A DNA stretch of 49,608 bases from positions 1-49,608 of the forward strand of contig SHZY01000025.1 of assembly GCA_009692065.1 (NCBI GenBank), written 5' to 3'. This document shows, in pieces, positions 1 to 49,608 of this stretch (the first letter of the stretch is position 1; each line of letters begins with the position of its first letter). The stretch comes from Gemmataceae bacterium. Lineage in GTDB: Bacteria; Planctomycetota; Planctomycetia; Gemmatales; Gemmataceae. The notes beneath the pieces are model-generated. The model saw only the letters and a list, made by a program, of their open reading frames with translations. It made no database searches and was not told the DNA's origin. The position numbers and the translations under genes are program-made.

Positions 1-111
1 GCGAAAATCGGCGTAAAAATCCAGCCAAAACGCCGGCCAACCAGTTCCCAGAACCAACACGGGCCGCGACCTGCCCAGCCATTCCCCCCGTCTCCCGCGC
101 TCCCGCGTTCC

Positions 112-450
112 GTGGCCTCGCAGGAACTCGGTGCGCAATCCGGGCTAGCAGCCTTCAGCAAGGTTGTGGGCCGGGATGTATTCCACGCCACGGCAAAAAC
201 GAACGCAGATCGCCACGGTGTGGTCTTGACCTTTCGGGCCAATGCCGACCACGTGATTCCGTGGAGCCTCGGGGGACGAACCGATCTACAAAATCTCGTG
301 GCTGCGTGCTGGTGCTGCAACTACGGTAAGTCCAACTTTACGCTAGTTCAACTCGGTCTTGACGACCCGCAAGAAAGACCAGCGACTAATATCGATACGT
401 GGGATGGCTTGACGTCGCTGCTTTCTGACCTTCGCGCGAATGCGACTTGA
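112..450 (+). CDS. HNH endonuclease domain protein (possibly 5'-partial)
   Basis: The protein carries a recognisable HNH core: DHVIP at residues 46-50, GG at 54-55, NL at 61-62, and a CWCCN cluster at 66-70 followed by K73. In HNH nucleases the first His and the Asn/His shape a metal site that cuts DNA. The usual upstream CxxC half of the zinc site is not visible. The reading frame stays open to base 1, so the GTG at 112 may not be the true start and the gene may extend past the window. The 36 codons before that GTG look proline-rich and non-conserved. Free-standing HNH proteins of this type have no single known role. The domain call is secure; gene extent and activity are not. Confidence 0.6.
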   Translation: MASQELGAQSGLAAFSKVVGRDVFHATAKTNADRHGVVLTFRANADHVIPWSLGGRTDLQNLVAACWCCNYGKSNFTLVQLGLDDPQERPATNIDTWDGLTSLLSDLRANAT

Positions 451-476
451 TCAACGCAGTGCAGCGACTGTATGAT
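447..476 (+). promoter_or_regulatory. Sigma70-like promoter candidate
   Basis: TTGATC (447-452) and TATGAT (471-476) are separated by 18 bp. The pair sits about 45 bp upstream of the small gene at 521, immediately after the HNH stop codon. Seen by eye only. Confidence 0.4.
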
Positions 477-520
477 GATAAACAAACGCGATCCGCAACG
501 GATTCGCGGGAGACGCTGAG

Positions 521-769
521 ATGAACAAGTCCGAGTTGCTGACGGAATTGAGCGTCGATGAGCTTGAAGCGCTGGCCGACAGCCTGCTAGCGCCCACCGC
601 ACAAGCCCATCTGAATGAACTGTTGGCTCGGCACAAGGAAGGACCGCTTTCCGCCGACGAAGACCTTGAGCTCGACCGTTTGCTGCGCAAGTCCGACCAA
701 CTCACCATTCTCAAGACCAGGGCACGGTATACCCAGAATCAAACGAAGGCGGAAGCGGCGGGGTCATGA
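521..769 (+). CDS. Small helical protein of unknown function (82 aa)
   Basis: This 82-residue protein is rich in Leu, Ala, Glu and Asp and reads as two or three amphipathic helices; it contains ELEALADSLL near residue 14 and DQLTILKTRARYT near 60. As I recall, similar proteins occur next to stand-alone HNH nuclease genes in cyanobacteria and planctomycetes, usually directly upstream of them. Here the HNH gene lies upstream. A purine-rich GGGAGA precedes the ATG at 521, and a promoter-like pair lies at 447-476. An ATG overlaps the stop (ATGA at 766-769) and opens a 29-codon frame ending near 856, possibly the relic of a partner gene. Function is unknown; an antitoxin- or chaperone-like role is only a guess. 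Confidence 0.6.
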   Translation: MNKSELLTELSVDELEALADSLLAPTAQAHLNELLARHKEGPLSADEDLELDRLLRKSDQLTILKTRARYTQNQTKAEAAGS

Positions 770-858
770 GCGCCTCCATCATGAATCGAGCGCCGATGGT
801 CCGCGTACGGCGAATGTGGGCAGCCATGGGTGAACACCCTCCTGAATTCGAGTAGTGT

Positions 859-2205
859 TCACTGCGGAGAAAGCATTTTCTTCAACACCTGCGAGCGCCG
901 GCCGCTCGTATCATAGCGCAGTCGGCGCAACGGCGGCAAATCGTCCGGCGATCCCAGACTGTAGCGGGCTTTCTTCAGGAAGTAATTAACCGCCTGCGTC
1001 GTCAGGCAGAACAACTCGCGCGCACCGCCCGTGCGTGCTTGCTCCTCGACGAATTGCACGAGTCGGGCGCCGATGCCCTGGTTCTCATACTTGCCCGCCA
1101 CGCACACGCACGCCATCTCGGCTTTTTGCTCGTCCGGATAGCGGTGCAGGGCAATGCAACCCGCCAGGTTGCCGTCCACCTCGAAGATGAAGTAGTCGTC
1201 GATCTGCCGTTCGATCTCGGCGCGCGTCCTTGGCAACAGTTCCTCGGTCTCGACGCTGTTCTTGATGAGCGAATAGATGCCGCGTGCGTCTTTTTTCTGC
1301 GCTTTGCGGATGGCTTGATACTCGTTGGTATGCACGAGGGTGCCGATGCCGTCGTTGGAGAAGACCTCGGCGAGCAGGCCCTCCTCGACGGTGCCATCGA
1401 TGATATGCACCCGTGGCACGCCGCCGCGCAAGGCCTTGACCGCGCCGGTCAACTTTGACAAATTGGCGCCGATGAGTTCCGCCTTGTTCTTCTTGAGCAA
1501 GAGTTCGGCTTCCTCGACCGTCAGTTGGCGAATCAGCCCCTCGGTCTGGAGCGTGATGCCTGGCATCGTCGTGAGGTAGATCAGCTTGGCCGCCTCGAGC
1601 GCCTTGGCAATCTCGACGGCGACGTTGTCGGAGTTGAGCCGATACGTCGAGCCTTCGCCGTCGGAACCCAGGGGCGGAATGACCGGCACCACGTCGTTGG
1701 CCAGCAGCGCTTTGAGCAAGGGCACATCGATGCGTTCGATGCGGCCCGTATGCTGCTGATCGATGCCTTGCAGAATGCCGGCCGGATGCGCGACGACGGC
1801 GTTCGAGTAGGCGCCGCGCAGATCGTGGGCGGATAGCCCTTCGAGGATTTCGTGCGTCACGCGATTGGCCGCCGTCAGCGCCAGGTCGAGCGTGACCGTA
1901 TCGGTGACGCCGGTGCCGTCGAGATTCGATGGGGTCTTGCCCGTCAGGTCGGCGAGCTTGGTAATCTGCAAGCTCGCGCCGTGAATCAGCACGACACCGA
2001 TGCGCAGACTGCGCAAGAGCGACAGGTCGAGAAGCAGGTTGCGGAAGTTGTCGTGCTCGACGACGGCGCCATCGAAGGCGATGACGAACACCTTGTCGCG
2101 GTAATGCGGGACGTAACGCAGGATTTCGCGCAGATCGACGAGCCGCTGCAGGTTTGTTCGCCCGGTTGGCTCGCCGTTGTCCGATTTGTCTGTGCGCATT
2201 CGCAT
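859..2205 (-). CDS. argA: Amino-acid N-acetyltransferase (N-acetylglutamate synthase)
   Basis: ArgA makes N-acetylglutamate from acetyl-CoA and glutamate, the first step of arginine synthesis, in the cytoplasm. The architecture is classical: an amino-acid-kinase-like domain over about residues 30-290 (VLIHGAS near the nucleotide/substrate loop, PVIPPLG later), then a GNAT domain over about 300-440 with ENQGIGARLV as the acetyl-CoA loop. At 448 residues it matches E. coli ArgA in length. I place the start at the ATG at 2205 (MRMRTDK). The longer frame from 2241 begins inside a palindromic repeat and is unlikely. Other arg genes are absent from the window. It is separated from the upstream glycosyltransferase by an inverted repeat with a T-run in its loop. 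Confidence 0.88.
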   Translation of the reverse strand: MRMRTDKSDNGEPTGRTNLQRLVDLREILRYVPHYRDKVFVIAFDGAVVEHDNFRNLLLDLSLLRSLRIGVVLIHGASLQITKLADLTGKTPSNLDGTGVTDTVTLDLALTAANRVTHEILEGLSAHDLRGAYSNAVVAHPAGILQGIDQQHTGRIERIDVPLLKALLANDVVPVIPPLGSDGEGSTYRLNSDNVAVEIAKALEAAKLIYLTTMPGITLQTEGLIRQLTVEEAELLLKKNKAELIGANLSKLTGAVKALRGGVPRVHIIDGTVEEGLLAEVFSNDGIGTLVHTNEYQAIRKAQKKDARGIYSLIKNSVETEELLPRTRAEIERQIDDYFIFEVDGNLAGCIALHRYPDEQKAEMACVCVAGKYENQGIGARLVQFVEEQARTGGARELFCLTTQAVNYFLKKARYSLGSPDDLPPLRRLRYDTSGRRSQVLKKMLSPQ

Positions 2206-2224
2206 GGTTATTTCAGTATAGTCT

Positions 2225-2292
2225 GTCCGAGCCTGAAGCATAAGCGAAGGTTTTTTTTTGTCAGTTCCTTCGCTACTGCTTCAGGCTCGGAC
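2225..2292. repeat. Inverted repeat, GAGCCTGAAGC family, copy 1
   Basis: Arms at 2225-2250 and 2267-2292 (26 bp, two mismatches) with a run of nine T in the loop. The stop codon of the glycosyltransferase lies in the distal arm. The same arm core (CCGAGCCTGAAGC) recurs at 35233. Confidence 0.85.
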
Positions 2293-3108
2293 GTTCAAAC
2301 GATACGCCCTTCGATGCAAGTACGCCAGCCACCAGTGGCATTCCGGCAGCCAGCGCAAAAGCCGCGGCCAGCCGGCGGGGCGCTCGTGGCAGCGGTGATG
2401 CCAGTACGCATAGTATTGACTGAAGCTCGCGTCGTCGGCGTGGCGCCGGCTCACCCCCAGAATCTCGCGATACACCTCCAGGCGGGCCGATTGCGTCTTC
2501 GTCTCGGCATAGGAGCGTGAACAGGCCAAAAACTCAGGCACCTGAGCGAGCGTGCCGCCGGCGCGGTCGATGCGGAGCCAGTAGTCATAGTCCATCGCGT
2601 AGTGCAGCGACTCGTCGAACAGCTCAATGCGATCCGTGATCCCGCGTCGCCAGAATGCCGCCGGCTGGCAGATGTAGCAGTCCTGCAAGAGCCGATCGAA
2701 GGCATACGGCGCCGTCGGATAGTTGCCAAGCACGCGATCGGCCTCGTCGATGAGATGAGCGTTGCCGTAGACGAGGTCCCATTTCGGGTGAGTGCGGAAA
2801 TGTTCGACGACCGTGGCAATCGCGCCGGGCAGTAGCACATCATCGGAGTTGAGATACGCGAGGATGTCACCGTGCGCCTCGCACAATCCGATGTTAATGG
2901 CCTCGGACTGCCCGCCATCACGCTCGGACCGCCAGAAGAATTGCTCGCCGTACTGACGCAGGATGCTCACCGATTCATCGGTCGAGCCGCCATCGATGAC
3001 GAGGTACTCGATATGCGGATAGTCTTGATTCAGAACGCTGTCGATGGTCCGCTTGAGAAAGCGTCCCTGGTTGTACGACGGCGTGACAATCGACACGAGA
3101 GGCAGCAT
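2281..3108 (-). CDS. Family 2 glycosyltransferase
   Basis: This 275-residue protein begins SIVTPSYNQG, the standard GT-A nucleotide-binding opening of GT2 enzymes, followed by DGGSTDES (about residues 42-49) and LNSDDVLLPG (about 89-98), where the DxD-like acidic pair binds the metal and sugar nucleotide. It should transfer a sugar from a nucleotide donor to cell-surface polysaccharide, lipid or protein; the acceptor is unknown. No membrane segment is evident. The start is the ATG at 3108, because the longer frame to 3216 runs through a palindromic repeat. The stop (2281-2283) is inside the downstream palindrome, so the C-terminus may have been reshaped by the repeat. Confidence 0.85.
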   Translation of the reverse strand: MLPLVSIVTPSYNQGRFLKRTIDSVLNQDYPHIEYLVIDGGSTDESVSILRQYGEQFFWRSERDGGQSEAINIGLCEAHGDILAYLNSDDVLLPGAIATVVEHFRTHPKWDLVYGNAHLIDEADRVLGNYPTAPYAFDRLLQDCYICQPAAFWRRGITDRIELFDESLHYAMDYDYWLRIDRAGGTLAQVPEFLACSRSYAETKTQSARLEVYREILGVSRRHADDASFSQYYAYWHHRCHERPAGWPRLLRWLPECHWWLAYLHRRAYRLNVRA

Positions 3109-3129
3109 GGCGTCCGTTCCCTTTCCGGT

Positions 3130-3173
3130 CGCGGCTTCGCGTTCGCAAGGCGCCCCGCGAGCGCGAAGCCGCG
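3130..3173. repeat. Inverted repeat, CGCGGCTTCGCG family
   Basis: Arms at 3130-3146 and 3157-3173 (17 bp, one mismatch), upstream of the glycosyltransferase start. Related arms occur at 30646 and 31288. Confidence 0.75.
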
Positions 3174-3227
3174 AACGGCGAACGCCCATTGTGCAACGTT
3201 CCCGATTTTTGAGCAAGATCGTTTGAT

Positions 3228-3722
3228 CTACGGATTCGACGACGAGGTGAGATCGAGCCGCAGGACGCCCTTGGGGGTCAAGAAACCGCCCGGGGATAGC
3301 GTTTCTTCGATCTGATGCTTGAGCTGGCGATTCTGATCGACGAGGTCACGGAATTTCTGGGCCTCGACCGGATCGAGATCGTGCGTCGCCTGTAGAAAGC
3401 GATCGTGCGTATCGACCGAGAAGACCCAGACCTCGCGATCGTGAAGGTCCATCGGCTGGATGCGCAGCTTCAGGTGCGGATGGGCCGTGCTGCCAAGGCG
3501 GAATTCAAAGCCGCGCAGGCCCCACTTGAGCTTCGACAAATCCTGGCACACGGTGACAGCGATCGGCGCCGGTGGCCGATAATCCTCGATGGCAGCATCG
3601 CTCGAAGTGCCCAGTAGGGCCGCTTGTTTATCGGGATTGTGGGGCGGCCTTCCGGGTACCCCAACTCCAGAAGATTCGGCAAGCCTGGGACAGGTCCTGG
3701 ATCGAAAAAGCGTCCACCACAA
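3228..3722 (-). CDS. Hypothetical protein with uncertain, possibly frameshifted 5' end
   Basis: The C-terminal 120 residues have strongly GC3-biased codons and protein-like composition (for example LRIQPMDLHDREVWVFSVD), so a real gene ends at 3228. The 5' part is doubtful. The only start in this frame is a TTG at 3722, and codons 1-30 are poorly biased. Another frame just upstream (about 3785-3625) reads well, with the stretch SPELGWRYIQGIVVDAF, and ends near where the good part of this frame begins. That pattern suggests a frameshift or a sequencing error. I recognise no family. It lies divergently from the secreted protein gene at 3849. Confidence 0.45.
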   Translation of the reverse strand: MWWTLFRSRTCPRLAESSGVGVPGRPPHNPDKQAALLGTSSDAAIEDYRPPAPIAVTVCQDLSKLKWGLRGFEFRLGSTAHPHLKLRIQPMDLHDREVWVFSVDTHDRFLQATHDLDPVEAQKFRDLVDQNRQLKHQIEETLSPGGFLTPKGVLRLDLTSSSNP

Positions 3723-3848
3723 TCCCCTGAATGTAGCGCCAACCGAGTTCTGGCGAGATCTCGATTTGCGTAGGCGAGGCTACTGAGTTAGTATAAGACG
3801 ATTGATTCGCTGGTGAGCAACAAAAAAGCCTATTTGGCAGGTCGTGTC

Positions 3849-6134
3849 ATGCTACGAAAAATTGCTGTAGTCTGTCCAGCTTTGTTGCTGGCATTTCCCT
3901 GGATGCTCGTCGCCGTCCAACCGAGCCCGCCGCCGTTAGATGTTCAGGCGCTCAGGCAGAAGCCGATCACGACTGCCGGCGGCAAAGTCGGCGAGCTTCT
4001 CAAACTGTGGTGGAAGGAAAGCACCGCCGCGGGCAACGCCGGCGATTTCTACGACAACCGCGACGGCGATCATTCCCCCTTAAGTCTCGCGCCGTGGCCG
4101 CAAATGTCGGCCTTCCAATATTCGGCTGAGGACATCAAGTTCAAACGCCACTGGGCCGCCGCCCGCGTGGTCCGCCCGCACGTGACCTTCGGCAACTCCT
4201 CAACGTCCGCGCCGGCCCACCTCGGCGGCAGCAATCCACGGCACAACTATGTCGGCCAGTTCGGCCTGTCGCTTCTTTACGATCAGTACCGAGGCAACAA
4301 CCTCTACATCTATCCAGAACACCGCGATCACGATCCGGGCCACAACGGCCTCCTTCTCCCCTCTCCCTTTGGGAGAGGGGTTGGGGGTGAGGGAGGCCAC
4401 GGCGATATGTATCCGACCAATACGCCGTATCTCCTCATCTCGCAAGGCTCGTCCGGCTCCGATCAGCCGTTCATGCGCATGATGCCCTATGTGTTGGCCG
4501 CGTTCAGCCCCGAGGTCAAGAAAAAGCTGATCGAGACCGGCACGTTGATGCCGACGATCCAGATGCTCTTCCGCTCCACCAACAAGCACCTCAAGGACCC
4601 CAAGGAATACCTGACCGGCAAGGCCCACCCAAGCGTCTTCGAAGGCAGCTGGGTCGATGAGCTCGCCATGGTGCAAAAAGCCCACGCCCTGGAGCTGAAG
4701 TCGCTGCCGCCGATGGTACAGTTGCGCGTGCTGGAAGACGACAAGGCGATCAACGGCATCGATTACTTCGACACGCATCCGTCGGAAGTGATCGGCACCA
4801 CGCCGGCCTGCATCGCCCGCGTCCATCGCAGCAAGGCGCACAAGCAGCGCCTCGTCGTCGATGCCGGCGCGAGCTTCGATGTCAACAAGGCCAAGCTGAC
4901 CTACACCTGGGTGGTGCTGCGCGGCGATCCCGACAAGATCAAGATCGTGCCGAAGAAGGACGATCAATCGGTCGCGGAGATCACCGTCGCCTGGCACGAC
5001 CGCCGCCCGGTGTCGCCGGGCTCGCCGCTGGAATCGAACCGCGTCGATATCGGCGTCTTCGTCCACAACGGCACGCATTACTCCGCGCCCGGCTTCGTCA
5101 CCTTCCACACCCTCGACCGCGAAGCGCGCGTTTACAGCCGCGACGGCAAGATTCTCTCGGTCGCGCATGGCATGGGCGATGCGGATGTGCGCGTAACCAA
5201 TTGGGAGAAACTGTTCTCACAGCTCGCCAAGGACAACACGGCAGCACGGCTGCTTGGCATCAGCAAGGAACAACAAGTCGCGCTGGGCGAGATGGCGGCG
5301 CTCCTTCTGGACGTGAACCAGCAAATACTTCAAATACGGTCGCAGATTCAGAAGGGTGAAAAGGCCATCAAGGATTCGAAAGACGAGAAACAGAAACAGC
5401 AGGTCAAAAAACTGATGGACCAAGGCAACCAGCTGATCGTCAAAGCTCAGATGTTCTTCGAAAAGGCACTAGACACGACGGAAAAAACTCTCGACGATTC
5501 GCCGCGGCACTTCTTTGAAACACGCTTTGCGAAGCTCACGCAGGACCCCTTATTCACCCAGAACCAAGCCGATTGGCTCAAGAAAAACCGCACGCCCGCC
5601 AACGAAGCCCGCATCAAATCGCTGTGGCAGAAGATGAGCCGGCTGGGCATCGCGAACGACAAGGAAGTGCTGACGCCGCTCTTGCCGGGCGCGACGCTGG
5701 AGAAGGCGACGTGGACCGCCTTCGAGCGCTCGCAGCTTGAATGGCTGCACGCGTCCCTGCTGGCGGAGCTGGCGTTTCCGGGCGCGTTGACGGAGTCGTA
5801 TCAGGTCAACTACGTCGATCATCGGCTGTCGGCGCCGCGCGAATGGCGCGATTTCCAACGCTATGACCTCAAAGGCGAATGGATCGGCTGGATGCGCTAC
5901 GGGACCGACGTGCCCCAGATTTTCAACCACGAAGGGCTGCTCGCCGTCGATCGCGATCTGCGCGGCTGTGTCGTGAAGGGCCGCACCGTGCGCTACGTGC
6001 AGGACCCGCCCAAGGGCAAGGGGATCAACCCGAATCCGCTGCGGTTGGTGCTCGGCGATACGATCATACGCTACGAGTTCGACGGCAAGGACGATTGGCG
6101 TGGGCGGCGGGCGGGGATGGAAACGATCAAATAG
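3849..6134 (+). CDS. Large secreted protein of unknown function
   Basis: This is a protein of about 761 residues beginning with a signal peptide (MLRKIAVVCPALLLAFPW). The ATG at 3849 fits the signal better than the upstream GTG at 3813. The middle (about residues 330-440) reads like an Ig/PKD-type beta domain (VDAGASFDVNKAKLTYTW), followed by a Gln/Lys-rich helical stretch (about 480-560) that is probably a coiled coil, then a compact C-terminal region. No catalytic motif was recognised. Around 4347-4398 a GC-rich palindromic element is inserted in frame, adding a Gly/Pro/Arg-rich segment (LPSPFGRGVGGEGG). The flanking text (DPGHNG, GDMYPTNTPY) looks conserved, so the element is probably a recent insertion. 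Role unknown. Confidence 0.7.
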   Translation: MLRKIAVVCPALLLAFPWMLVAVQPSPPPLDVQALRQKPITTAGGKVGELLKLWWKESTAAGNAGDFYDNRDGDHSPLSLAPWPQMSAFQYSAEDIKFKRHWAAARVVRPHVTFGNSSTSAPAHLGGSNPRHNYVGQFGLSLLYDQYRGNNLYIYPEHRDHDPGHNGLLLPSPFGRGVGGEGGHGDMYPTNTPYLLISQGSSGSDQPFMRMMPYVLAAFSPEVKKKLIETGTLMPTIQMLFRSTNKHLKDPKEYLTGKAHPSVFEGSWVDELAMVQKAHALELKSLPPMVQLRVLEDDKAINGIDYFDTHPSEVIGTTPACIARVHRSKAHKQRLVVDAGASFDVNKAKLTYTWVVLRGDPDKIKIVPKKDDQSVAEITVAWHDRRPVSPGSPLESNRVDIGVFVHNGTHYSAPGFVTFHTLDREARVYSRDGKILSVAHGMGDADVRVTNWEKLFSQLAKDNTAARLLGISKEQQVALGEMAALLLDVNQQILQIRSQIQKGEKAIKDSKDEKQKQQVKKLMDQGNQLIVKAQMFFEKALDTTEKTLDDSPRHFFETRFAKLTQDPLFTQNQADWLKKNRTPANEARIKSLWQKMSRLGIANDKEVLTPLLPGATLEKATWTAFERSQLEWLHASLLAELAFPGALTESYQVNYVDHRLSAPREWRDFQRYDLKGEWIGWMRYGTDVPQIFNHEGLLAVDRDLRGCVVKGRTVRYVQDPPKGKGINPNPLRLVLGDTIIRYEFDGKDDWRGRRAGMETIK
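4347..4398. repeat. Palindromic element inserted in frame within a CDS
   Basis: CTCCCCTCTCCC, then TTT, then GGGAGAGGGG, followed by a G-rich tail, lies inside the secreted-protein gene. The frame is kept. The translated SPFGRG / SPLPLGEG text, depending on frame, is typical of dispersed palindromic elements seen in many bacteria. Confidence 0.7.
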
Positions 6135-6196
6135 GTCCGAGCCCGAGCGCCAAGCGAGGGGCACTCGCGCCCCTCGCTTGGCGCTCGGGTTCGGAC
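6135..6196. repeat. Inverted repeat between two genes
   Basis: Arms at 6135-6162 and 6169-6196 (28 bp, one mismatch) with a 6-nt loop. It begins at the stop of the secreted protein gene and ends 11 bp before the glycerate kinase ATG. The arm opening (GTCCGAGCC) resembles the copies at 2225 and 35233. Confidence 0.85.
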
Positions 6197-6207
6197 AGGA
6201 ACATCCA

Positions 6208-7500
6208 ATGCGCGACGACTTGCGCCAGCACGCCCGTTTGATTTGGAACGCCGCCGTGAACGCGGTGCGCCCGCTGCCGCTGGTGTGTCGAGCGCTTGGC
6301 GATCTTGCAGAGGAGCTGCGATCCGCGCGGCGCATCCTCGTGCTCGGCGCCGGCAAGGCGGGGGGAGCGATGGCGGAGGCCGTCGAACTGGCGCTGGGCG
6401 ATCAGCTAGATCGCGTCGAGGGGATTGTCAACGTCCCCGCGAATGCGGCCAAGCCCTTGAAGAAAATCCGGCTCCACTCTGCCCGGCCCGCGGCAACCAA
6501 CTTTCCGACCGCTGAAGGCGTCGCCGGCGCCGAGGAGATGCTGCGGCTCGCGCGCACCGCCGGCCCGGACGACATTGCGCTCTGCCTCCTCTCCGGCGGC
6601 GGGTCGGCCCTCTTACCGGCGCCGGCCGACCGCATTAGCCTGGCGGACAAGCTGGCGATCACCAAGCTTCTGCACCAGTGCGGCGCGACTATCAACGAGA
6701 TGAACGCCGTCCGCAAGCATCTGAGCGCCATCAAGGGAGGCCGGCTCGCGCAAGCCTTCACCGGCAAGGCGCTCTACAGCCTCATCATCAGCGACGTGAT
6801 CGGCGACCCGCTTGACGTGATCGCGTCGGGCCCCACGGCGCCCGATCCCTCAACGTTCGCCGACGCGCTGGCCGTGCTCGATCGCTTTCAGTTGCGCGAT
6901 CGCTTGCCTGCTGCCGTACTCGTGCATTTACAACAAGGAGCGGCTGGCAAGATCCCGGAGACGCCGAAGGCGATTGGGCCGAACATCTACAACCTGATCC
7001 TCGGCAACAATGCTCATGCGCTCGCGGCAGCAGAAATGTCCGCGCGCCAACTCGGCTATCACGTGCTTAACCTCGGCTCGGACATCGCCGGCGAAACCCG
7101 CGACGTGGCAATCAAACACGCCGACCTGATGCCGTCGATCACGCCGCCGGTCTGCATCCTCAGCGGCGGCGAGACTACGGTCACCCTGTCGTCGAATCCG
7201 GGCAAGGGCGGCCGCAACCAGGAATACGTCCTGGCGGTGCTCTTGAGGTTGGGAGCAATGCCGAACGTCGCCATCCTCTCGGGCGGCACCGACGGCGAGG
7301 ACGGGCCCACCGACGCCGCCGGCGTGATTGCCGATGATGCGACATTGGAACGCGCAGCATTGCTCGGTCTGGACGGCGCCGATTACCTGCAGCGCAACGA
7401 TTCCTATCACTTCTTCCAGGCGACCGGCGATCTGCTCATCATCGGTCTGACGCAAACCAATGTCATGGACGTGCGCGTGTTGCTGGTCGACCGCCCCTGA
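6208..7500 (+). CDS. Glycerate 2-kinase, MOFRL family
   Basis: This family phosphorylates D-glycerate to 2-phosphoglycerate with ATP, feeding glyoxylate- or serine-derived carbon into glycolysis. At 430 residues it has the expected length. Markers are LVLGAGKAGGAM near residue 50, the Gly-rich LSGGGSALLPAP near 130, a conserved NAVRKHLSAIKGG segment (about 168-180), and the C-terminal MOFRL domain with SGGETTV and GGRNQE (about 315-340) and GTDGEDGPTDAAG. The ATG at 6208 follows AGGA. The longer frame from 6100 overlaps the preceding gene and is rejected. No partner pathway genes are adjacent. A parS-like palindrome starts on the base after the stop. Confidence 0.85.
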   Translation: MRDDLRQHARLIWNAAVNAVRPLPLVCRALGDLAEELRSARRILVLGAGKAGGAMAEAVELALGDQLDRVEGIVNVPANAAKPLKKIRLHSARPAATNFPTAEGVAGAEEMLRLARTAGPDDIALCLLSGGGSALLPAPADRISLADKLAITKLLHQCGATINEMNAVRKHLSAIKGGRLAQAFTGKALYSLIISDVIGDPLDVIASGPTAPDPSTFADALAVLDRFQLRDRLPAAVLVHLQQGAAGKIPETPKAIGPNIYNLILGNNAHALAAAEMSARQLGYHVLNLGSDIAGETRDVAIKHADLMPSITPPVCILSGGETTVTLSSNPGKGGRNQEYVLAVLLRLGAMPNVAILSGGTDGEDGPTDAAGVIADDATLERAALLGLDGADYLQRNDSYHFFQATGDLLIIGLTQTNVMDVRVLLVDRP

Positions 7501-7516
7501 TGTTCCACGTGGAACA
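7501..7516. promoter_or_regulatory. parS-like centromere site
   Basis: TGTTCCACGTGGAACA is a perfect 16-bp palindrome that fits the chromosomal ParB-binding parS consensus known from several phyla (Bacillus TGTTTCACGTGAAACA; Pseudomonas nearly identical to this one). It immediately follows the glycerate kinase stop. No parA or parB gene is in the window. I found no second copy by eye. Confidence 0.6.
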
Positions 7517-7549
7517 TCAGTACATTGATAAAGGTACTGACGCACGAAA

Positions 7550-7587
7550 ATGACTTGCCTTGCGCTTGCAAGTTTCACACACACACA
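7550..7587 (+). repeat. 38-bp dispersed element, copy 1
   Basis: This block, beginning ATGACTTGCCTTGCGC and ending in a CA-dinucleotide tract, is repeated exactly at 46878-46915 on the same strand. Here it lies in the leader of the protease-fusion gene, 43 bp before its ATG. Confidence 0.85.
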
Positions 7588-7629
7588 GCGACACCCCCCC
7601 GGCCCGCGGTGCTATCTCGGGAGATCACC

Positions 7630-9840
7630 ATGCCTTCGATTGGCGTTCGCCTCACCACCTGCTTTTTCCTTGCGCTCTCACTGCATCTGCCGATATTCGG
7701 CCAGGAAAAGAAACCCGCACCAAAGAACGTGGAACAGCTCGCCGAGCAGGCCAAGGAATCGATCGCGATCATCCTGTATGCAGGCCGCGACGGCAAGCAG
7801 CAGGGGCTCGGCACCGGGTTCGTGATCTCCGAGGACGGGCTGATTGCCACCAACCTGCACGTCATCGGCGACGCTCGCCCCATCACCGTGCAGCTCTCCG
7901 ATGGCTCCAAGCACGAGGCGACTGCCGTCCACGCCTCCGATCGCAAGCTCGATCTCGCCATCGTCAAAATCGACGCCAAGCGGAAGCTCAAGCCGCTGGT
8001 GCTGGGTGACTCGAGCAAGTTGCCACAAGGGCTCGCCATCGTCGCCATCGGCCATCCGCTCGGGTTGGAGCACAGCGTCGTCGCCGGTGTCCTGTCGGGC
8101 AAGCGTGATTTCGACGGCGTGTCGATGCTGCAACTCGCCATTCCGATCGAGCAAGGCAACTCCGGCGGACCGGTGCTCGACATGCAGGGACGCGTTGTCG
8201 GCATCGTCACCCTCAAGTCGGCCCGCACCAATAACCTCGGCTTTGCCGTGCCGGTCAACGCACTCAAGCAGATTCAGAATCGCCCCAACCCGATCGCGAT
8301 CGAGCAATGGCTCACCATCGGCGCGCTCGACAAAACCGAATGGAAAACGATGTACGGCGCCCGCTGGCGTCAACGTGCTGGTCGCATCCTCGCCGACGGC
8401 GCCGGCACCGGTTTTGGCGGGCGGACACTGTGCCTCTCCGAACGCAAGCCGCCGGAGTTCCCCTACGAGGCCACCGTCACCGTCAAACTCGACGACGAAG
8501 CCGGCGCCGCCGGCCTTATCTTCGGCGGTGATGACGACGGCAAGCACTACGGCTTCTACCCCACCGGCGGCAAGCTCCGCCTCACCCGCTTCGATGGGCC
8601 GAACGTCTTCTCGTGGAATATCCTGCACGATCAGAAGTCGCCCGCTTATCGCCCCGGCGATTGGAACACGATCAAGGTGCGCATCGAGAAGGACAAGTTC
8701 ACCTGCTACATCAACGAGGAGAAGATTACCGAGCTGCCGAACCCGGAATACTACGGCACGGTGGTCGGCCTCGCCAAGTTCCGCGACACGGTCGCCGAGT
8801 TCAAGAAATTCCAGGCCGCTCCGAAGGTAGCCACGAGCGCGATCAAGCCCGAGACCCGTTTAGCGTTCGAGAAATCCCTGGCGAAAATTGGACTCGACAA
8901 GGAGACACCCTTCAAGGATCTCGCGCCCCTCTTGAAATCCCCCGTGGACAGTCAGGCACTGCTGCGCGAAAAGGCGCGCGAGCTGGAAAAGCAAGCCGAG
9001 CAACTGCGCAAGTTGGCAGTGACGGTGCATCACGAACGGTGCGTCGCGGACTTGGCGGAACTCTTCAAGGCGCCGGATGAGAAGGTTGATCTCGCGATGG
9101 CGGCATTGTTGATCGCACGCTTCGATAACGAAGAGCTTGACGTTGACTTCTATCGGCAGGAGATTGATCGACTGGCGCGTCAGGTGTCCACAAAGTTACC
9201 AGCGAGCGCGAAGCCGCAAGCGGCAGTGGAGGCGCTCAATAAGTTCCTCTTCAAGGAACGCGGCTTTCACGGCAGCCATACCGAGTACTACTCGCGCTCG
9301 AACAGCTATCTCAACGAAGTGATCGACGACCGCGAGGGGTTGCCGATCACGCTCTCCGTCCTCTACATCGAGATCGCACGTCGGCTCAAGCTGACCGTGG
9401 TCGGCGTGCCGTTGCCTGGCCATTTTGTGGTGCGCCACGAACCAAAGGGGGAGAAGGAACAGTACATCGACGTCTTCGACGGTAAGCTGCTGTCGCGTGC
9501 GGAGGCGGAAGCAAAGATCAAGAAGGTAACCGGTCGCGCGCCGGAGGAGGACGATTTCAAGGCGGCGACCAAAAAAACGATCGTGGTGCGGATGCTCCAC
9601 AACCTGATCAACGTCGCCGAGTCGGAGAAGGACCGCGGCAGCATCCTGCGTTATCTCGACGGCATCATGGCGGTCGATCCGGACGCGTATGAGGAGCGCT
9701 GGGCCCGCGCCGTCTTCCGCTTCCAGGCCGGGCTGCGTGCGGGTTCGCTGGCCGACTGCGAGCATTTGCTGAAGCAGGACCCGCCCGGCGCCGATCTGGA
9801 GCGCGTGCGCGAGTTGCGGCGAATATTGGAGAAGAAATGA
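7630..9840 (+). CDS. Secreted trypsin-like protease fused to laminin-like and SirB1/transglutaminase-like domains
   Basis: This 736-residue protein has a signal peptide (residues 1-24). An HtrA-type serine protease domain (about 40-230) shows H77 (NLHVIG), D109 (LDLAIVK) and S178 (GNSGGP), a complete catalytic triad, with no PDZ domain. Residues about 265-400 look like a beta-sandwich of the DUF1080/laminin-G type (GAAGLIFGGDDDGKHYGFYP). A SirB1-like transglutaminase core follows (about 510-690) with GLPITLSVLYIEIARR and PGHFVVRH, then a short helical tail resembling TPR units. The start is the ATG at 7630, because the frame from 7525 runs through the repeated element. It is probably periplasmic or surface-located. 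SirB1 domains are usually cytoplasmic, so this secreted fusion is unusual. Substrate unknown. Confidence 0.8.
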   Translation: MPSIGVRLTTCFFLALSLHLPIFGQEKKPAPKNVEQLAEQAKESIAIILYAGRDGKQQGLGTGFVISEDGLIATNLHVIGDARPITVQLSDGSKHEATAVHASDRKLDLAIVKIDAKRKLKPLVLGDSSKLPQGLAIVAIGHPLGLEHSVVAGVLSGKRDFDGVSMLQLAIPIEQGNSGGPVLDMQGRVVGIVTLKSARTNNLGFAVPVNALKQIQNRPNPIAIEQWLTIGALDKTEWKTMYGARWRQRAGRILADGAGTGFGGRTLCLSERKPPEFPYEATVTVKLDDEAGAAGLIFGGDDDGKHYGFYPTGGKLRLTRFDGPNVFSWNILHDQKSPAYRPGDWNTIKVRIEKDKFTCYINEEKITELPNPEYYGTVVGLAKFRDTVAEFKKFQAAPKVATSAIKPETRLAFEKSLAKIGLDKETPFKDLAPLLKSPVDSQALLREKARELEKQAEQLRKLAVTVHHERCVADLAELFKAPDEKVDLAMAALLIARFDNEELDVDFYRQEIDRLARQVSTKLPASAKPQAAVEALNKFLFKERGFHGSHTEYYSRSNSYLNEVIDDREGLPITLSVLYIEIARRLKLTVVGVPLPGHFVVRHEPKGEKEQYIDVFDGKLLSRAEAEAKIKKVTGRAPEEDDFKAATKKTIVVRMLHNLINVAESEKDRGSILRYLDGIMAVDPDAYEERWARAVFRFQAGLRAGSLADCEHLLKQDPPGADLERVRELRRILEKK

Positions 9841-9900
9841 TCCACGAAGGACACCAAGGACACGAAGTCAAGAACCTGACGCCGTGATGGGAGGCGAGTC

Positions 9901-10278
9901 ATGCTAATTCTCTGGGCGTGCAGTGGACCGGGGGCTGGCGCGATGATCGCAAAGAACATCGAACGCGCCGAGGCTTCGGCGTGGATTGTCGCCGCTGCGG
10001 CGCTGGTGCTTTACGCAGTCATGCAGCGATTCAAACTGTTTCCGCTCGTGACCGTGCCATTGCTGGTCCTCCATCCTCTTTGGACCATTGGCGGTATTGG
10101 CGGCGATTGCGGGGTCATCATGGCGACCGCGGCCGACTTCGCTACAGCAATTGCAGTCTTCATGCTCGTAGTGCAAATCCCCCTGGCATTCCTCATTTTT
10201 GTGGCCTGGTTGAGACGGCCGGTGCCAAATCCTTTCGTCGAGCCATCCGATTCCGAAGAAGTGGTGCAGGATCCGTAA
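9901..10278 (+). CDS. Small integral membrane protein
   Basis: A 125-residue protein with about three hydrophobic helices: WIVAAAALVLYAVM (about 28-41), FPLVTVPLLVLHPLW (about 46-60) and a long one spanning about 78-105 (AIAVFMLVVQIPLAFLIFVAWL). The C-terminal tail is acidic (PSDSEEVV). GGAGG lies 8 bp before the ATG at 9901, which supports that start over the internal ATG at 9943. No family recognised. It is followed by a long inverted repeat before the convergent amidohydrolase gene. Confidence 0.6.
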   Translation: MLILWACSGPGAGAMIAKNIERAEASAWIVAAAALVLYAVMQRFKLFPLVTVPLLVLHPLWTIGGIGGDCGVIMATAADFATAIAVFMLVVQIPLAFLIFVAWLRRPVPNPFVEPSDSEEVVQDP

Positions 10279-10319
10279 TACAGTCGCGGCCAATCCTGGG
10301 CAAGCCGTGCTAATTCATA

Positions 10320-10424
10320 TAGCCCGCCATTCATGGCGGGTAGGCGCCGGCCCGGCAATGAACGGCTGGCTGGTTGCGAAATCATCGCGTGGGCACACGC
10401 CTACCCGCCATGAATGGCGGGCTA
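10320..10424. repeat. Inverted repeat, GCCCGCCATTCATGGCGGG family, copy 1
   Basis: Perfect 27-bp arms at 10320-10346 and 10398-10424; each arm also contains a short self-palindrome (CCCGCCATNNATGGCGGG type). It lies between convergent genes. A close relative is at 22598. Confidence 0.9.
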
Positions 10425-10433
10425 AATGATGAT

Positions 10434-11795
10434 TTACGGCGATTGCTTCAACAAATTCAGCGCCGCCAAACTCATGCTCAGAACGCCCGTGCGCATCGAC
10501 GGCTCTGGGATTGGATAATACAGGTCGGAGTGCAAGGAAATCGGCGGCGCCTTGCCCTTGCGCATCGCCTCGACCCGCTCCGGCGGCAGCGTACCCAGGA
10601 AAAAGAAGAAGCCCGGAATGCCCTCGCGTACATAACGCGAAAAATCCTCGCCCCCCATCAACGGCTCCTGCAGAATCACCTTGTCGGCGCCGAGTGCGGC
10701 ACGGAAGACATTGCTCGTTTTCTTGGCGAGATCGGCCGTGTTGTAAAGCGCTGGTGTGAAGTTGTCCTCATGGACGTACACAACCGGCTCGGGCGCCTTG
10801 GCACCCAGAGCTGCGGCCTTGGCGATGCGCTGGATGCCTTCGAGCAGACGAGCGCGGACATCGTCGCGCGTCGAACGCACCGTCAATTGCATCTTCACCT
10901 CGGCCGGGATGATGTTCGCCCTCGTGCCGCCGTGGATCGAGCCGACCGTGACGACGGCGGGATCGAGCGGATTGTTCTCTCGGCTCACCAAGGTTTGCAG
11001 ATCGAGGATGATGCGGGCGGAAATCACGATCGGGTCGATGGTGGTGTGCGGCGCGGAGCCGTGGCCGCCCTTGCCTTTGACAAGGATGTCCACCGTGTCA
11101 ACGTTGACGAGCGACAGGCCTTCGGTGTAGCCGACGTAGCCGTGCGGGAGACGGGAGTCGCAGTGCAAGCCGAGGCAGTAGTCGGGGCGAGGGAAGCGTT
11201 TGAACAAACCATCCTCGATCATCTTGCGAGCGCCGGCGCCGACTTCCTCGGCGGGCTGGCCGATGAAGACGAGGGTGCCGCGCCAGTGTTTCTTCAGGCC
11301 GACGAGGACGCGGGCCGTGCCGACCCAGCAGGTCATGTGCATGTCGTGACCGCAAGCGTGCATGATGCCGACGTCATTGCCGTCCTTGTCGCGAGTGCGG
11401 ATCTTGCTGGCGTAGGGAACGCCGGTCTTCTCGATGACAGGCAAGGCGTCCATGTCGGTGCGGATCAAAAGAATCGGTCCATCGCCATTTTTGAGGACGC
11501 CAACGATGCCGTGGCCGCCGATCTTCTCGGTAACCTCGAAGCCCAGCACCTTGAGTTCTTTGGTCAGCCGAGCGGCGGTTTTTTCTTCCTCATACGAAAG
11601 TTCGGGGAAAGAGTGCAACTGCTTGTAGAGCGAGTTCAGGCTCTTGATCTCGGCGTCGATCTGACCCTCGACCAGCGCTTTGCGTTTTTGCAGGTCGTAG
11701 GGAATCCCCTTGCTTGGCTGGGCGTGGAGCATGTTGGTCGCCAGCAGCAGCGTCGTCAGCGCCGCTAGCATCCAGATTTTTGATGAAGATCGCAT
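10434..11795 (-). CDS. Secreted M20-family amidohydrolase/peptidase
   Basis: Members of this family (hippurate hydrolase / N-acyl-amino-acid amidohydrolase type) cleave N-acyl or peptide bonds with a two-metal centre. This 453-residue protein starts with a signal peptide (MRSSSKIWMLAALTTLLLA) and then shows HACGHDMHM (metal-binding Cys/His), GQPAEEVGAGA (catalytic Glu pair), GLHCD, a dimerisation domain around GGHGSAPH, and a late GGEDFS. The start at 11795 has AAAGGG upstream; the longer frame to 11882 crosses a repeat. It is likely periplasmic and scavenges acylated amino acids, but the substrate is not readable from sequence. It stands alone as a transcription unit. Confidence 0.85.
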   Translation of the reverse strand: MRSSSKIWMLAALTTLLLATNMLHAQPSKGIPYDLQKRKALVEGQIDAEIKSLNSLYKQLHSFPELSYEEEKTAARLTKELKVLGFEVTEKIGGHGIVGVLKNGDGPILLIRTDMDALPVIEKTGVPYASKIRTRDKDGNDVGIMHACGHDMHMTCWVGTARVLVGLKKHWRGTLVFIGQPAEEVGAGARKMIEDGLFKRFPRPDYCLGLHCDSRLPHGYVGYTEGLSLVNVDTVDILVKGKGGHGSAPHTTIDPIVISARIILDLQTLVSRENNPLDPAVVTVGSIHGGTRANIIPAEVKMQLTVRSTRDDVRARLLEGIQRIAKAAALGAKAPEPVVYVHEDNFTPALYNTADLAKKTSNVFRAALGADKVILQEPLMGGEDFSRYVREGIPGFFFFLGTLPPERVEAMRKGKAPPISLHSDLYYPIPEPSMRTGVLSMSLAALNLLKQSP

Positions 11796-11845
11796 TGCCA
11801 ACCCTTTCGGAAAGGTGAAATGAATATTCAAGAAAACCCAATCCA

Positions 11846-11936
11846 GTAGGCCCCGCGAGCCGAGCGGGACTGGGGTATCCACGGGAATAAGGACGCGTTA
11901 GATCCGGCTCGGCTCGCCGGACCTACCTGATGCCCG
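11846..11936. repeat. Imperfect inverted repeat
   Basis: Arms GTAGG...CGAGCCGAGC at 11846-11868 and its approximate reverse complement at 11914-11936, upstream of the amidohydrolase. The rest of the 340-bp gap (11796-12135) holds only a TATAAT at 12021-12026 with no clear -35 box. Confidence 0.6.
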
Positions 11937-12135
11937 ATTGTTCCAGAGAACGTAATCAGCATATCGGACTGAGGTTGGAAAAATCCAGGTTTTTTTTCGA
12001 AAGGATTTGTCCGCGCCTTGTATAATCAGGATAGTAAGAGAATTTCCTCCCTGGTTGGTGGCAGGACACTCACCGAGGTCCGCTAATCCGCTCCAACTGG
12101 GCTTATGTGCTGAAAACTTAACGAGAGGTGATACC

Positions 12136-12357
12136 ATGTCCGTCGGTCGTCGACTTTCCACCGAGGAAAAAAAGGAGATTTTCTCACAACTCGTCGCCAC
12201 GCAGGACGCGACGCAGGGTGCCGTGGATTACGTGCGGAAATCGTACGAGATCGTGACGAAACAGTTCTCCATCAGCGACGAGCAACTGCGCGCCATTGAG
12301 GTGGAAGGGAGCGATAACGATTGGCCGCCCCTGAGCGAACCGATTCCAGCTCATTGA
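12136..12357 (+). CDS. Small conserved hypothetical protein (73 aa)
   Basis: The protein reads as helices with a C-terminal EGSDNDWPPL. As I recall, small planctomycete proteins share the pattern of a helical N-terminus, a helix-turn-helix-like 'FSISDEQLRAIE' and a terminal NWPPL; this one matches. GAGAGGTG lies 6 bp before the ATG at 12136, favouring it over the upstream ATG at 12007. TATAAT at 12021 may belong to its promoter. A role in DNA binding is possible from the HTH-like pattern but not shown. Confidence 0.7.
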   Translation: MSVGRRLSTEEKKEIFSQLVATQDATQGAVDYVRKSYEIVTKQFSISDEQLRAIEVEGSDNDWPPLSEPIPAH

Positions 12358-12385
12358 AACGAGCGATCGACCACGAAGGACACAA

Positions 12386-12446
12386 GGGGAGAAAGGGAGA
12401 ACGGGAGAAAAGGCGGATGATGCAGGCAGCGTCTCCCTTTCTCCCC
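12386..12446. repeat. Purine/pyrimidine inverted repeat
   Basis: Perfect 15-bp arms of GGGGAGAAAGGGAGA type at 12386-12400 and 12432-12446, inside a longer polypurine/polypyrimidine stretch (12375-12470) just before the AroDE-like gene. It could act as a terminator for the small upstream gene. Confidence 0.7.
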
Positions 12447-12485
12447 TTCTCTCCTTCTCCCCTTCTTTTGTGCTAGAGTAGTGCC

Positions 12486-13949
12486 ATGATTTGCATCTCC
12501 ATCAATCAAGAATCGCGCCGCATGGCCCTGGCGGATATGGTCAATGCCAAGCTGTTCGGCGACGTGCTGGAGGTGCGGCTCGACCGGTTCGGGAAATCTC
12601 CGGACATCGGCGAGATCATCGCTGCCAGGACGCGGCCGCTCATCATGTCCTGCAAACGGGCCGAGGACGGCGGGTATTTCGTCGGCACGGAGCAGGAGCG
12701 TCTGGCGATCCTGCGGCAATGCATCATCAGCAAGGCGGACTACGTCGAGATCGAGCTGGACGCCGCGGACGACATCCGCCCGTTCCCGCCCAGCAAGCGA
12801 GTCATCTCTTACACGAACTTGAGCGAAACGCCGATCGACATCCTCAACATCTACGAAGAGATGAAGGAGAAGCGCGCCGATGTCATCAAGCTGGTGACGC
12901 TGGCGCGTACGCCCGAGGAAGCGTGGCCGCTCGTGCAAATTCTGGCGAAGTCGGTCGTGCCAACCGTGGTCGTTGGGCTGGGCAAGCCGGGCATCATGCT
13001 TTCGCTCTTGAGCAAGAAGCTCGGCGCTCCGTGGATCTATGCCGCCCTCGAGCGCGGCATGGAGGCGTATCCGGGACAGCCGACCGTCGAGGATCTCGAG
13101 ACGATCTATCGGCTCAAAGACATCGAGAAATCGACTCGGCTTATTGGCGTCACCGGACTGTCGGCGCGTGAACAGATGACGGTGGCCGCCCTCAACGCCG
13201 CCTTCGCCCACCACGAGATGGCCTTTCGCTGTCTGCCGATGCCGGTCGGCAAGATCAAGATCTTCAAGCGGATCATGGAAGCCGTCAAGCTCGCCGGCGC
13301 GGTCATCGATCCGGAACATCAATCGGAAATCGTGGAGATGCAGCCGGAGCTGCACGGGCTGGCCAAGGAAACGCAGGCGGTCGACGTGCTCGTCCACAAG
13401 AACGAGGCCTGGCACGGCATGCACACTTCCGGCCAGGTGTGGATGAACGCGATCAGGAACACGCTGAAAAAACGCTATCCGACCGACCCTTTCAAGGACC
13501 GCTTCGTTCTCCTCGCCGGGCTCACGGGCGCCGCCAAGGTGATTGCCAAGGAAGTCCAGCGTCAGGGAGGCAACGCGATCATTGCCTCGAGCGACAAGAG
13601 AAAAGGCCTCGAATTCGCCAATGCGGTCGGCTGCCGCTACATCGGCTTCGAGGCCATCTACGTGACGCTGCACGATGTGCTCGTCATTTGCGACCCCGAG
13701 AACGACGCAAAAACCGGCAAGGGCGGCATCCTGCCAACCTACCTCAAGCCCGGAATGGTCGCCATGGACTTGATGGCGGGCGCGCAGACCAGCCAATTCC
13801 TGCTCGATGCCCAGTCACGCGGCTGCGATATCATCACGCCGCTTGACCTCATGCTCGAACTGCTTGAACTGCAAGCGAAGACGTTGACGGGCAAAGAGAC
13901 GCCGCGGGAGGTGCTGCTGAAGGCGATCCCCGACCGCTTCCTGCAGTAG
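12486..13949 (+). CDS. aroDE: AroD-AroE fusion-like protein (type I dehydroquinase / shikimate dehydrogenase), catalytic residues altered
   Basis: This 487-residue protein has the order of a bifunctional type I 3-dehydroquinate dehydratase (about 1-215) and shikimate dehydrogenase (about 218-480). In the first half LEVRLD (28-33), EIELD (88-92), the Schiff-base lysine K135 (DVIKLVTLA) and PGQ (196-198) are kept. By eye the catalytic His falls on T110 (SYTNLSETP), the substrate Arg on S173 and a binding Ser on A194. In the second half the Rossmann loop is GLTGAA (345-350), the SxS shikimate motif is replaced by SAREQ, the catalytic Lys position (V-x-x-P-H-K) reads VIDPEH, and NTDG reads HTSG (313-316). 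Both active sites thus look impaired. The protein is intact and not decayed. It may be a pseudoenzyme or have new chemistry. Confidence 0.75.
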   Translation: MICISINQESRRMALADMVNAKLFGDVLEVRLDRFGKSPDIGEIIAARTRPLIMSCKRAEDGGYFVGTEQERLAILRQCIISKADYVEIELDAADDIRPFPPSKRVISYTNLSETPIDILNIYEEMKEKRADVIKLVTLARTPEEAWPLVQILAKSVVPTVVVGLGKPGIMLSLLSKKLGAPWIYAALERGMEAYPGQPTVEDLETIYRLKDIEKSTRLIGVTGLSAREQMTVAALNAAFAHHEMAFRCLPMPVGKIKIFKRIMEAVKLAGAVIDPEHQSEIVEMQPELHGLAKETQAVDVLVHKNEAWHGMHTSGQVWMNAIRNTLKKRYPTDPFKDRFVLLAGLTGAAKVIAKEVQRQGGNAIIASSDKRKGLEFANAVGCRYIGFEAIYVTLHDVLVICDPENDAKTGKGGILPTYLKPGMVAMDLMAGAQTSQFLLDAQSRGCDIITPLDLMLELLELQAKTLTGKETPREVLLKAIPDRFLQ

Positions 13950-13997
13950 GAGGAGTAGGTCGCGCTGGCAGGGCTTCTTCGCTGCATGAATCGCGAG

Positions 13998-14053
13998 TTA
14001 GCCGGACGCGCAAGCGACGGTCTGTTGAGTCCGTCGCTTGCGCGTCCGGCTAA
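13998..14053. repeat. Inverted repeat, TTAGCCGGACGCGCAAGCG family, copy 1
   Basis: Perfect 23-bp arms at 13998-14020 and 14031-14053 with a 10-nt loop. The same arms occur at 43570-43626. Confidence 0.92.
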
Positions 14054-14077
14054 TCCAGTCAAATCGAGGCGATGCCG

Positions 14078-15415
<1,338 letters not shown>

Positions 15416-15420
15416 CCCGT

Positions 15421-16422
15421 TCAATGCGTAGCGGCTAAACAATTCGGATATCGATACAACCGCCCGGCAATCTGTTCCAGCGACCGCGGCTCCTGGGCGG
15501 GTCGGTCGTAATGCCAGTCTCGATGCGCTGGCTGCAGATCGTCCCCCAGCGGCCACGGCTGAAACGGCTGCTCGCCCAGCTCCGCGCTCAGCTTACCGCT
15601 GTTCATGCTGACATTCCCAGCGCGCGGCGGCATCAGCCCGGCCTCGATGCGCGGGCAGCCCTTGAGCAATTCGGGCTGAAAGTTCCCGACGCGATTGACT
15701 ACCTGCGCGATCTGGTACAGCGTCATCGCCTGCGGTCCGCCCGCGTGAAAAATGCCCGACGCGTCGCTCGTCAGGAGTTTTTCGAAGGCGCCGTTGAGAT
15801 CATCGCAATAGGTACACGAGCGCACTTCGTCGAAGTAGAGCGTGGCCGGACGCTGGGGGCGAAATCGCGACTGCATCCAATCGATCGCGCCGGCGTGCCG
15901 ATTGAAGCTCGGCCCCATCGGCAGCGAGATGCGCAAGATGGCGGCGTCCGGAGTTTGAGCGGCGAAGAGCTTCTCGGCCTCTACCATCGTCTTGCCGTAG
16001 ACGGTGACCGGATCGGTCGCATCCGTCTCGACGTAATTGCCTGAGCGCGTGCCGGAGAAGACAAGATCGCTCGACAGGTGCACCAGCCGCGCATTATGCC
16101 GGCGTACCTCCTGGGCGAGAACCTGTGCGCACTGGACGTTCACGCGGTGCGCCATGGCCGGATCGAGTTCGCACGACTTGAGGGCGCAATTGCCGCCGCA
16201 GTCGAGGATCGCGCGAAAGCCGAAGTAGTCAAAAAAGGCCCGCATCGCCTCGGCATCCTCGGCGACCTGCGCGACGATGCCGGGGCCGGTGAGCTTCCAG
16301 GTCTGAGGGGGACGTAGGCCGACAACCTGACCCGGATATTTGCGTTGGAAATGGTGGAACGCGTTAAAACCCGCGACGCCGGCGACGCCGGTGATGAGCA
16401 AGGGCAAGCGGTGACGAAGCAT
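15421..16422 (-). CDS. RmlD-like NAD(P)-dependent sugar-nucleotide reductase
   Basis: A 333-residue extended SDR protein. The dinucleotide loop is ITGVAGVAGF (about 10-19), followed by LSSDLVFSGT (about 116-125) and the catalytic YGKTMVEAE (about 141-149, Tyr and Lys present). The overall layout matches dTDP-4-dehydrorhamnose reductase (RmlD), which reduces dTDP-4-keto-rhamnose for cell-surface polysaccharide. RmlA, RmlB and RmlC are not adjacent, so the substrate remains open; the first motif is GVAG rather than the usual GxxGQLG. It converges with the HtrA-like gene, with stops 5 bp apart. A weak inverted repeat lies upstream around 16447-16515. Confidence 0.72.
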   Translation of the reverse strand: MLRHRLPLLITGVAGVAGFNAFHHFQRKYPGQVVGLRPPQTWKLTGPGIVAQVAEDAEAMRAFFDYFGFRAILDCGGNCALKSCELDPAMAHRVNVQCAQVLAQEVRRHNARLVHLSSDLVFSGTRSGNYVETDATDPVTVYGKTMVEAEKLFAAQTPDAAILRISLPMGPSFNRHAGAIDWMQSRFRPQRPATLYFDEVRSCTYCDDLNGAFEKLLTSDASGIFHAGGPQAMTLYQIAQVVNRVGNFQPELLKGCPRIEAGLMPPRAGNVSMNSGKLSAELGEQPFQPWPLGDDLQPAHRDWHYDRPAQEPRSLEQIAGRLYRYPNCLAATH

Positions 16423-16530
16423 CCCGATATGATACGAGGGTATTCGTTTAGCGCCCGCGTGGCGCGGATTGTGGTTTACGTTTCGCGCTCGCGCGGCGTC
16501 ATGCGAGCGCTAAACATGAACCGCGCCGGG

Positions 16531-17814
16531 TCATTTTGCCAAATCAAAGTTGAACTCGTTCGGCCCGGTCTTCACCTTCGCCGTCAACTCGGTTTTCTGG
16601 TAGGTCGCATACTTCTCCGGATAGGTATTATTGCCTAGTTTGCCCCAAGGCTCGAAGAACGGGTCTCGCATAGTCACGGTCACCTTGTAGTCGTCCACCG
16701 GCAAGCCGTCGTTGTTGACGTAGGTGCTCAGCGCATAACTGCCGTCGGGTTCCACAAATGCATCGGTCAGGCGGATGTACTTTTCGCCCTTCTTGGCGGC
16801 GGTGTCGGGCCGCCAGAAGATGAGCTGGGCGTTGACCGCCGGCGCGCCCTCAAACGTCAACTTGCCGCGCACCGGGTGCGTCGGCTTGCGGTTGTAGATG
16901 ATGTGCCCTTCCTCGTCGGTGATCGTTCGCTTGAGGTTCTCCGGGTAGATGCCGTCGAGCATGATGTTGGCGATGATGGGATCGGCGTCCTTCTTGACGG
17001 TAACCCAGGCGACGTGGTCGAACTCGCCGTAGCGCATGCCGCGCAACCGACTCCCGCCGCCGGTCGTCGCAAGCTGGTAGTAATTCATCCCCTGGCGGAC
17101 GAATTTCTGGTAGCGATGGATATGCCCGGCAAACACCGTGTACTTGCGGCCCGCGAGCAATTTCTCGATGTCGAGCCAGCCGTTCTTCTCGAGGTTCGGC
17201 TCCGTCCACACCGGTTTGTGCAGGTTGACGAAGATCCAGCGCGGGTTCGGATTGTCTTGCAACACTTTCTGGAAATACTCGATCTGCTCCTTGCTGATGC
17301 GCCCTTCCTTGTCCTCGAAGGGATCGTCCGAGTTGACGGCCAGAAACAACACATCCTTGTACAGGAAGTGGTAATAGCGCCGCCCGAAGCGTTCCTTCCA
17401 CACATCCGTCTCGGTGGTATTGGCGAGATCGTGGTTGCCCGGCACGTAAAAGAACGGCATCTGCAGCTTGCTCGTGTAGCCTTGAAATTCCTTCCATTGG
17501 CCGGCAAGCGCCGCCTGATCATTGGTGTAGCCCTCGATGAGATCGCCGACGGAGACGACGAATGCCGGCTGCAACAGGTTGATCTGCTCGACAGCTTGCG
17601 AGAAAATGCGGGCGCGATGGCCACCGGTGCGATCGCTGATGACGACGAAGTGGAAGTTTTCCGGTGCGTTATTGATGCGCAGGTTGGTCCACGGGTTGCG
17701 ATTCTCGATATCGATCTGCAGCTCAGATTTGACACCGGCCTTTTGGCCACTCGACAGAGCAAAGGCGCCGATCAACAAGCCGACGACGAGCGAAGCAGTC
17801 AAAACGCGTTTCAT
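16531..17814 (-). CDS. Secreted metallophosphoesterase
   Basis: A 427-residue protein with a signal peptide (MKRVLTASLVVGLLIGAFAL) and a calcineurin-like phosphoesterase core. The metal-site motifs are ISDRTGGH (first Asp), SVGDLIEG, PGNHD, VNLHKP and FAGHIHRYQ, in order over about residues 62-235. The C-terminal 140 residues are beta-rich and include a carboxypeptidase-regulatory-like stretch (GKLTFEGAPAVNAQLIFWR, then PDGSYALSTYVNNDGLP). This arrangement is common in secreted planctomycete phosphoesterases. The substrate (phosphoester or nucleotide) cannot be told. The ATG at 17814 has GGAG 6 bp upstream and is chosen over an in-frame TTG at 17826. It is divergent from the small gene at 17994. 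Confidence 0.82.
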   Translation of the reverse strand: MKRVLTASLVVGLLIGAFALSSGQKAGVKSELQIDIENRNPWTNLRINNAPENFHFVVISDRTGGHRARIFSQAVEQINLLQPAFVVSVGDLIEGYTNDQAALAGQWKEFQGYTSKLQMPFFYVPGNHDLANTTETDVWKERFGRRYYHFLYKDVLFLAVNSDDPFEDKEGRISKEQIEYFQKVLQDNPNPRWIFVNLHKPVWTEPNLEKNGWLDIEKLLAGRKYTVFAGHIHRYQKFVRQGMNYYQLATTGGGSRLRGMRYGEFDHVAWVTVKKDADPIIANIMLDGIYPENLKRTITDEEGHIIYNRKPTHPVRGKLTFEGAPAVNAQLIFWRPDTAAKKGEKYIRLTDAFVEPDGSYALSTYVNNDGLPVDDYKVTVTMRDPFFEPWGKLGNNTYPEKYATYQKTELTAKVKTGPNEFNFDLAK

Positions 17815-17921
17815 GGGAGACTCCAAAGGGGTGAGGATAAATTAACGCCCTCGCCGCGACAATGCTTGCACTAAATGGTAAAAAAAATGATGAATTTCGC
17901 CCCTCTCGCACGCGGTATTGT

Positions 17922-17973
17922 CGGCGAGCTTGCTCGCCGTGGGCGCATGATCCCGCGGCGAGCAAGCTCGCCG
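17922..17973. repeat. Inverted repeat, GGCGAGCTTGCTCGCC family
   Basis: Perfect 18-bp arms at 17922-17939 and 17956-17973, each itself nearly palindromic, between divergent genes. Confidence 0.88.
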
Positions 17974-17993
17974 GCCAAACGAGGAACTTTCGG

Positions 17994-18431
17994 ATGGAAT
18001 TGCACGCCCTGAAGCTATCGCTGACCGAGCAGGATCTCAACGATATCTTGCGCAAGTATCTGCCCAAAAACCTCGACGTCGATGACCTGCGCGTCAAGTT
18101 CAGCGAGCAGGGCATTCATGTCGCCGGCATCTATCCGTTATTCTTTCCGGTGCGATTCGAGACGATCTGGGAAATCGGCGTCGAGCAGGGCCACGCGACC
18201 GCGCGACTCGCATCCTTCAAGGCGATGGGAGTGCCGGGCAACATCTTCAAGAGCGCCGTCGTCAAGATCGTCGAGAACATTGCCAAGCAGGAGAACTGGA
18301 TTCGCATCGTCGGCGACCGCTTCCTGGCCGACGTGGAGCTGGGCTGCTCGAAATACGCGGTGCTGGCCCATCTGCATCTCCGCTCGATCACCGTCAAGCC
18401 GGGTTCGCTGATGGTGGAAGCGGGGCATTGA
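17994..18431 (+). CDS. Hypothetical protein (145 aa)
   Basis: A cytoplasmic-looking protein with no signal peptide and a beta-rich middle. The pattern of alternating hydrophobics (IHVAGIYPLFFPVRFETIWEIGVEQGHATARL) resembles lipid-binding or SRPBCC/DUF2993-like barrels, but I cannot name a family. GAGGAA lies 8 bp before the ATG at 17994. The longer frame from 17862 crosses the palindrome and is rejected. It is convergent with the MatC-type transporter gene downstream. Confidence 0.6.
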   Translation: MELHALKLSLTEQDLNDILRKYLPKNLDVDDLRVKFSEQGIHVAGIYPLFFPVRFETIWEIGVEQGHATARLASFKAMGVPGNIFKSAVVKIVENIAKQENWIRIVGDRFLADVELGCSKYAVLAHLHLRSITVKPGSLMVEAGH

Positions 18432-18444
18432 TCCTGCCGCTTGG

Positions 18445-18481
18445 CGTTGAGCGCTCGCAGCTGCCTTGCGAGCGCTTAACG
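18445..18481. repeat. Inverted repeat, GTTGAGCGCTCGC family
   Basis: 15-bp arms at 18445-18459 and 18467-18481 with one wobble mismatch, between convergent genes, so possibly a bidirectional terminator. Related to the copy at 40825. Confidence 0.75.
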
Positions 18482-18489
18482 TGGAACGG

Positions 18490-19776
18490 CTAAATCCACA
18501 TCACCCCATACACCACATAACACCACACCGCCCCGACGCCGGCCATGGCCAAGCCCCAGGCGAGCACCCTAAGAAACAAACCTCGGCGATCTTCCTCCGC
18601 TCCCGCGCCCGCGATGCACAGGGCGCCGATCGTCGAGAGCGGCGATGAATCGACCAGGTGGCCAGCCACGATCACCGACAGAGCAAGCGCCAGCGGCGAG
18701 CTGCCGGGCAAGCGGAGGGCGACATCCTTCACCATCGGCAGAAACGCCGGCAGAACGACGCCGGAGGTGCTGCTGTAGACCGAGACGATCGCCGCCGTGA
18801 AGCCGAGGATCGCCGGCGCGGTGTCGGCCGAGGAGATCGTCACGACCAGCTCGGCGAACAACCTGGTGCCGCCAATTTTTTCGTTTTCCAGGAGCGCGGT
18901 GAGCACGTTGACGCCGCACACCATCAGGATCACGCTCCACGGCATGTCCTTGACGGCGGCCGTGTCGTCGGCCAACCCGGTCAGCGCGAGAATCACCGCA
19001 CATGCGAAAGCGCCCATGCCGACGTGGACGTTCCAGAAGATCACCGCGCCCATGAGCCCGATTATCAGCGCCACGGTCGCCCACTGACGCGGCGCGAGCC
19101 GGTCGTTCTGCGGCGGCTCCCCTTGGGCGCTCGCGCTCGGATCATAGCGGCGCCGAAAGAGAGCAACGCCGCCGAAGAGGATAAACGCCAGAATTGCGAC
19201 GGCGAAATTCGCGATGAGGTTGTGCAAGAAAATCGTCATGCCATGGCCGGACAGGCCGATCTTGTCCATTTGCGTCTCGGCGATGAGTCCCGTCGGTGCG
19301 ATCGGCGACAGCGCGCCGGCTATTGCGCCATGGCCGACGACGATGGTCATCAAGACGGCGGGGATTCTCGCCTTGGCGGCGATGGCCATCGCGGTCGGCG
19401 CCAAGAGCGCCGCCGCGGCGATGTTGCCTGCGCCAGCCGTCGCGAAGCCTGCACACAGAAGGAAGAACATCCACGGGATCAGGCCGACGTTGCCGCGACA
19501 CAAGCCGACGGCCGCGTGAGCGATCTTGTCAAGCGTGCCGTTGCGATGCGCTTGCGTGAAGAGCAAGCTGACGCCGGTGAGCGTCAGAAAGAGATCGACC
19601 GGGAAGCCGGCGAGGACATCCTTTTTGAGATCGAGATGCACCTCGTAGAGCGGGCTGACAAAAACACCGATCACCCAGGCGAGCGCAAGCGCCAGGAACC
19701 CCGGATGCACGCGATTGGTGCACGAGAGGACGATGACGACGGCGAGCGCGAGCAGCGATATCCACGCGAAGGTCAT
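18490..19776 (-). CDS. MatC-type dicarboxylate/anion transporter
   Basis: A 428-residue polytopic membrane protein with about 11-12 helices. The N-terminal half matches the MatC_N signature of dicarboxylate (malonate) carriers in the SLC13-like ion transporter superfamily: GFPVDLFLTLTGVSLLFTQA, then the Gly/Ala-rich FATAGAGNIAAAALLAPTAM and GHGAIAGALSPIAPTG. A matching C-terminal repeat has SVYSSTSGVVLPAFLP. Such carriers import small dicarboxylates using an ion gradient. It is the last gene of the minus-strand molybdenum-hydroxylase cluster, 28 bp after the MFS gene. That context suggests it moves the substrate or product of that enzyme, which is inference. Confidence 0.75.
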   Translation of the reverse strand: MTFAWISLLALAVVIVLSCTNRVHPGFLALALAWVIGVFVSPLYEVHLDLKKDVLAGFPVDLFLTLTGVSLLFTQAHRNGTLDKIAHAAVGLCRGNVGLIPWMFFLLCAGFATAGAGNIAAAALLAPTAMAIAAKARIPAVLMTIVVGHGAIAGALSPIAPTGLIAETQMDKIGLSGHGMTIFLHNLIANFAVAILAFILFGGVALFRRRYDPSASAQGEPPQNDRLAPRQWATVALIIGLMGAVIFWNVHVGMGAFACAVILALTGLADDTAAVKDMPWSVILMVCGVNVLTALLENEKIGGTRLFAELVVTISSADTAPAILGFTAAIVSVYSSTSGVVLPAFLPMVKDVALRLPGSSPLALALSVIVAGHLVDSSPLSTIGALCIAGAGAEEDRRGLFLRVLAWGLAMAGVGAVWCYVVYGVMWI

Positions 19777-19804
19777 GCGAATTCTTCATCAAGGAGCGCG
19801 CGGA

Positions 19805-21100
19805 TTAATGCTCGCTCGTAGCCATCGGCCGACGCGTCACCAGGCACACGATCACCGCCAGCGTCAGTAATCCTCCGGACAGATAAAACGCGTAGTCGAG
19901 GCTCTGCGTCTGGTCTTCGATGTAGCCGGCGATCTGCGGCGTGGCGAAGGCCAGGCCCCAGCCGAGGAAGACCAGGCCATAGTTGAAGCCGAGGTTTTTG
20001 GAGCCGAAGAAATCGGCCGTGAACGCGGGCAGAAGCGCCAGGCCGCCGCCGTACTGCCAGTAGGCGATGCCGACCACCAGGAAGAGCAGATACACGTTCT
20101 CGCTGCGCATGATCCAGGGCATGAGAAACAAGCAGGCGGCGGACACGGCGCCGTTGACGAGGTAGGCATTGGCCCGGCCGATGCGATCGGAGTACATGCC
20201 GGTGCCGACCCGGCCGATGGCATTGACCAAGCCGCCGTAGGAGGACAGGAGCCAGGCGTTGGCCGCCAGGAACGCGACATTCTGGGCCGTGTCGCCGAGC
20301 ATCTTGGTCGCGTTGCCGATCACCAGAAGGCCCGATTGCGCGGAGCCAAAGAACAGAAACACCAGGGCGTAGAACTGAGCGGTCCCGACCATCGCGGGCG
20401 CGGACCAATCGACGTGCGTTATCTGCGCCTTTTGGGGGGCGGTATTCGGTGGAGCGGGCGGGACGTAACCCGCCTCGGGCCAGGACAAAAGCTGGCCGGC
20501 GATGACGACGACGACGGCGAAGAAAATCCCGAGGCCGATGAAGCTGCCGGATATGCCGTACTCGTCGATCAAGTAGCGTGCGAGCGGCGAGATGTAAATC
20601 GCCGCCCCGCCGTAGCCGCCGACGACCAGGCCGACGATGAGTCCGCGTTGATGCGGGCCGAACCACTTGACGGCGGCCGGCGTGGTGGCGGCGTAGGCGA
20701 GCCCCATGCCGATGCCGCCCAGAATGCCGAAGCCGACGATCAGGCCAACATAGCTTTTCATGATCCCCACGAGGATGCAGCCGGCCGCGAGACACAAGCC
20801 GCCGCCGGTGGCGCCGATTTTCGGGTCGTAGCGATCCTGAATGCGCCCGCCGGCAATCATGGACAGGGCGAACACGAACCCGCAAATCGAATACGCCCAG
20901 GTCCCCTCCGCCTTGGTGAGATAGATCCACCCTGCATTGATGCCGGTCATTTCGGTGCCGGGCGGATGCGCGTCGCTGCCGATCAGGCTATTCTTCCACA
21001 CGTTCCACGCGTACAGAATGCCCAGGCACAGATTGATCGCCGTCCCCGCGAACGTGACGACCCAGGCACGCGGCGGAACTTTGTTGGAGGCTGAGCTCAT
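19805..21100 (-). CDS. OFA-family MFS transporter (oxalate/formate antiporter-like)
   Basis: A 431-residue 12-helix major facilitator. The opening GTAINLCLGILYAWNVWKNSL and the GGRIQDRYDPK loop after TM2 are typical of the OFA family, whose best-known member exchanges oxalate for formate. Residues KWFGPHQRGLIVGLVVGGYG (TM4-5) and the extended loop carrying PPAPPNTAPQ also fit. Its start lies 1 bp beyond the stop of the small membrane protein gene, so the two are almost certainly cotranscribed. The substrate is unknown; many OFA proteins carry monocarboxylates other than oxalate. Confidence 0.82.
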   Translation of the reverse strand: MSSASNKVPPRAWVVTFAGTAINLCLGILYAWNVWKNSLIGSDAHPPGTEMTGINAGWIYLTKAEGTWAYSICGFVFALSMIAGGRIQDRYDPKIGATGGGLCLAAGCILVGIMKSYVGLIVGFGILGGIGMGLAYAATTPAAVKWFGPHQRGLIVGLVVGGYGGAAIYISPLARYLIDEYGISGSFIGLGIFFAVVVVIAGQLLSWPEAGYVPPAPPNTAPQKAQITHVDWSAPAMVGTAQFYALVFLFFGSAQSGLLVIGNATKMLGDTAQNVAFLAANAWLLSSYGGLVNAIGRVGTGMYSDRIGRANAYLVNGAVSAACLFLMPWIMRSENVYLLFLVVGIAYWQYGGGLALLPAFTADFFGSKNLGFNYGLVFLGWGLAFATPQIAGYIEDQTQSLDYAFYLSGGLLTLAVIVCLVTRRPMATSEH

Positions 21101-21101
21101 G

Positions 21102-21476
21102 CTATTGCCGGCTCCAGTAAGGATGCTGCGGATAAACGAGATCGAACTGCGGCGATCCGGTGAAGTACCAGAGCACGATGAAGTGATGCATCAAATCTGA
21201 AATGAGCAGGCCGATACCGACGATCCATAACGAGTTTCGGAGGCCGAGCGGAAAACACCAGCCCAGGAGTATCAGAAAGATGCCAATGTAACCGTGATGG
21301 ACGCGCAGGCCGAGGGTGAAGTTGCCGATGGTGGCGGCGTCGCGCGTCGATTCGAGGCTAAAACCGAAACGCAGGAGGACCGTGATCGCTTCGATGAGGA
21401 TGGCGAGCGCGATGCCAAAGGTCAAGACCTTGCGGAAACTCAGCACGGCGCTGAACGCAAGTATCTTCTTGAGCAT
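21102..21476 (-). CDS. Small four-helix membrane protein
   Basis: A 124-residue protein with hydrophobic segments at about 14-36, 50-72 and 80-103 (GYIGIFLILLGWCFPLGL; SLWIVGIGLLISDLMHHFIVLWYF). The His pairs LRVHHGY and LMHHF could bind a metal or heme, which is only a thought. It sits between the FAD subunit of the molybdenum enzyme and the OFA transporter, and its stop is 1 bp from the transporter start, so it is probably part of the same operon. Possibly an accessory subunit or electron carrier. Family not recognised. Confidence 0.6.
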   Translation of the reverse strand: MLKKILAFSAVLSFRKVLTFGIALAILIEAITVLLRFGFSLESTRDAATIGNFTLGLRVHHGYIGIFLILLGWCFPLGLRNSLWIVGIGLLISDLMHHFIVLWYFTGSPQFDLVYPQHPYWSRQ

Positions 21477-21501
21477 CGCGGCGACCTCGGGAGAGGCTCA
21501 C

Positions 21502-21561
21502 GCAAAGGCGCAAAGCCGCCAAGAAGGACGCAATCTCTTCTTGGCGGCTTTGCGCCTTTGC
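21502..21561. repeat. Inverted repeat, GCAAAGGCGCAAAGCCGCC family
   Basis: Perfect 24-bp arms at 21502-21525 and 21538-21561 with a 12-nt loop, located within the molybdenum-hydroxylase cluster between the FAD-subunit gene and the small membrane protein gene. Its RNA hairpin could separate transcript segments. Confidence 0.9.
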
Positions 21562-21578
21562 AGAGGTTTTGTTTTTGT

Positions 21579-22583
21579 CTAGGCTTCCCAGTAGCGCGGC
21601 AGCCCGGCGGCGATCATCAGGGCGCGTTTGACGGCGACCTCGACGAGGCGGACTTTGTAGCCGTTCTGCGTCAACGGTTTCGCCCCTTCGACGGCGGCGC
21701 GACCGGCGGCGGTGGCGGTGGCGTCGGTGATGATGCGATTGTCCACCGCGCGGGCGGCGGCTTCCGCGATCACCGGCGTCGGGGCCACGTGCGAGAGGAC
21801 GATCTTCACCCCCGTCGCCTTTTCGCCATTGCGGCCGCCGCTGAAAGCCACGGCGACTTGCACGATCGGCCAATCGGATGATTGCCTTTGCCTGACCTCA
21901 TACGCGGCATTCGTCAGCCCGCGCACCGGAATTGTCACGCTGGTCATCAACTCGTTGGCGGCCAAGGTGTGCTCGCGCTCGGTGGGGCCGGTTGGGGCGA
22001 AGAAGAACTTTGCTAGCTCGACCGTGCGGCGGCGATTTTGCGGCCCAAGGATTTCCGCCGACGCGCCCAGTGCAATCAGGCCCGTCGCCAGCGTGGACGG
22101 CGACGCGAGGACGCAGCGATGGTTGGCCGTGAAGATGGCGTGGTACTTATTCTCGCCCTCGATGGCGCTGCAGCGCTGCCCGCCGCGCAAGAGGCACGGT
22201 GAGTGCTCATCGCGAAAGTACCAGCAGCGATTGCGCTGGCACAGGTTGCCGCCGAGCGTGCCCATGTTGCGAATCTGCGGCCCACCGATATCGCCCGCCG
22301 CCGCGGTGAGCGCGGGGAAGAGCCGGCGCAGGTCGGCATGATCGGCAATGCGCGCCAGCGTGACGCCGGCGCCCAAGGTGGCCGAGCGTTCGCCGACGAC
22401 AACCGTTTGCAACCCGGCGATGCCGTTGAGGCTGACAACGCGGCCAGGCTGGGCGACGTATTGCTTTTGCAGGGAGAGCAAGTCGGTGCCCCCCGCGAGC
22501 ATTTCGGTATTGCCCCAGCGCGCTTCGAGCAGCGTGACGGCTTGCTCGGGCGTGGTGGGACGGAAGTAGGTGAAGTTTTTCAT
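21579..22583 (-). CDS. Xanthine dehydrogenase-family FAD-binding subunit with extra Cys-rich insert
   Basis: A 334-residue medium-type subunit of a molybdenum hydroxylase, which passes electrons from the Fe-S clusters through FAD. LAGGTDLL (29-36) is the FAD pyrophosphate loop and GTLGGN (108-113) the second FAD motif, and a CO-dehydrogenase C-terminal domain follows. After GTLGGN comes an insert with Cys115, 120, 130, 138 and later 157 (CQRNRCWYFRDE, CLLRGGQRC). This recalls the extra [4Fe-4S]-carrying loop of the 4-hydroxybenzoyl-CoA reductase beta subunit. The ATG at 22583 begins MKNFTYFRP; the longer frame from 22634 passes through an inverted repeat. It lies in a cluster with the other two subunits. 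Confidence 0.85.
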   Translation of the reverse strand: MKNFTYFRPTTPEQAVTLLEARWGNTEMLAGGTDLLSLQKQYVAQPGRVVSLNGIAGLQTVVVGERSATLGAGVTLARIADHADLRRLFPALTAAAGDIGGPQIRNMGTLGGNLCQRNRCWYFRDEHSPCLLRGGQRCSAIEGENKYHAIFTANHRCVLASPSTLATGLIALGASAEILGPQNRRRTVELAKFFFAPTGPTEREHTLAANELMTSVTIPVRGLTNAAYEVRQRQSSDWPIVQVAVAFSGGRNGEKATGVKIVLSHVAPTPVIAEAAARAVDNRIITDATATAAGRAAVEGAKPLTQNGYKVRLVEVAVKRALMIAAGLPRYWEA

Positions 22584-22597
22584 CGTAATACTGCCTC

Positions 22598-22658
22598 CAT
22601 ATAGCCCGCCATTTATGGCGGGTTTGACGATCACCCGCCATAAATGGCGGGCTATATG
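22598..22658. repeat. Inverted repeat, GCCCGCCATTTATGGCGGG family, copy 2
   Basis: Perfect 26-bp arms at 22598-22623 and 22633-22658. It lies between the FAD-subunit and molybdopterin-subunit genes. Close relative of the repeat at 10320. Confidence 0.9.
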
Positions 22659-22661
22659 ATG

Positions 22662-24899
22662 TTAAGGATTCCCCGCCCGCCGATTGGCCAGCGCCGCCAG
22701 CACGCGTTCCGGCGTGAACGGAGCGATGGGAACGCGGACGCCGATGGCATTGAAGATCGCGTTGCCGACGGCGGCGGCGGTGGCAATGGTCGGCGGCTCG
22801 CCGATGCCGATGACGCCGCGCTCCGGCATGTCGTGCATGTGGACCTGGATCGGCGGCATGTCGGCAATGCCGGCGAGCTTGTAAAACTCCATGTCGGCGT
22901 TGACCTGCCGGCCGGTGACGCGATCGAAGATACACTCTTCGTAGAGGGCGTAGTTGAGCCCCATGATGACGCCGCCGGCGACTTGCGATTCGCAGGCCAG
23001 CTTGTTGATGATCAGACCGCAATCCTGCACCGCCCAGAACTTCGAGCAGGTGACGATGCCGGTCTCGGTGTCAACCTTGACCTCGGCAATTTGCACGCCG
23101 CCGACTCCCTGATTGGTGAGCCGGGTGGTCCACTCTTCACGCAGGGGAGCGCTATTCTGCAATTCCTTCGTCGTCGGCCAATCGGCGTTGGCCTGCACGT
23201 TCGGCACGCCCAGCTGAGAGCAGGCATCGCGGAAAGGGATACGCTGATTGTTGGCCGCGTTGACAACAACGCCCGGCGCGATCGACAGTTGATTGCGCTG
23301 CACGTTGAGCCGGCCGGCGAGCGCGGTCAGGAAGGCGTCGCGCGCCGTTTCCGCCGCTTTCAAGATTGCCGGCGACGTGCCCGGCGCGGTCGTCGAGCCG
23401 CCGGACGGAGTCGAGGGGCCAAACGAGCTGTCGCCCAAGGTCACCGTGATATCGGTCGGCTGCAAGCCAAGGACATCGGCGATGATGATGGCCATCAGCG
23501 TGCGCTGCGCGGTGCCGAGGTCCTGCGATGAGGATTGGGCGAGGACGGTGCCGTTGGCGTTGATGGTGACGCGGGTCGGATTGGGCCCGCGTCCGCCGCC
23601 GCCCCAGGTGTGGAGCGCCATGCCCATGCCGCTCTTGATGGTGCCCTTTTGTGCGCCGGGCACATGCCAATCGCGGTCCCAGTTGCACATTTTGCGGATG
23701 ATGGCGATCTCCGCGCGATAGATGCTGCCCCGCTGTGCGATGTAACCGCGCGGGTTGGTCTTTGCCTCAGCGACATCGTCGGGCGGCAGGTTTGCCAGAC
23801 GCATCGTCATGGGGTTGACGTTGAGCCGGGCGGCCAAGTCATCGATCGCTAGTTCGGTCAGGATGCTGTTCTGCGGATGGTTCGGTGCGCGCATGGCCCG
23901 CGCAGTTTGGATGTTGGTGCGAACCACACGGTGGAGCCGTTTGATGTTGGGAACGGCCGGTCCGTAGACATACGGAAGAATCGCGAAGCTCACGGTTGCA
24001 CCGCGGCTGACGCCGCCGGTGCCGTAGCAATCGACTTCGAACGCCTGAATGCGTCCTTCCTTCGTGCCGCCGATCTTGACGTTGCCAAAGGCTGATGGCC
24101 GAATGCCACCGACGGTGACTTCCTCGGCGCGATCGAGCATGAGCTTGACCGCCTGGCGCGTGGTGCGGGCCAATTCGGCCGCGGCGATGCCCTGGATGTC
24201 GGGGCCGAACTTGCTGCCGAACCCGCCGCCCATGTAGTTGGTGATGCACTTCACTTCGCCCGGCTTCATCTTGAAGTGGACACGCAGTCCTTCGGCCGTG
24301 TTGGGCACGGCTTGCGTGGAGGCCCACACGGTCAGGTTTTCCTGTTTGTCGTCCCACTCGGCAACAAGGCCGTGCGATTCGAGGCACTGGTGCGAGATCA
24401 CGCCGACGCCGTAGTCGGCTTGAACCGTGGCGGCGGTTCCGGCAAAAGCGTTCTCGAAATTGTCGGTCGTGAAATCGCCGCCGGCATTGACGTTGGTGAC
24501 GCCAGCGCCGCCGGTGGTGTTCGTAGTCGAGCGCAGTGAGTCGGCTTCCTTCACCTGGTGGGCCAGCACGTTGTACTCGACGCGAATGGCGCGCAGGCAG
24601 TCGTCCGCGTGCTCTTCGGTGTCGGCGGCCACGGCGATGATCTCGTCGCCGGCGAAGAAGACCTCTGCGCCCGCCTTCTTGATGAGATAGAACGCGCGGA
24701 ACCCGGCAACCTTCTCGGCCGCGGCAGTGTCAAGGGTCTTGATGGTGGCATGGGCGTGCGGCGAGCGCAGGATGCGCGCGTGCAGCATGCGAGGGCGGTT
24801 GATGTCGAAGCTGTATTTGGCGCGTCCGGTGGCCTTCTCGTTGCCGTCCAGACGCTGCACCCGAGTGCCGATCACTCGGCGAGTAGTTGGCCATGGCAT
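22662..24899 (-). CDS. Xanthine dehydrogenase/aldehyde oxidase-family molybdopterin-binding subunit
   Basis: The 745-residue catalytic large subunit hydroxylates a heteroaromatic, aldehyde or related carbon using water at a molybdenum-pyranopterin centre. Visible motifs are an N-terminal a/b hammerhead domain (RLDGNEKATGRAKYS), HQCLESHG, the cofactor loop GGGFGSKFG (about 226-234), MRAPNHPQ, SSSQDLGTAQRT, and the catalytic glutamate E701 in GIGEPP. The substrate-specifying residues do not match xanthine dehydrogenase in any way I can read, so the substrate is open; isoquinoline- or aldehyde-type enzymes are equally possible. GGGGGAAC precedes the ATG. It starts 3 bp after the 2Fe-2S subunit stop and so is translationally coupled. 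Confidence 0.88.
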   Translation of the reverse strand: MPWPTTRRVIGTRVQRLDGNEKATGRAKYSFDINRPRMLHARILRSPHAHATIKTLDTAAAEKVAGFRAFYLIKKAGAEVFFAGDEIIAVAADTEEHADDCLRAIRVEYNVLAHQVKEADSLRSTTNTTGGAGVTNVNAGGDFTTDNFENAFAGTAATVQADYGVGVISHQCLESHGLVAEWDDKQENLTVWASTQAVPNTAEGLRVHFKMKPGEVKCITNYMGGGFGSKFGPDIQGIAAAELARTTRQAVKLMLDRAEEVTVGGIRPSAFGNVKIGGTKEGRIQAFEVDCYGTGGVSRGATVSFAILPYVYGPAVPNIKRLHRVVRTNIQTARAMRAPNHPQNSILTELAIDDLAARLNVNPMTMRLANLPPDDVAEAKTNPRGYIAQRGSIYRAEIAIIRKMCNWDRDWHVPGAQKGTIKSGMGMALHTWGGGGRGPNPTRVTINANGTVLAQSSSQDLGTAQRTLMAIIIADVLGLQPTDITVTLGDSSFGPSTPSGGSTTAPGTSPAILKAAETARDAFLTALAGRLNVQRNQLSIAPGVVVNAANNQRIPFRDACSQLGVPNVQANADWPTTKELQNSAPLREEWTTRLTNQGVGGVQIAEVKVDTETGIVTCSKFWAVQDCGLIINKLACESQVAGGVIMGLNYALYEECIFDRVTGRQVNADMEFYKLAGIADMPPIQVHMHDMPERGVIGIGEPPTIATAAAVGNAIFNAIGVRVPIAPFTPERVLAALANRRAGNP

Positions 24900-24902
24900 G
24901 GT

Positions 24903-25532
24903 TCAGTTCCCCCTTTTCGTGTTGCAAAGGGCATAAATCGCATCCCGCATTTGTTCGTAGGTGCCGCAGCGGCAGATGTTTCCTTGGAGGCCCTTTTCGA
25001 CCTGGGCGGGCGCCGCCTGCGGATTGGCGTCAAGTACCGCCTTCATCGCGACGACGAAGCCCGGCGTGCAGAACCCGCACTGCTGCGCGTCCGCCCGAAC
25101 GAACGCGGCCGGCACCGCATCGAGCTTGCCGTCGTTGTACAGGCTCTCGGCCGTGCGAATCTGCCTGCCCTGCGCTTCGATCGCAAGCACCGTGCAAGCG
25201 TAGACGACCTTGCCGTCGAGCATGACGGTGCAGGCGCCGCAGGTGGCGCGGTCGCACACGCGTTTGCAGCCCGTGACGTCGAGGTAATTGCGCAGAGCAT
25301 CAAGCAGCGTGACGCGCGGCTCGATGGAGGTCTGCACATCGCGGCCGTTGACGTTGAGCGTGATCTTGACGGCGTTGGGTCCGATGCCGCCGCCGGTCCC
25401 GGGCTGCAATTCCGCAGCTGGCGATTCCATGGTGGCCGCGCCGGCAAGTGCCGTGGCGGCGACGACGGCGCCGGTTTCTTGCAGGAAATCACGCCGCGAC
25501 GGGCCCGATTCCAGAGTTTCATGATCGTGCAT
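24903..25532 (-). CDS. 2Fe-2S subunit of molybdenum hydroxylase with Tat signal
   Basis: A 209-residue small subunit with a twin-arginine signal (SRRDFLQ at 12-18, then a hydrophobic alanine-rich stretch 21-33). The first [2Fe-2S] site is plant-ferredoxin-like, with Cys93, 98, 101 and 113. The second, all-helical site has Cys152, 155, 187 and 189 (QCGFC, ICRCG). It shuttles electrons from molybdenum to FAD. The Tat signal implies the whole enzyme is exported folded, with the large subunits carried along. The ATG at 25532 has GGAGG 8 bp upstream. It is the first gene of the cluster and starts after a region containing the tsaE 3' end. Confidence 0.88.
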   Translation of the reverse strand: MHDHETLESGPSRRDFLQETGAVVAATALAGAATMESPAAELQPGTGGGIGPNAVKITLNVNGRDVQTSIEPRVTLLDALRNYLDVTGCKRVCDRATCGACTVMLDGKVVYACTVLAIEAQGRQIRTAESLYNDGKLDAVPAAFVRADAQQCGFCTPGFVVAMKAVLDANPQAAPAQVEKGLQGNICRCGTYEQMRDAIYALCNTKRGN

Positions 25533-25683
25533 GCGATGCCCTCCGTTGAAATACTTCCGCGCGGGTTTGCCGCGAAAGGGTTCCGGATGAAAGTACGCCG
25601 ATTGTAAAGGGTGGAAAGGGCCGGTCAAGCACTTTGTGGAATATTTCTTTTTTGAAAGGACGATCCCACGGGTGCGGAGTACC

Positions 25684-26151
25684 TCACCCGTGGACTTCTT
25701 GGGCCACGGCTTCATATCGTGGTCCGATCCCCGTGATCTCAAACCGCCGCATCTGCGCGCCGGTGATCGTGATGCGAATCTCCAGCCGCTCGCTTGGCAG
25801 ACACGCGGGCACCTTGTCGGCCCACTCGATCAGGCAGACGCCGTCGCCTTGAAAATATTCGTGTACGCCCAGGTCTGCGAAAGCCGCTTCGCTCGGAAGC
25901 CGATAGGCGTCGAAGTGGTAGATCGGCAAGCGTGCGTCGTATTCCTGGATGAGGACAAACGTCGGGCTGGTGACCACATCCGGATTGGCGATGCCGAGCC
26001 CTTGCGCGATGGCGCGAACGAAATGCGTCTTGCCCGCCCCGAGCGAGCCGATCAGCGCCACCACCGCACCGGGGAAGAGATGCTGCGCGAGCCGTCGGCC
26101 CAGCGTTTCCGTCTCGGCAAGGCTCTGTACATCGATGACGATGGGGTTCAT
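25684..26151 (-). CDS. tsaE: tRNA threonylcarbamoyladenosine biosynthesis ATPase TsaE
   Basis: TsaE is a small ATPase working with TsaB, TsaD and TsaC in making t6A37 on ANN-decoding tRNAs. The 155-residue protein has Walker A GSLGAGKT (35-42), the conserved TSPTFVL, HFDAYRL and IEWADKV. The ATG at 26151 (MNPIVID) is chosen; the longer frame to 26331 crosses the downstream end of the lipoprotein gene. The stop falls in a short inverted repeat (CCACGGGTG/CACCCGTGG, 25667-25694). The neighbours are unrelated. Confidence 0.9.
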   Translation of the reverse strand: MNPIVIDVQSLAETETLGRRLAQHLFPGAVVALIGSLGAGKTHFVRAIAQGLGIANPDVVTSPTFVLIQEYDARLPIYHFDAYRLPSEAAFADLGVHEYFQGDGVCLIEWADKVPACLPSERLEIRITITGAQMRRFEITGIGPRYEAVAQEVHG

Positions 26152-26168
26152 GAACTTGGGATCGTAAG

Positions 26169-26197
26169 CCCAGGGACGAGTGAAACGAGTCCCTGGG
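26169..26197. repeat. Short inverted repeat
   Basis: CCCAGGGAC (26169-26177) and GTCCCTGGG (26189-26197) around an 11-nt loop, between the lipoprotein gene and tsaE on the minus strand. Confidence 0.6.
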
Positions 26198-26206
26198 ATC
26201 AAGGGG

Positions 26207-26635
26207 CTATTTCTTCTCGTCAACCTTCTCCTGCGCCCGCAACTCGCGCACACGCTGGTTGATGCGCTGCATCGCTTCGTTGGCCTGCGGCGCGTTCTTG
26301 GCGTGGGCGGCTTCAAGTAATTTGGTTGCATCTTTGCGGAGCAGATCGGACTCCGTTTCCACCTTCGATTTGAACGCTTCCGGAATTTGCGTGGTCTTTG
26401 GCAACAGACGGGCGGTTTGTTCGAGGCGCTGAGCCGCCTGCTCCAGGTCGAGCCAAGCGTCCACGTAGAAGGCGTCGAGAGCGGAACTGGCCTGGCCGCG
26501 GGCCCGGTTTACCATGTCGGAATACGCCAGGGGGGCCGTATTCTCCGGCAAAGGGTTGGCCCCCTCACGCTCGATCACCCGGCAACCGGCCAGCGCTGCG
26601 AGCAACATGAGCCCAACACAGGATGCGCGTACCAT
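26207..26635 (-). CDS. Lipoprotein, helical, unknown function
   Basis: A 142-residue protein with a lipoprotein signal (MVRASCVGLMLLAALAGC; lipobox LAGC with Cys18). The rest is Ala/Glu/Gln-rich helix, probably a short coiled coil (LEQAAQRLEQTARLL; EAMQRINQRVRELRAQEKV). GAGGTGG lies just before the ATG at 26635. It is probably anchored in a membrane facing the periplasm. Downstream is tsaE and upstream another small lipoprotein on the same strand. No enzymatic motif. Confidence 0.72.
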   Translation of the reverse strand: MVRASCVGLMLLAALAGCRVIEREGANPLPENTAPLAYSDMVNRARGQASSALDAFYVDAWLDLEQAAQRLEQTARLLPKTTQIPEAFKSKVETESDLLRKDATKLLEAAHAKNAPQANEAMQRINQRVRELRAQEKVDEKK

Positions 26636-26674
26636 AATCCACCTCGGATCGATCGGCCGAGACACCCATGCGCA

Positions 26675-26884
26675 TCAGCGGTTCCGCAAGCCGACTCCAG
26701 TTGTTGGGCCGACCCCGGGGGAGTTATCAGGAATCGCCCAGCGGTCGCGGCGTCTGCTCTCCTGCTCGCTGATGCTCAAACGCGGATCATCGACCCGCAT
26801 TGGCTCTCTCGTCGCAAAGGGACCTATCACATGCTGGCATCCTGCCAGGCATAATACTATGCCCAGGATGATTATTCGGCGCAT
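26675..26884 (-). CDS. Small lipoprotein (69 aa)
   Basis: MRRIIILGIVLCLAGC is a clean lipoprotein signal with the Cys at residue 16. The remainder is short, polar and Pro/Gly-rich at its end. The ATG at 26884 is the natural start; the longer frame to 26995 has no leader-like character. It lies 39 bp upstream of the next lipoprotein gene, so the two are probably cotranscribed. Function unknown. Confidence 0.65.
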   Translation of the reverse strand: MRRIIILGIVLCLAGCQHVIGPFATREPMRVDDPRLSISEQESRRRDRWAIPDNSPGVGPTTGVGLRNR

Positions 26885-27123
26885 CTTTTCCGTCCCTCGT
26901 GTGGTCCGCTTGCCGTTTCGGCGAGCGGCCGGATGAAACCTACCAAATAAATTCGTTGCGCACTTGGGCAGCGGGTAGTTTTTCAACTGCCGCACGCCTT
27001 AGCGCCCGCCGGATGATTCGTTTTACAATCGTGAACGAACGGCGAGCGCCAAGCCGCAAGCGGCGTCATCAACCAACTATTCCCGCGCAATTCTCCGCGC
27101 ACAACCTTACTTTTTCGTAAAAC

Positions 27124-27152
27124 TTGAGATCGGCAGGTCGGTTTGGTAGAAT
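27124..27152 (+). promoter_or_regulatory. Sigma70-like promoter candidate for tatC
   Basis: TTGAGA (27124-27129) and TAGAAT (27147-27152) with a 17-bp spacer, 130 bp upstream of the tatC ATG. The rest of the 400-bp gap (26885-27284) holds the inverted repeat below and nothing else I can support. Confidence 0.45.
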
Positions 27153-27194
27153 GGTATGGTGATTCGTTTCACCGCGTTTCGCGCCGACCGCGTA

Positions 27195-27253
27195 ACCAGC
27201 CCGGTGCGCAAGCGACAGGGAGCCGCACCCCACCGCTTGCGCTCCGGGCTGGT
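27195..27253. repeat. Inverted repeat in tatC leader
   Basis: 20-bp arms at 27195-27214 and 27234-27253 (ACCAGCCCGG type, one mismatch), between the candidate promoter and the tatC start. It would fold as a hairpin in the 5' untranslated RNA. Confidence 0.8.
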
Positions 27254-27284
27254 CCCTTGATTCTCACCCCCGCCGGCGACCGCC

Positions 27285-28439
27285 ATGAGCACTAACAGCA
27301 GCTCCGAAGCTCCCGACCCCGAAGATATGTTCTCCGAAACGCGCATGAGCTTCGGCGACCACATCGAGGAGTTGCGTTCACACTTGATCCGCGCGATCGT
27401 AGGTTTCGTCGTCGGCATGGTGGCGAGCCTGTGGCCGCTTGGACCGTGGGTGTTGCATATCATCGTCACGCCGGTGGAGAATCAACTGGACAAGTTTGAG
27501 GTTCGCAAGGTTAACAGAGATATTCGCGATAATCGCAAGAAAATGGAGAATGAAGGGATCTCCTTGGCTCCGCGCAAGCAGCTTTTGCGCTTCGACAGGG
27601 CCGAATTGCGAGCCGCCGTCGGGTTGCCGCCGAATGAGCCGAAGGAGCAGCCGTTTCTGGAGGACATGATGGCGGCCTTCGAAAAGGCGATGGTCGACCT
27701 CGACGCCTACGACTTGTTGGAGGACATCGCTCGCAATAAAGGCAAATTCGTCGAGCTGCAGGCGTACGATCCCAATCCGCTGGCCGCTATCGAGCAGGGT
27801 TTGCGCGACGCGGTCCGGATTCAACGCAAGCGCCTTTCCACGATGCACATCACCGAGGCGTTCATGGTGTACTTCAAAGTTTCCATGATGACCGGCTTCG
27901 TCCTCTCCAGCCCATGGGTCTTCTACCACATCTGGATGTTCATCGCCGCCGGGCTTTATCCGAACGAGAAGCGTCTCGTCCACGTCTACTTGCCGTTCAG
28001 CTTGTTCCTGTTCATCTCCGGCGTGGCCATTTGCCAGTTCGCGGTCATGCCGCGTGCGGTTGAGGCGCTGTTGTGGTTCAACGAATGGCTCGGCATGTCG
28101 CCGGACCTGCGGCTCAATGAGTGGCTCGGGTTCGCGCTGATGATGCCGCTCGTTTTTGGCGTCTCCTTTCAGACGCCGCTGGTGATGATGTTCTTCCACA
28201 AGATCGGCATGTTGACGGTGCAAACCTATCGCGACTATCGCCGCATCTCGTGGATGGTGATGGCGGTCTTCGCGGCGGTGATCACGCCGTCGATCGATCC
28301 GTGGAGCATGCTGCTGTTGTGGTTCCCCATGGGCGGGCTGTATGAGCTGGGCATCCTGCTGTGCGTCTATCAGGGCGACCAGGAGCGGCAGGTCGACGAA
28401 GAAGAAGAATCCAAGAGCAACGAGCTGGTCGAGGTTTAG
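27285..28439 (+). CDS. tatC: Sec-independent protein translocase TatC with large periplasmic insert
   Basis: TatC is the receptor for twin-arginine signal peptides. The 384-residue protein has the conserved HIEELR (26-31) before TM1, then SPWVFYHIWMFIAAGLYPNEKR in TM2 and the following loop, FGVSFQTPLVMMF and the TM5-6 region to about 365. E. coli TatC is about 258 residues. The excess is mostly one charged segment, about residues 70-185, between TM1 and TM2, in the first periplasmic loop. The ATG at 27285 lies in MSTNSSSEAPDP. No tatA or tatB gene is adjacent. Two Tat-signal proteins lie in the window (24903-25532 and 37587-38888). Confidence 0.88.
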   Translation: MSTNSSSEAPDPEDMFSETRMSFGDHIEELRSHLIRAIVGFVVGMVASLWPLGPWVLHIIVTPVENQLDKFEVRKVNRDIRDNRKKMENEGISLAPRKQLLRFDRAELRAAVGLPPNEPKEQPFLEDMMAAFEKAMVDLDAYDLLEDIARNKGKFVELQAYDPNPLAAIEQGLRDAVRIQRKRLSTMHITEAFMVYFKVSMMTGFVLSSPWVFYHIWMFIAAGLYPNEKRLVHVYLPFSLFLFISGVAICQFAVMPRAVEALLWFNEWLGMSPDLRLNEWLGFALMMPLVFGVSFQTPLVMMFFHKIGMLTVQTYRDYRRISWMVMAVFAAVITPSIDPWSMLLLWFPMGGLYELGILLCVYQGDQERQVDEEEESKSNELVEV

Positions 28440-28454
28440 CCGGCGAGCGAGCCC

Positions 28455-28486
28455 GTTGTGGCACGGTCTCCCGACCGTGCCACAAC
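28455..28486. repeat. Inverted repeat after tatC, terminator-like
   Basis: Perfect 14-bp arms (GTTGTGGCACGGTC and reverse complement, 28455-28468 and 28473-28486) with a 4-nt loop, just after the tatC stop. There is no immediate T-run. Confidence 0.8.
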
Positions 28487-28584
28487 AACGAAGACGATTT
28501 TTCCGGACCGCCGATTGACATCTCCCCCCCATTGCTCTTACACTCTCCGGGTAGCAGCAACCCGTTTCCCCAAGGGCATCCCCC

Positions 28585-29214
28585 ATGCGACGGCATATAT
28601 CCCTTCTCCTCGGCGCGGTAATTCTTTTGGCGTCTGCATCCTCCCAGGCACAGGATGCCAAGAAGGACAAGCAAGACGACAAGAAAGCCGCCGCCGGCCC
28701 CGACTACTATCCGCTCCAGGTCGGCAATGCCTGGCACTACCGCCGCACCACGAACGGCAAAGTCGACACCATCGTTACGCGCATCAGCAAGATGGAAACG
28801 ATCAACAATCAGCTGCTGGCCCGCCTCGAACTGCCCGGGGTTGCCGGCAACGAGCACCTTATTCAAAACGAAAAAGGGATCTTCCGCGTTCGCTACAACG
28901 GCAGTGACGTCTCGCCGCCGTTGTGCCTGCTCGCCTATCCCGCCAAGCTCGGGGCCGCCTGGAGTGGCGAATTCACCGTCGACAAGGAACAGGCCAAGTA
29001 CACGGGCGGCATCGAGAAAGAAGAAACCATCGAGGTGCCCGCGGACAAGTTCAACACGATTCGCGTCTTCATCAACCTCGAACACCGAGGCAACAAGCTG
29101 CGCACGACGTACTGGTTCGCCAAGGACATCGGCTTCGTCAAGCAGACACTGGAATCGCCGGGACGGTCGCAGGTTTTGGAACTGGAGAAAATCGAACGCA
29201 AGCAGTTGCCCTGA
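28585..29214 (+). CDS. Secreted protein of unknown function
   Basis: A 209-residue protein with a signal peptide (MRRHISLLLGAVILLASASSQA) and a Lys/Asp/Ala-rich linker. Then comes a mainly beta domain opening DYYPLQVGNAWHYR, a motif common to a family of secreted bacterial proteins of unknown role. No catalytic residues stand out. The ATG at 28585 is the obvious start. It lies downstream of tatC after a hairpin. Confidence 0.72.
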   Translation: MRRHISLLLGAVILLASASSQAQDAKKDKQDDKKAAAGPDYYPLQVGNAWHYRRTTNGKVDTIVTRISKMETINNQLLARLELPGVAGNEHLIQNEKGIFRVRYNGSDVSPPLCLLAYPAKLGAAWSGEFTVDKEQAKYTGGIEKEETIEVPADKFNTIRVFINLEHRGNKLRTTYWFAKDIGFVKQTLESPGRSQVLELEKIERKQLP

Positions 29215-29217
29215 TTT

Positions 29218-29250
29218 GTTTAGCCGCTCCTCGAAGTGGATCGGCTAAAC
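29218..29250. repeat. Short inverted repeat
   Basis: GTTTAGCCG (29218-29226) and CGGCTAAAC (29242-29250), 4 bp after the stop of the secreted protein gene. Confidence 0.5.
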
Positions 29251-29297
29251 GTCTGCCGAAAAAATAGAGAACCTGGGCTGTTTTTTCCGCGTGCCAA

Positions 29298-29325
29298 TTG
29301 ACACTTGGCCACGCCGGCGTATGAT
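29298..29325 (+). promoter_or_regulatory. Near-consensus sigma70-like promoter
   Basis: TTGACA (29298-29303), a 16-bp spacer and TATGAT (29320-29325). The next gene on this strand begins at 29618, so the RNA leader would be about 285 nt. The leader encodes no long frame; only a 23-codon frame at 29391 was noticed. Confidence 0.6.
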
Positions 29326-29617
29326 CTACACTCTGCCTGCCACCGAACTACTTCGGGCCTTCACCAGTTGGGGATTTTCCTCGCAGCAGCCATGAATGCC
29401 TTGAATATCCCCATGGCCCGGAGCGTCCAAACGAAGGATACGTTCCAAGGATTTCGGTGAAAAGTGCTTGCAGTTGGGTTGCAAGGCGATTAGAAAGAGT
29501 TTTTTCGTCCTTCCCACGGCAAACGACGGTCGTTTTGACGCAGCAAAAGGGGGAGGATAACGTCAAGGGTGCCGTTCCACTTAGGACGGCGCCATTTACT
29601 AAAGGGTGGGGATTATC

Positions 29618-29980
29618 ATGTTGCGTAGCTGGATTGTCGGTGCGGTTGCGGTGTTCGCGTTGGCCTTGGTGCTGGACTCCAACGTCGAAGGCGTGGTAAA
29701 GGACAAGGACATTCCCACGGTCAAGGAGATCATGGGTGGCTGCATGAAGAGCGGCCTGTGCAAGAAGGTCATGAGCGGCAAGGGCGACGAGGACGATCAG
29801 AAGAAGCTGTTCAAGCTCCTCGGCCACCTCGCCGACAACAAGGCCCCCGAGGGAACGGATGACAAAAACTGGAAGGCGTTGACCAAGGGCATCACCGATG
29901 CCATCAAGACGGGCGACACCAAGAAGGTCAATGCAGCTCTGAAGTGCGCGGCTTGCCACAAAGAATACAAGGGCAAGTAG
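29618..29980 (+). CDS. Cytochrome c'-like small heme protein
   Basis: A 120-residue protein with a signal peptide or anchor (MLRSWIVGAVAVFALALVL). The mature part is helical, rich in Lys and Asp, and ends with the heme-attachment motif CAACH (C110, C113, H114). A single CXXCH near the C-terminus of a four-helix protein is the pattern of cytochrome c prime, giving a five-coordinate heme, or of a small electron carrier. Cys42 and Cys48 are extra. The ATG at 29618 has GGGTGGGG upstream; the in-frame GTG at 29606 is too close to the ribosome-binding site. A good promoter lies at 29298 and a terminator at 30003, so it is a monocistronic unit. Confidence 0.75.
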   Translation: MLRSWIVGAVAVFALALVLDSNVEGVVKDKDIPTVKEIMGGCMKSGLCKKVMSGKGDEDDQKKLFKLLGHLADNKAPEGTDDKNWKALTKGITDAIKTGDTKKVNAALKCAACHKEYKGK

Positions 29981-30002
29981 TCACTCTCGTTAGGACACGC
30001 TC

Positions 30003-30041
30003 AAAAAGGCCTGCCGATACATTCGGCGGGCCTTTTTTATT
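30003..30041 (+). terminator. Rho-independent terminator
   Basis: A GC-rich hairpin (AAAAAGGCCTGCCGA / TCGGCGGGCC) is followed by TTTTTTATT, 23 bp after the cytochrome gene stop. This is the clearest terminator in the window. Confidence 0.88.
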
Positions 30042-30042
30042 G

Positions 30043-30070
30043 GTCCGTAGTCAGTGGTCCGTAGTCCGTA
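30043..30070. repeat. Heptamer tandem repeat (GTCCGTA type)
   Basis: Four heptamers, GTCCGTA, GTCAGTG, GTCCGTA, GTCCGTA, directly after the terminator. Confidence 0.7.
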
Positions 30071-30135
30071 GCAATTCAGTGCTCGCCATTTTTCTTGCAA
30101 TGAAGCCGCCCTTTGCCGACAATGAATGGTGTTAC

Positions 30136-30163
30136 TGACCCATGACCCATGACCCATGACCCC
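30136..30163. repeat. Heptamer tandem repeat (TGACCCA type)
   Basis: Three copies of TGACCCA and one TGACCCC, ending 1 bp before the ATG at 30165. Several in-frame-looking ATGs (30142, 30149, 30156) arise from the repeat itself. Confidence 0.75.
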
Positions 30164-30164
30164 T

Positions 30165-30644
30165 ATGGACGGTCCTTCCCTCGTCGCCGCGCTCAAAAGC
30201 TGCGGCATCACGCATGTGATCTGGATCCCCGACACCGAGTTGGGGGCGTGGGAACCTGCGCTTTCGGCTGCCGATGGGATTTCGCTGGTCCGCGTGTGCC
30301 GGGAGGGGGAGGCGTTCGCGGTGGCAGCGGGGCTGCACCTTGGCGGGAAGAAGCCGATCGTGCTCATCCAGTGTACCGGGCTGTTCGAGGCCGGCGACGC
30401 ACTGCGCAATGTGCTGCACGACATGAAGCTGCCGCTGTTTTTTGTCGTCGGCGTGCGCAGCTACTACGCCCACCAACAGGGCACCACGGCCGACACCTGC
30501 CCGGTCTTTGCCGAACCGATCCTGCGCGCGTGGCAAATCTCGTACGTCGTACTTGACGACCGGCACTCGGCCCAGGATCTTGCCGACGCCTATCGGCAGG
30601 CGCACGTAGAGAATCGCGCCGGCGCCGTGGTGCTCGCAGAATAA
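30165..30644 (+). CDS. ThDP-dependent decarboxylase, alpha subunit (sulfopyruvate/phosphonopyruvate decarboxylase type)
   Basis: A 159-residue protein matching the pyrimidine-binding half of thiamine-diphosphate enzymes. CREGEAFAVAAGLHLGGKKP (45-64) contains the activating Glu, and QCTGLFEAGDALRN and the Gly/Tyr-rich VGVRSYYAHQQG follow. This split form resembles ComD, the alpha subunit of sulfopyruvate decarboxylase in coenzyme M synthesis, or a split phosphonopyruvate decarboxylase. The partner subunit begins 72 bp downstream. The start is uncertain because a heptamer repeat supplies an ATG at 30156; I prefer the ATG at 30165. Decarboxylation of a 2-oxo acid is likely; its substrate is inferred only from family resemblance. 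Confidence 0.72.
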   Translation: MDGPSLVAALKSCGITHVIWIPDTELGAWEPALSAADGISLVRVCREGEAFAVAAGLHLGGKKPIVLIQCTGLFEAGDALRNVLHDMKLPLFFVVGVRSYYAHQQGTTADTCPVFAEPILRAWQISYVVLDDRHSAQDLADAYRQAHVENRAGAVVLAE

Positions 30645-30645
30645 A

Positions 30646-30699
30646 CCGCTTGCAGCTTCGCGTTCGCAGTGCGCCGAGCGAGCGCGAAGTCGCAAGCGG
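30646..30699. repeat. Inverted repeat, CGCTTGC...TTCGCG family
   Basis: 22-bp arms at 30646-30667 and 30678-30699 with three mismatches, starting 2 bp after the alpha-subunit stop and ending before the beta-subunit ATG. Family member with 31288 and 3130. Confidence 0.75.
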
Positions 30700-30715
30700 C
30701 GCCCCTGGAGAGCTC

Positions 30716-31285
30716 ATGTTGATGACCCAGCGCCACGCCCTGGAAGTTGTGCTGAAGCATCGCGGCGAGCGCCTCGTCGTGACGACGATGAGTGCCGCCG
30801 GGATTTGGCCGGAGTTGTCGCAGTCGCCGCTTGATTTCGCGTACATCCCGTCCGCGATGGGCCATGGTCCAAGCCTCGGCCTCGGGCTGGCGCTAGCGCA
30901 ACCGACGCGCGGCGTGATCGTTTTGAACGGCGATGGCTGCACGCTCATGAGCCTGGGAAACCTTGTGACGCTGGCGCATCATCCGGCGAAGATTCACCTG
31001 ATCATTCTCGACAACGGTCACTACGAGATAACGGGCGGCCAACCGCACGCTGGCAGCGGTCACGTCGATTACGCGAAGATCGCGCGCGGCGCCGGCATCG
31101 AGCGGACCTACTCGTTTGGCACGCTCGCCGATTGGCAGGCAGGCGCCGCGGAGGCACTGGCGGGCGCAGGACCCGTCGTGATTCACCTCAAGGTCGAAGC
31201 CCGCATGGGCCAAAAGACGCCCAAGCCGCCGCGACCGATGGCCGAGCAGATTCAGCGACTGCAAGAGGCGCTGGGAGTCGTGTGA
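30716..31285 (+). CDS. ThDP-dependent decarboxylase, beta subunit (sulfopyruvate/phosphonopyruvate decarboxylase type)
   Basis: A 189-residue protein carrying the pyrophosphate-binding half: GHGPSLGLGLAL, then the ThDP signature starting GDG (72-74) and ending at N100 (IHLIILDNGHYEITGG). This pairs with the alpha protein to form an alpha/beta decarboxylase. The ATG at 30716 has GGAG 7 bp upstream; the longer frame from 30650 runs through the inverted repeat. In methanogens ComDE makes sulfoacetaldehyde; in phosphonate producers the fused enzyme makes phosphonoacetaldehyde. No phosphoenolpyruvate mutase or other pathway gene is nearby, so the real substrate is unknown. Confidence 0.75.
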   Translation: MLMTQRHALEVVLKHRGERLVVTTMSAAGIWPELSQSPLDFAYIPSAMGHGPSLGLGLALAQPTRGVIVLNGDGCTLMSLGNLVTLAHHPAKIHLIILDNGHYEITGGQPHAGSGHVDYAKIARGAGIERTYSFGTLADWQAGAAEALAGAGPVVIHLKVEARMGQKTPKPPRPMAEQIQRLQEALGVV

Positions 31286-31287
31286 GC

Positions 31288-31338
31288 CGCTTGCGGCTTT
31301 GCGTTCGCGTGACGCCGGCGAGCGCTAAGCCGCAAGCG
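31288..31338. repeat. Inverted repeat, CGCTTGCGGCTT family
   Basis: 21-bp arms at 31288-31308 and 31318-31338, two mismatches, between the beta-subunit stop and ribD. Confidence 0.75.
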
Positions 31339-31364
31339 AAGGAGACAATTCCTAAACTATCCGC

Positions 31365-32483
31365 ATGGACCCCCAAGACGAAATCTGGATGCGATGCGCC
31401 CTTGAGCTGGCGGAGCGCGGCCGCGGACATGTCGAGCCGAACCCGCTCGTCGGCGCTGTGATCGTGCGCGACGGCAAGGTTGTCGGCGAAGGCTGGCATC
31501 AAAAATTCGGCGAGGCACACGCGGAAATCAACGCTCTGGCGGCCGCCGGCGCCGCGGCACGTGGCGCGACAGTCTACGTCACGCTGGAGCCCTGCTGCCA
31601 TTTCGGCAAGACGCCGCCCTGTACTGCCGCGATGATCGAGGCCGGCGTCGCGCGCGTGGTGGCAGCCATCGAGGATCCGTTCCCGCAAGTCGCCGGTCTT
31701 GGCGCCGCTCAACTGCGGGCGGCGGGCATCGCGGCAGAGTTTGGCGCCTGCGCTGACCTGGCGCGCCGGCAAAACGCCCCTTACCTGAAACTCGTGACCA
31801 CGAACCGCCCATACGTCCACGCCAAGTGGGCTATGTCGCTCGACGGCAAGATCGCCACCAAAACAGGCGACTCCAAGTGGATCTCAAATGAAGCCTCACG
31901 CGCTCGCGTTCACGAACTGCGCGGCCGTATGGACGGCATTCTCGTCGGCATCGGCACCGCCCTGGCCGACGACCCGCTCCTGACCGCGCGCCCGCCGGGA
32001 CCTCGCCTCGCCACGCGCGTGGTTCTTGACACGAACGGACGACTCCCCGTGACCTCGCAGCTGGTACGGACGGCGACCCAATTTCCGACGCTGATTGCGA
32101 CGACGTCCAAGGATGCTGCTACCCTGCGCGCTGCCGGTTGCGAAATCCTCGCTTTGCCGGTCAATGTCGAAGGAAAACCCGATCTCCAGCTCCACTTGGA
32201 TGAACTCGGCCGGCGACGCTGGACCAATCTGCTGGTCGAAGGCGGGGCCGCCGTGCTCGGCGCATTCTTCGATGCAAACGCGGTTGACGAAATCCATGTG
32301 TTCGTCGCCCCCAAGATCATCGGCGCCGCGCAGGCGAAGACGCCTGTCGGCGGCCGGGGGCTGGATGCGATTCTGCAAAGCGGCGCGTGGATCACCGAAA
32401 CAATCGAGAACATCGACGGCGACGTTTACATGCAGTGCGTCCGAAAAACATCCGAGCCGCGCACAAAGCAAGCGGATGAATGA
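31365..32483 (+). CDS. ribD: Bifunctional riboflavin deaminase/reductase RibD
   Basis: RibD deaminates the pyrimidine from GTP cyclohydrolase II and then reduces the ribose side chain, two early riboflavin steps. Residues 1-145 form the zinc deaminase, with HAE (52-54) and PCCHFGKTPPC (76-86). Residues 148-370 form the reductase (KWAMSLDGKIA, VVLDTNGRLP, LLVEGGAAVLG). The 372 residues match the family length. The last nine codons (SEPRTKQAD and the stop) lie in an inverted-repeat arm (32451-32510), so the C-terminus was shaped by the repeat. No other rib gene is in the window; truA follows 36 bp downstream. Confidence 0.92.
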   Translation: MDPQDEIWMRCALELAERGRGHVEPNPLVGAVIVRDGKVVGEGWHQKFGEAHAEINALAAAGAAARGATVYVTLEPCCHFGKTPPCTAAMIEAGVARVVAAIEDPFPQVAGLGAAQLRAAGIAAEFGACADLARRQNAPYLKLVTTNRPYVHAKWAMSLDGKIATKTGDSKWISNEASRARVHELRGRMDGILVGIGTALADDPLLTARPPGPRLATRVVLDTNGRLPVTSQLVRTATQFPTLIATTSKDAATLRAAGCEILALPVNVEGKPDLQLHLDELGRRRWTNLLVEGGAAVLGAFFDANAVDEIHVFVAPKIIGAAQAKTPVGGRGLDAILQSGAWITETIENIDGDVYMQCVRKTSEPRTKQADE

Positions 32484-32510
32484 ATCCGCTTATTTCGTGC
32501 GCGGCTCGGA
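32451..32510. repeat. Inverted repeat overlapping the ribD 3' end
   Basis: 27-bp arms at 32451-32477 and 32484-32510 with three mismatches. The first arm is coding for RibD; the stop is in the loop. Confidence 0.85.
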
Positions 32511-32519
32511 ATTATCGCC

Positions 32520-33257
32520 ATGCGAAACTTCAAACTTATCCTGAGCTACGACGGCGCCGAATTCCAGGGCTGGCAGACCCAGCCCGGCTATCGCACCGTG
32601 CAGGAAACGCTCGAAGCTGCACTCGCCCAGTTGACCGGCGCGGCCCGCATCCGCGTCAACGCCAGCGGCCGGACCGATGCGGGAGTGCACGCCGTAGGCC
32701 AGGTTGCTAATTTCTTCAGCGACACGCAAATCCCGCCGGCGAAACTGGTCGGCGCCATCAACGCCCATTTGCCCGACGATGTCGTCGTCCACGTCTTCGA
32801 GGAAGCGCCACAGACGTTCGACGCCAGTCGCGACGCGATGCGCAAGCTCTATCGCTACGTGATCCATGACGGCCCGACGCCGGGCCCTTTCTTGCGGAAA
32901 TACTGTTGCTATTGGAAGCACCCGCTTGACGCCGCCGCCATGGCACGGGCAGCCGAGCCATTGAAAGGTACGCACGATTTCCACAGCTTCGAGACCGAAT
33001 GGCCCAATCGCGATTCCAGCGTGCGCACGATCACGCACCTGAGCGTCAACCGCGCCGGCGCGTACATCTGGATCGATGTGGAGGCGGACGGTTTCCTGTA
33101 CAATATGGTACGCGCGATCGCCGGCACCTTGATCAACGTCGGCCGCGGCTATTGGTCGGAGTCGAAGGTCGCCGAAATCCTCCAGGCCGAAGACCGCGTA
33201 GAGGCCGGCCCGACGGCGCCGGCGCAGGGGCTGTTCCTGATGCGCGTGACCTACTGA
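32520..33257 (+). CDS. truA: tRNA pseudouridine(38-40) synthase TruA
   Basis: TruA converts uridine to pseudouridine at positions 38-40 of tRNA anticodon stems. The 245-residue protein has LSYDGAEFQGWQ near the start, the catalytic aspartate D53 in ASGRTDAGVHA, and the C-terminal NMVRAIAGTLINVGRG. It follows ribD after the repeat and precedes aroA by 27 bp, so ribD-truA-aroA could be one transcript, though the pathways are unrelated. Confidence 0.93.
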   Translation: MRNFKLILSYDGAEFQGWQTQPGYRTVQETLEAALAQLTGAARIRVNASGRTDAGVHAVGQVANFFSDTQIPPAKLVGAINAHLPDDVVVHVFEEAPQTFDASRDAMRKLYRYVIHDGPTPGPFLRKYCCYWKHPLDAAAMARAAEPLKGTHDFHSFETEWPNRDSSVRTITHLSVNRAGAYIWIDVEADGFLYNMVRAIAGTLINVGRGYWSESKVAEILQAEDRVEAGPTAPAQGLFLMRVTY

Positions 33258-33284
33258 ACCTGTCCTTGTTTAGCGCCTGCGTGG

Positions 33285-34592
33285 ATGCGCCCGATGCAAC
33301 TTCCCTCCCAGCTTGAAATTGTGCCTTTGGTGCGCCCGCCGCACGCCAGCATCCGCGTGCCGGGATCGAAGAGCATTACGAATCGGGCGCTGGTGTTGGC
33401 GGCGCTGGCGGGAAGGAAACATGCCTGCGAACTCTGGGGAGCATTGCGCAGTGAAGACACGGAAATAATGGTCACCGCCTTGCGGACCCTGGGGTTTCAC
33501 GTCGAATCATCGTCCGAGCACTGGGCAACCACGGCATTGACGGTTCGCAATCCGAGCCCGGATCGCATCATCCCCGCCCGCAACGCCGACTTGTTCGTTG
33601 GCAATTCGGGTACCAGCATGCGCTTCTTGACCGGCCTGGTTAGCCTCGGCCAGGGCAAATATCGCCTGGATGGCGTTCCCCGCATGCGCGAGCGCCCCAT
33701 CGGCGACTTGCTTTGGGCGCTAAACCAGCTAGAGGGTTGGGCATATTCCGAGGACGGCACGGGCTACCCGCCTGTCATTATCGAAGCGAATAGACTGCCC
33801 GGAGGCCACGTCACGATCAAGGGCGATGTGAGCAGTCAATTTCTCAGCGGACTTCTAATGGCCGTTCCGTTAGCAGACGCCGACGTGGTAATTGATGTAG
33901 ACGGTCCACTCGTTTCGCGGCCGTATGTGGATTTGACCGTGGCCATGATGCGCGACTTCGGCGCACGGTTGACTGCTGAACCAGCCGGCTTTCGCATTCC
34001 TGGCGGCCAGCGGTACGAACTACGCCGTTATGCCATTGAACCCGATGCGTCCGCCGCCAGCTATTTCTGGGGCGCCGCTGCCATCACAGGCGGCGAGGTG
34101 TGTGTCGAAAAGCTGACGTCCAAGAGCCTCCAGGGCGATATCCGCTTTGTTGAACTCCTCGAAAAGATGGGATGTCAGGTTGTCCGTACCGACTCGGGCA
34201 TCACCGTCCACGGCGGCAAATTGACCGGCATCGACGTGGACATGAACGACATCAGCGACACGGTGATGACGCTGGCCGCGGTCGCCTGTTTTGCCGACGG
34301 GCCGACGACGATCCGCAATGTCGCTCACATTCGCCACAAGGAAACGGATCGCATGACTGCGATCGCGACGGAGCTGCGCCGCCTCGGGGCTGGCGTGGTG
34401 GAACGTGAAGATGGCCTGACCATCACACCGGGACCAATGCATGGGGCCGTCGTCCGAACGTACAACGATCATCGGATGGCAATGAGCCTGGCGTTGATCG
34501 GTTTGAAGGTGCCGGGCATTGTGATCGACAACCCCGCGTGCGTCGCCAAGACGTATCCGCTTTTCTTCGACGATTTGGAGCGACTGCGATGA
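33285..34592 (+). CDS. aroA: 3-phosphoshikimate 1-carboxyvinyltransferase (EPSP synthase)
   Basis: AroA adds enolpyruvate from PEP to shikimate 3-phosphate, the sixth shikimate-pathway step. The 435-residue protein shows GSKSITNRAL (27-36; Lys29), NSGTSMRFL near 105, RPIGDLL, and the C-terminal RHKETDR and CVAKTYPLFF. The start is either the ATG at 33285 or the one at 33294; both fit. By recall the 96-GNSGT-102 type loop is present, as in class I enzymes. It ends 4 bp overlapping the next ATG (34589). It is unlinked to the AroDE-like gene at 12486. Confidence 0.92.
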   Translation: MRPMQLPSQLEIVPLVRPPHASIRVPGSKSITNRALVLAALAGRKHACELWGALRSEDTEIMVTALRTLGFHVESSSEHWATTALTVRNPSPDRIIPARNADLFVGNSGTSMRFLTGLVSLGQGKYRLDGVPRMRERPIGDLLWALNQLEGWAYSEDGTGYPPVIIEANRLPGGHVTIKGDVSSQFLSGLLMAVPLADADVVIDVDGPLVSRPYVDLTVAMMRDFGARLTAEPAGFRIPGGQRYELRRYAIEPDASAASYFWGAAAITGGEVCVEKLTSKSLQGDIRFVELLEKMGCQVVRTDSGITVHGGKLTGIDVDMNDISDTVMTLAAVACFADGPTTIRNVAHIRHKETDRMTAIATELRRLGAGVVEREDGLTITPGPMHGAVVRTYNDHRMAMSLALIGLKVPGIVIDNPACVAKTYPLFFDDLERLR

Positions 34593-35224
34593 ATCTCTGC
34601 CATTGGAGCCCGCAGTGCAAGCAAGGAATTGCGCTTGCCTTGCTTTCGCGTCGGGCTCAGATCCTCGCTGCGTCTTGCCTCCTTGCCTTGACGGCTTCGG
34701 CTCAGGCCCAGCTCGATCCGCAGACCAAGATCCCTACCAGCTCCACGTTATGCTGCATGTTGCCTCGAGCCGTGGGTTCACGCCGCTCTTTCACGACCAA
34801 TTGCAGCGCGACATGCAAAACCAGCTACGGCTTTCGTTCGACGTTCTGGCCCGCGTGGAAGTGACGCGGGAGCATCCGCTGCTGCGCGACATCGAAACGA
34901 AAGGCCTGATGGGCCTTGCTCGAAGTCGTCAACGTGCAACCGGCCGGCGTGTGCCGTTGTCGATACTGGCATCGCTATCGGAAAGATGCGATCAGCGAAA
35001 CTCCCGGTGGGCTCGGCTACCGCACGCTGCGAACCCCGACCGTGCAGAGTCCCGTGAAGGTGCAACTGCTCGATGATACGGTGAATTTGAAGAATCAACT
35101 CGACCTCCTCAAGCGGCGCGACAGCGAGGACAACCGCAATCAGACGAAAACGCTGGTCGTGGTCAGCTGTGAATTGCTGCGGCTGCACAGCGATGCGGCG
35201 GGGTTCGTCGGTGTGCGGAAATAG
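34589..35224 (+). pseudogene. Frameshifted secreted-protein gene
   Basis: The ATG at 34589 overlaps the aroA stop and begins a signal peptide (LALLSRRAQILAASCLLALTASAQA). Coding-like text then moves to a second frame (DPYQLHVMLHVASSRGFTPLFHDQLQRD...VEVTREHPLLRDIETKGL, about 34723-34905) and again to a third frame (about 34916-35224: EVVNVQPAGVC...VKVQLLDDTVNLKNQLDLLKRR...TKTLVVVSCELL). No single frame spans the gene. The second-frame segment resembles the start of secreted planctomycete proteins I recall with 'TP-F--QL---L' and 'HPLL'. Either two frameshifts or one frameshift plus an internal deletion inactivated it, or there are assembly errors. Confidence 0.6.
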
Positions 35225-35232
35225 TGACTCCG

Positions 35233-35290
35233 TCCGAGCCTGAAGCGTAAGCGAAGAGGTATGTTTCTTCGCTTACGCTTCAGGCTCGGA
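35233..35290. repeat. Inverted repeat, GAGCCTGAAGC family, copy 2
   Basis: Perfect 25-bp arms at 35233-35257 and 35266-35290, directly after the frameshifted gene. Same core as the repeat at 2225. Confidence 0.92.
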
Positions 35291-35553
35291 AAAACGCGTA
35301 AAATTCCGCGCATTACGCCGCTTTTTAGTTGACGTGGGATTCACGCATCCTTCATAATACAATGAGTGTAGGCGCCGCCATGGTCGGTGGACGCCGGTGG
35401 CCGTTCGCGGAATGGCTCGTATCGGTTCCACGGATGGAGGTAACGTATCACATCAAACGGTCCGCACTCTCCTGCGACTGCAAGTGCAGCCAGGGGCGAT
35501 GGAGGCGTTTGCCGTGGGAATACATCAACCGCCGAAACCTGTACTGAGCTTAG

Positions 35554-35805
35554 ATGATGTTCATGACGCTTTTGGGTGTCTTATTGGCAGTGCTGGTGCT
35601 GGCCGGATTCATTTTCTGGTCGGATCCGACATGCTGCGAGAGGATGATTCGATTGGTGCGCAGTCCGCTGCCTGTTGCGGGGTGTCGGCCGGCGCGTCGA
35701 TTCTTGTCGTCGGTTTTTCCCTGGTGGTTCTATCCAATAATGGCCCCACCCCGACCGGCAGATCCACCCCAGTGTCGCCGTTCACATCGGTTTCGCCGTT
35801 CTTGA
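35554..35805 (+). CDS. Doubtful small membrane-protein frame
   Basis: An 83-codon frame starts MMFMTLLGVLLAVLVLAGFIFW, which looks like a genuine membrane helix or signal, but the rest (Pro/Arg-rich) does not. The stretch 35225-35914 is the longest poorly explained gap. Overlapping frames at 35329-35547 and 35397-35822 read partly protein-like (LRLQVQPGAMEAFAVGIHQPPKPVLSLDD), so a degenerate gene may lie here. Kept at low confidence. Confidence 0.2.
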   Translation: MMFMTLLGVLLAVLVLAGFIFWSDPTCCERMIRLVRSPLPVAGCRPARRFLSSVFPWWFYPIMAPPRPADPPQCRRSHRFRRS

Positions 35806-35914
35806 TGCAAGAGTTGGTTTGACCCCCAGGAAGCGCTGCGCTCATCCTGGGGATTAATTCATCTTCCCTCCCATTGTCAACGCTGCGCGCGGGCCACGAT
35901 AAGGAGTGGCCTTC

Positions 35915-37480
35915 ATGGAATTTCTGTGGATCGGCCTGGGCGCACTAGCCGGGTTGCCGGCCGGCGCTACGGTTTGCTATTTCTACGTGCGCCGCGTCCA
36001 AAGCCAAAACACGCATAACGCCGAGGTGCGCGCCAAGGAACTGGTCAGCCAGGCGGAAAAAAGCGCCGAGAACATCCTCAAGGAATCCGAACTCAAGGCC
36101 AAGGACGAGTTCTTCAAGAGACGCGAGGACTACAATCGCGAGGTCGAGAAGACGCGCAACGAACAAAAAGATCAGGAACGCCGCCTCGAAAAGAAGGAGG
36201 ACCTTCTCGAACAGCAGAGCGAGAACCTGCTCAAAAAAGAGAAAAACAACCAGCAGGAGGAAAAAAAGCTTTACGAGCGCAAGGTTCACCTCGATAAAAA
36301 AATCAAGGATGCCGAGACCCTCGTCGAGCAGGAAACCAAGAAGCTGCACGAAATCACCGGCATGTCGCGCGACGAAGCCGAGAAGACCCTGCTCGAACGG
36401 CTCGATCACGAACTGGCCGACGAGGTCGCCTCGCGCATTCAGAAAAACGAGGAGCAGATCAAGTCCGTCAGCGAAGAGAAAGCCCGCCGCATTCTTGCCA
36501 CCGCCATCCACCGCTACGCTGCCGAGCACACTGCCGACACGACTGTCAGCACCGTCGATATCCCCTCTGACGACATGAAGGGCCGCATCATCGGCCGCGA
36601 GGGGCGCAACATCCGCACCTTCGAGAAAGCGACCGGCGTGGACGTGATCGTCGATGACACCCCTGGCGTCGTCATCGTCAGCGCCTTCGACAACATCCGC
36701 CGCGAGATCGCCCGACTCTCCCTGGGCAAGCTGATCCAGGATGGCCGTATCCACCCGACCCGCATCGAGGAAGTCGTCAAGGAAACGCAGGAGGAGATGG
36801 AACGCAACATCATGGACTTCGGCAAAGCTGCTGTGATGGAAGCGAACGTCGGCCATGTACACGACAAGCTCGTACATCTCTTGGGCCGCTTGCGTTTCCG
36901 TACCAGCTATAGCCAGAATGTGCTCAATCACAGCATCGAGGTCGCGTACCTGTGCGGCATGATGGCCGACGAGCTGGGCCTGGATGGCAAGCTGGCGCGC
37001 CGCTGCGGGCTACTGCACGATGTAGGCAAAGCCGCAGACCATGAGATGGAAGGCGGACACCCGAAGATCGGCGCCGAATTGGCCAAACGCTACGGCGAAA
37101 CGTCGAAGGAAGTGCTGCACGCGATCATCGGGCATCATGACGACGTAACGGTCGATCACATCTACACCGTGCTGGTCGCCGCCGCCGACGCCATCAGCGC
37201 CGCCCGCCCCGGCGCAAGGCGTGAGACGCTGGAGAAGTACGTCAAACGGCTCGAAGAGTTGGAAGCGTTGGCGCAAGGCTTCCCCGGCATCGAGCACGCC
37301 TACGCCATTCAAGCGGGCCGCGAGCTGCGCGTCATCGCCAACGCTCACCAGCTATCGGACAGCGAGGCGTTGAAGACCTGCCGCGAGATCGCCAAATCGA
37401 TCGAGCAGCAGCTGAATTATCCTGGCGAGATCAAGGTGACGGTGGTGCGCGAGACGCGCTCGGTGGAGTTTGCGCGCTAG
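35915..37480 (+). CDS. rny: Ribonuclease Y
   Basis: RNase Y is a membrane-anchored endoribonuclease starting mRNA decay. The 521-residue protein has one N-terminal membrane helix (about 2-22), a long charged coiled coil (about 35-150), a KH RNA-binding domain with [12 protein letters not shown] (about 227-238), and an HD hydrolase domain with [16 protein letters not shown] and GHHDD. AAGGAG lies 8 bp before the ATG at 35915, so the upstream in-frame start at 35906 is not needed. The full set of domains and the length match the family. In an organism whose leaders are full of hairpins, this enzyme's cleavage targets may include them, which is speculation. Confidence 0.92.
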
Positions 37481-37586
37481 CCCGTTTGGCCGCAACGCCG
37501 AAGGCGTGCGCGGGCGTGGCATTTCCGACGACCATCGGGAACAAGCCCATGGTGCCCGTGCACGCCGTCGGCGTTGCGGGTATACT

Positions 37587-38888
37587 TCACCGCCGCAACG
37601 GCCGCTCCGCAAACCCTTGCGTCTGCTTCACATCTTCCGTCAGAATCTTCCACGACTCGCCCATTTCACGCAGCGCGCGAAAGTCGCGTGGCCCATAGCG
37701 AATCGCCAGATGCGGCGTCTCGAGGCGGCGGCCTTCCGCACGGGAGCGGACCGCCGCCTCGAGCGCGCCAGTTGCCAGCAGCGTGCGCTCCACTGGATAG
37801 GGCGTCTGACGCGTGACGCAGAACTGCTGGATGGCGTGTGACAAGGCCATGAACAGGCAGCGATTGTTCCACGGGCCGACGTAATGGCTCGACACGCGAG
37901 GCTGCCGTTCGCCAGCCAGCTTGCACACAAAGTGCCAGCGCGTGGCGCTGTAGCCGATCTTGAGCACCAGGCCTTTCGTGCCGTCGCGGTAGGTGATCAG
38001 GATGCCGAACGGTTCGAGCTTGTCGATCGGCTGCGTGATATCGGGGATCTTGTCGCCAAACTCGGCGCGCAGCGCCGACCGCGCGAGTTCGAGCGACCAG
38101 CGGCCCTGAGCAGCCGCACGAAAGAGTGCCTCGCGCGGCAAGTACTCCACATGGCTGATGCCGGTCTCGCCACCCTTGCGCGCTTCGATGAAAGCTTGCA
38201 GGACTTCGATGGCGTGAAAATCGTAGCTCTCGAACGGCCCGCCATGGATGCTGATCGCCTCTTCGACCACGCAATTCGCAGGCAGTTCCAGCACCGGCCG
38301 GCGCTGCGCCAGGGGTACCGAACTGCCGGCCATGAACGGGATGCGGTGTTTCACGCAGGTGTCGTACATCTCGCGGGCCCAGTCCCAGCGATAGGACAGG
38401 TGCTTGTCATTGAAGATCGGCACGAAGCGATTGCTACGCCGCATGACGGCGACGATTTCGTCGAAGAATCGCTTGCGCGGATATTCGCGCACGCCGAGCT
38501 TGCTGTCCGGATAATCGCCATGCTCGCCGATCGACACCACCGCATCGACGGCCACCTCCTTGCCGCCCAGCGTCAGCGCATCGCCGATGGTCTTGAAACG
38601 CGGCACTTTGAACTGGCGCACCATCGCCTCAGTCAGATCAGGATTGGTTTTCGAGGGCGTGATCTGGTCCGCGTAGAGCGCCACCACCTCGACCGCCGGC
38701 TGCATGATCTTGCCGTTGAACAGATAGGGCGTCAGGAAGTTTTCGAGGATGACGTGGGCGTGCGAGCGGTGGTTGCACATCGTGTAGACAACAGCGACGC
38801 GCGGCCGGCGGCGCGGCTCGCCTCCGAACGCAAGCGCGGGAGCAGCGGCGAGGGCGGACTGTAGTAGGCGGCGGCGCGTCAGGTCCAT
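37587..38888 (-). CDS. Tat-exported protein of unknown function
   Basis: A 433-residue protein with a twin-arginine signal (LTRRRLLQ followed by SALAAAPALAF). The body shows an alpha/beta pattern: PRVAVVYTMCNHRSHAHV, then SIGEHGDY, VPIFNDKHLSYRWD and VPFMAGSSVPL. These resemble Rossmann-like oxidoreductase relatives (Gfo/Idh/MocA type) that I have seen in secreted planctomycete proteins, but no nucleotide loop is convincing. The ATG at 38888 is chosen because it gives the RR signal. It is presumably translocated by the TatC at 27285. Function not known. Confidence 0.72.
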   Translation of the reverse strand: MDLTRRRLLQSALAAAPALAFGGEPRRRPRVAVVYTMCNHRSHAHVILENFLTPYLFNGKIMQPAVEVVALYADQITPSKTNPDLTEAMVRQFKVPRFKTIGDALTLGGKEVAVDAVVSIGEHGDYPDSKLGVREYPRKRFFDEIVAVMRRSNRFVPIFNDKHLSYRWDWAREMYDTCVKHRIPFMAGSSVPLAQRRPVLELPANCVVEEAISIHGGPFESYDFHAIEVLQAFIEARKGGETGISHVEYLPREALFRAAAQGRWSLELARSALRAEFGDKIPDITQPIDKLEPFGILITYRDGTKGLVLKIGYSATRWHFVCKLAGERQPRVSSHYVGPWNNRCLFMALSHAIQQFCVTRQTPYPVERTLLATGALEAAVRSRAEGRRLETPHLAIRYGPRDFRALREMGESWKILTEDVKQTQGFAERPLRR

Positions 38889-38964
38889 GGGTATAGTCCT
38901 CTGCTCTTGGAAACGCGTACCCCTCATCCCCGGCCCCGCTCCCACAAGGGGAGAAGAGAGAGTG

Positions 38965-39795
38965 TCACCCCGCCGCCTCGCTTCGTTCGCCGGCTGGCTT
39001 GGAAAGCACCTGCGCTACTCCGAATTTCTTGGTGCTGATCGTATGCATCAGGCGCGTGATGTACCAATCCTGCCAGGAGCGAGGCAGCATCGTGAGCAAC
39101 CTCATACGCCAGCGCATGGGCCGCGGGAACGTGTAGAAGACCAGCTTATTGCGGATGGCGTAGGCGATCTCGCGGGCGGCCTCGTCAACTTCAAGGATGA
39201 ATGCGAGGTCGCCGCCGATGTCCTTGGTAAGCGGCGTGCGAATCCAGCCAGGACAGATCGTGGAAACACGCACGCCCAGCGGCGTCAACTCGACGCGCAG
39301 ACCGTCCATGATGGCGTTGACACCGGCCTTGCTCGCGGAGTAGGCGATCATGCGCGGCAAACCGCGATAGGACGCAATGCTGGAGATGCCGACCAGGTGG
39401 CCACGCTTGCGCTCGATCATGCCAGGCAAAACGGCGGCAATGCTGTTGGAGACGCCGATGAGATTGACGTTGAGAACCTTGGCCATGTCCGCAGCGCTGT
39501 AGTTGACCGCCTTGGTCTCGATGCCGATGCCAGCGTTGGCGACCAGGAGATCGATGGGGCCCAGTGCCGCTTCGAGTTCGCGCACGGCCTCTTGCAATCC
39601 CGTGGCGTCGGTAACGTCGGCAATGCGCCAGGCGACGCGCTGGCCGGGCAGTTCCTCGGCGAGCGAGCGCATCCCATCCTCGCGCAAATCGACAACGGCG
39701 ATGGCGTAACCCTCTTGCGCCAGTAGGCGTGCGAGTGCGCGGCCGATGCCGCTGCCGGCGCCGGTTATCAATGCGGTCGGAGTAGAAGGACTCAT
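38965..39795 (-). CDS. Short-chain dehydrogenase/reductase
   Basis: A classical SDR of 276 residues. TGAGSGIG (11-18) binds NAD(P), NAGIG (about 87-91) stabilises the central sheet, and the catalytic Ser and YSASK (Tyr-x-x-x-Lys) lie in GISSIASYRGLPRMIAYSASKAG (about 136-158), followed by PGWIRTPL. The C-terminal 50 residues (RPMRWRMRLLTMLPRSW) are positively charged and longer than in minimal SDRs; they may contact membranes or a partner. The substrate cannot be inferred. It lies between the Tat protein gene and the UXS gene. Confidence 0.85.
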   Translation of the reverse strand: MSPSTPTALITGAGSGIGRALARLLAQEGYAIAVVDLREDGMRSLAEELPGQRVAWRIADVTDATGLQEAVRELEAALGPIDLLVANAGIGIETKAVNYSAADMAKVLNVNLIGVSNSIAAVLPGMIERKRGHLVGISSIASYRGLPRMIAYSASKAGVNAIMDGLRVELTPLGVRVSTICPGWIRTPLTKDIGGDLAFILEVDEAAREIAYAIRNKLVFYTFPRPMRWRMRLLTMLPRSWQDWYITRLMHTISTKKFGVAQVLSKPAGERSEAAG

Positions 39796-39867
39796 GCGGT
39801 TGTCTTATGCAAGAAGGCAAAAGTTCCAAGCGAGCCAGGCGGGCCTCTCGCACGATCACCACGCTTG

Positions 39868-40803
<936 letters not shown>

Positions 40804-40824
40804 GCGTGAGGTCCTTCCCGACTT

Positions 40825-40861
40825 CGTTGAGTGCCCGCGGGCGTCCTGCGGGCGCTCAACG
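40825..40861. repeat. Inverted repeat, CGTTGAGTGCCCGC family
   Basis: 14-bp arms at 40825-40838 and 40848-40861 with one wobble mismatch. Related to 18445. Confidence 0.7.
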
Positions 40862-40977
40862 TAAACACCGGATCATTGTAACGACGCCGAATGCGATTGC
40901 CGATCCGATGGGGCAAAATATGCTGATGGTGATGGATTCGTTTAGCCGGCTAAATCACGGACGCTCGGAGTATGCGC

Positions 40978-43569
40978 ATGGCCACGCGATCCTTAAAAAC
41001 TTTCACGGTGCTGCCCAACCTCCCCCCCGAGCTGCGCGCGTTACAGCAACTCGCCTACAATCTGTGGTGGTGTTGGAATCATGACGCCATCGCCTTGCTG
41101 CGTCGGATCGATGAAAAGAAGTTCGAAGAGGCCGAGCACAGTCCCGTCAAGCTGCTGGCGGGCGTCAGCCAGGATCGGCTCGAACAGCTCAAGGACGACG
41201 AAGGCTTCATGGCCCACATGACCCGCGTCCTGGAGGCCCAGAACCGCTATCTGACGGCCACGACCTGGTTCCACGAGACGTTCCTCAAGAAAGCCGACCA
41301 CCCGGAGATTGCGATTCAGCAGTACCAGATGGCGTACTTCTCCGCGGAGTTCGGTCTGCACGACAGCGTGCCGATTTATTCCGGCGGCCTCGGGCTCCTC
41401 GCGGGCGATCACCTCAAGTCGGCGTCCGATCTCGGCTTGCCGTTGGTCGGCGTTGGACTGATGTACCGCGAAGGCTACTTCCGCCAGTACCTCAACGTGG
41501 ACGGCTGGCAGCAGGAACGCTACCCCGAGAACGACTTCTTCAACCTGCCGCTCATTCCCGAGACAAAGCCGGACGGCTCCCCTCTGCTCGTCACGCTGCC
41601 CTTGCCGGGGCGCGAGCTCTCGATCCGCGTCTGGAAGATCCAGGTCGGGCGCATCCCGCTCTACCTGCTCGACACCAACATCCCGCAGAACAACGTCGAC
41701 GATCGCCAGATCACCTCCCGACTCTATGGTGGCGATCACGACATGCGCATCCGCCAGGAAATGGTCCTCGGCATCGGCGGTATCCGAGCCTTGAGCGCCT
41801 TGGGCAAGGTCCCCGCGGTTTGCCACATGAACGAGGGGCACTCGGCCTTCAGCGTTCTGGAACGCATTCGGGTGATGATGGAGGAACACGGCCTGGACTT
41901 CGCGTCGGCGCGCGAGGCGGTGACGGCGGGCACCTGCTTCACCACCCACACGCCGGTGCCGGCCGGCAACGATGTCTTCGCGGCGCAGCTCTTGCAGCAC
42001 TATTTCGCCGGCTACTTGCCGCAGCTCAAGGTCGATTGGAACGAATTCCTCGGTCTGGGCCGGCAGAACCCGAAGGACCTCAACGAACCATTCTGCATGA
42101 CGGTGCTGGCGATCCGCCTGTCGAACATCTCCAACGGCGTCAGCAAGCTGCACGGCAAGGTGTCGCGCAATATGTGGAAAGCCCTGTGGCCCAATTTGCC
42201 GGAGAGCGAAATCCCGATCACGTCGATCACCAACGGCGTGCACACCCGCAGTTGGATGGCGACCGATTTCTCCGCCCTCTACGATCGCTACCTCGGCGGG
42301 CACTGGGACCAGAGGCCAACCGATTACGCCATCTGGAAAAAAGTGGACAACATCCCCAACGCCGAACTCTGGCGCACCCATGAGCGCCGGCGCGAGCGGC
42401 TGGTGGTGTTCGCGCGCACGCGCCTACGCAGCCAGCTCGAACGCCGCGGGGCGACGCCGTCCGAGATCAACCGGGCTGACGAAGTACTCGATCCCGAAGC
42501 ATTGACGATCGGCTTCGCCCGCCGCTTCGCCACTTACAAGCGCGGCACCTTGATCTTTCGCAACCTGGAGCGCCTGGCCGCCATCCTCAACAACAAGGAT
42601 CGGCCCGTGCAGATCATCTTCGCGGGCAAGGCCCATCCGCGCGATCATGGCGGCAAGGAGTTGATTGCCGAGATCGTCCACGTCTGCCGGCGCCCAGAGT
42701 TCCGCCGCCGCATGGTCTTCATTGAAGATTACGACATCAACGTCGCCCGCTTCCTGGTGCAGGGCGTGGATGTTTGGCTCAACAATCCGCGCCGGCCGCT
42801 GGAAGCATCCGGCACCAGCGGCATGAAAGTCTGCATCAACGGCGGGCTCAATCTCTCCATCCTCGACGGCTGGTGGTGTGAAGCCTACGGCGGCGACAAC
42901 GGCTGGGCCATCGGCGCCGGCGAGGAATACACCGAAGGCGACCGTACCTACCAGGACGACATCGAGAGCCGAACCATCTACGACCTCCTCGAACAGGAGA
43001 TCGTGCCGATGTACTACACCCGCTCCTCCGACGGATTGCCACGCGGCTGGATCAATTACATGAAGCAATCGATCAAGACGGTATGCCCGGTCTTCAACAC
43101 CAACCGCCAGGTCGAAGAGTACACGAAGATTTGCTATGTCCCGTCGGCCGACCGCTACGCCCTGTTGACGAGCGACAATCTCAAGTCGGCCGCGGGCCTG
43201 TCGCAGTGGCGGCGGAAGTTGCAGCGTGACTGGAGCCAGGTGCGCGTGGATCAGGTCGACGCCGACGGCAAGGATGCGATGCACGTCGGCGCCGAGTTCG
43301 AGGTGGCCGCCCGCATCAACCTCGGCCCGCTGTCGCCCGACGACGTCGAGGTGCAACTCTTCCATGGCATCATCGACAACGCGGGTGAGATCCCGCAGCC
43401 CTCGATCATTACCATGGCCACCAACGGCACCCCGACCAACGCGACCTGGCTTTACAAGGGGAAGATTCGCTGCCAATCGAGCGGCCACTACGGCTATACG
43501 GTGCGTGTGCTGCCACGCCACGCCAACCTCGGCAATCCGTTCGAACCGGGCCTCATCTGCTGGGGATAA
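40978..43569 (+). CDS. glgP: Alpha-glucan (glycogen) phosphorylase, GT35
   Basis: GlgP phosphorolyses alpha-1,4-glucan to glucose 1-phosphate using pyridoxal phosphate. The 863-residue protein begins with the DUF3417-type N-terminal domain (NLPPELRALQQLAYNLWWCWNHD), continues with EFGLHDSVPIYSGGLGLLAGDHLKSASDLG, and carries the PLP site EASGTSGMKVCINGG, with the lysine near residue 617. A 90-residue C-terminal beta domain (from about 770) extends it. The start at ATG 40978 has GGAG 7 bp upstream; the ATG at 40972 is too close. Other glycogen genes are absent from the window. Confidence 0.9.
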   Translation: MATRSLKTFTVLPNLPPELRALQQLAYNLWWCWNHDAIALLRRIDEKKFEEAEHSPVKLLAGVSQDRLEQLKDDEGFMAHMTRVLEAQNRYLTATTWFHETFLKKADHPEIAIQQYQMAYFSAEFGLHDSVPIYSGGLGLLAGDHLKSASDLGLPLVGVGLMYREGYFRQYLNVDGWQQERYPENDFFNLPLIPETKPDGSPLLVTLPLPGRELSIRVWKIQVGRIPLYLLDTNIPQNNVDDRQITSRLYGGDHDMRIRQEMVLGIGGIRALSALGKVPAVCHMNEGHSAFSVLERIRVMMEEHGLDFASAREAVTAGTCFTTHTPVPAGNDVFAAQLLQHYFAGYLPQLKVDWNEFLGLGRQNPKDLNEPFCMTVLAIRLSNISNGVSKLHGKVSRNMWKALWPNLPESEIPITSITNGVHTRSWMATDFSALYDRYLGGHWDQRPTDYAIWKKVDNIPNAELWRTHERRRERLVVFARTRLRSQLERRGATPSEINRADEVLDPEALTIGFARRFATYKRGTLIFRNLERLAAILNNKDRPVQIIFAGKAHPRDHGGKELIAEIVHVCRRPEFRRRMVFIEDYDINVARFLVQGVDVWLNNPRRPLEASGTSGMKVCINGGLNLSILDGWWCEAYGGDNGWAIGAGEEYTEGDRTYQDDIESRTIYDLLEQEIVPMYYTRSSDGLPRGWINYMKQSIKTVCPVFNTNRQVEEYTKICYVPSADRYALLTSDNLKSAAGLSQWRRKLQRDWSQVRVDQVDADGKDAMHVGAEFEVAARINLGPLSPDDVEVQLFHGIIDNAGEIPQPSIITMATNGTPTNATWLYKGKIRCQSSGHYGYTVRVLPRHANLGNPFEPGLICWG

Positions 43570-43626
43570 GTTAGCCGGACGCGCAAGCGACGGAATCGCC
43601 ATCCGTCGCTTGCGCGTCCGGCTAAC
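43570..43626. repeat. Inverted repeat, TTAGCCGGACGCGCAAGCG family, copy 2
   Basis: Perfect 24-bp arms at 43570-43593 and 43603-43626, starting on the base after the glgP stop. The arms match those at 13998 exactly over 23 bp. Confidence 0.92.
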
Positions 43627-43732
43627 AGGCCCGCGGCATTGCTCCCTCTGCGCACAATCATATAATTCTCATTCAAGACAACCTATCTCGACTCGTGCTG
43701 CGCAGGATACCGACCCCACAAGGAGTGTACCG

Positions 43733-45811
43733 ATGGCTCAAGAGACCAGCCCGGCCCCGGCCAAGCCTTCCTGGACGAAAATCTTCACTGCATTCAAGGT
43801 CGCCCTCGAGTGGAAGAAACTGGTACTGGCGGCTGCGGGCATATTCCTCGCCTGGGTAGGTTGGTCGGCCATCGGCTGGACCTTCTACACCATGCGCACC
43901 TTTGAGCCTGTGTTCGTGTTTGACGTCAACCCTGAAAAGAAGAAAGAGCCCGCGGAAGTCCAGGCCGAGTGGACCCGGTTCAAGGCGCGCCGCGCCTCCT
44001 GGAACCTCCTTCACGAATTGGCCGGTTCACTTTCCGACCCGAGGCTCGTGGTGGACGCGGGAGATGTGGCTACCGACGTCGACGAGTATATCCTGCTGGA
44101 ACGATGGGCCAAGGGCTACCAGACCCATGCCGAACCCGTTGTCGTCAGCGGCATCAAGGACGACGAAGCGACACTCGAACTCCCCAAGAACGGTCCCAAA
44201 GTCAAGATCACGCCAGTCGGCAACGAGGCCAAAGCCTTGCTGCCGAGTCTGGGAAAGGCCGGACTTACCATTGGAGCCGTCACCCTTTGGGAACAGACCG
44301 TGCTAAAAAAGGTTGGCGAAGCTGATGAGAAACAAGTTAATAGAGGAATCGAAATCAACAACACCAGGTTCAATGTCGAGTCTGGCTTTAAGGAACTGAA
44401 AGAAATTCGCGAAGGCGCCATGGATCTCGCGGACATCGTCAAGGCCGCCGCCAATGCCGACTCCTCCCTTGGCAAGAAGGCTTTGCAAAAGTTCCGCGAA
44501 CATCTCAAAAACCCGAAGATCAAGCCGGCCGGCAAAATGCGCACCTCGCCCTGGTCCGAACACCGCGGTGACAACCCGTACTTGATCGTTGCCAAGGGGG
44601 TCAAGACGCAGGGCCAATCCGTGGTCGGCGAAGGCGGAGTCCTGTCCTGGTTTGTCAAGGACGAAGTCCCGGTGCTCCTGGAACCGCTCTACAAGTTTCT
44701 CACCCCAATCGTGTACTTCTTCGACCCGCGTGCCGGCGCCTGGGATCGGCTGTACATGATCTTCATCACGCTGTGGACCTTGACGATCTGGGGCTTCTTC
44801 GGCGGCGCCATTTGCCGAATCGCCGCGGTGCAAATTGCTCGCAACGAGCGCATCACGCTCAAAGAAGCGCTGGCCTTCACGCGCGAGCGATTCGTGTCGT
44901 ATCTGGCAGCGCCGGTGTTCCCCATGGTGCTGGTGAGCATTTTTACCCTCGTGCTCATCGTCTTCGGCTGGGTCGAATGGATTCCCTACCTTGGCGACAT
45001 CTTTGCCGGGGTCTTTTGGCCTGTCGTGATTCTGCTTGGCTTCATCATGGCGATCGTTCTCCTGGGCCTGATCGGCTGGCCGCTCATGACCGCGACCATC
45101 AGCACCGAGGGGACCGACAGCTTCGACGCGCTGAGCCGATCGTACAGCTATGTCTACCAGGCTCCCTGGCAGTACCTGTGGTACAACTTCGTCGCCGTTC
45201 TCTATGGCGCGGTGTTGGTGTTCTTCATCGGCTTCATGGCGTCGGCGATGGTCTTCCTCGGCAAGTGGGGAGTCAGCAGCGCGCCGGGCCTGGCGAAAGC
45301 CAACGAAGCAAGCGATCGCGAGCCATCGTATTTGTTCTACTACGCGCCGACCTCGTTCGGCTGGCGCGACCTACTCATCAGCAGCAGCCCCTTCGTTGAA
45401 ATCAGGAAGGAAACTTTGCCCGATGGCCGCACGATAGATCGGCGCGAGTTCACGAAGAAGTACGAGGAACACATGTCCGGGGCCAATCACATCGGCGCCC
45501 GCCTGGTCCAGGTGTGGACCTACGTGCTGTTCCTCTTGGTCGTCGGCTTCGGCTACAGCTACTTCTGGTCGTCGAGCACGATCATTTATTTCTTGATCAG
45601 GCAGCACGTGGACGACACGCCGATGGATGAGGTGCATCAGGAAGATGAAGACCTGGACGATCCGTTCCTGAAACCGGTGGCCGCCCCCCCCGCCGCGACG
45701 GCGCCGCCGCCCCAGGGAAAACCAGGCACGCTGAGCCTGAACGTCGTGGAGGCGCCGCCGGCTGCCGCGAGTGCCGCCCCGGAGCCACCGGAAAACCCGC
45801 CAGCCGGATGA
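43733..45811 (+). CDS. Large membrane protein of unknown function
   Basis: A 692-residue protein with a membrane helix near 28-52 and a charged periplasmic or cytoplasmic domain (about 60-330) with no recognised motif. About five or six further helices cluster between about 335 and 625 (FITLWTLTIWGFFGGAI; VFPMVLVSIFTLVLIVFG; FWPVVILLGFIMAIVLLGLIGW). The C-terminus is Pro/Ala-rich and acidic. AAGGAG lies 8 bp before the ATG at 43733. The frame from 43226 overlaps glgP and is not used. The fold hints at a regulator or transport component, but nothing identifies it. I recall similar planctomycete proteins without an assigned function. Confidence 0.65.
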   Translation: MAQETSPAPAKPSWTKIFTAFKVALEWKKLVLAAAGIFLAWVGWSAIGWTFYTMRTFEPVFVFDVNPEKKKEPAEVQAEWTRFKARRASWNLLHELAGSLSDPRLVVDAGDVATDVDEYILLERWAKGYQTHAEPVVVSGIKDDEATLELPKNGPKVKITPVGNEAKALLPSLGKAGLTIGAVTLWEQTVLKKVGEADEKQVNRGIEINNTRFNVESGFKELKEIREGAMDLADIVKAAANADSSLGKKALQKFREHLKNPKIKPAGKMRTSPWSEHRGDNPYLIVAKGVKTQGQSVVGEGGVLSWFVKDEVPVLLEPLYKFLTPIVYFFDPRAGAWDRLYMIFITLWTLTIWGFFGGAICRIAAVQIARNERITLKEALAFTRERFVSYLAAPVFPMVLVSIFTLVLIVFGWVEWIPYLGDIFAGVFWPVVILLGFIMAIVLLGLIGWPLMTATISTEGTDSFDALSRSYSYVYQAPWQYLWYNFVAVLYGAVLVFFIGFMASAMVFLGKWGVSSAPGLAKANEASDREPSYLFYYAPTSFGWRDLLISSSPFVEIRKETLPDGRTIDRREFTKKYEEHMSGANHIGARLVQVWTYVLFLLVVGFGYSYFWSSSTIIYFLIRQHVDDTPMDEVHQEDEDLDDPFLKPVAAPPAATAPPPQGKPGTLSLNVVEAPPAAASAAPEPPENPPAG

Positions 45812-45824
45812 TTTCGCCGCTTTT

Positions 45825-45862
45825 CGTTTAGCGTTCGCGCGGTATCTTGCGAACGCTAAACG
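45825..45862. repeat. Inverted repeat, CGTTTAGCGTTCGC family
   Basis: Perfect 14-bp arms at 45825-45838 and 45849-45862 between the membrane protein and isomerase genes; a relative is at 48060-48091. Confidence 0.8.
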
Positions 45863-45894
45863 ACAATCGCTATCGCACTCACGGAGGAACGCTC

Positions 45895-46866
45895 ATGTCT
45901 CGTTCGGTGCTGCTCTTCAGCGGTCAGTGGGCGCAGTACCCTCTCGAAGAGCTTGCGCAGAAACTGGGCGACTGGGGCTATCAAGGCCTGGAGCTATGCT
46001 GCTGGAGCGACCACTTCGAGGTCCAGCGCGCCCTGAGCGAAGACGACTACTGCCAGCAAAAACTCGACCTCCTGGCACGTCACGATCTGCAGGTGCTCGT
46101 CCTCGGCAGCTACCGCGTCGGCCAGGCGGTTTGCGATCGCATTGAGCCACGCCACAAGAAAATCTTGCCGGACTACGTCTGGGGCGACGGTGATCCCGCA
46201 GGCGTTCAGGAACGCGCTACCGCCGAGATGCTCGCCACCGTGCAGGCGGCGCAGAAACTCGGCGTCGGCGTCGTCAGCGGGTTCACGGGCTCGGCCCTCT
46301 GGCCTGGCGTCATAGGTTACCCGGCCAACAGCCCGGCGGAGGTGCAGGATGGCCTGCGCGATTTCGCCGATCGCTTCGGCCCCATCCTGGACGCCTGCCG
46401 CGACGCAGGCATCCGCTTTGCCCTCGAAGTGCATCCCGGCCAGATCGCGTTCGACCTTTATAGTGCCGAGATGGTGTTGGAAGCCGTTGAAGGCCGGGAG
46501 GAGTTCGGCTTTACTTTCGATCCGAGCCATTTGCACTGGCAAGGCGTCGATCCGGTCGAGTTTCTGCGACGATTTGCCGACCGGATCTTCCACGTCCATA
46601 TCAAAGACCTCGCCATGACGCTCAATGGCCGCACCAGCGTGCTGAACGCCTATCAGCCCTATGGCGACGTGCGGCGCGGCTGGGAATATCGTTCACCGGG
46701 CCATGGCGGCATCGACTGGGAATCAATCATTCGCGCCCTGAACGCCATCCGCTACGAAGGCCCCCTCTGTGTCGAATGGAGCGACGCCGGCATGGATCGC
46801 GACGCCGGCGCAGAGGAGGCGTGCAAGTTCGTGAAACGGCTCGATTTCCCGCAAGCCCAGGGATAA
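45895..46866 (+). CDS. Sugar phosphate isomerase/epimerase-like TIM barrel
   Basis: A 323-residue member of the AP-endonuclease-2/xylose-isomerase-like TIM-barrel superfamily. Motifs are GYQGLELC near the start, [12 protein letters not shown] and [18 protein letters not shown] (metal-binding His/Asp), then HVHIKDLAM and [12 protein letters not shown]. These fit a metal-dependent sugar or cyclitol isomerase. GGAGG precedes the ATG at 45895. It is not tied to any pathway gene nearby, so the substrate is open. The 38-bp repeat follows 11 bp after its stop. Confidence 0.82.
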
Positions 46867-46877
46867 TCGCCCCGCCG

Positions 46878-46915
46878 ATGACTTGCCTTGCGCTTGCAAG
46901 TTTCACACACACACA
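46878..46915 (+). repeat. 38-bp dispersed element, copy 2
   Basis: Exact copy of 7550-7587, same orientation, ending in CA dinucleotides. The remaining gap 46916-47104 shows nothing else I can support beyond a possible AT-rich -10 near 47072. Confidence 0.85.
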
Positions 46916-47104
46916 CTCGACAGGCGGGCATGAATCGGCAAGCGAGTGCGCGAGATGGCAAATCGACAACGTTGCCGAAGTCAGTAGTCATCAGCTAGTT
47001 ACATCCAGGATTTCTGCGATTCGCCACGAAACCAGGGGGGTATCCCCGTGCCGTGCGTTGCTATATCATAAAATCACGTCATCGATATTCAACATGAGGC
47101 CGCC

Positions 47105-47380
47105 ATGGACCGCTTCGAAGAAAAAGATGTGTTACGCAAATCGTGGATCGACCAGTACGTGAAGGTCAACGACAATCGGCCCGAGCTGAAACGCTTTGCC
47201 GGCGTTGTCGGCCGAGTCGTCACCGTCAACTACAACGGCAAGGCCATCGTCGATTTCCAGGACGGCGCCTGGTACGACATTCCCGCGTCCGCAGATCACC
47301 TGATCAAGGTCGATCCAGCCGACGCGGCAAAATACAAGAACGTCAATAGTGCGCAGGTGCTTCCGGAGAAGCAGGGATAA
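47105..47380 (+). CDS. Small conserved hypothetical protein (91 aa)
   Basis: A 91-residue protein with a beta-rich middle: GVVGRVVTVNYNGKAIVDFQDGAWYDIP looks like an SH3-like small barrel. The ends are charged. GAGG lies a few bases before the ATG at 47105. As I recall, planctomycetes have such a small protein of unknown role. A nucleic-acid or protein-interaction role is possible from the SH3-like pattern; not proven. Confidence 0.68.
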   Translation: MDRFEEKDVLRKSWIDQYVKVNDNRPELKRFAGVVGRVVTVNYNGKAIVDFQDGAWYDIPASADHLIKVDPADAAKYKNVNSAQVLPEKQG

Positions 47381-47385
47381 TCGCA

Positions 47386-47465
47386 GGAGTCAGGAATCAG
47401 GGATCAGGGATCAGGGAATTGGGGGCGACCGACCCCTGACCCCTGACCACTGACCCCTGACCCCT
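47386..47465. repeat. Heptamer tandem repeats in opposite orientation
   Basis: Repeats of GGATCAG type (about 47386-47420) are followed by repeats of GACCCCT (47431-47465: three perfect plus GACCACT variants). The two runs are partly complementary and can pair as a hairpin. The pabA ATG lies 4 bp after the end, with no other ribosome-binding site. Confidence 0.75.
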
Positions 47466-47468
47466 CTC

Positions 47469-48047
47469 ATGATCCTCCTCATCGACAACTACGATTCCTT
47501 CACCTACAACCTGGTGCAGCGGTTGGGCGAGATGGATGCGCGCGTCGATCTGAAGGTTTTTCGTAACGACAAGATCACGCTGGACCAGATCGCCAGCCTG
47601 AAGCCGACCCATATCATCATCTCGCCGGGGCCGTGCACGCCCAAGGAGGCGGGGATTTCCAACGAAGTGCTGAAGCGATTTGCGCCGTCCGTACCAACGC
47701 TCGGCGTCTGTCTAGGGCACCAGTGCATCGGCCATAGCTTCGGTGGCGAGGTCATCCGCAACTACCGCGTGATGCACGGCAAGACCTCGATGATCCAGCA
47801 CGACAACCAGGGGGTCTTTCGCGGACTCTCCAATCGCTTCGAGGCGACACGCTACCATAGCCTGGTCATCAAGCGTGAGACCTTCCACAACCCGGACTTC
47901 ATCATCAACGCCTGGACCGACGAAGGCGAGATCATGGGCGTGCGCCATCGCGTCTGGCCATTGCACGGCGTGCAATTCCATCCGGAGAGTTTTCTGACGC
48001 TGGAGGGGCCGAAGCTCTTGAAGAATTTCGTGGAGATGGGAAAGTAA
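47469..48047 (+). CDS. pabA: Anthranilate/aminodeoxychorismate synthase glutaminase subunit
   Basis: This glutaminase supplies ammonia to a chorismate-using partner (TrpE or PabB) for tryptophan or folate synthesis. The 192-residue class I amidotransferase has the nucleophile Cys81 (GVCLGHQCIGH) and the catalytic H171 and E173 (QFHPES). NYDSFTYNLVQ at the start and SPGPCTPKEAG complete the signature. No trpE or pabB is adjacent, so trpG or pabA cannot be decided. There is no clear ribosome-binding site because heptamer repeats run to the start codon. Confidence 0.88.
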   Translation: MILLIDNYDSFTYNLVQRLGEMDARVDLKVFRNDKITLDQIASLKPTHIIISPGPCTPKEAGISNEVLKRFAPSVPTLGVCLGHQCIGHSFGGEVIRNYRVMHGKTSMIQHDNQGVFRGLSNRFEATRYHSLVIKRETFHNPDFIINAWTDEGEIMGVRHRVWPLHGVQFHPESFLTLEGPKLLKNFVEMGK

Positions 48048-48059
48048 GTCCACTTGCGC

Positions 48060-48091
48060 TTAGCGTTCGCGCGGCGCCATGCGAACGCTAA
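48060..48091. repeat. Inverted repeat, TTAGCGTTCGC family
   Basis: 11-bp arms at 48060-48070 and 48081-48091 between convergent genes. Confidence 0.7.
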
Positions 48092-48103
48092 AAGGCAAGC
48101 GGG

Positions 48104-48553
48104 TCAATCGTGCAGCACTTTCTCGAAGATCACCAGATTATCGCCGCGGTCCGGGTCCCAGCGCATGCCGACGATGTCGTAGCCCAGCTCGATGGCAAGG
48201 TGCAGCATGGAACGATGCTGGTTATGGCACTCGAAGCGGATCGAATCGTAGTCGTTCTGCTTGACCCAGCTGTGGACTGCGTCCATGAGTTGGCTGGCGA
48301 TGCCTTGGCGGCGGTAAGCGAGAATGACGCCATAGAACCACGAGTAGAAAACGCCAGGCTTCAGCTCGAAGCCGATGAAGAAGCCTACCGGCTTGTCGTC
48401 GAGCCGCGTGACCAGCATCAACACGTTGTAACGGCCGCGAAACCGGCGCTGAAAGGTCTCAAGATCGCGAGCCGGCCGGAAGATCTCATTGTAAAGTTCG
48501 CAGAGGATCGGCAATTCGTCAGGCCCGACCAGATCGATGATTGCATCCGCCAT
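48104..48553 (-). CDS. GNAT-family N-acetyltransferase
   Basis: A 149-residue acetyltransferase with GFFIGFELKPGVFYSWFYGV then YRRQGIASQLMDAVHSW (the acetyl-CoA-binding Q/R-x-x-G-x-A/G loop) and the C-terminal NQHRSMLHLAIELGYDIVG. The acceptor, an amino acid, small molecule or protein N-terminus, is unknown. The ATG at 48553 (MADAIIDL) is preferred to the longer frame ending at 48598. Its neighbours are unrelated. Confidence 0.82.
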   Translation of the reverse strand: MADAIIDLVGPDELPILCELYNEIFRPARDLETFQRRFRGRYNVLMLVTRLDDKPVGFFIGFELKPGVFYSWFYGVILAYRRQGIASQLMDAVHSWVKQNDYDSIRFECHNQHRSMLHLAIELGYDIVGMRWDPDRGDNLVIFEKVLHD

Positions 48554-48620
48554 GGTGAGAACCCCTCCGCGCGGAATCTTCGTCCCGCACGGAGCCAAGT
48601 TGCTGAGGTTAATTCCTTCG

Positions 48621-49361
48621 TTAACGATCGGGCCGATGTAACGCCGCGATCAGATCCTGCCAGGATGGCACGGTCCAGTCGGAGAAATCGGTGTCGTCGG
48701 TCGCCACGCCGGGCCTGCTTGGAATCGGTTGTTCGTGGATCTCGGCCGCCTCGACAGGCCGTGGCGCGGGGCGTTCGTCGCGGTTGCGGCGAGGCTCCTC
48801 ACGCCGGCCGCGGCCACCGCGATCACGCGGGTTTCGGTCCCCCTCGCGAGCGGGTCTGGCAGCAGGGTCCCTGGCATTTTCCTCACGCGGCGGGCCTGGT
48901 TGAGGGCGTGGCTCGCGTGCTTCCCCTTCGGGTCTATCTTCGCCACCGCGTCGGCGTCCGCGCCGGCGCCGACGCCGTCCGCGCCGAGGCCCTTCTTCTT
49001 CACCGGCGGGTCCGGTGGCCACGCCGGGAGTTTCGCTGACCGGTCCTGCCTCAGCCGCGGCGGGTTCCGATTCGTCGAGCTGGGTGTCGTCCTCGTGGAA
49101 CTCTTCTTCCCAACCGGCACTCGGCGGGTCGTCGGGAGGAAGTTCCGATTCCATTTCCTCGACACGCGGCTCGGCATCTCTTTCGATCTCCTCGTACCGT
49201 GCCGGCGGCGGTTCCACGGGCGGCGGGGCCGCGAGGACCACCGCTTTCGCTGGCGGCGGCGGTTCGGGCGTCTTCACCGTGGGGGGTGGCGCGTCGCCCG
49301 GCAAGCCAAGCAACTCGGCCAACTCACGCCATCGGTCTTCCTGCTGTCGTTGATCTTCCAT
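48621..49361 (-). CDS. Charge-patterned disordered protein
   Basis: A 246-residue protein with no hydrophobic core. Residues 1-30 are a short helix. About 31-120 is Pro- and Glu/Asp-rich (EEEFHEDDTQLDESEP). About 120-215 is Arg/Gly/Pro-rich (RRGRRRRRRGRRRGG). It ends in a short conserved-looking motif, FSDWTVPSWQDLIAALHRPDR. By recall planctomycetes have proteins with this pattern, including a terminal WNVPSWEELI-like motif. The basic stretch could bind RNA or DNA and the tail may be a docking peptide; both are inferences. The ATG at 49361 is the natural start. Confidence 0.7.
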   Translation of the reverse strand: MEDQRQQEDRWRELAELLGLPGDAPPPTVKTPEPPPPAKAVVLAAPPPVEPPPARYEEIERDAEPRVEEMESELPPDDPPSAGWEEEFHEDDTQLDESEPAAAEAGPVSETPGVATGPAGEEEGPRRGRRRRRRGRRRGGEDRPEGEAREPRPQPGPPREENARDPAARPAREGDRNPRDRGGRGRREEPRRNRDERPAPRPVEAAEIHEQPIPSRPGVATDDTDFSDWTVPSWQDLIAALHRPDR

Positions 49362-49389
49362 TCTTGTATCTCGCCTTCACATCTAGGGA

Positions 49390-49608
49390 TTAATTTTTTC
49401 GAACGGCCTTACTCGAAATAGTGTGTACAGTCTTTTCGCTGGCGACCACGATGAATTCCTTGTGCCGAATACGCGTCTCGCCGCTTTCGTCGGACCACTC
49501 CGCCGTGATGATCACGGTGTATTGCTCATCTTCGTCCAGCGGCGGGGTCACGAAAACCCGCTTGAGGCCGGTTTGCTTCGTCTTCACGCCATCAAGAAGC
49601 ATAATGGC
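49390..49608 (-). CDS. TIGR03000-like domain protein (5'-partial at window edge)
   Basis: This segment has the text of the TIGR03000 domain (LLDGVKTKQTGLKRVFVTPPLDEDEQYTV...EFIVVASEKTVHTI), a beta-sandwich seen in surface or secreted planctomycete proteins. The frame is open to base 49608, so the N-terminus and any signal peptide are outside. The ATG at 49602 seems to be internal. Ending VRKN at 49390, it lies 28 bp from the disordered protein gene, on the same strand. Confidence 0.7.
   Translation of the reverse strand, partial: AIMLLDGVKTKQTGLKRVFVTPPLDEDEQYTVIITAEWSDESGETRIRHKEFIVVASEKTVHTISSKAVRKN

What the first reader, a model, noticed from the sequence alone, without database searches (positions are those of the whole stretch)
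7501..7516. Perfect parS-like palindrome right after the glycerate kinase stop
TGTTCCACGTGGAACA is an exact 16-bp inverted repeat and a textbook fit to chromosomal parS, the ParB-CTP clamp loading site. An exact 16-mer is very unlikely to arise by chance in 50 kb. parS sites normally cluster near the replication origin, so this would place the window in an origin-proximal segregation zone of a planctomycete, where chromosome segregation is poorly studied. No parA/parB is in view.
Basis: partly seen in the sequence, partly recalled or inferred. Interest (0 to 1): 0.72.

Follow-up and report, generated by a model that had tools for sequence, protein, structure and literature searches.

The report
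Scattered chromosome-segregation sites in Gemmataceae
The 16-letter palindrome is very probably a real docking site for ParB, a protein that helps bacteria sort their chromosomes, but it is one of many copies scattered over separate pieces of this genome rather than a marker of the replication origin.

Summary
The palindrome is exactly where reported and is not chance. The window's genome (G000, 255 contigs, a planctomycete of a family that includes MAGs titled Gemmata) holds 13 exact copies on 10 contigs, against about 0.001 expected. Four form an array with 44-45 bp spacing, beginning 93 bp upstream of a canonical parB on contig C90. The window site is therefore best read as a parS: a ParB loading site.

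The origin inference does not hold as stated. The nine other exact copies are singles, one per contig. Three of six sister species scatter such sites, and their central four bases mostly follow those beside parB where that was seen (ACGT in G000; mainly GCGC in G002, with 6 ACGT exceptions). In a more contiguous relative, an uncultured Gemmata, 48 sites lie on contigs making up 82% of the genome; all 45 singles are in a repeat of about 145-185 bp (one partial) with inverted-repeat ends. Relatives of that genus in 1-3 contigs have only 2-4 sites. Scattering is thus lineage-specific and arose by more than one route.

Whether G000's own sites are spread evenly or concentrated near the origin cannot be settled from a fragmented assembly. 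ParB binding is inferred, not shown. Novelty: a new variant (dispersed, partly repeat-borne parS) of a known kind.

The parts
7501..7516 (.). parS-type 16-bp palindrome TGTTCCACGTGGAACA
   Evidence: exact match; 13 exact copies in the genome; four of them upstream of parB
7497..7520 (.). extended perfect 24-bp palindrome CTGATGTTCCACGTGGAACATCAG, overlapping the TGA stop of the upstream gene
   Evidence: palindrome extension; self-match on the opposite strand
7550..7587 (+). REP-like intergenic repeat ATGACTTGCCTTGCGCTTGCAAGTTTCACACACACACA, starting 34 bp after the end of the parS
   Evidence: 26 genomic copies at up to 2 mismatches; within about 100 bp of a parS at 5 of 11 single sites
46878..46915 (+). 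second window copy of the same repeat, without a parS nearby
   Evidence: best parS match within 200 bases has 7 mismatches
6100..7500 (+). glycerate kinase-like gene (DUF4147 + MOFRL); the true start is probably an internal ATG
7630..9840 (+). trypsin-like protease / transglutaminase-like gene (ORF open from 7525; likely ATG at 7630)

Best explanation
Window 7501-7516 is a parS: a nucleation and loading site for this genome's chromosomal ParB. Shown: the 16-mer occurs 13 times exactly; four copies form an array just upstream of parB; the ParB has the three expected domains and the parS-type recognition arginine; scattered sites in this genome and in sister G002 mostly match the type beside parB. 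Inferred: ParB dimers recognise the palindrome, close as a CTP clamp and slide onto flanking DNA, as in studied ParBs. The array at parB is the main centromere and may also control parB. The single scattered sites, this one included, are secondary loading points over a larger part of the chromosome, possibly serving nucleoid compaction or SMC recruitment. The window site is thus a member of a dispersed parS set, not by itself evidence of an origin-proximal zone.
For: 13 exact copies on 10 contigs, reversed-pattern control 0, about 0.0009 expected. Four-copy array C90:21820-21969 beside the only strong TIGR00180 hit, C90:21134-21664, 174.8 bits. That ParB has ParB_N, HTH_ParB and ParB_C domains and aligns with solved ParB and Spo0J chains. 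Of 28 canonical G-handle parB loci examined, 25 have a parS-like sequence within about 700 bp upstream: 20 a perfect 14-bp palindrome, 5 only an imperfect one. Centre-type agreement: G000 array ACGT x4, and 15 of 16 genome sites ACGT with 0 GCGC; G002 parB sites GCGC x2, and 24 of 30 genome sites GCGC; G003 and G004 parB site GCGC, and their only site is that one. The same 16-mer is P. aeruginosa parS2/parS3, the sites its ParB binds best in vitro (PMC4368675, passages). Dispersal: 15 site contigs = 3.93 of 4.79 Mb in G078; single sites on separate contigs in G000, G001, G002, G021.
Against: No binding data exist. G000's contigs cannot be ordered; its 10 contigs with exact sites total only 412 kb, 6.9% of the genome, so an origin-side zone is not excluded. 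In G002 six scattered sites are ACGT although its parB sites are GCGC. Five of the nine exact single sites of G000 lie inside long genes, and one of these is shared with G001 in a conserved aminotransferase motif, so protein constraint may explain at least that one. The two genes flanking the window site lie on different contigs in all five relatives where both were found, so the site's position is not conserved. No ParA was found among the three parB-side neighbours of G000 scanned. Of 28 parB loci, 3 have no parS-like sequence upstream by my pattern.
Confidence: 0.8

Rival explanations
1. Classical origin-proximal parS cluster: the sites all lie in one broad origin zone, and only the fragmented assembly makes them look scattered. 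The window is then origin-proximal.
For: Typical parS lie near the origin (stated in PMC5815017 and PMC7383237 passages). Two neighbouring window genes match 99-102 kb in G066, where parB is at 62.5 kb and the skew origin near 0. The contigs with exact sites in G000 sum to only 6.9% of the genome.
Against: In G078 the sites must span at least about 3.5 of 4.79 Mb in any contig order (contig sum less the two largest end trims). At the C238 site of G000 the genes on one side match 4.771-4.773 Mb in G066 (68%, 65%), near its skew terminus, and those on the other side 2.71 Mb (57%, 41%). Other G000 site contigs have single matches at 0.64, 1.64 and 2.53 Mb (66%, 65%, 45%), and three further window genes at 0.83, 3.79 and 4.70 Mb. 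All this rests on gene order that is poorly conserved.
Confidence: 0.17
2. Hitch-hiking parS: the scattered copies were spread by small repeats or transposon-like elements that carry a ParB site for their own benefit or by accident, and serve no host function.
For: In G078, all 45 non-array sites sit in copies (one partial) of one element of about 145-185 bp with inverted-repeat ends. In G000, 5 of 11 single sites lie within about 100 bp of a 26-copy repeat.
Against: No such element surrounds the G000 sites: 0 of 11 singles have the arm at up to 2 mismatches. Five of 9 exact singles are inside long genes, and 21 of 26 repeat copies have no parS nearby. In G078 the parS core is exact in 36 of 42 copies found by the neighbouring arm, more than the arm's own mismatch rate predicts, which suggests selection on the core; in G021 it is not (17 of 36, P = 0.25).
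Confidence: 0.25
3. The palindrome is the operator of another palindrome-binding protein (a Noc-like ParB paralogue or a transcription factor) that happens to share the ParB sequence.
For: The six ACGT sites of G002 differ from its parB-side GCGC sites. Noc sites in Firmicutes are a precedent for a ParB paralogue with its own 16-mer (PMC7383237 passages).
Against: G000 has one strong ParB; its other two TIGR00180 hits are weak, at 32 bits. G002 has a single hit. The ParB keeps R at the position that is Q in Noc. The G000 array at parB is the same 16-mer.
Confidence: 0.06
4. Chance or protein-coding coincidence: codons for x-F-H-V-E-H/Q in GC-rich genes give the 16-mer.
For: Four of five in-gene sites of G000 read in the frame (M/L)FHVE(H/Q); the G001 and G000 aminotransferases share it.
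Against: About 0.0009 copies expected, 13 seen. Of 95 family genomes, 57 have no core match at all, and 27 of the other 38 have only one or two. The window copy is intergenic.
Confidence: 0.01

Closest known systems
Chromosomal ParABS parS, Pseudomonas aeruginosa parS2/parS3
   Same: identical 16-mer TGTTCCACGTGGAACA, the highest-affinity sites there; that species and B. subtilis also have some parS outside the origin domain (PMC4368675, passages)
   Different: P. aeruginosa has ten sites; its two perfect ones are among the four close to the origin, and the six others carry two mismatches. Here the scattered single sites are themselves perfect.
Multi-parS origin clusters (Streptomyces coelicolor and Listeria innocua, 22 sites each near the origin, per PMC5815017 passage)
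   Same: tens of parS copies in one genome
   Different: those are described as near the origin; in G078 the sites lie on contigs making up 82% of the genome
Noc and NBS of Bacillus subtilis (PMC7383237, passages)
   Same: a ParB-fold protein with a 16-bp palindrome; that NBS lie at many places on the chromosome is recalled, not read here
   Different: the site is parS-type, and the G000 ParB has the parS-type arginine (R150 = Caulobacter R173), not the Noc glutamine
MITE / REP-type short interspersed elements (named from memory)
   Same: the G078 carrier is short, multicopy and ends in inverted repeats; the G000 repeat is short, multicopy and intergenic
   Different: the G078 element carries a perfect parS core; no target-site duplication was seen by eye in a few copies and no transposase was sought

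Membership tests
parS (chromosomal ParB site) | 16-bp palindrome of the parS type | tested here: met
   exact 16-mer; identical to P. aeruginosa parS2/3
parS (chromosomal ParB site) | same sequence found at the parB locus of the same genome | tested here: met
   four copies, C90:21820-21969, the nearest starting 93 bp upstream of the parB start
parS (chromosomal ParB site) | ParB with a matching helix-turn-helix is encoded | tested here: met
   PF02195, PF17762, PF23552; R150 aligns with Caulobacter R173; match judged by sequence only
parS (chromosomal ParB site) | copies clustered near the replication origin | tested here: inconclusive
   G000 contigs not orderable; exact sites on 10 contigs; not met in relative G078
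parS (chromosomal ParB site) | bound by ParB, supports CTP-dependent clamp loading | not testable with these tools
   needs EMSA, ChIP-seq or a CTPase assay
ParABS system | ParA ATPase partner, usually beside parB | tested here: inconclusive
   no ParA domain in three G000 neighbours and seven neighbours in L273, L284 and L288; parA elsewhere in G000 was not searched
Noc / NBS | NBS-type site and Q at the position of ParB R173 | tested here: not met
   protein has R; site has G and A at the two positions that are A and C in NBS (positions; their place in the 16-mer is worked out from the recalled NBS sequence)
MITE-type carrier element (as in G078) | the element's arm and inverted-repeat ends around the parS | tested here: not met
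   arm at up to 2 mismatches: 0 of 11 G000 singles, window included; left and right ends at up to 3 mismatches: 1 of 11 each; only a separate REP-like repeat at variable distance

The most novel reading that the evidence does not exclude
In several Gemmataceae lineages ParB is not confined to an origin centromere. It loads at tens of perfect parS sites spread round the chromosome. These arose separately: by transposon-like carriers in one Gemmata clade, and singly in the window's genus, where a change at one base of the site evolved together with ParB. ParB would then act as a chromosome-wide organiser of these nucleoids.
Probability: 0.4. Interest if true: 0.85.

Novelty: new variant of a known kind. 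Interest (0 to 1): 0.6.

Why it matters
Textbook parS sites sit near the origin, and in Caulobacter extra parS clusters in mid-arm harm cells (PMC5815017, passages). A bacterial family in which perfect parS sites are spread over most of the chromosome, in some lineages riding on a transposon-like repeat, would be a natural experiment on what ParB and SMC do when loading is not confined to one place. It also offers a set of species in which ParB and its site appear to have changed together at one base.

Tried and rejected
Looked for a G078-type carrier element around the G000 sites: none. Looked for parS beside the other copies of the REP-like repeat: best match 5-7 mismatches at the 21 others (rows L221 and L223 scored the better repeat copy 70 bases away instead of their own, with a window that still covers most of their surroundings). 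Tried to place G000 contigs by similarity to sampled stretches of complete G066: 13 matches on 6 of 13 contigs (one of the six, C117, carries dnaA and no parS), too few, and gene order is scrambled. Tested an origin-to-terminus gradient of density in G078: Spearman -0.39, p = 0.14, 16 contigs, not significant. Looked for a terminator or known RNA at the site: none. Looked for one ParB residue explaining the GCGC/ACGT switch: within the HTH only residue 151 (T in G000, S in all 6 GCGC-type ParBs aligned) separates G000 from its sisters, and other ACGT-type ParBs have S, T or P there; residues 253 and 286 outside the HTH also differ. A178 (Caulobacter 201) is A in G000 and in 5 of 6 GCGC types but G in the 15 others, so it does not separate G000. 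Rows dropped before counting the 11 G000 single sites (9 exact, 2 with one outer mismatch): C90:30027 (central mismatch, in a gene), C23:13209 (two mismatches), C83:11247 (ACGC centre). In one search short, weakly coding ORF calls of 66-107 aa over the C125, C159 and C238 sites (and 82 aa over the array) were not counted as genes. In one search one of twelve G068 singles (L263, GTTTC core) was not counted.

Full report
OBSERVATION. The 16-mer is present at 7501-7516 and is the only match in the window at up to 3 mismatches. It extends to a perfect 24-bp palindrome, 7497-7520, overlapping the stop codon of a DUF4147/MOFRL glycerate kinase gene. The next gene, a trypsin-like/transglutaminase-like protein, probably starts at 7630. 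No terminator-like site and no Rfam match lies at the spot.

GENOME COPIES. The window is contig C101 of G000 (5.97 Mb, 255 contigs). There are 13 exact copies on 10 contigs, with 0 for the reversed pattern, plus three one-mismatch and one two-mismatch copies, where the reversed pattern gives 1 at up to two mismatches. About 0.0009 exact copies are expected from base or dinucleotide composition of 168 kb of this genome.

PARB. The best ParB hit (TIGR00180, 174.8 bits) is at C90:21134-21664, and four exact copies stand 44-45 bp apart at C90:21820-21969. The protein, L188:3868-4728 on the minus strand (286 aa), has ParB_N, HTH_ParB and ParB_C domains and aligns with solved ParB, Spo0J and Noc chains. 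With the numbering of PMC7383237 (passages), residue R150 is Caulobacter R173, the residue that is Q in Noc. The nearest site starts 93 bp upstream of the parB start. In 25 of 28 canonical G-handle parB loci a parS-like sequence lies within about 700 bp upstream, perfect over 14 bp in 20 and imperfect in 5; the three paralogue loci in the same list (27-31% identity) had none. So the 16-mer is the natural partner of this ParB. It is also identical to P. aeruginosa parS2/parS3 (PMC4368675, passages).

CONTEXT OF THE G000 COPIES. Of nine exact single copies, five lie inside long genes with strong coding composition (C10, C68, C91, C195, C231) and four between genes (C101 = window, C143, C196, C238), leaving short weak ORF calls aside. 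Four of the five in-gene copies read (M/L)FHVE(H/Q). The C231 copy is shared with G001 in an aminotransferase motif. A separate 26-copy intergenic repeat, AAAATGACTTGCCTTGCGCTTGC(A/G)AGTTTCACACACAC, lies within about 100 bp of five of eleven single sites, counting the one-mismatch copies C125 and C159. Chance gives about 2e-12, or 7e-8 if both are confined to an assumed 12% intergenic DNA. Spacing and order vary, and the other 21 copies of the repeat have no parS nearby, so it is not one composite element.

SISTER SPECIES. Searching GTTCCRCGYGGAAC over the seven genomes of the genus gave G000 16 (15 ACGT, 1 ACGC), G001 11 (9 GCGC, 1 ACGT, 1 ACGC), G002 30 (24 GCGC, 6 ACGT), G005 4 (all GCGC), G003 1, G004 1, G006 0. 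So three of six sisters (G001, G002, G005) scatter such sites and three do not. The parB-side site is ACGT x4 in G000, GCGC x2 in G002, and GCGC x1 in G003 and G004. A canonical parB was not found in G001 (weak hit only) or G006 and was not looked for in G005. Scattered sites therefore follow the parB-side type in G000 and mostly in G002, the two genomes where both can be compared; this is the best evidence that they are ParB sites. The six ACGT sites of G002 are the exception. The differing base is base 7 of the 16-mer, by my reckoning position 6 in PMC7383237, which that paper links to residue 201. The equivalent residue (A178) is A in G000 and in 5 of 6 GCGC-type ParBs, and G in all 15 others aligned. 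A relaxed reading of this base is a guess consistent with G002 having both types.

WIDER FAMILY. Over 95 family genomes, 38 have at least one GTTYCACGTGRAAC. The large sets are G078 (48), G021 (24), G068 (16), G000 (15), G079 (13), G080 (9) and G002 (6). Of genomes of G078's genus in 1-3 contigs, G065 and G067 have only the pair upstream of parB, as has G064 (20 contigs); G066, a single 9.0 Mb contig, has 4: two at parB, one at 8.988 Mb and one at 2.27 Mb. Contig lengths tie G078 to an uncultured Gemmata MAG (CALDUT01), G021 to Gemmata sp. SKYG68 and G002 to MAG K_Offshore_80m_m2_128; other close parB records are titled Gemmataceae or Planctomycetota, one Singulisphaera. The family name Gemmataceae for f1 is my inference from these titles.

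G078. The 48 sites (46 places, counting the array once) lie on 15 contigs totalling 3.93 of 4.79 Mb. In any contig order they would span at least about 3.5 Mb, so they cannot all be origin-proximal. Uniform spread over contigs is not rejected (p = 0.18), and a gradient with distance in G066 is not significant. All 45 single sites lie in copies of an AT-rich element, 143-185 bp as matched in 44 and 85 bp in one, with conservation stopping sharply outside; a left end like ATGTCTACTTTTG is found in 43 and an inverted right end in 41 at up to 3 mismatches. Since these copies were found by the core, I searched by the neighbouring arm instead: 36 of 42 arms in G078 have an exact core, more than the arm's mismatch rate predicts (P about 5e-10, a simple binomial), against 17 of 36 in G021 (P = 0.25). 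So the core looks selected in G078 but not in G021. In G021, 19 of 20 singles have the arm at up to 2 mismatches and 16-17 the ends; in G068 and G079 none of 21 has the ends, yet 7 of 11 and 5 of 10 have the arm ACATTCTAAC at up to 2 mismatches at the same distance from the core; in G000 0 of 11 has the arm.

POSITION OF THE WINDOW. GC skew in the sampled first 5.33 Mb of G066 puts the origin near 0 and the terminus near 4.4-4.5 Mb, noisily. Of 979 ORFs searched from G078 and G000, G000 gave 13 matches on 6 of its 13 sampled contigs. In the window, two neighbouring genes match 99-102 kb (65%, 76%) and three others 0.83, 3.79 and 4.70 Mb (41-58%). At the C238 site, one side matches 4.771-4.773 Mb (68%, 65%) and the other 2.71 Mb (57%, 41%). 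C195, C196 and C91 have one match each, at 0.64, 1.64 and 2.53 Mb. This suggests spread, but in all five sisters where both were found (G001, G003, G004, G005, G006) the two genes flanking the window site lie on different contigs, and on at least one side the place where the other should be is present without it. Distance inferred from another genus is therefore weak.

MECHANISM. ParB clamp loading and sliding are established for studied ParBs and inferred here. The array at parB is the likely centromere. What single sites do is unknown; nucleoid compaction or SMC loading is my best guess.

LITERATURE. Full-text searches of the held open library for parS with ParB and Planctomycetes (11 papers; only PMC5352709 opened, passages only, about plasmid ParA/ParB), Gemmata with chromosome segregation and ParB (2, listing only), parS with ParB and miniature inverted-repeat (2, listing only), and ParB with Planctomycetota, nucleoid and segregation (0) showed no listing that announces dispersed parS in this family. 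Further searches on dispersed or chromosome-wide parS gave 0, 98 (12 listed) and 1 papers, and one on ParB/Noc specificity 9 (8 listed); of these I saw listings and the passages cited. Livny 2007 is not held and is cited only through others. Subscription journals were not searched.

Noticed in passing
G078, e.g. L067:9845-10027, L071:9851-10032, and 43 more: An AT-rich interspersed element of about 145-185 bp with inverted-repeat ends and short end repeats (TGTCTATTTT-like) carries a perfect parS core in an uncultured Gemmata; at least two size classes, no target-site duplication seen by eye in a few copies, no transposase sought.
   Followed up: partly
window 7550-7587 and 46878-46915; 26 copies in G000: REP-like intergenic repeat AAAATGACTTGCCTTGCGCTTGC(A/G)AGTTTCACACACAC, near parS at 5 of 11 single sites; in G005 a copy (C50:6842-6882) also lies 8 bp from a GCGC-type parS (C50:6890).
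   Followed up: partly
window 6135-6196: Near-perfect 28-bp inverted repeat with 6-bp loop, with related copies in G000 and its genus: a second REP-type repeat family, within the 5' part of the called glycerate kinase ORF.
   Followed up: no
G068 and G079 single sites, e.g. L256, L257, L266, L268: The arm ACATTCTAAC at fixed distance on one side of the parS core recurs in 12 of 21 singles of two genomes without the inverted-repeat ends, hinting at a composite site with a second binding protein.
   Followed up: partly
G002:C243:89-253: Four GCGC-type parS in a short array near a contig end, separate from the two at parB on C92:29-78; perhaps the continuation of the same array.
   Followed up: no
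L188:3868-4728 and neighbours: parB stands without a ParA domain among the three neighbours scanned; catalase-peroxidase-like and fumarase-like ORFs are nearby (recognised from the translations, not scanned).
   Followed up: partly
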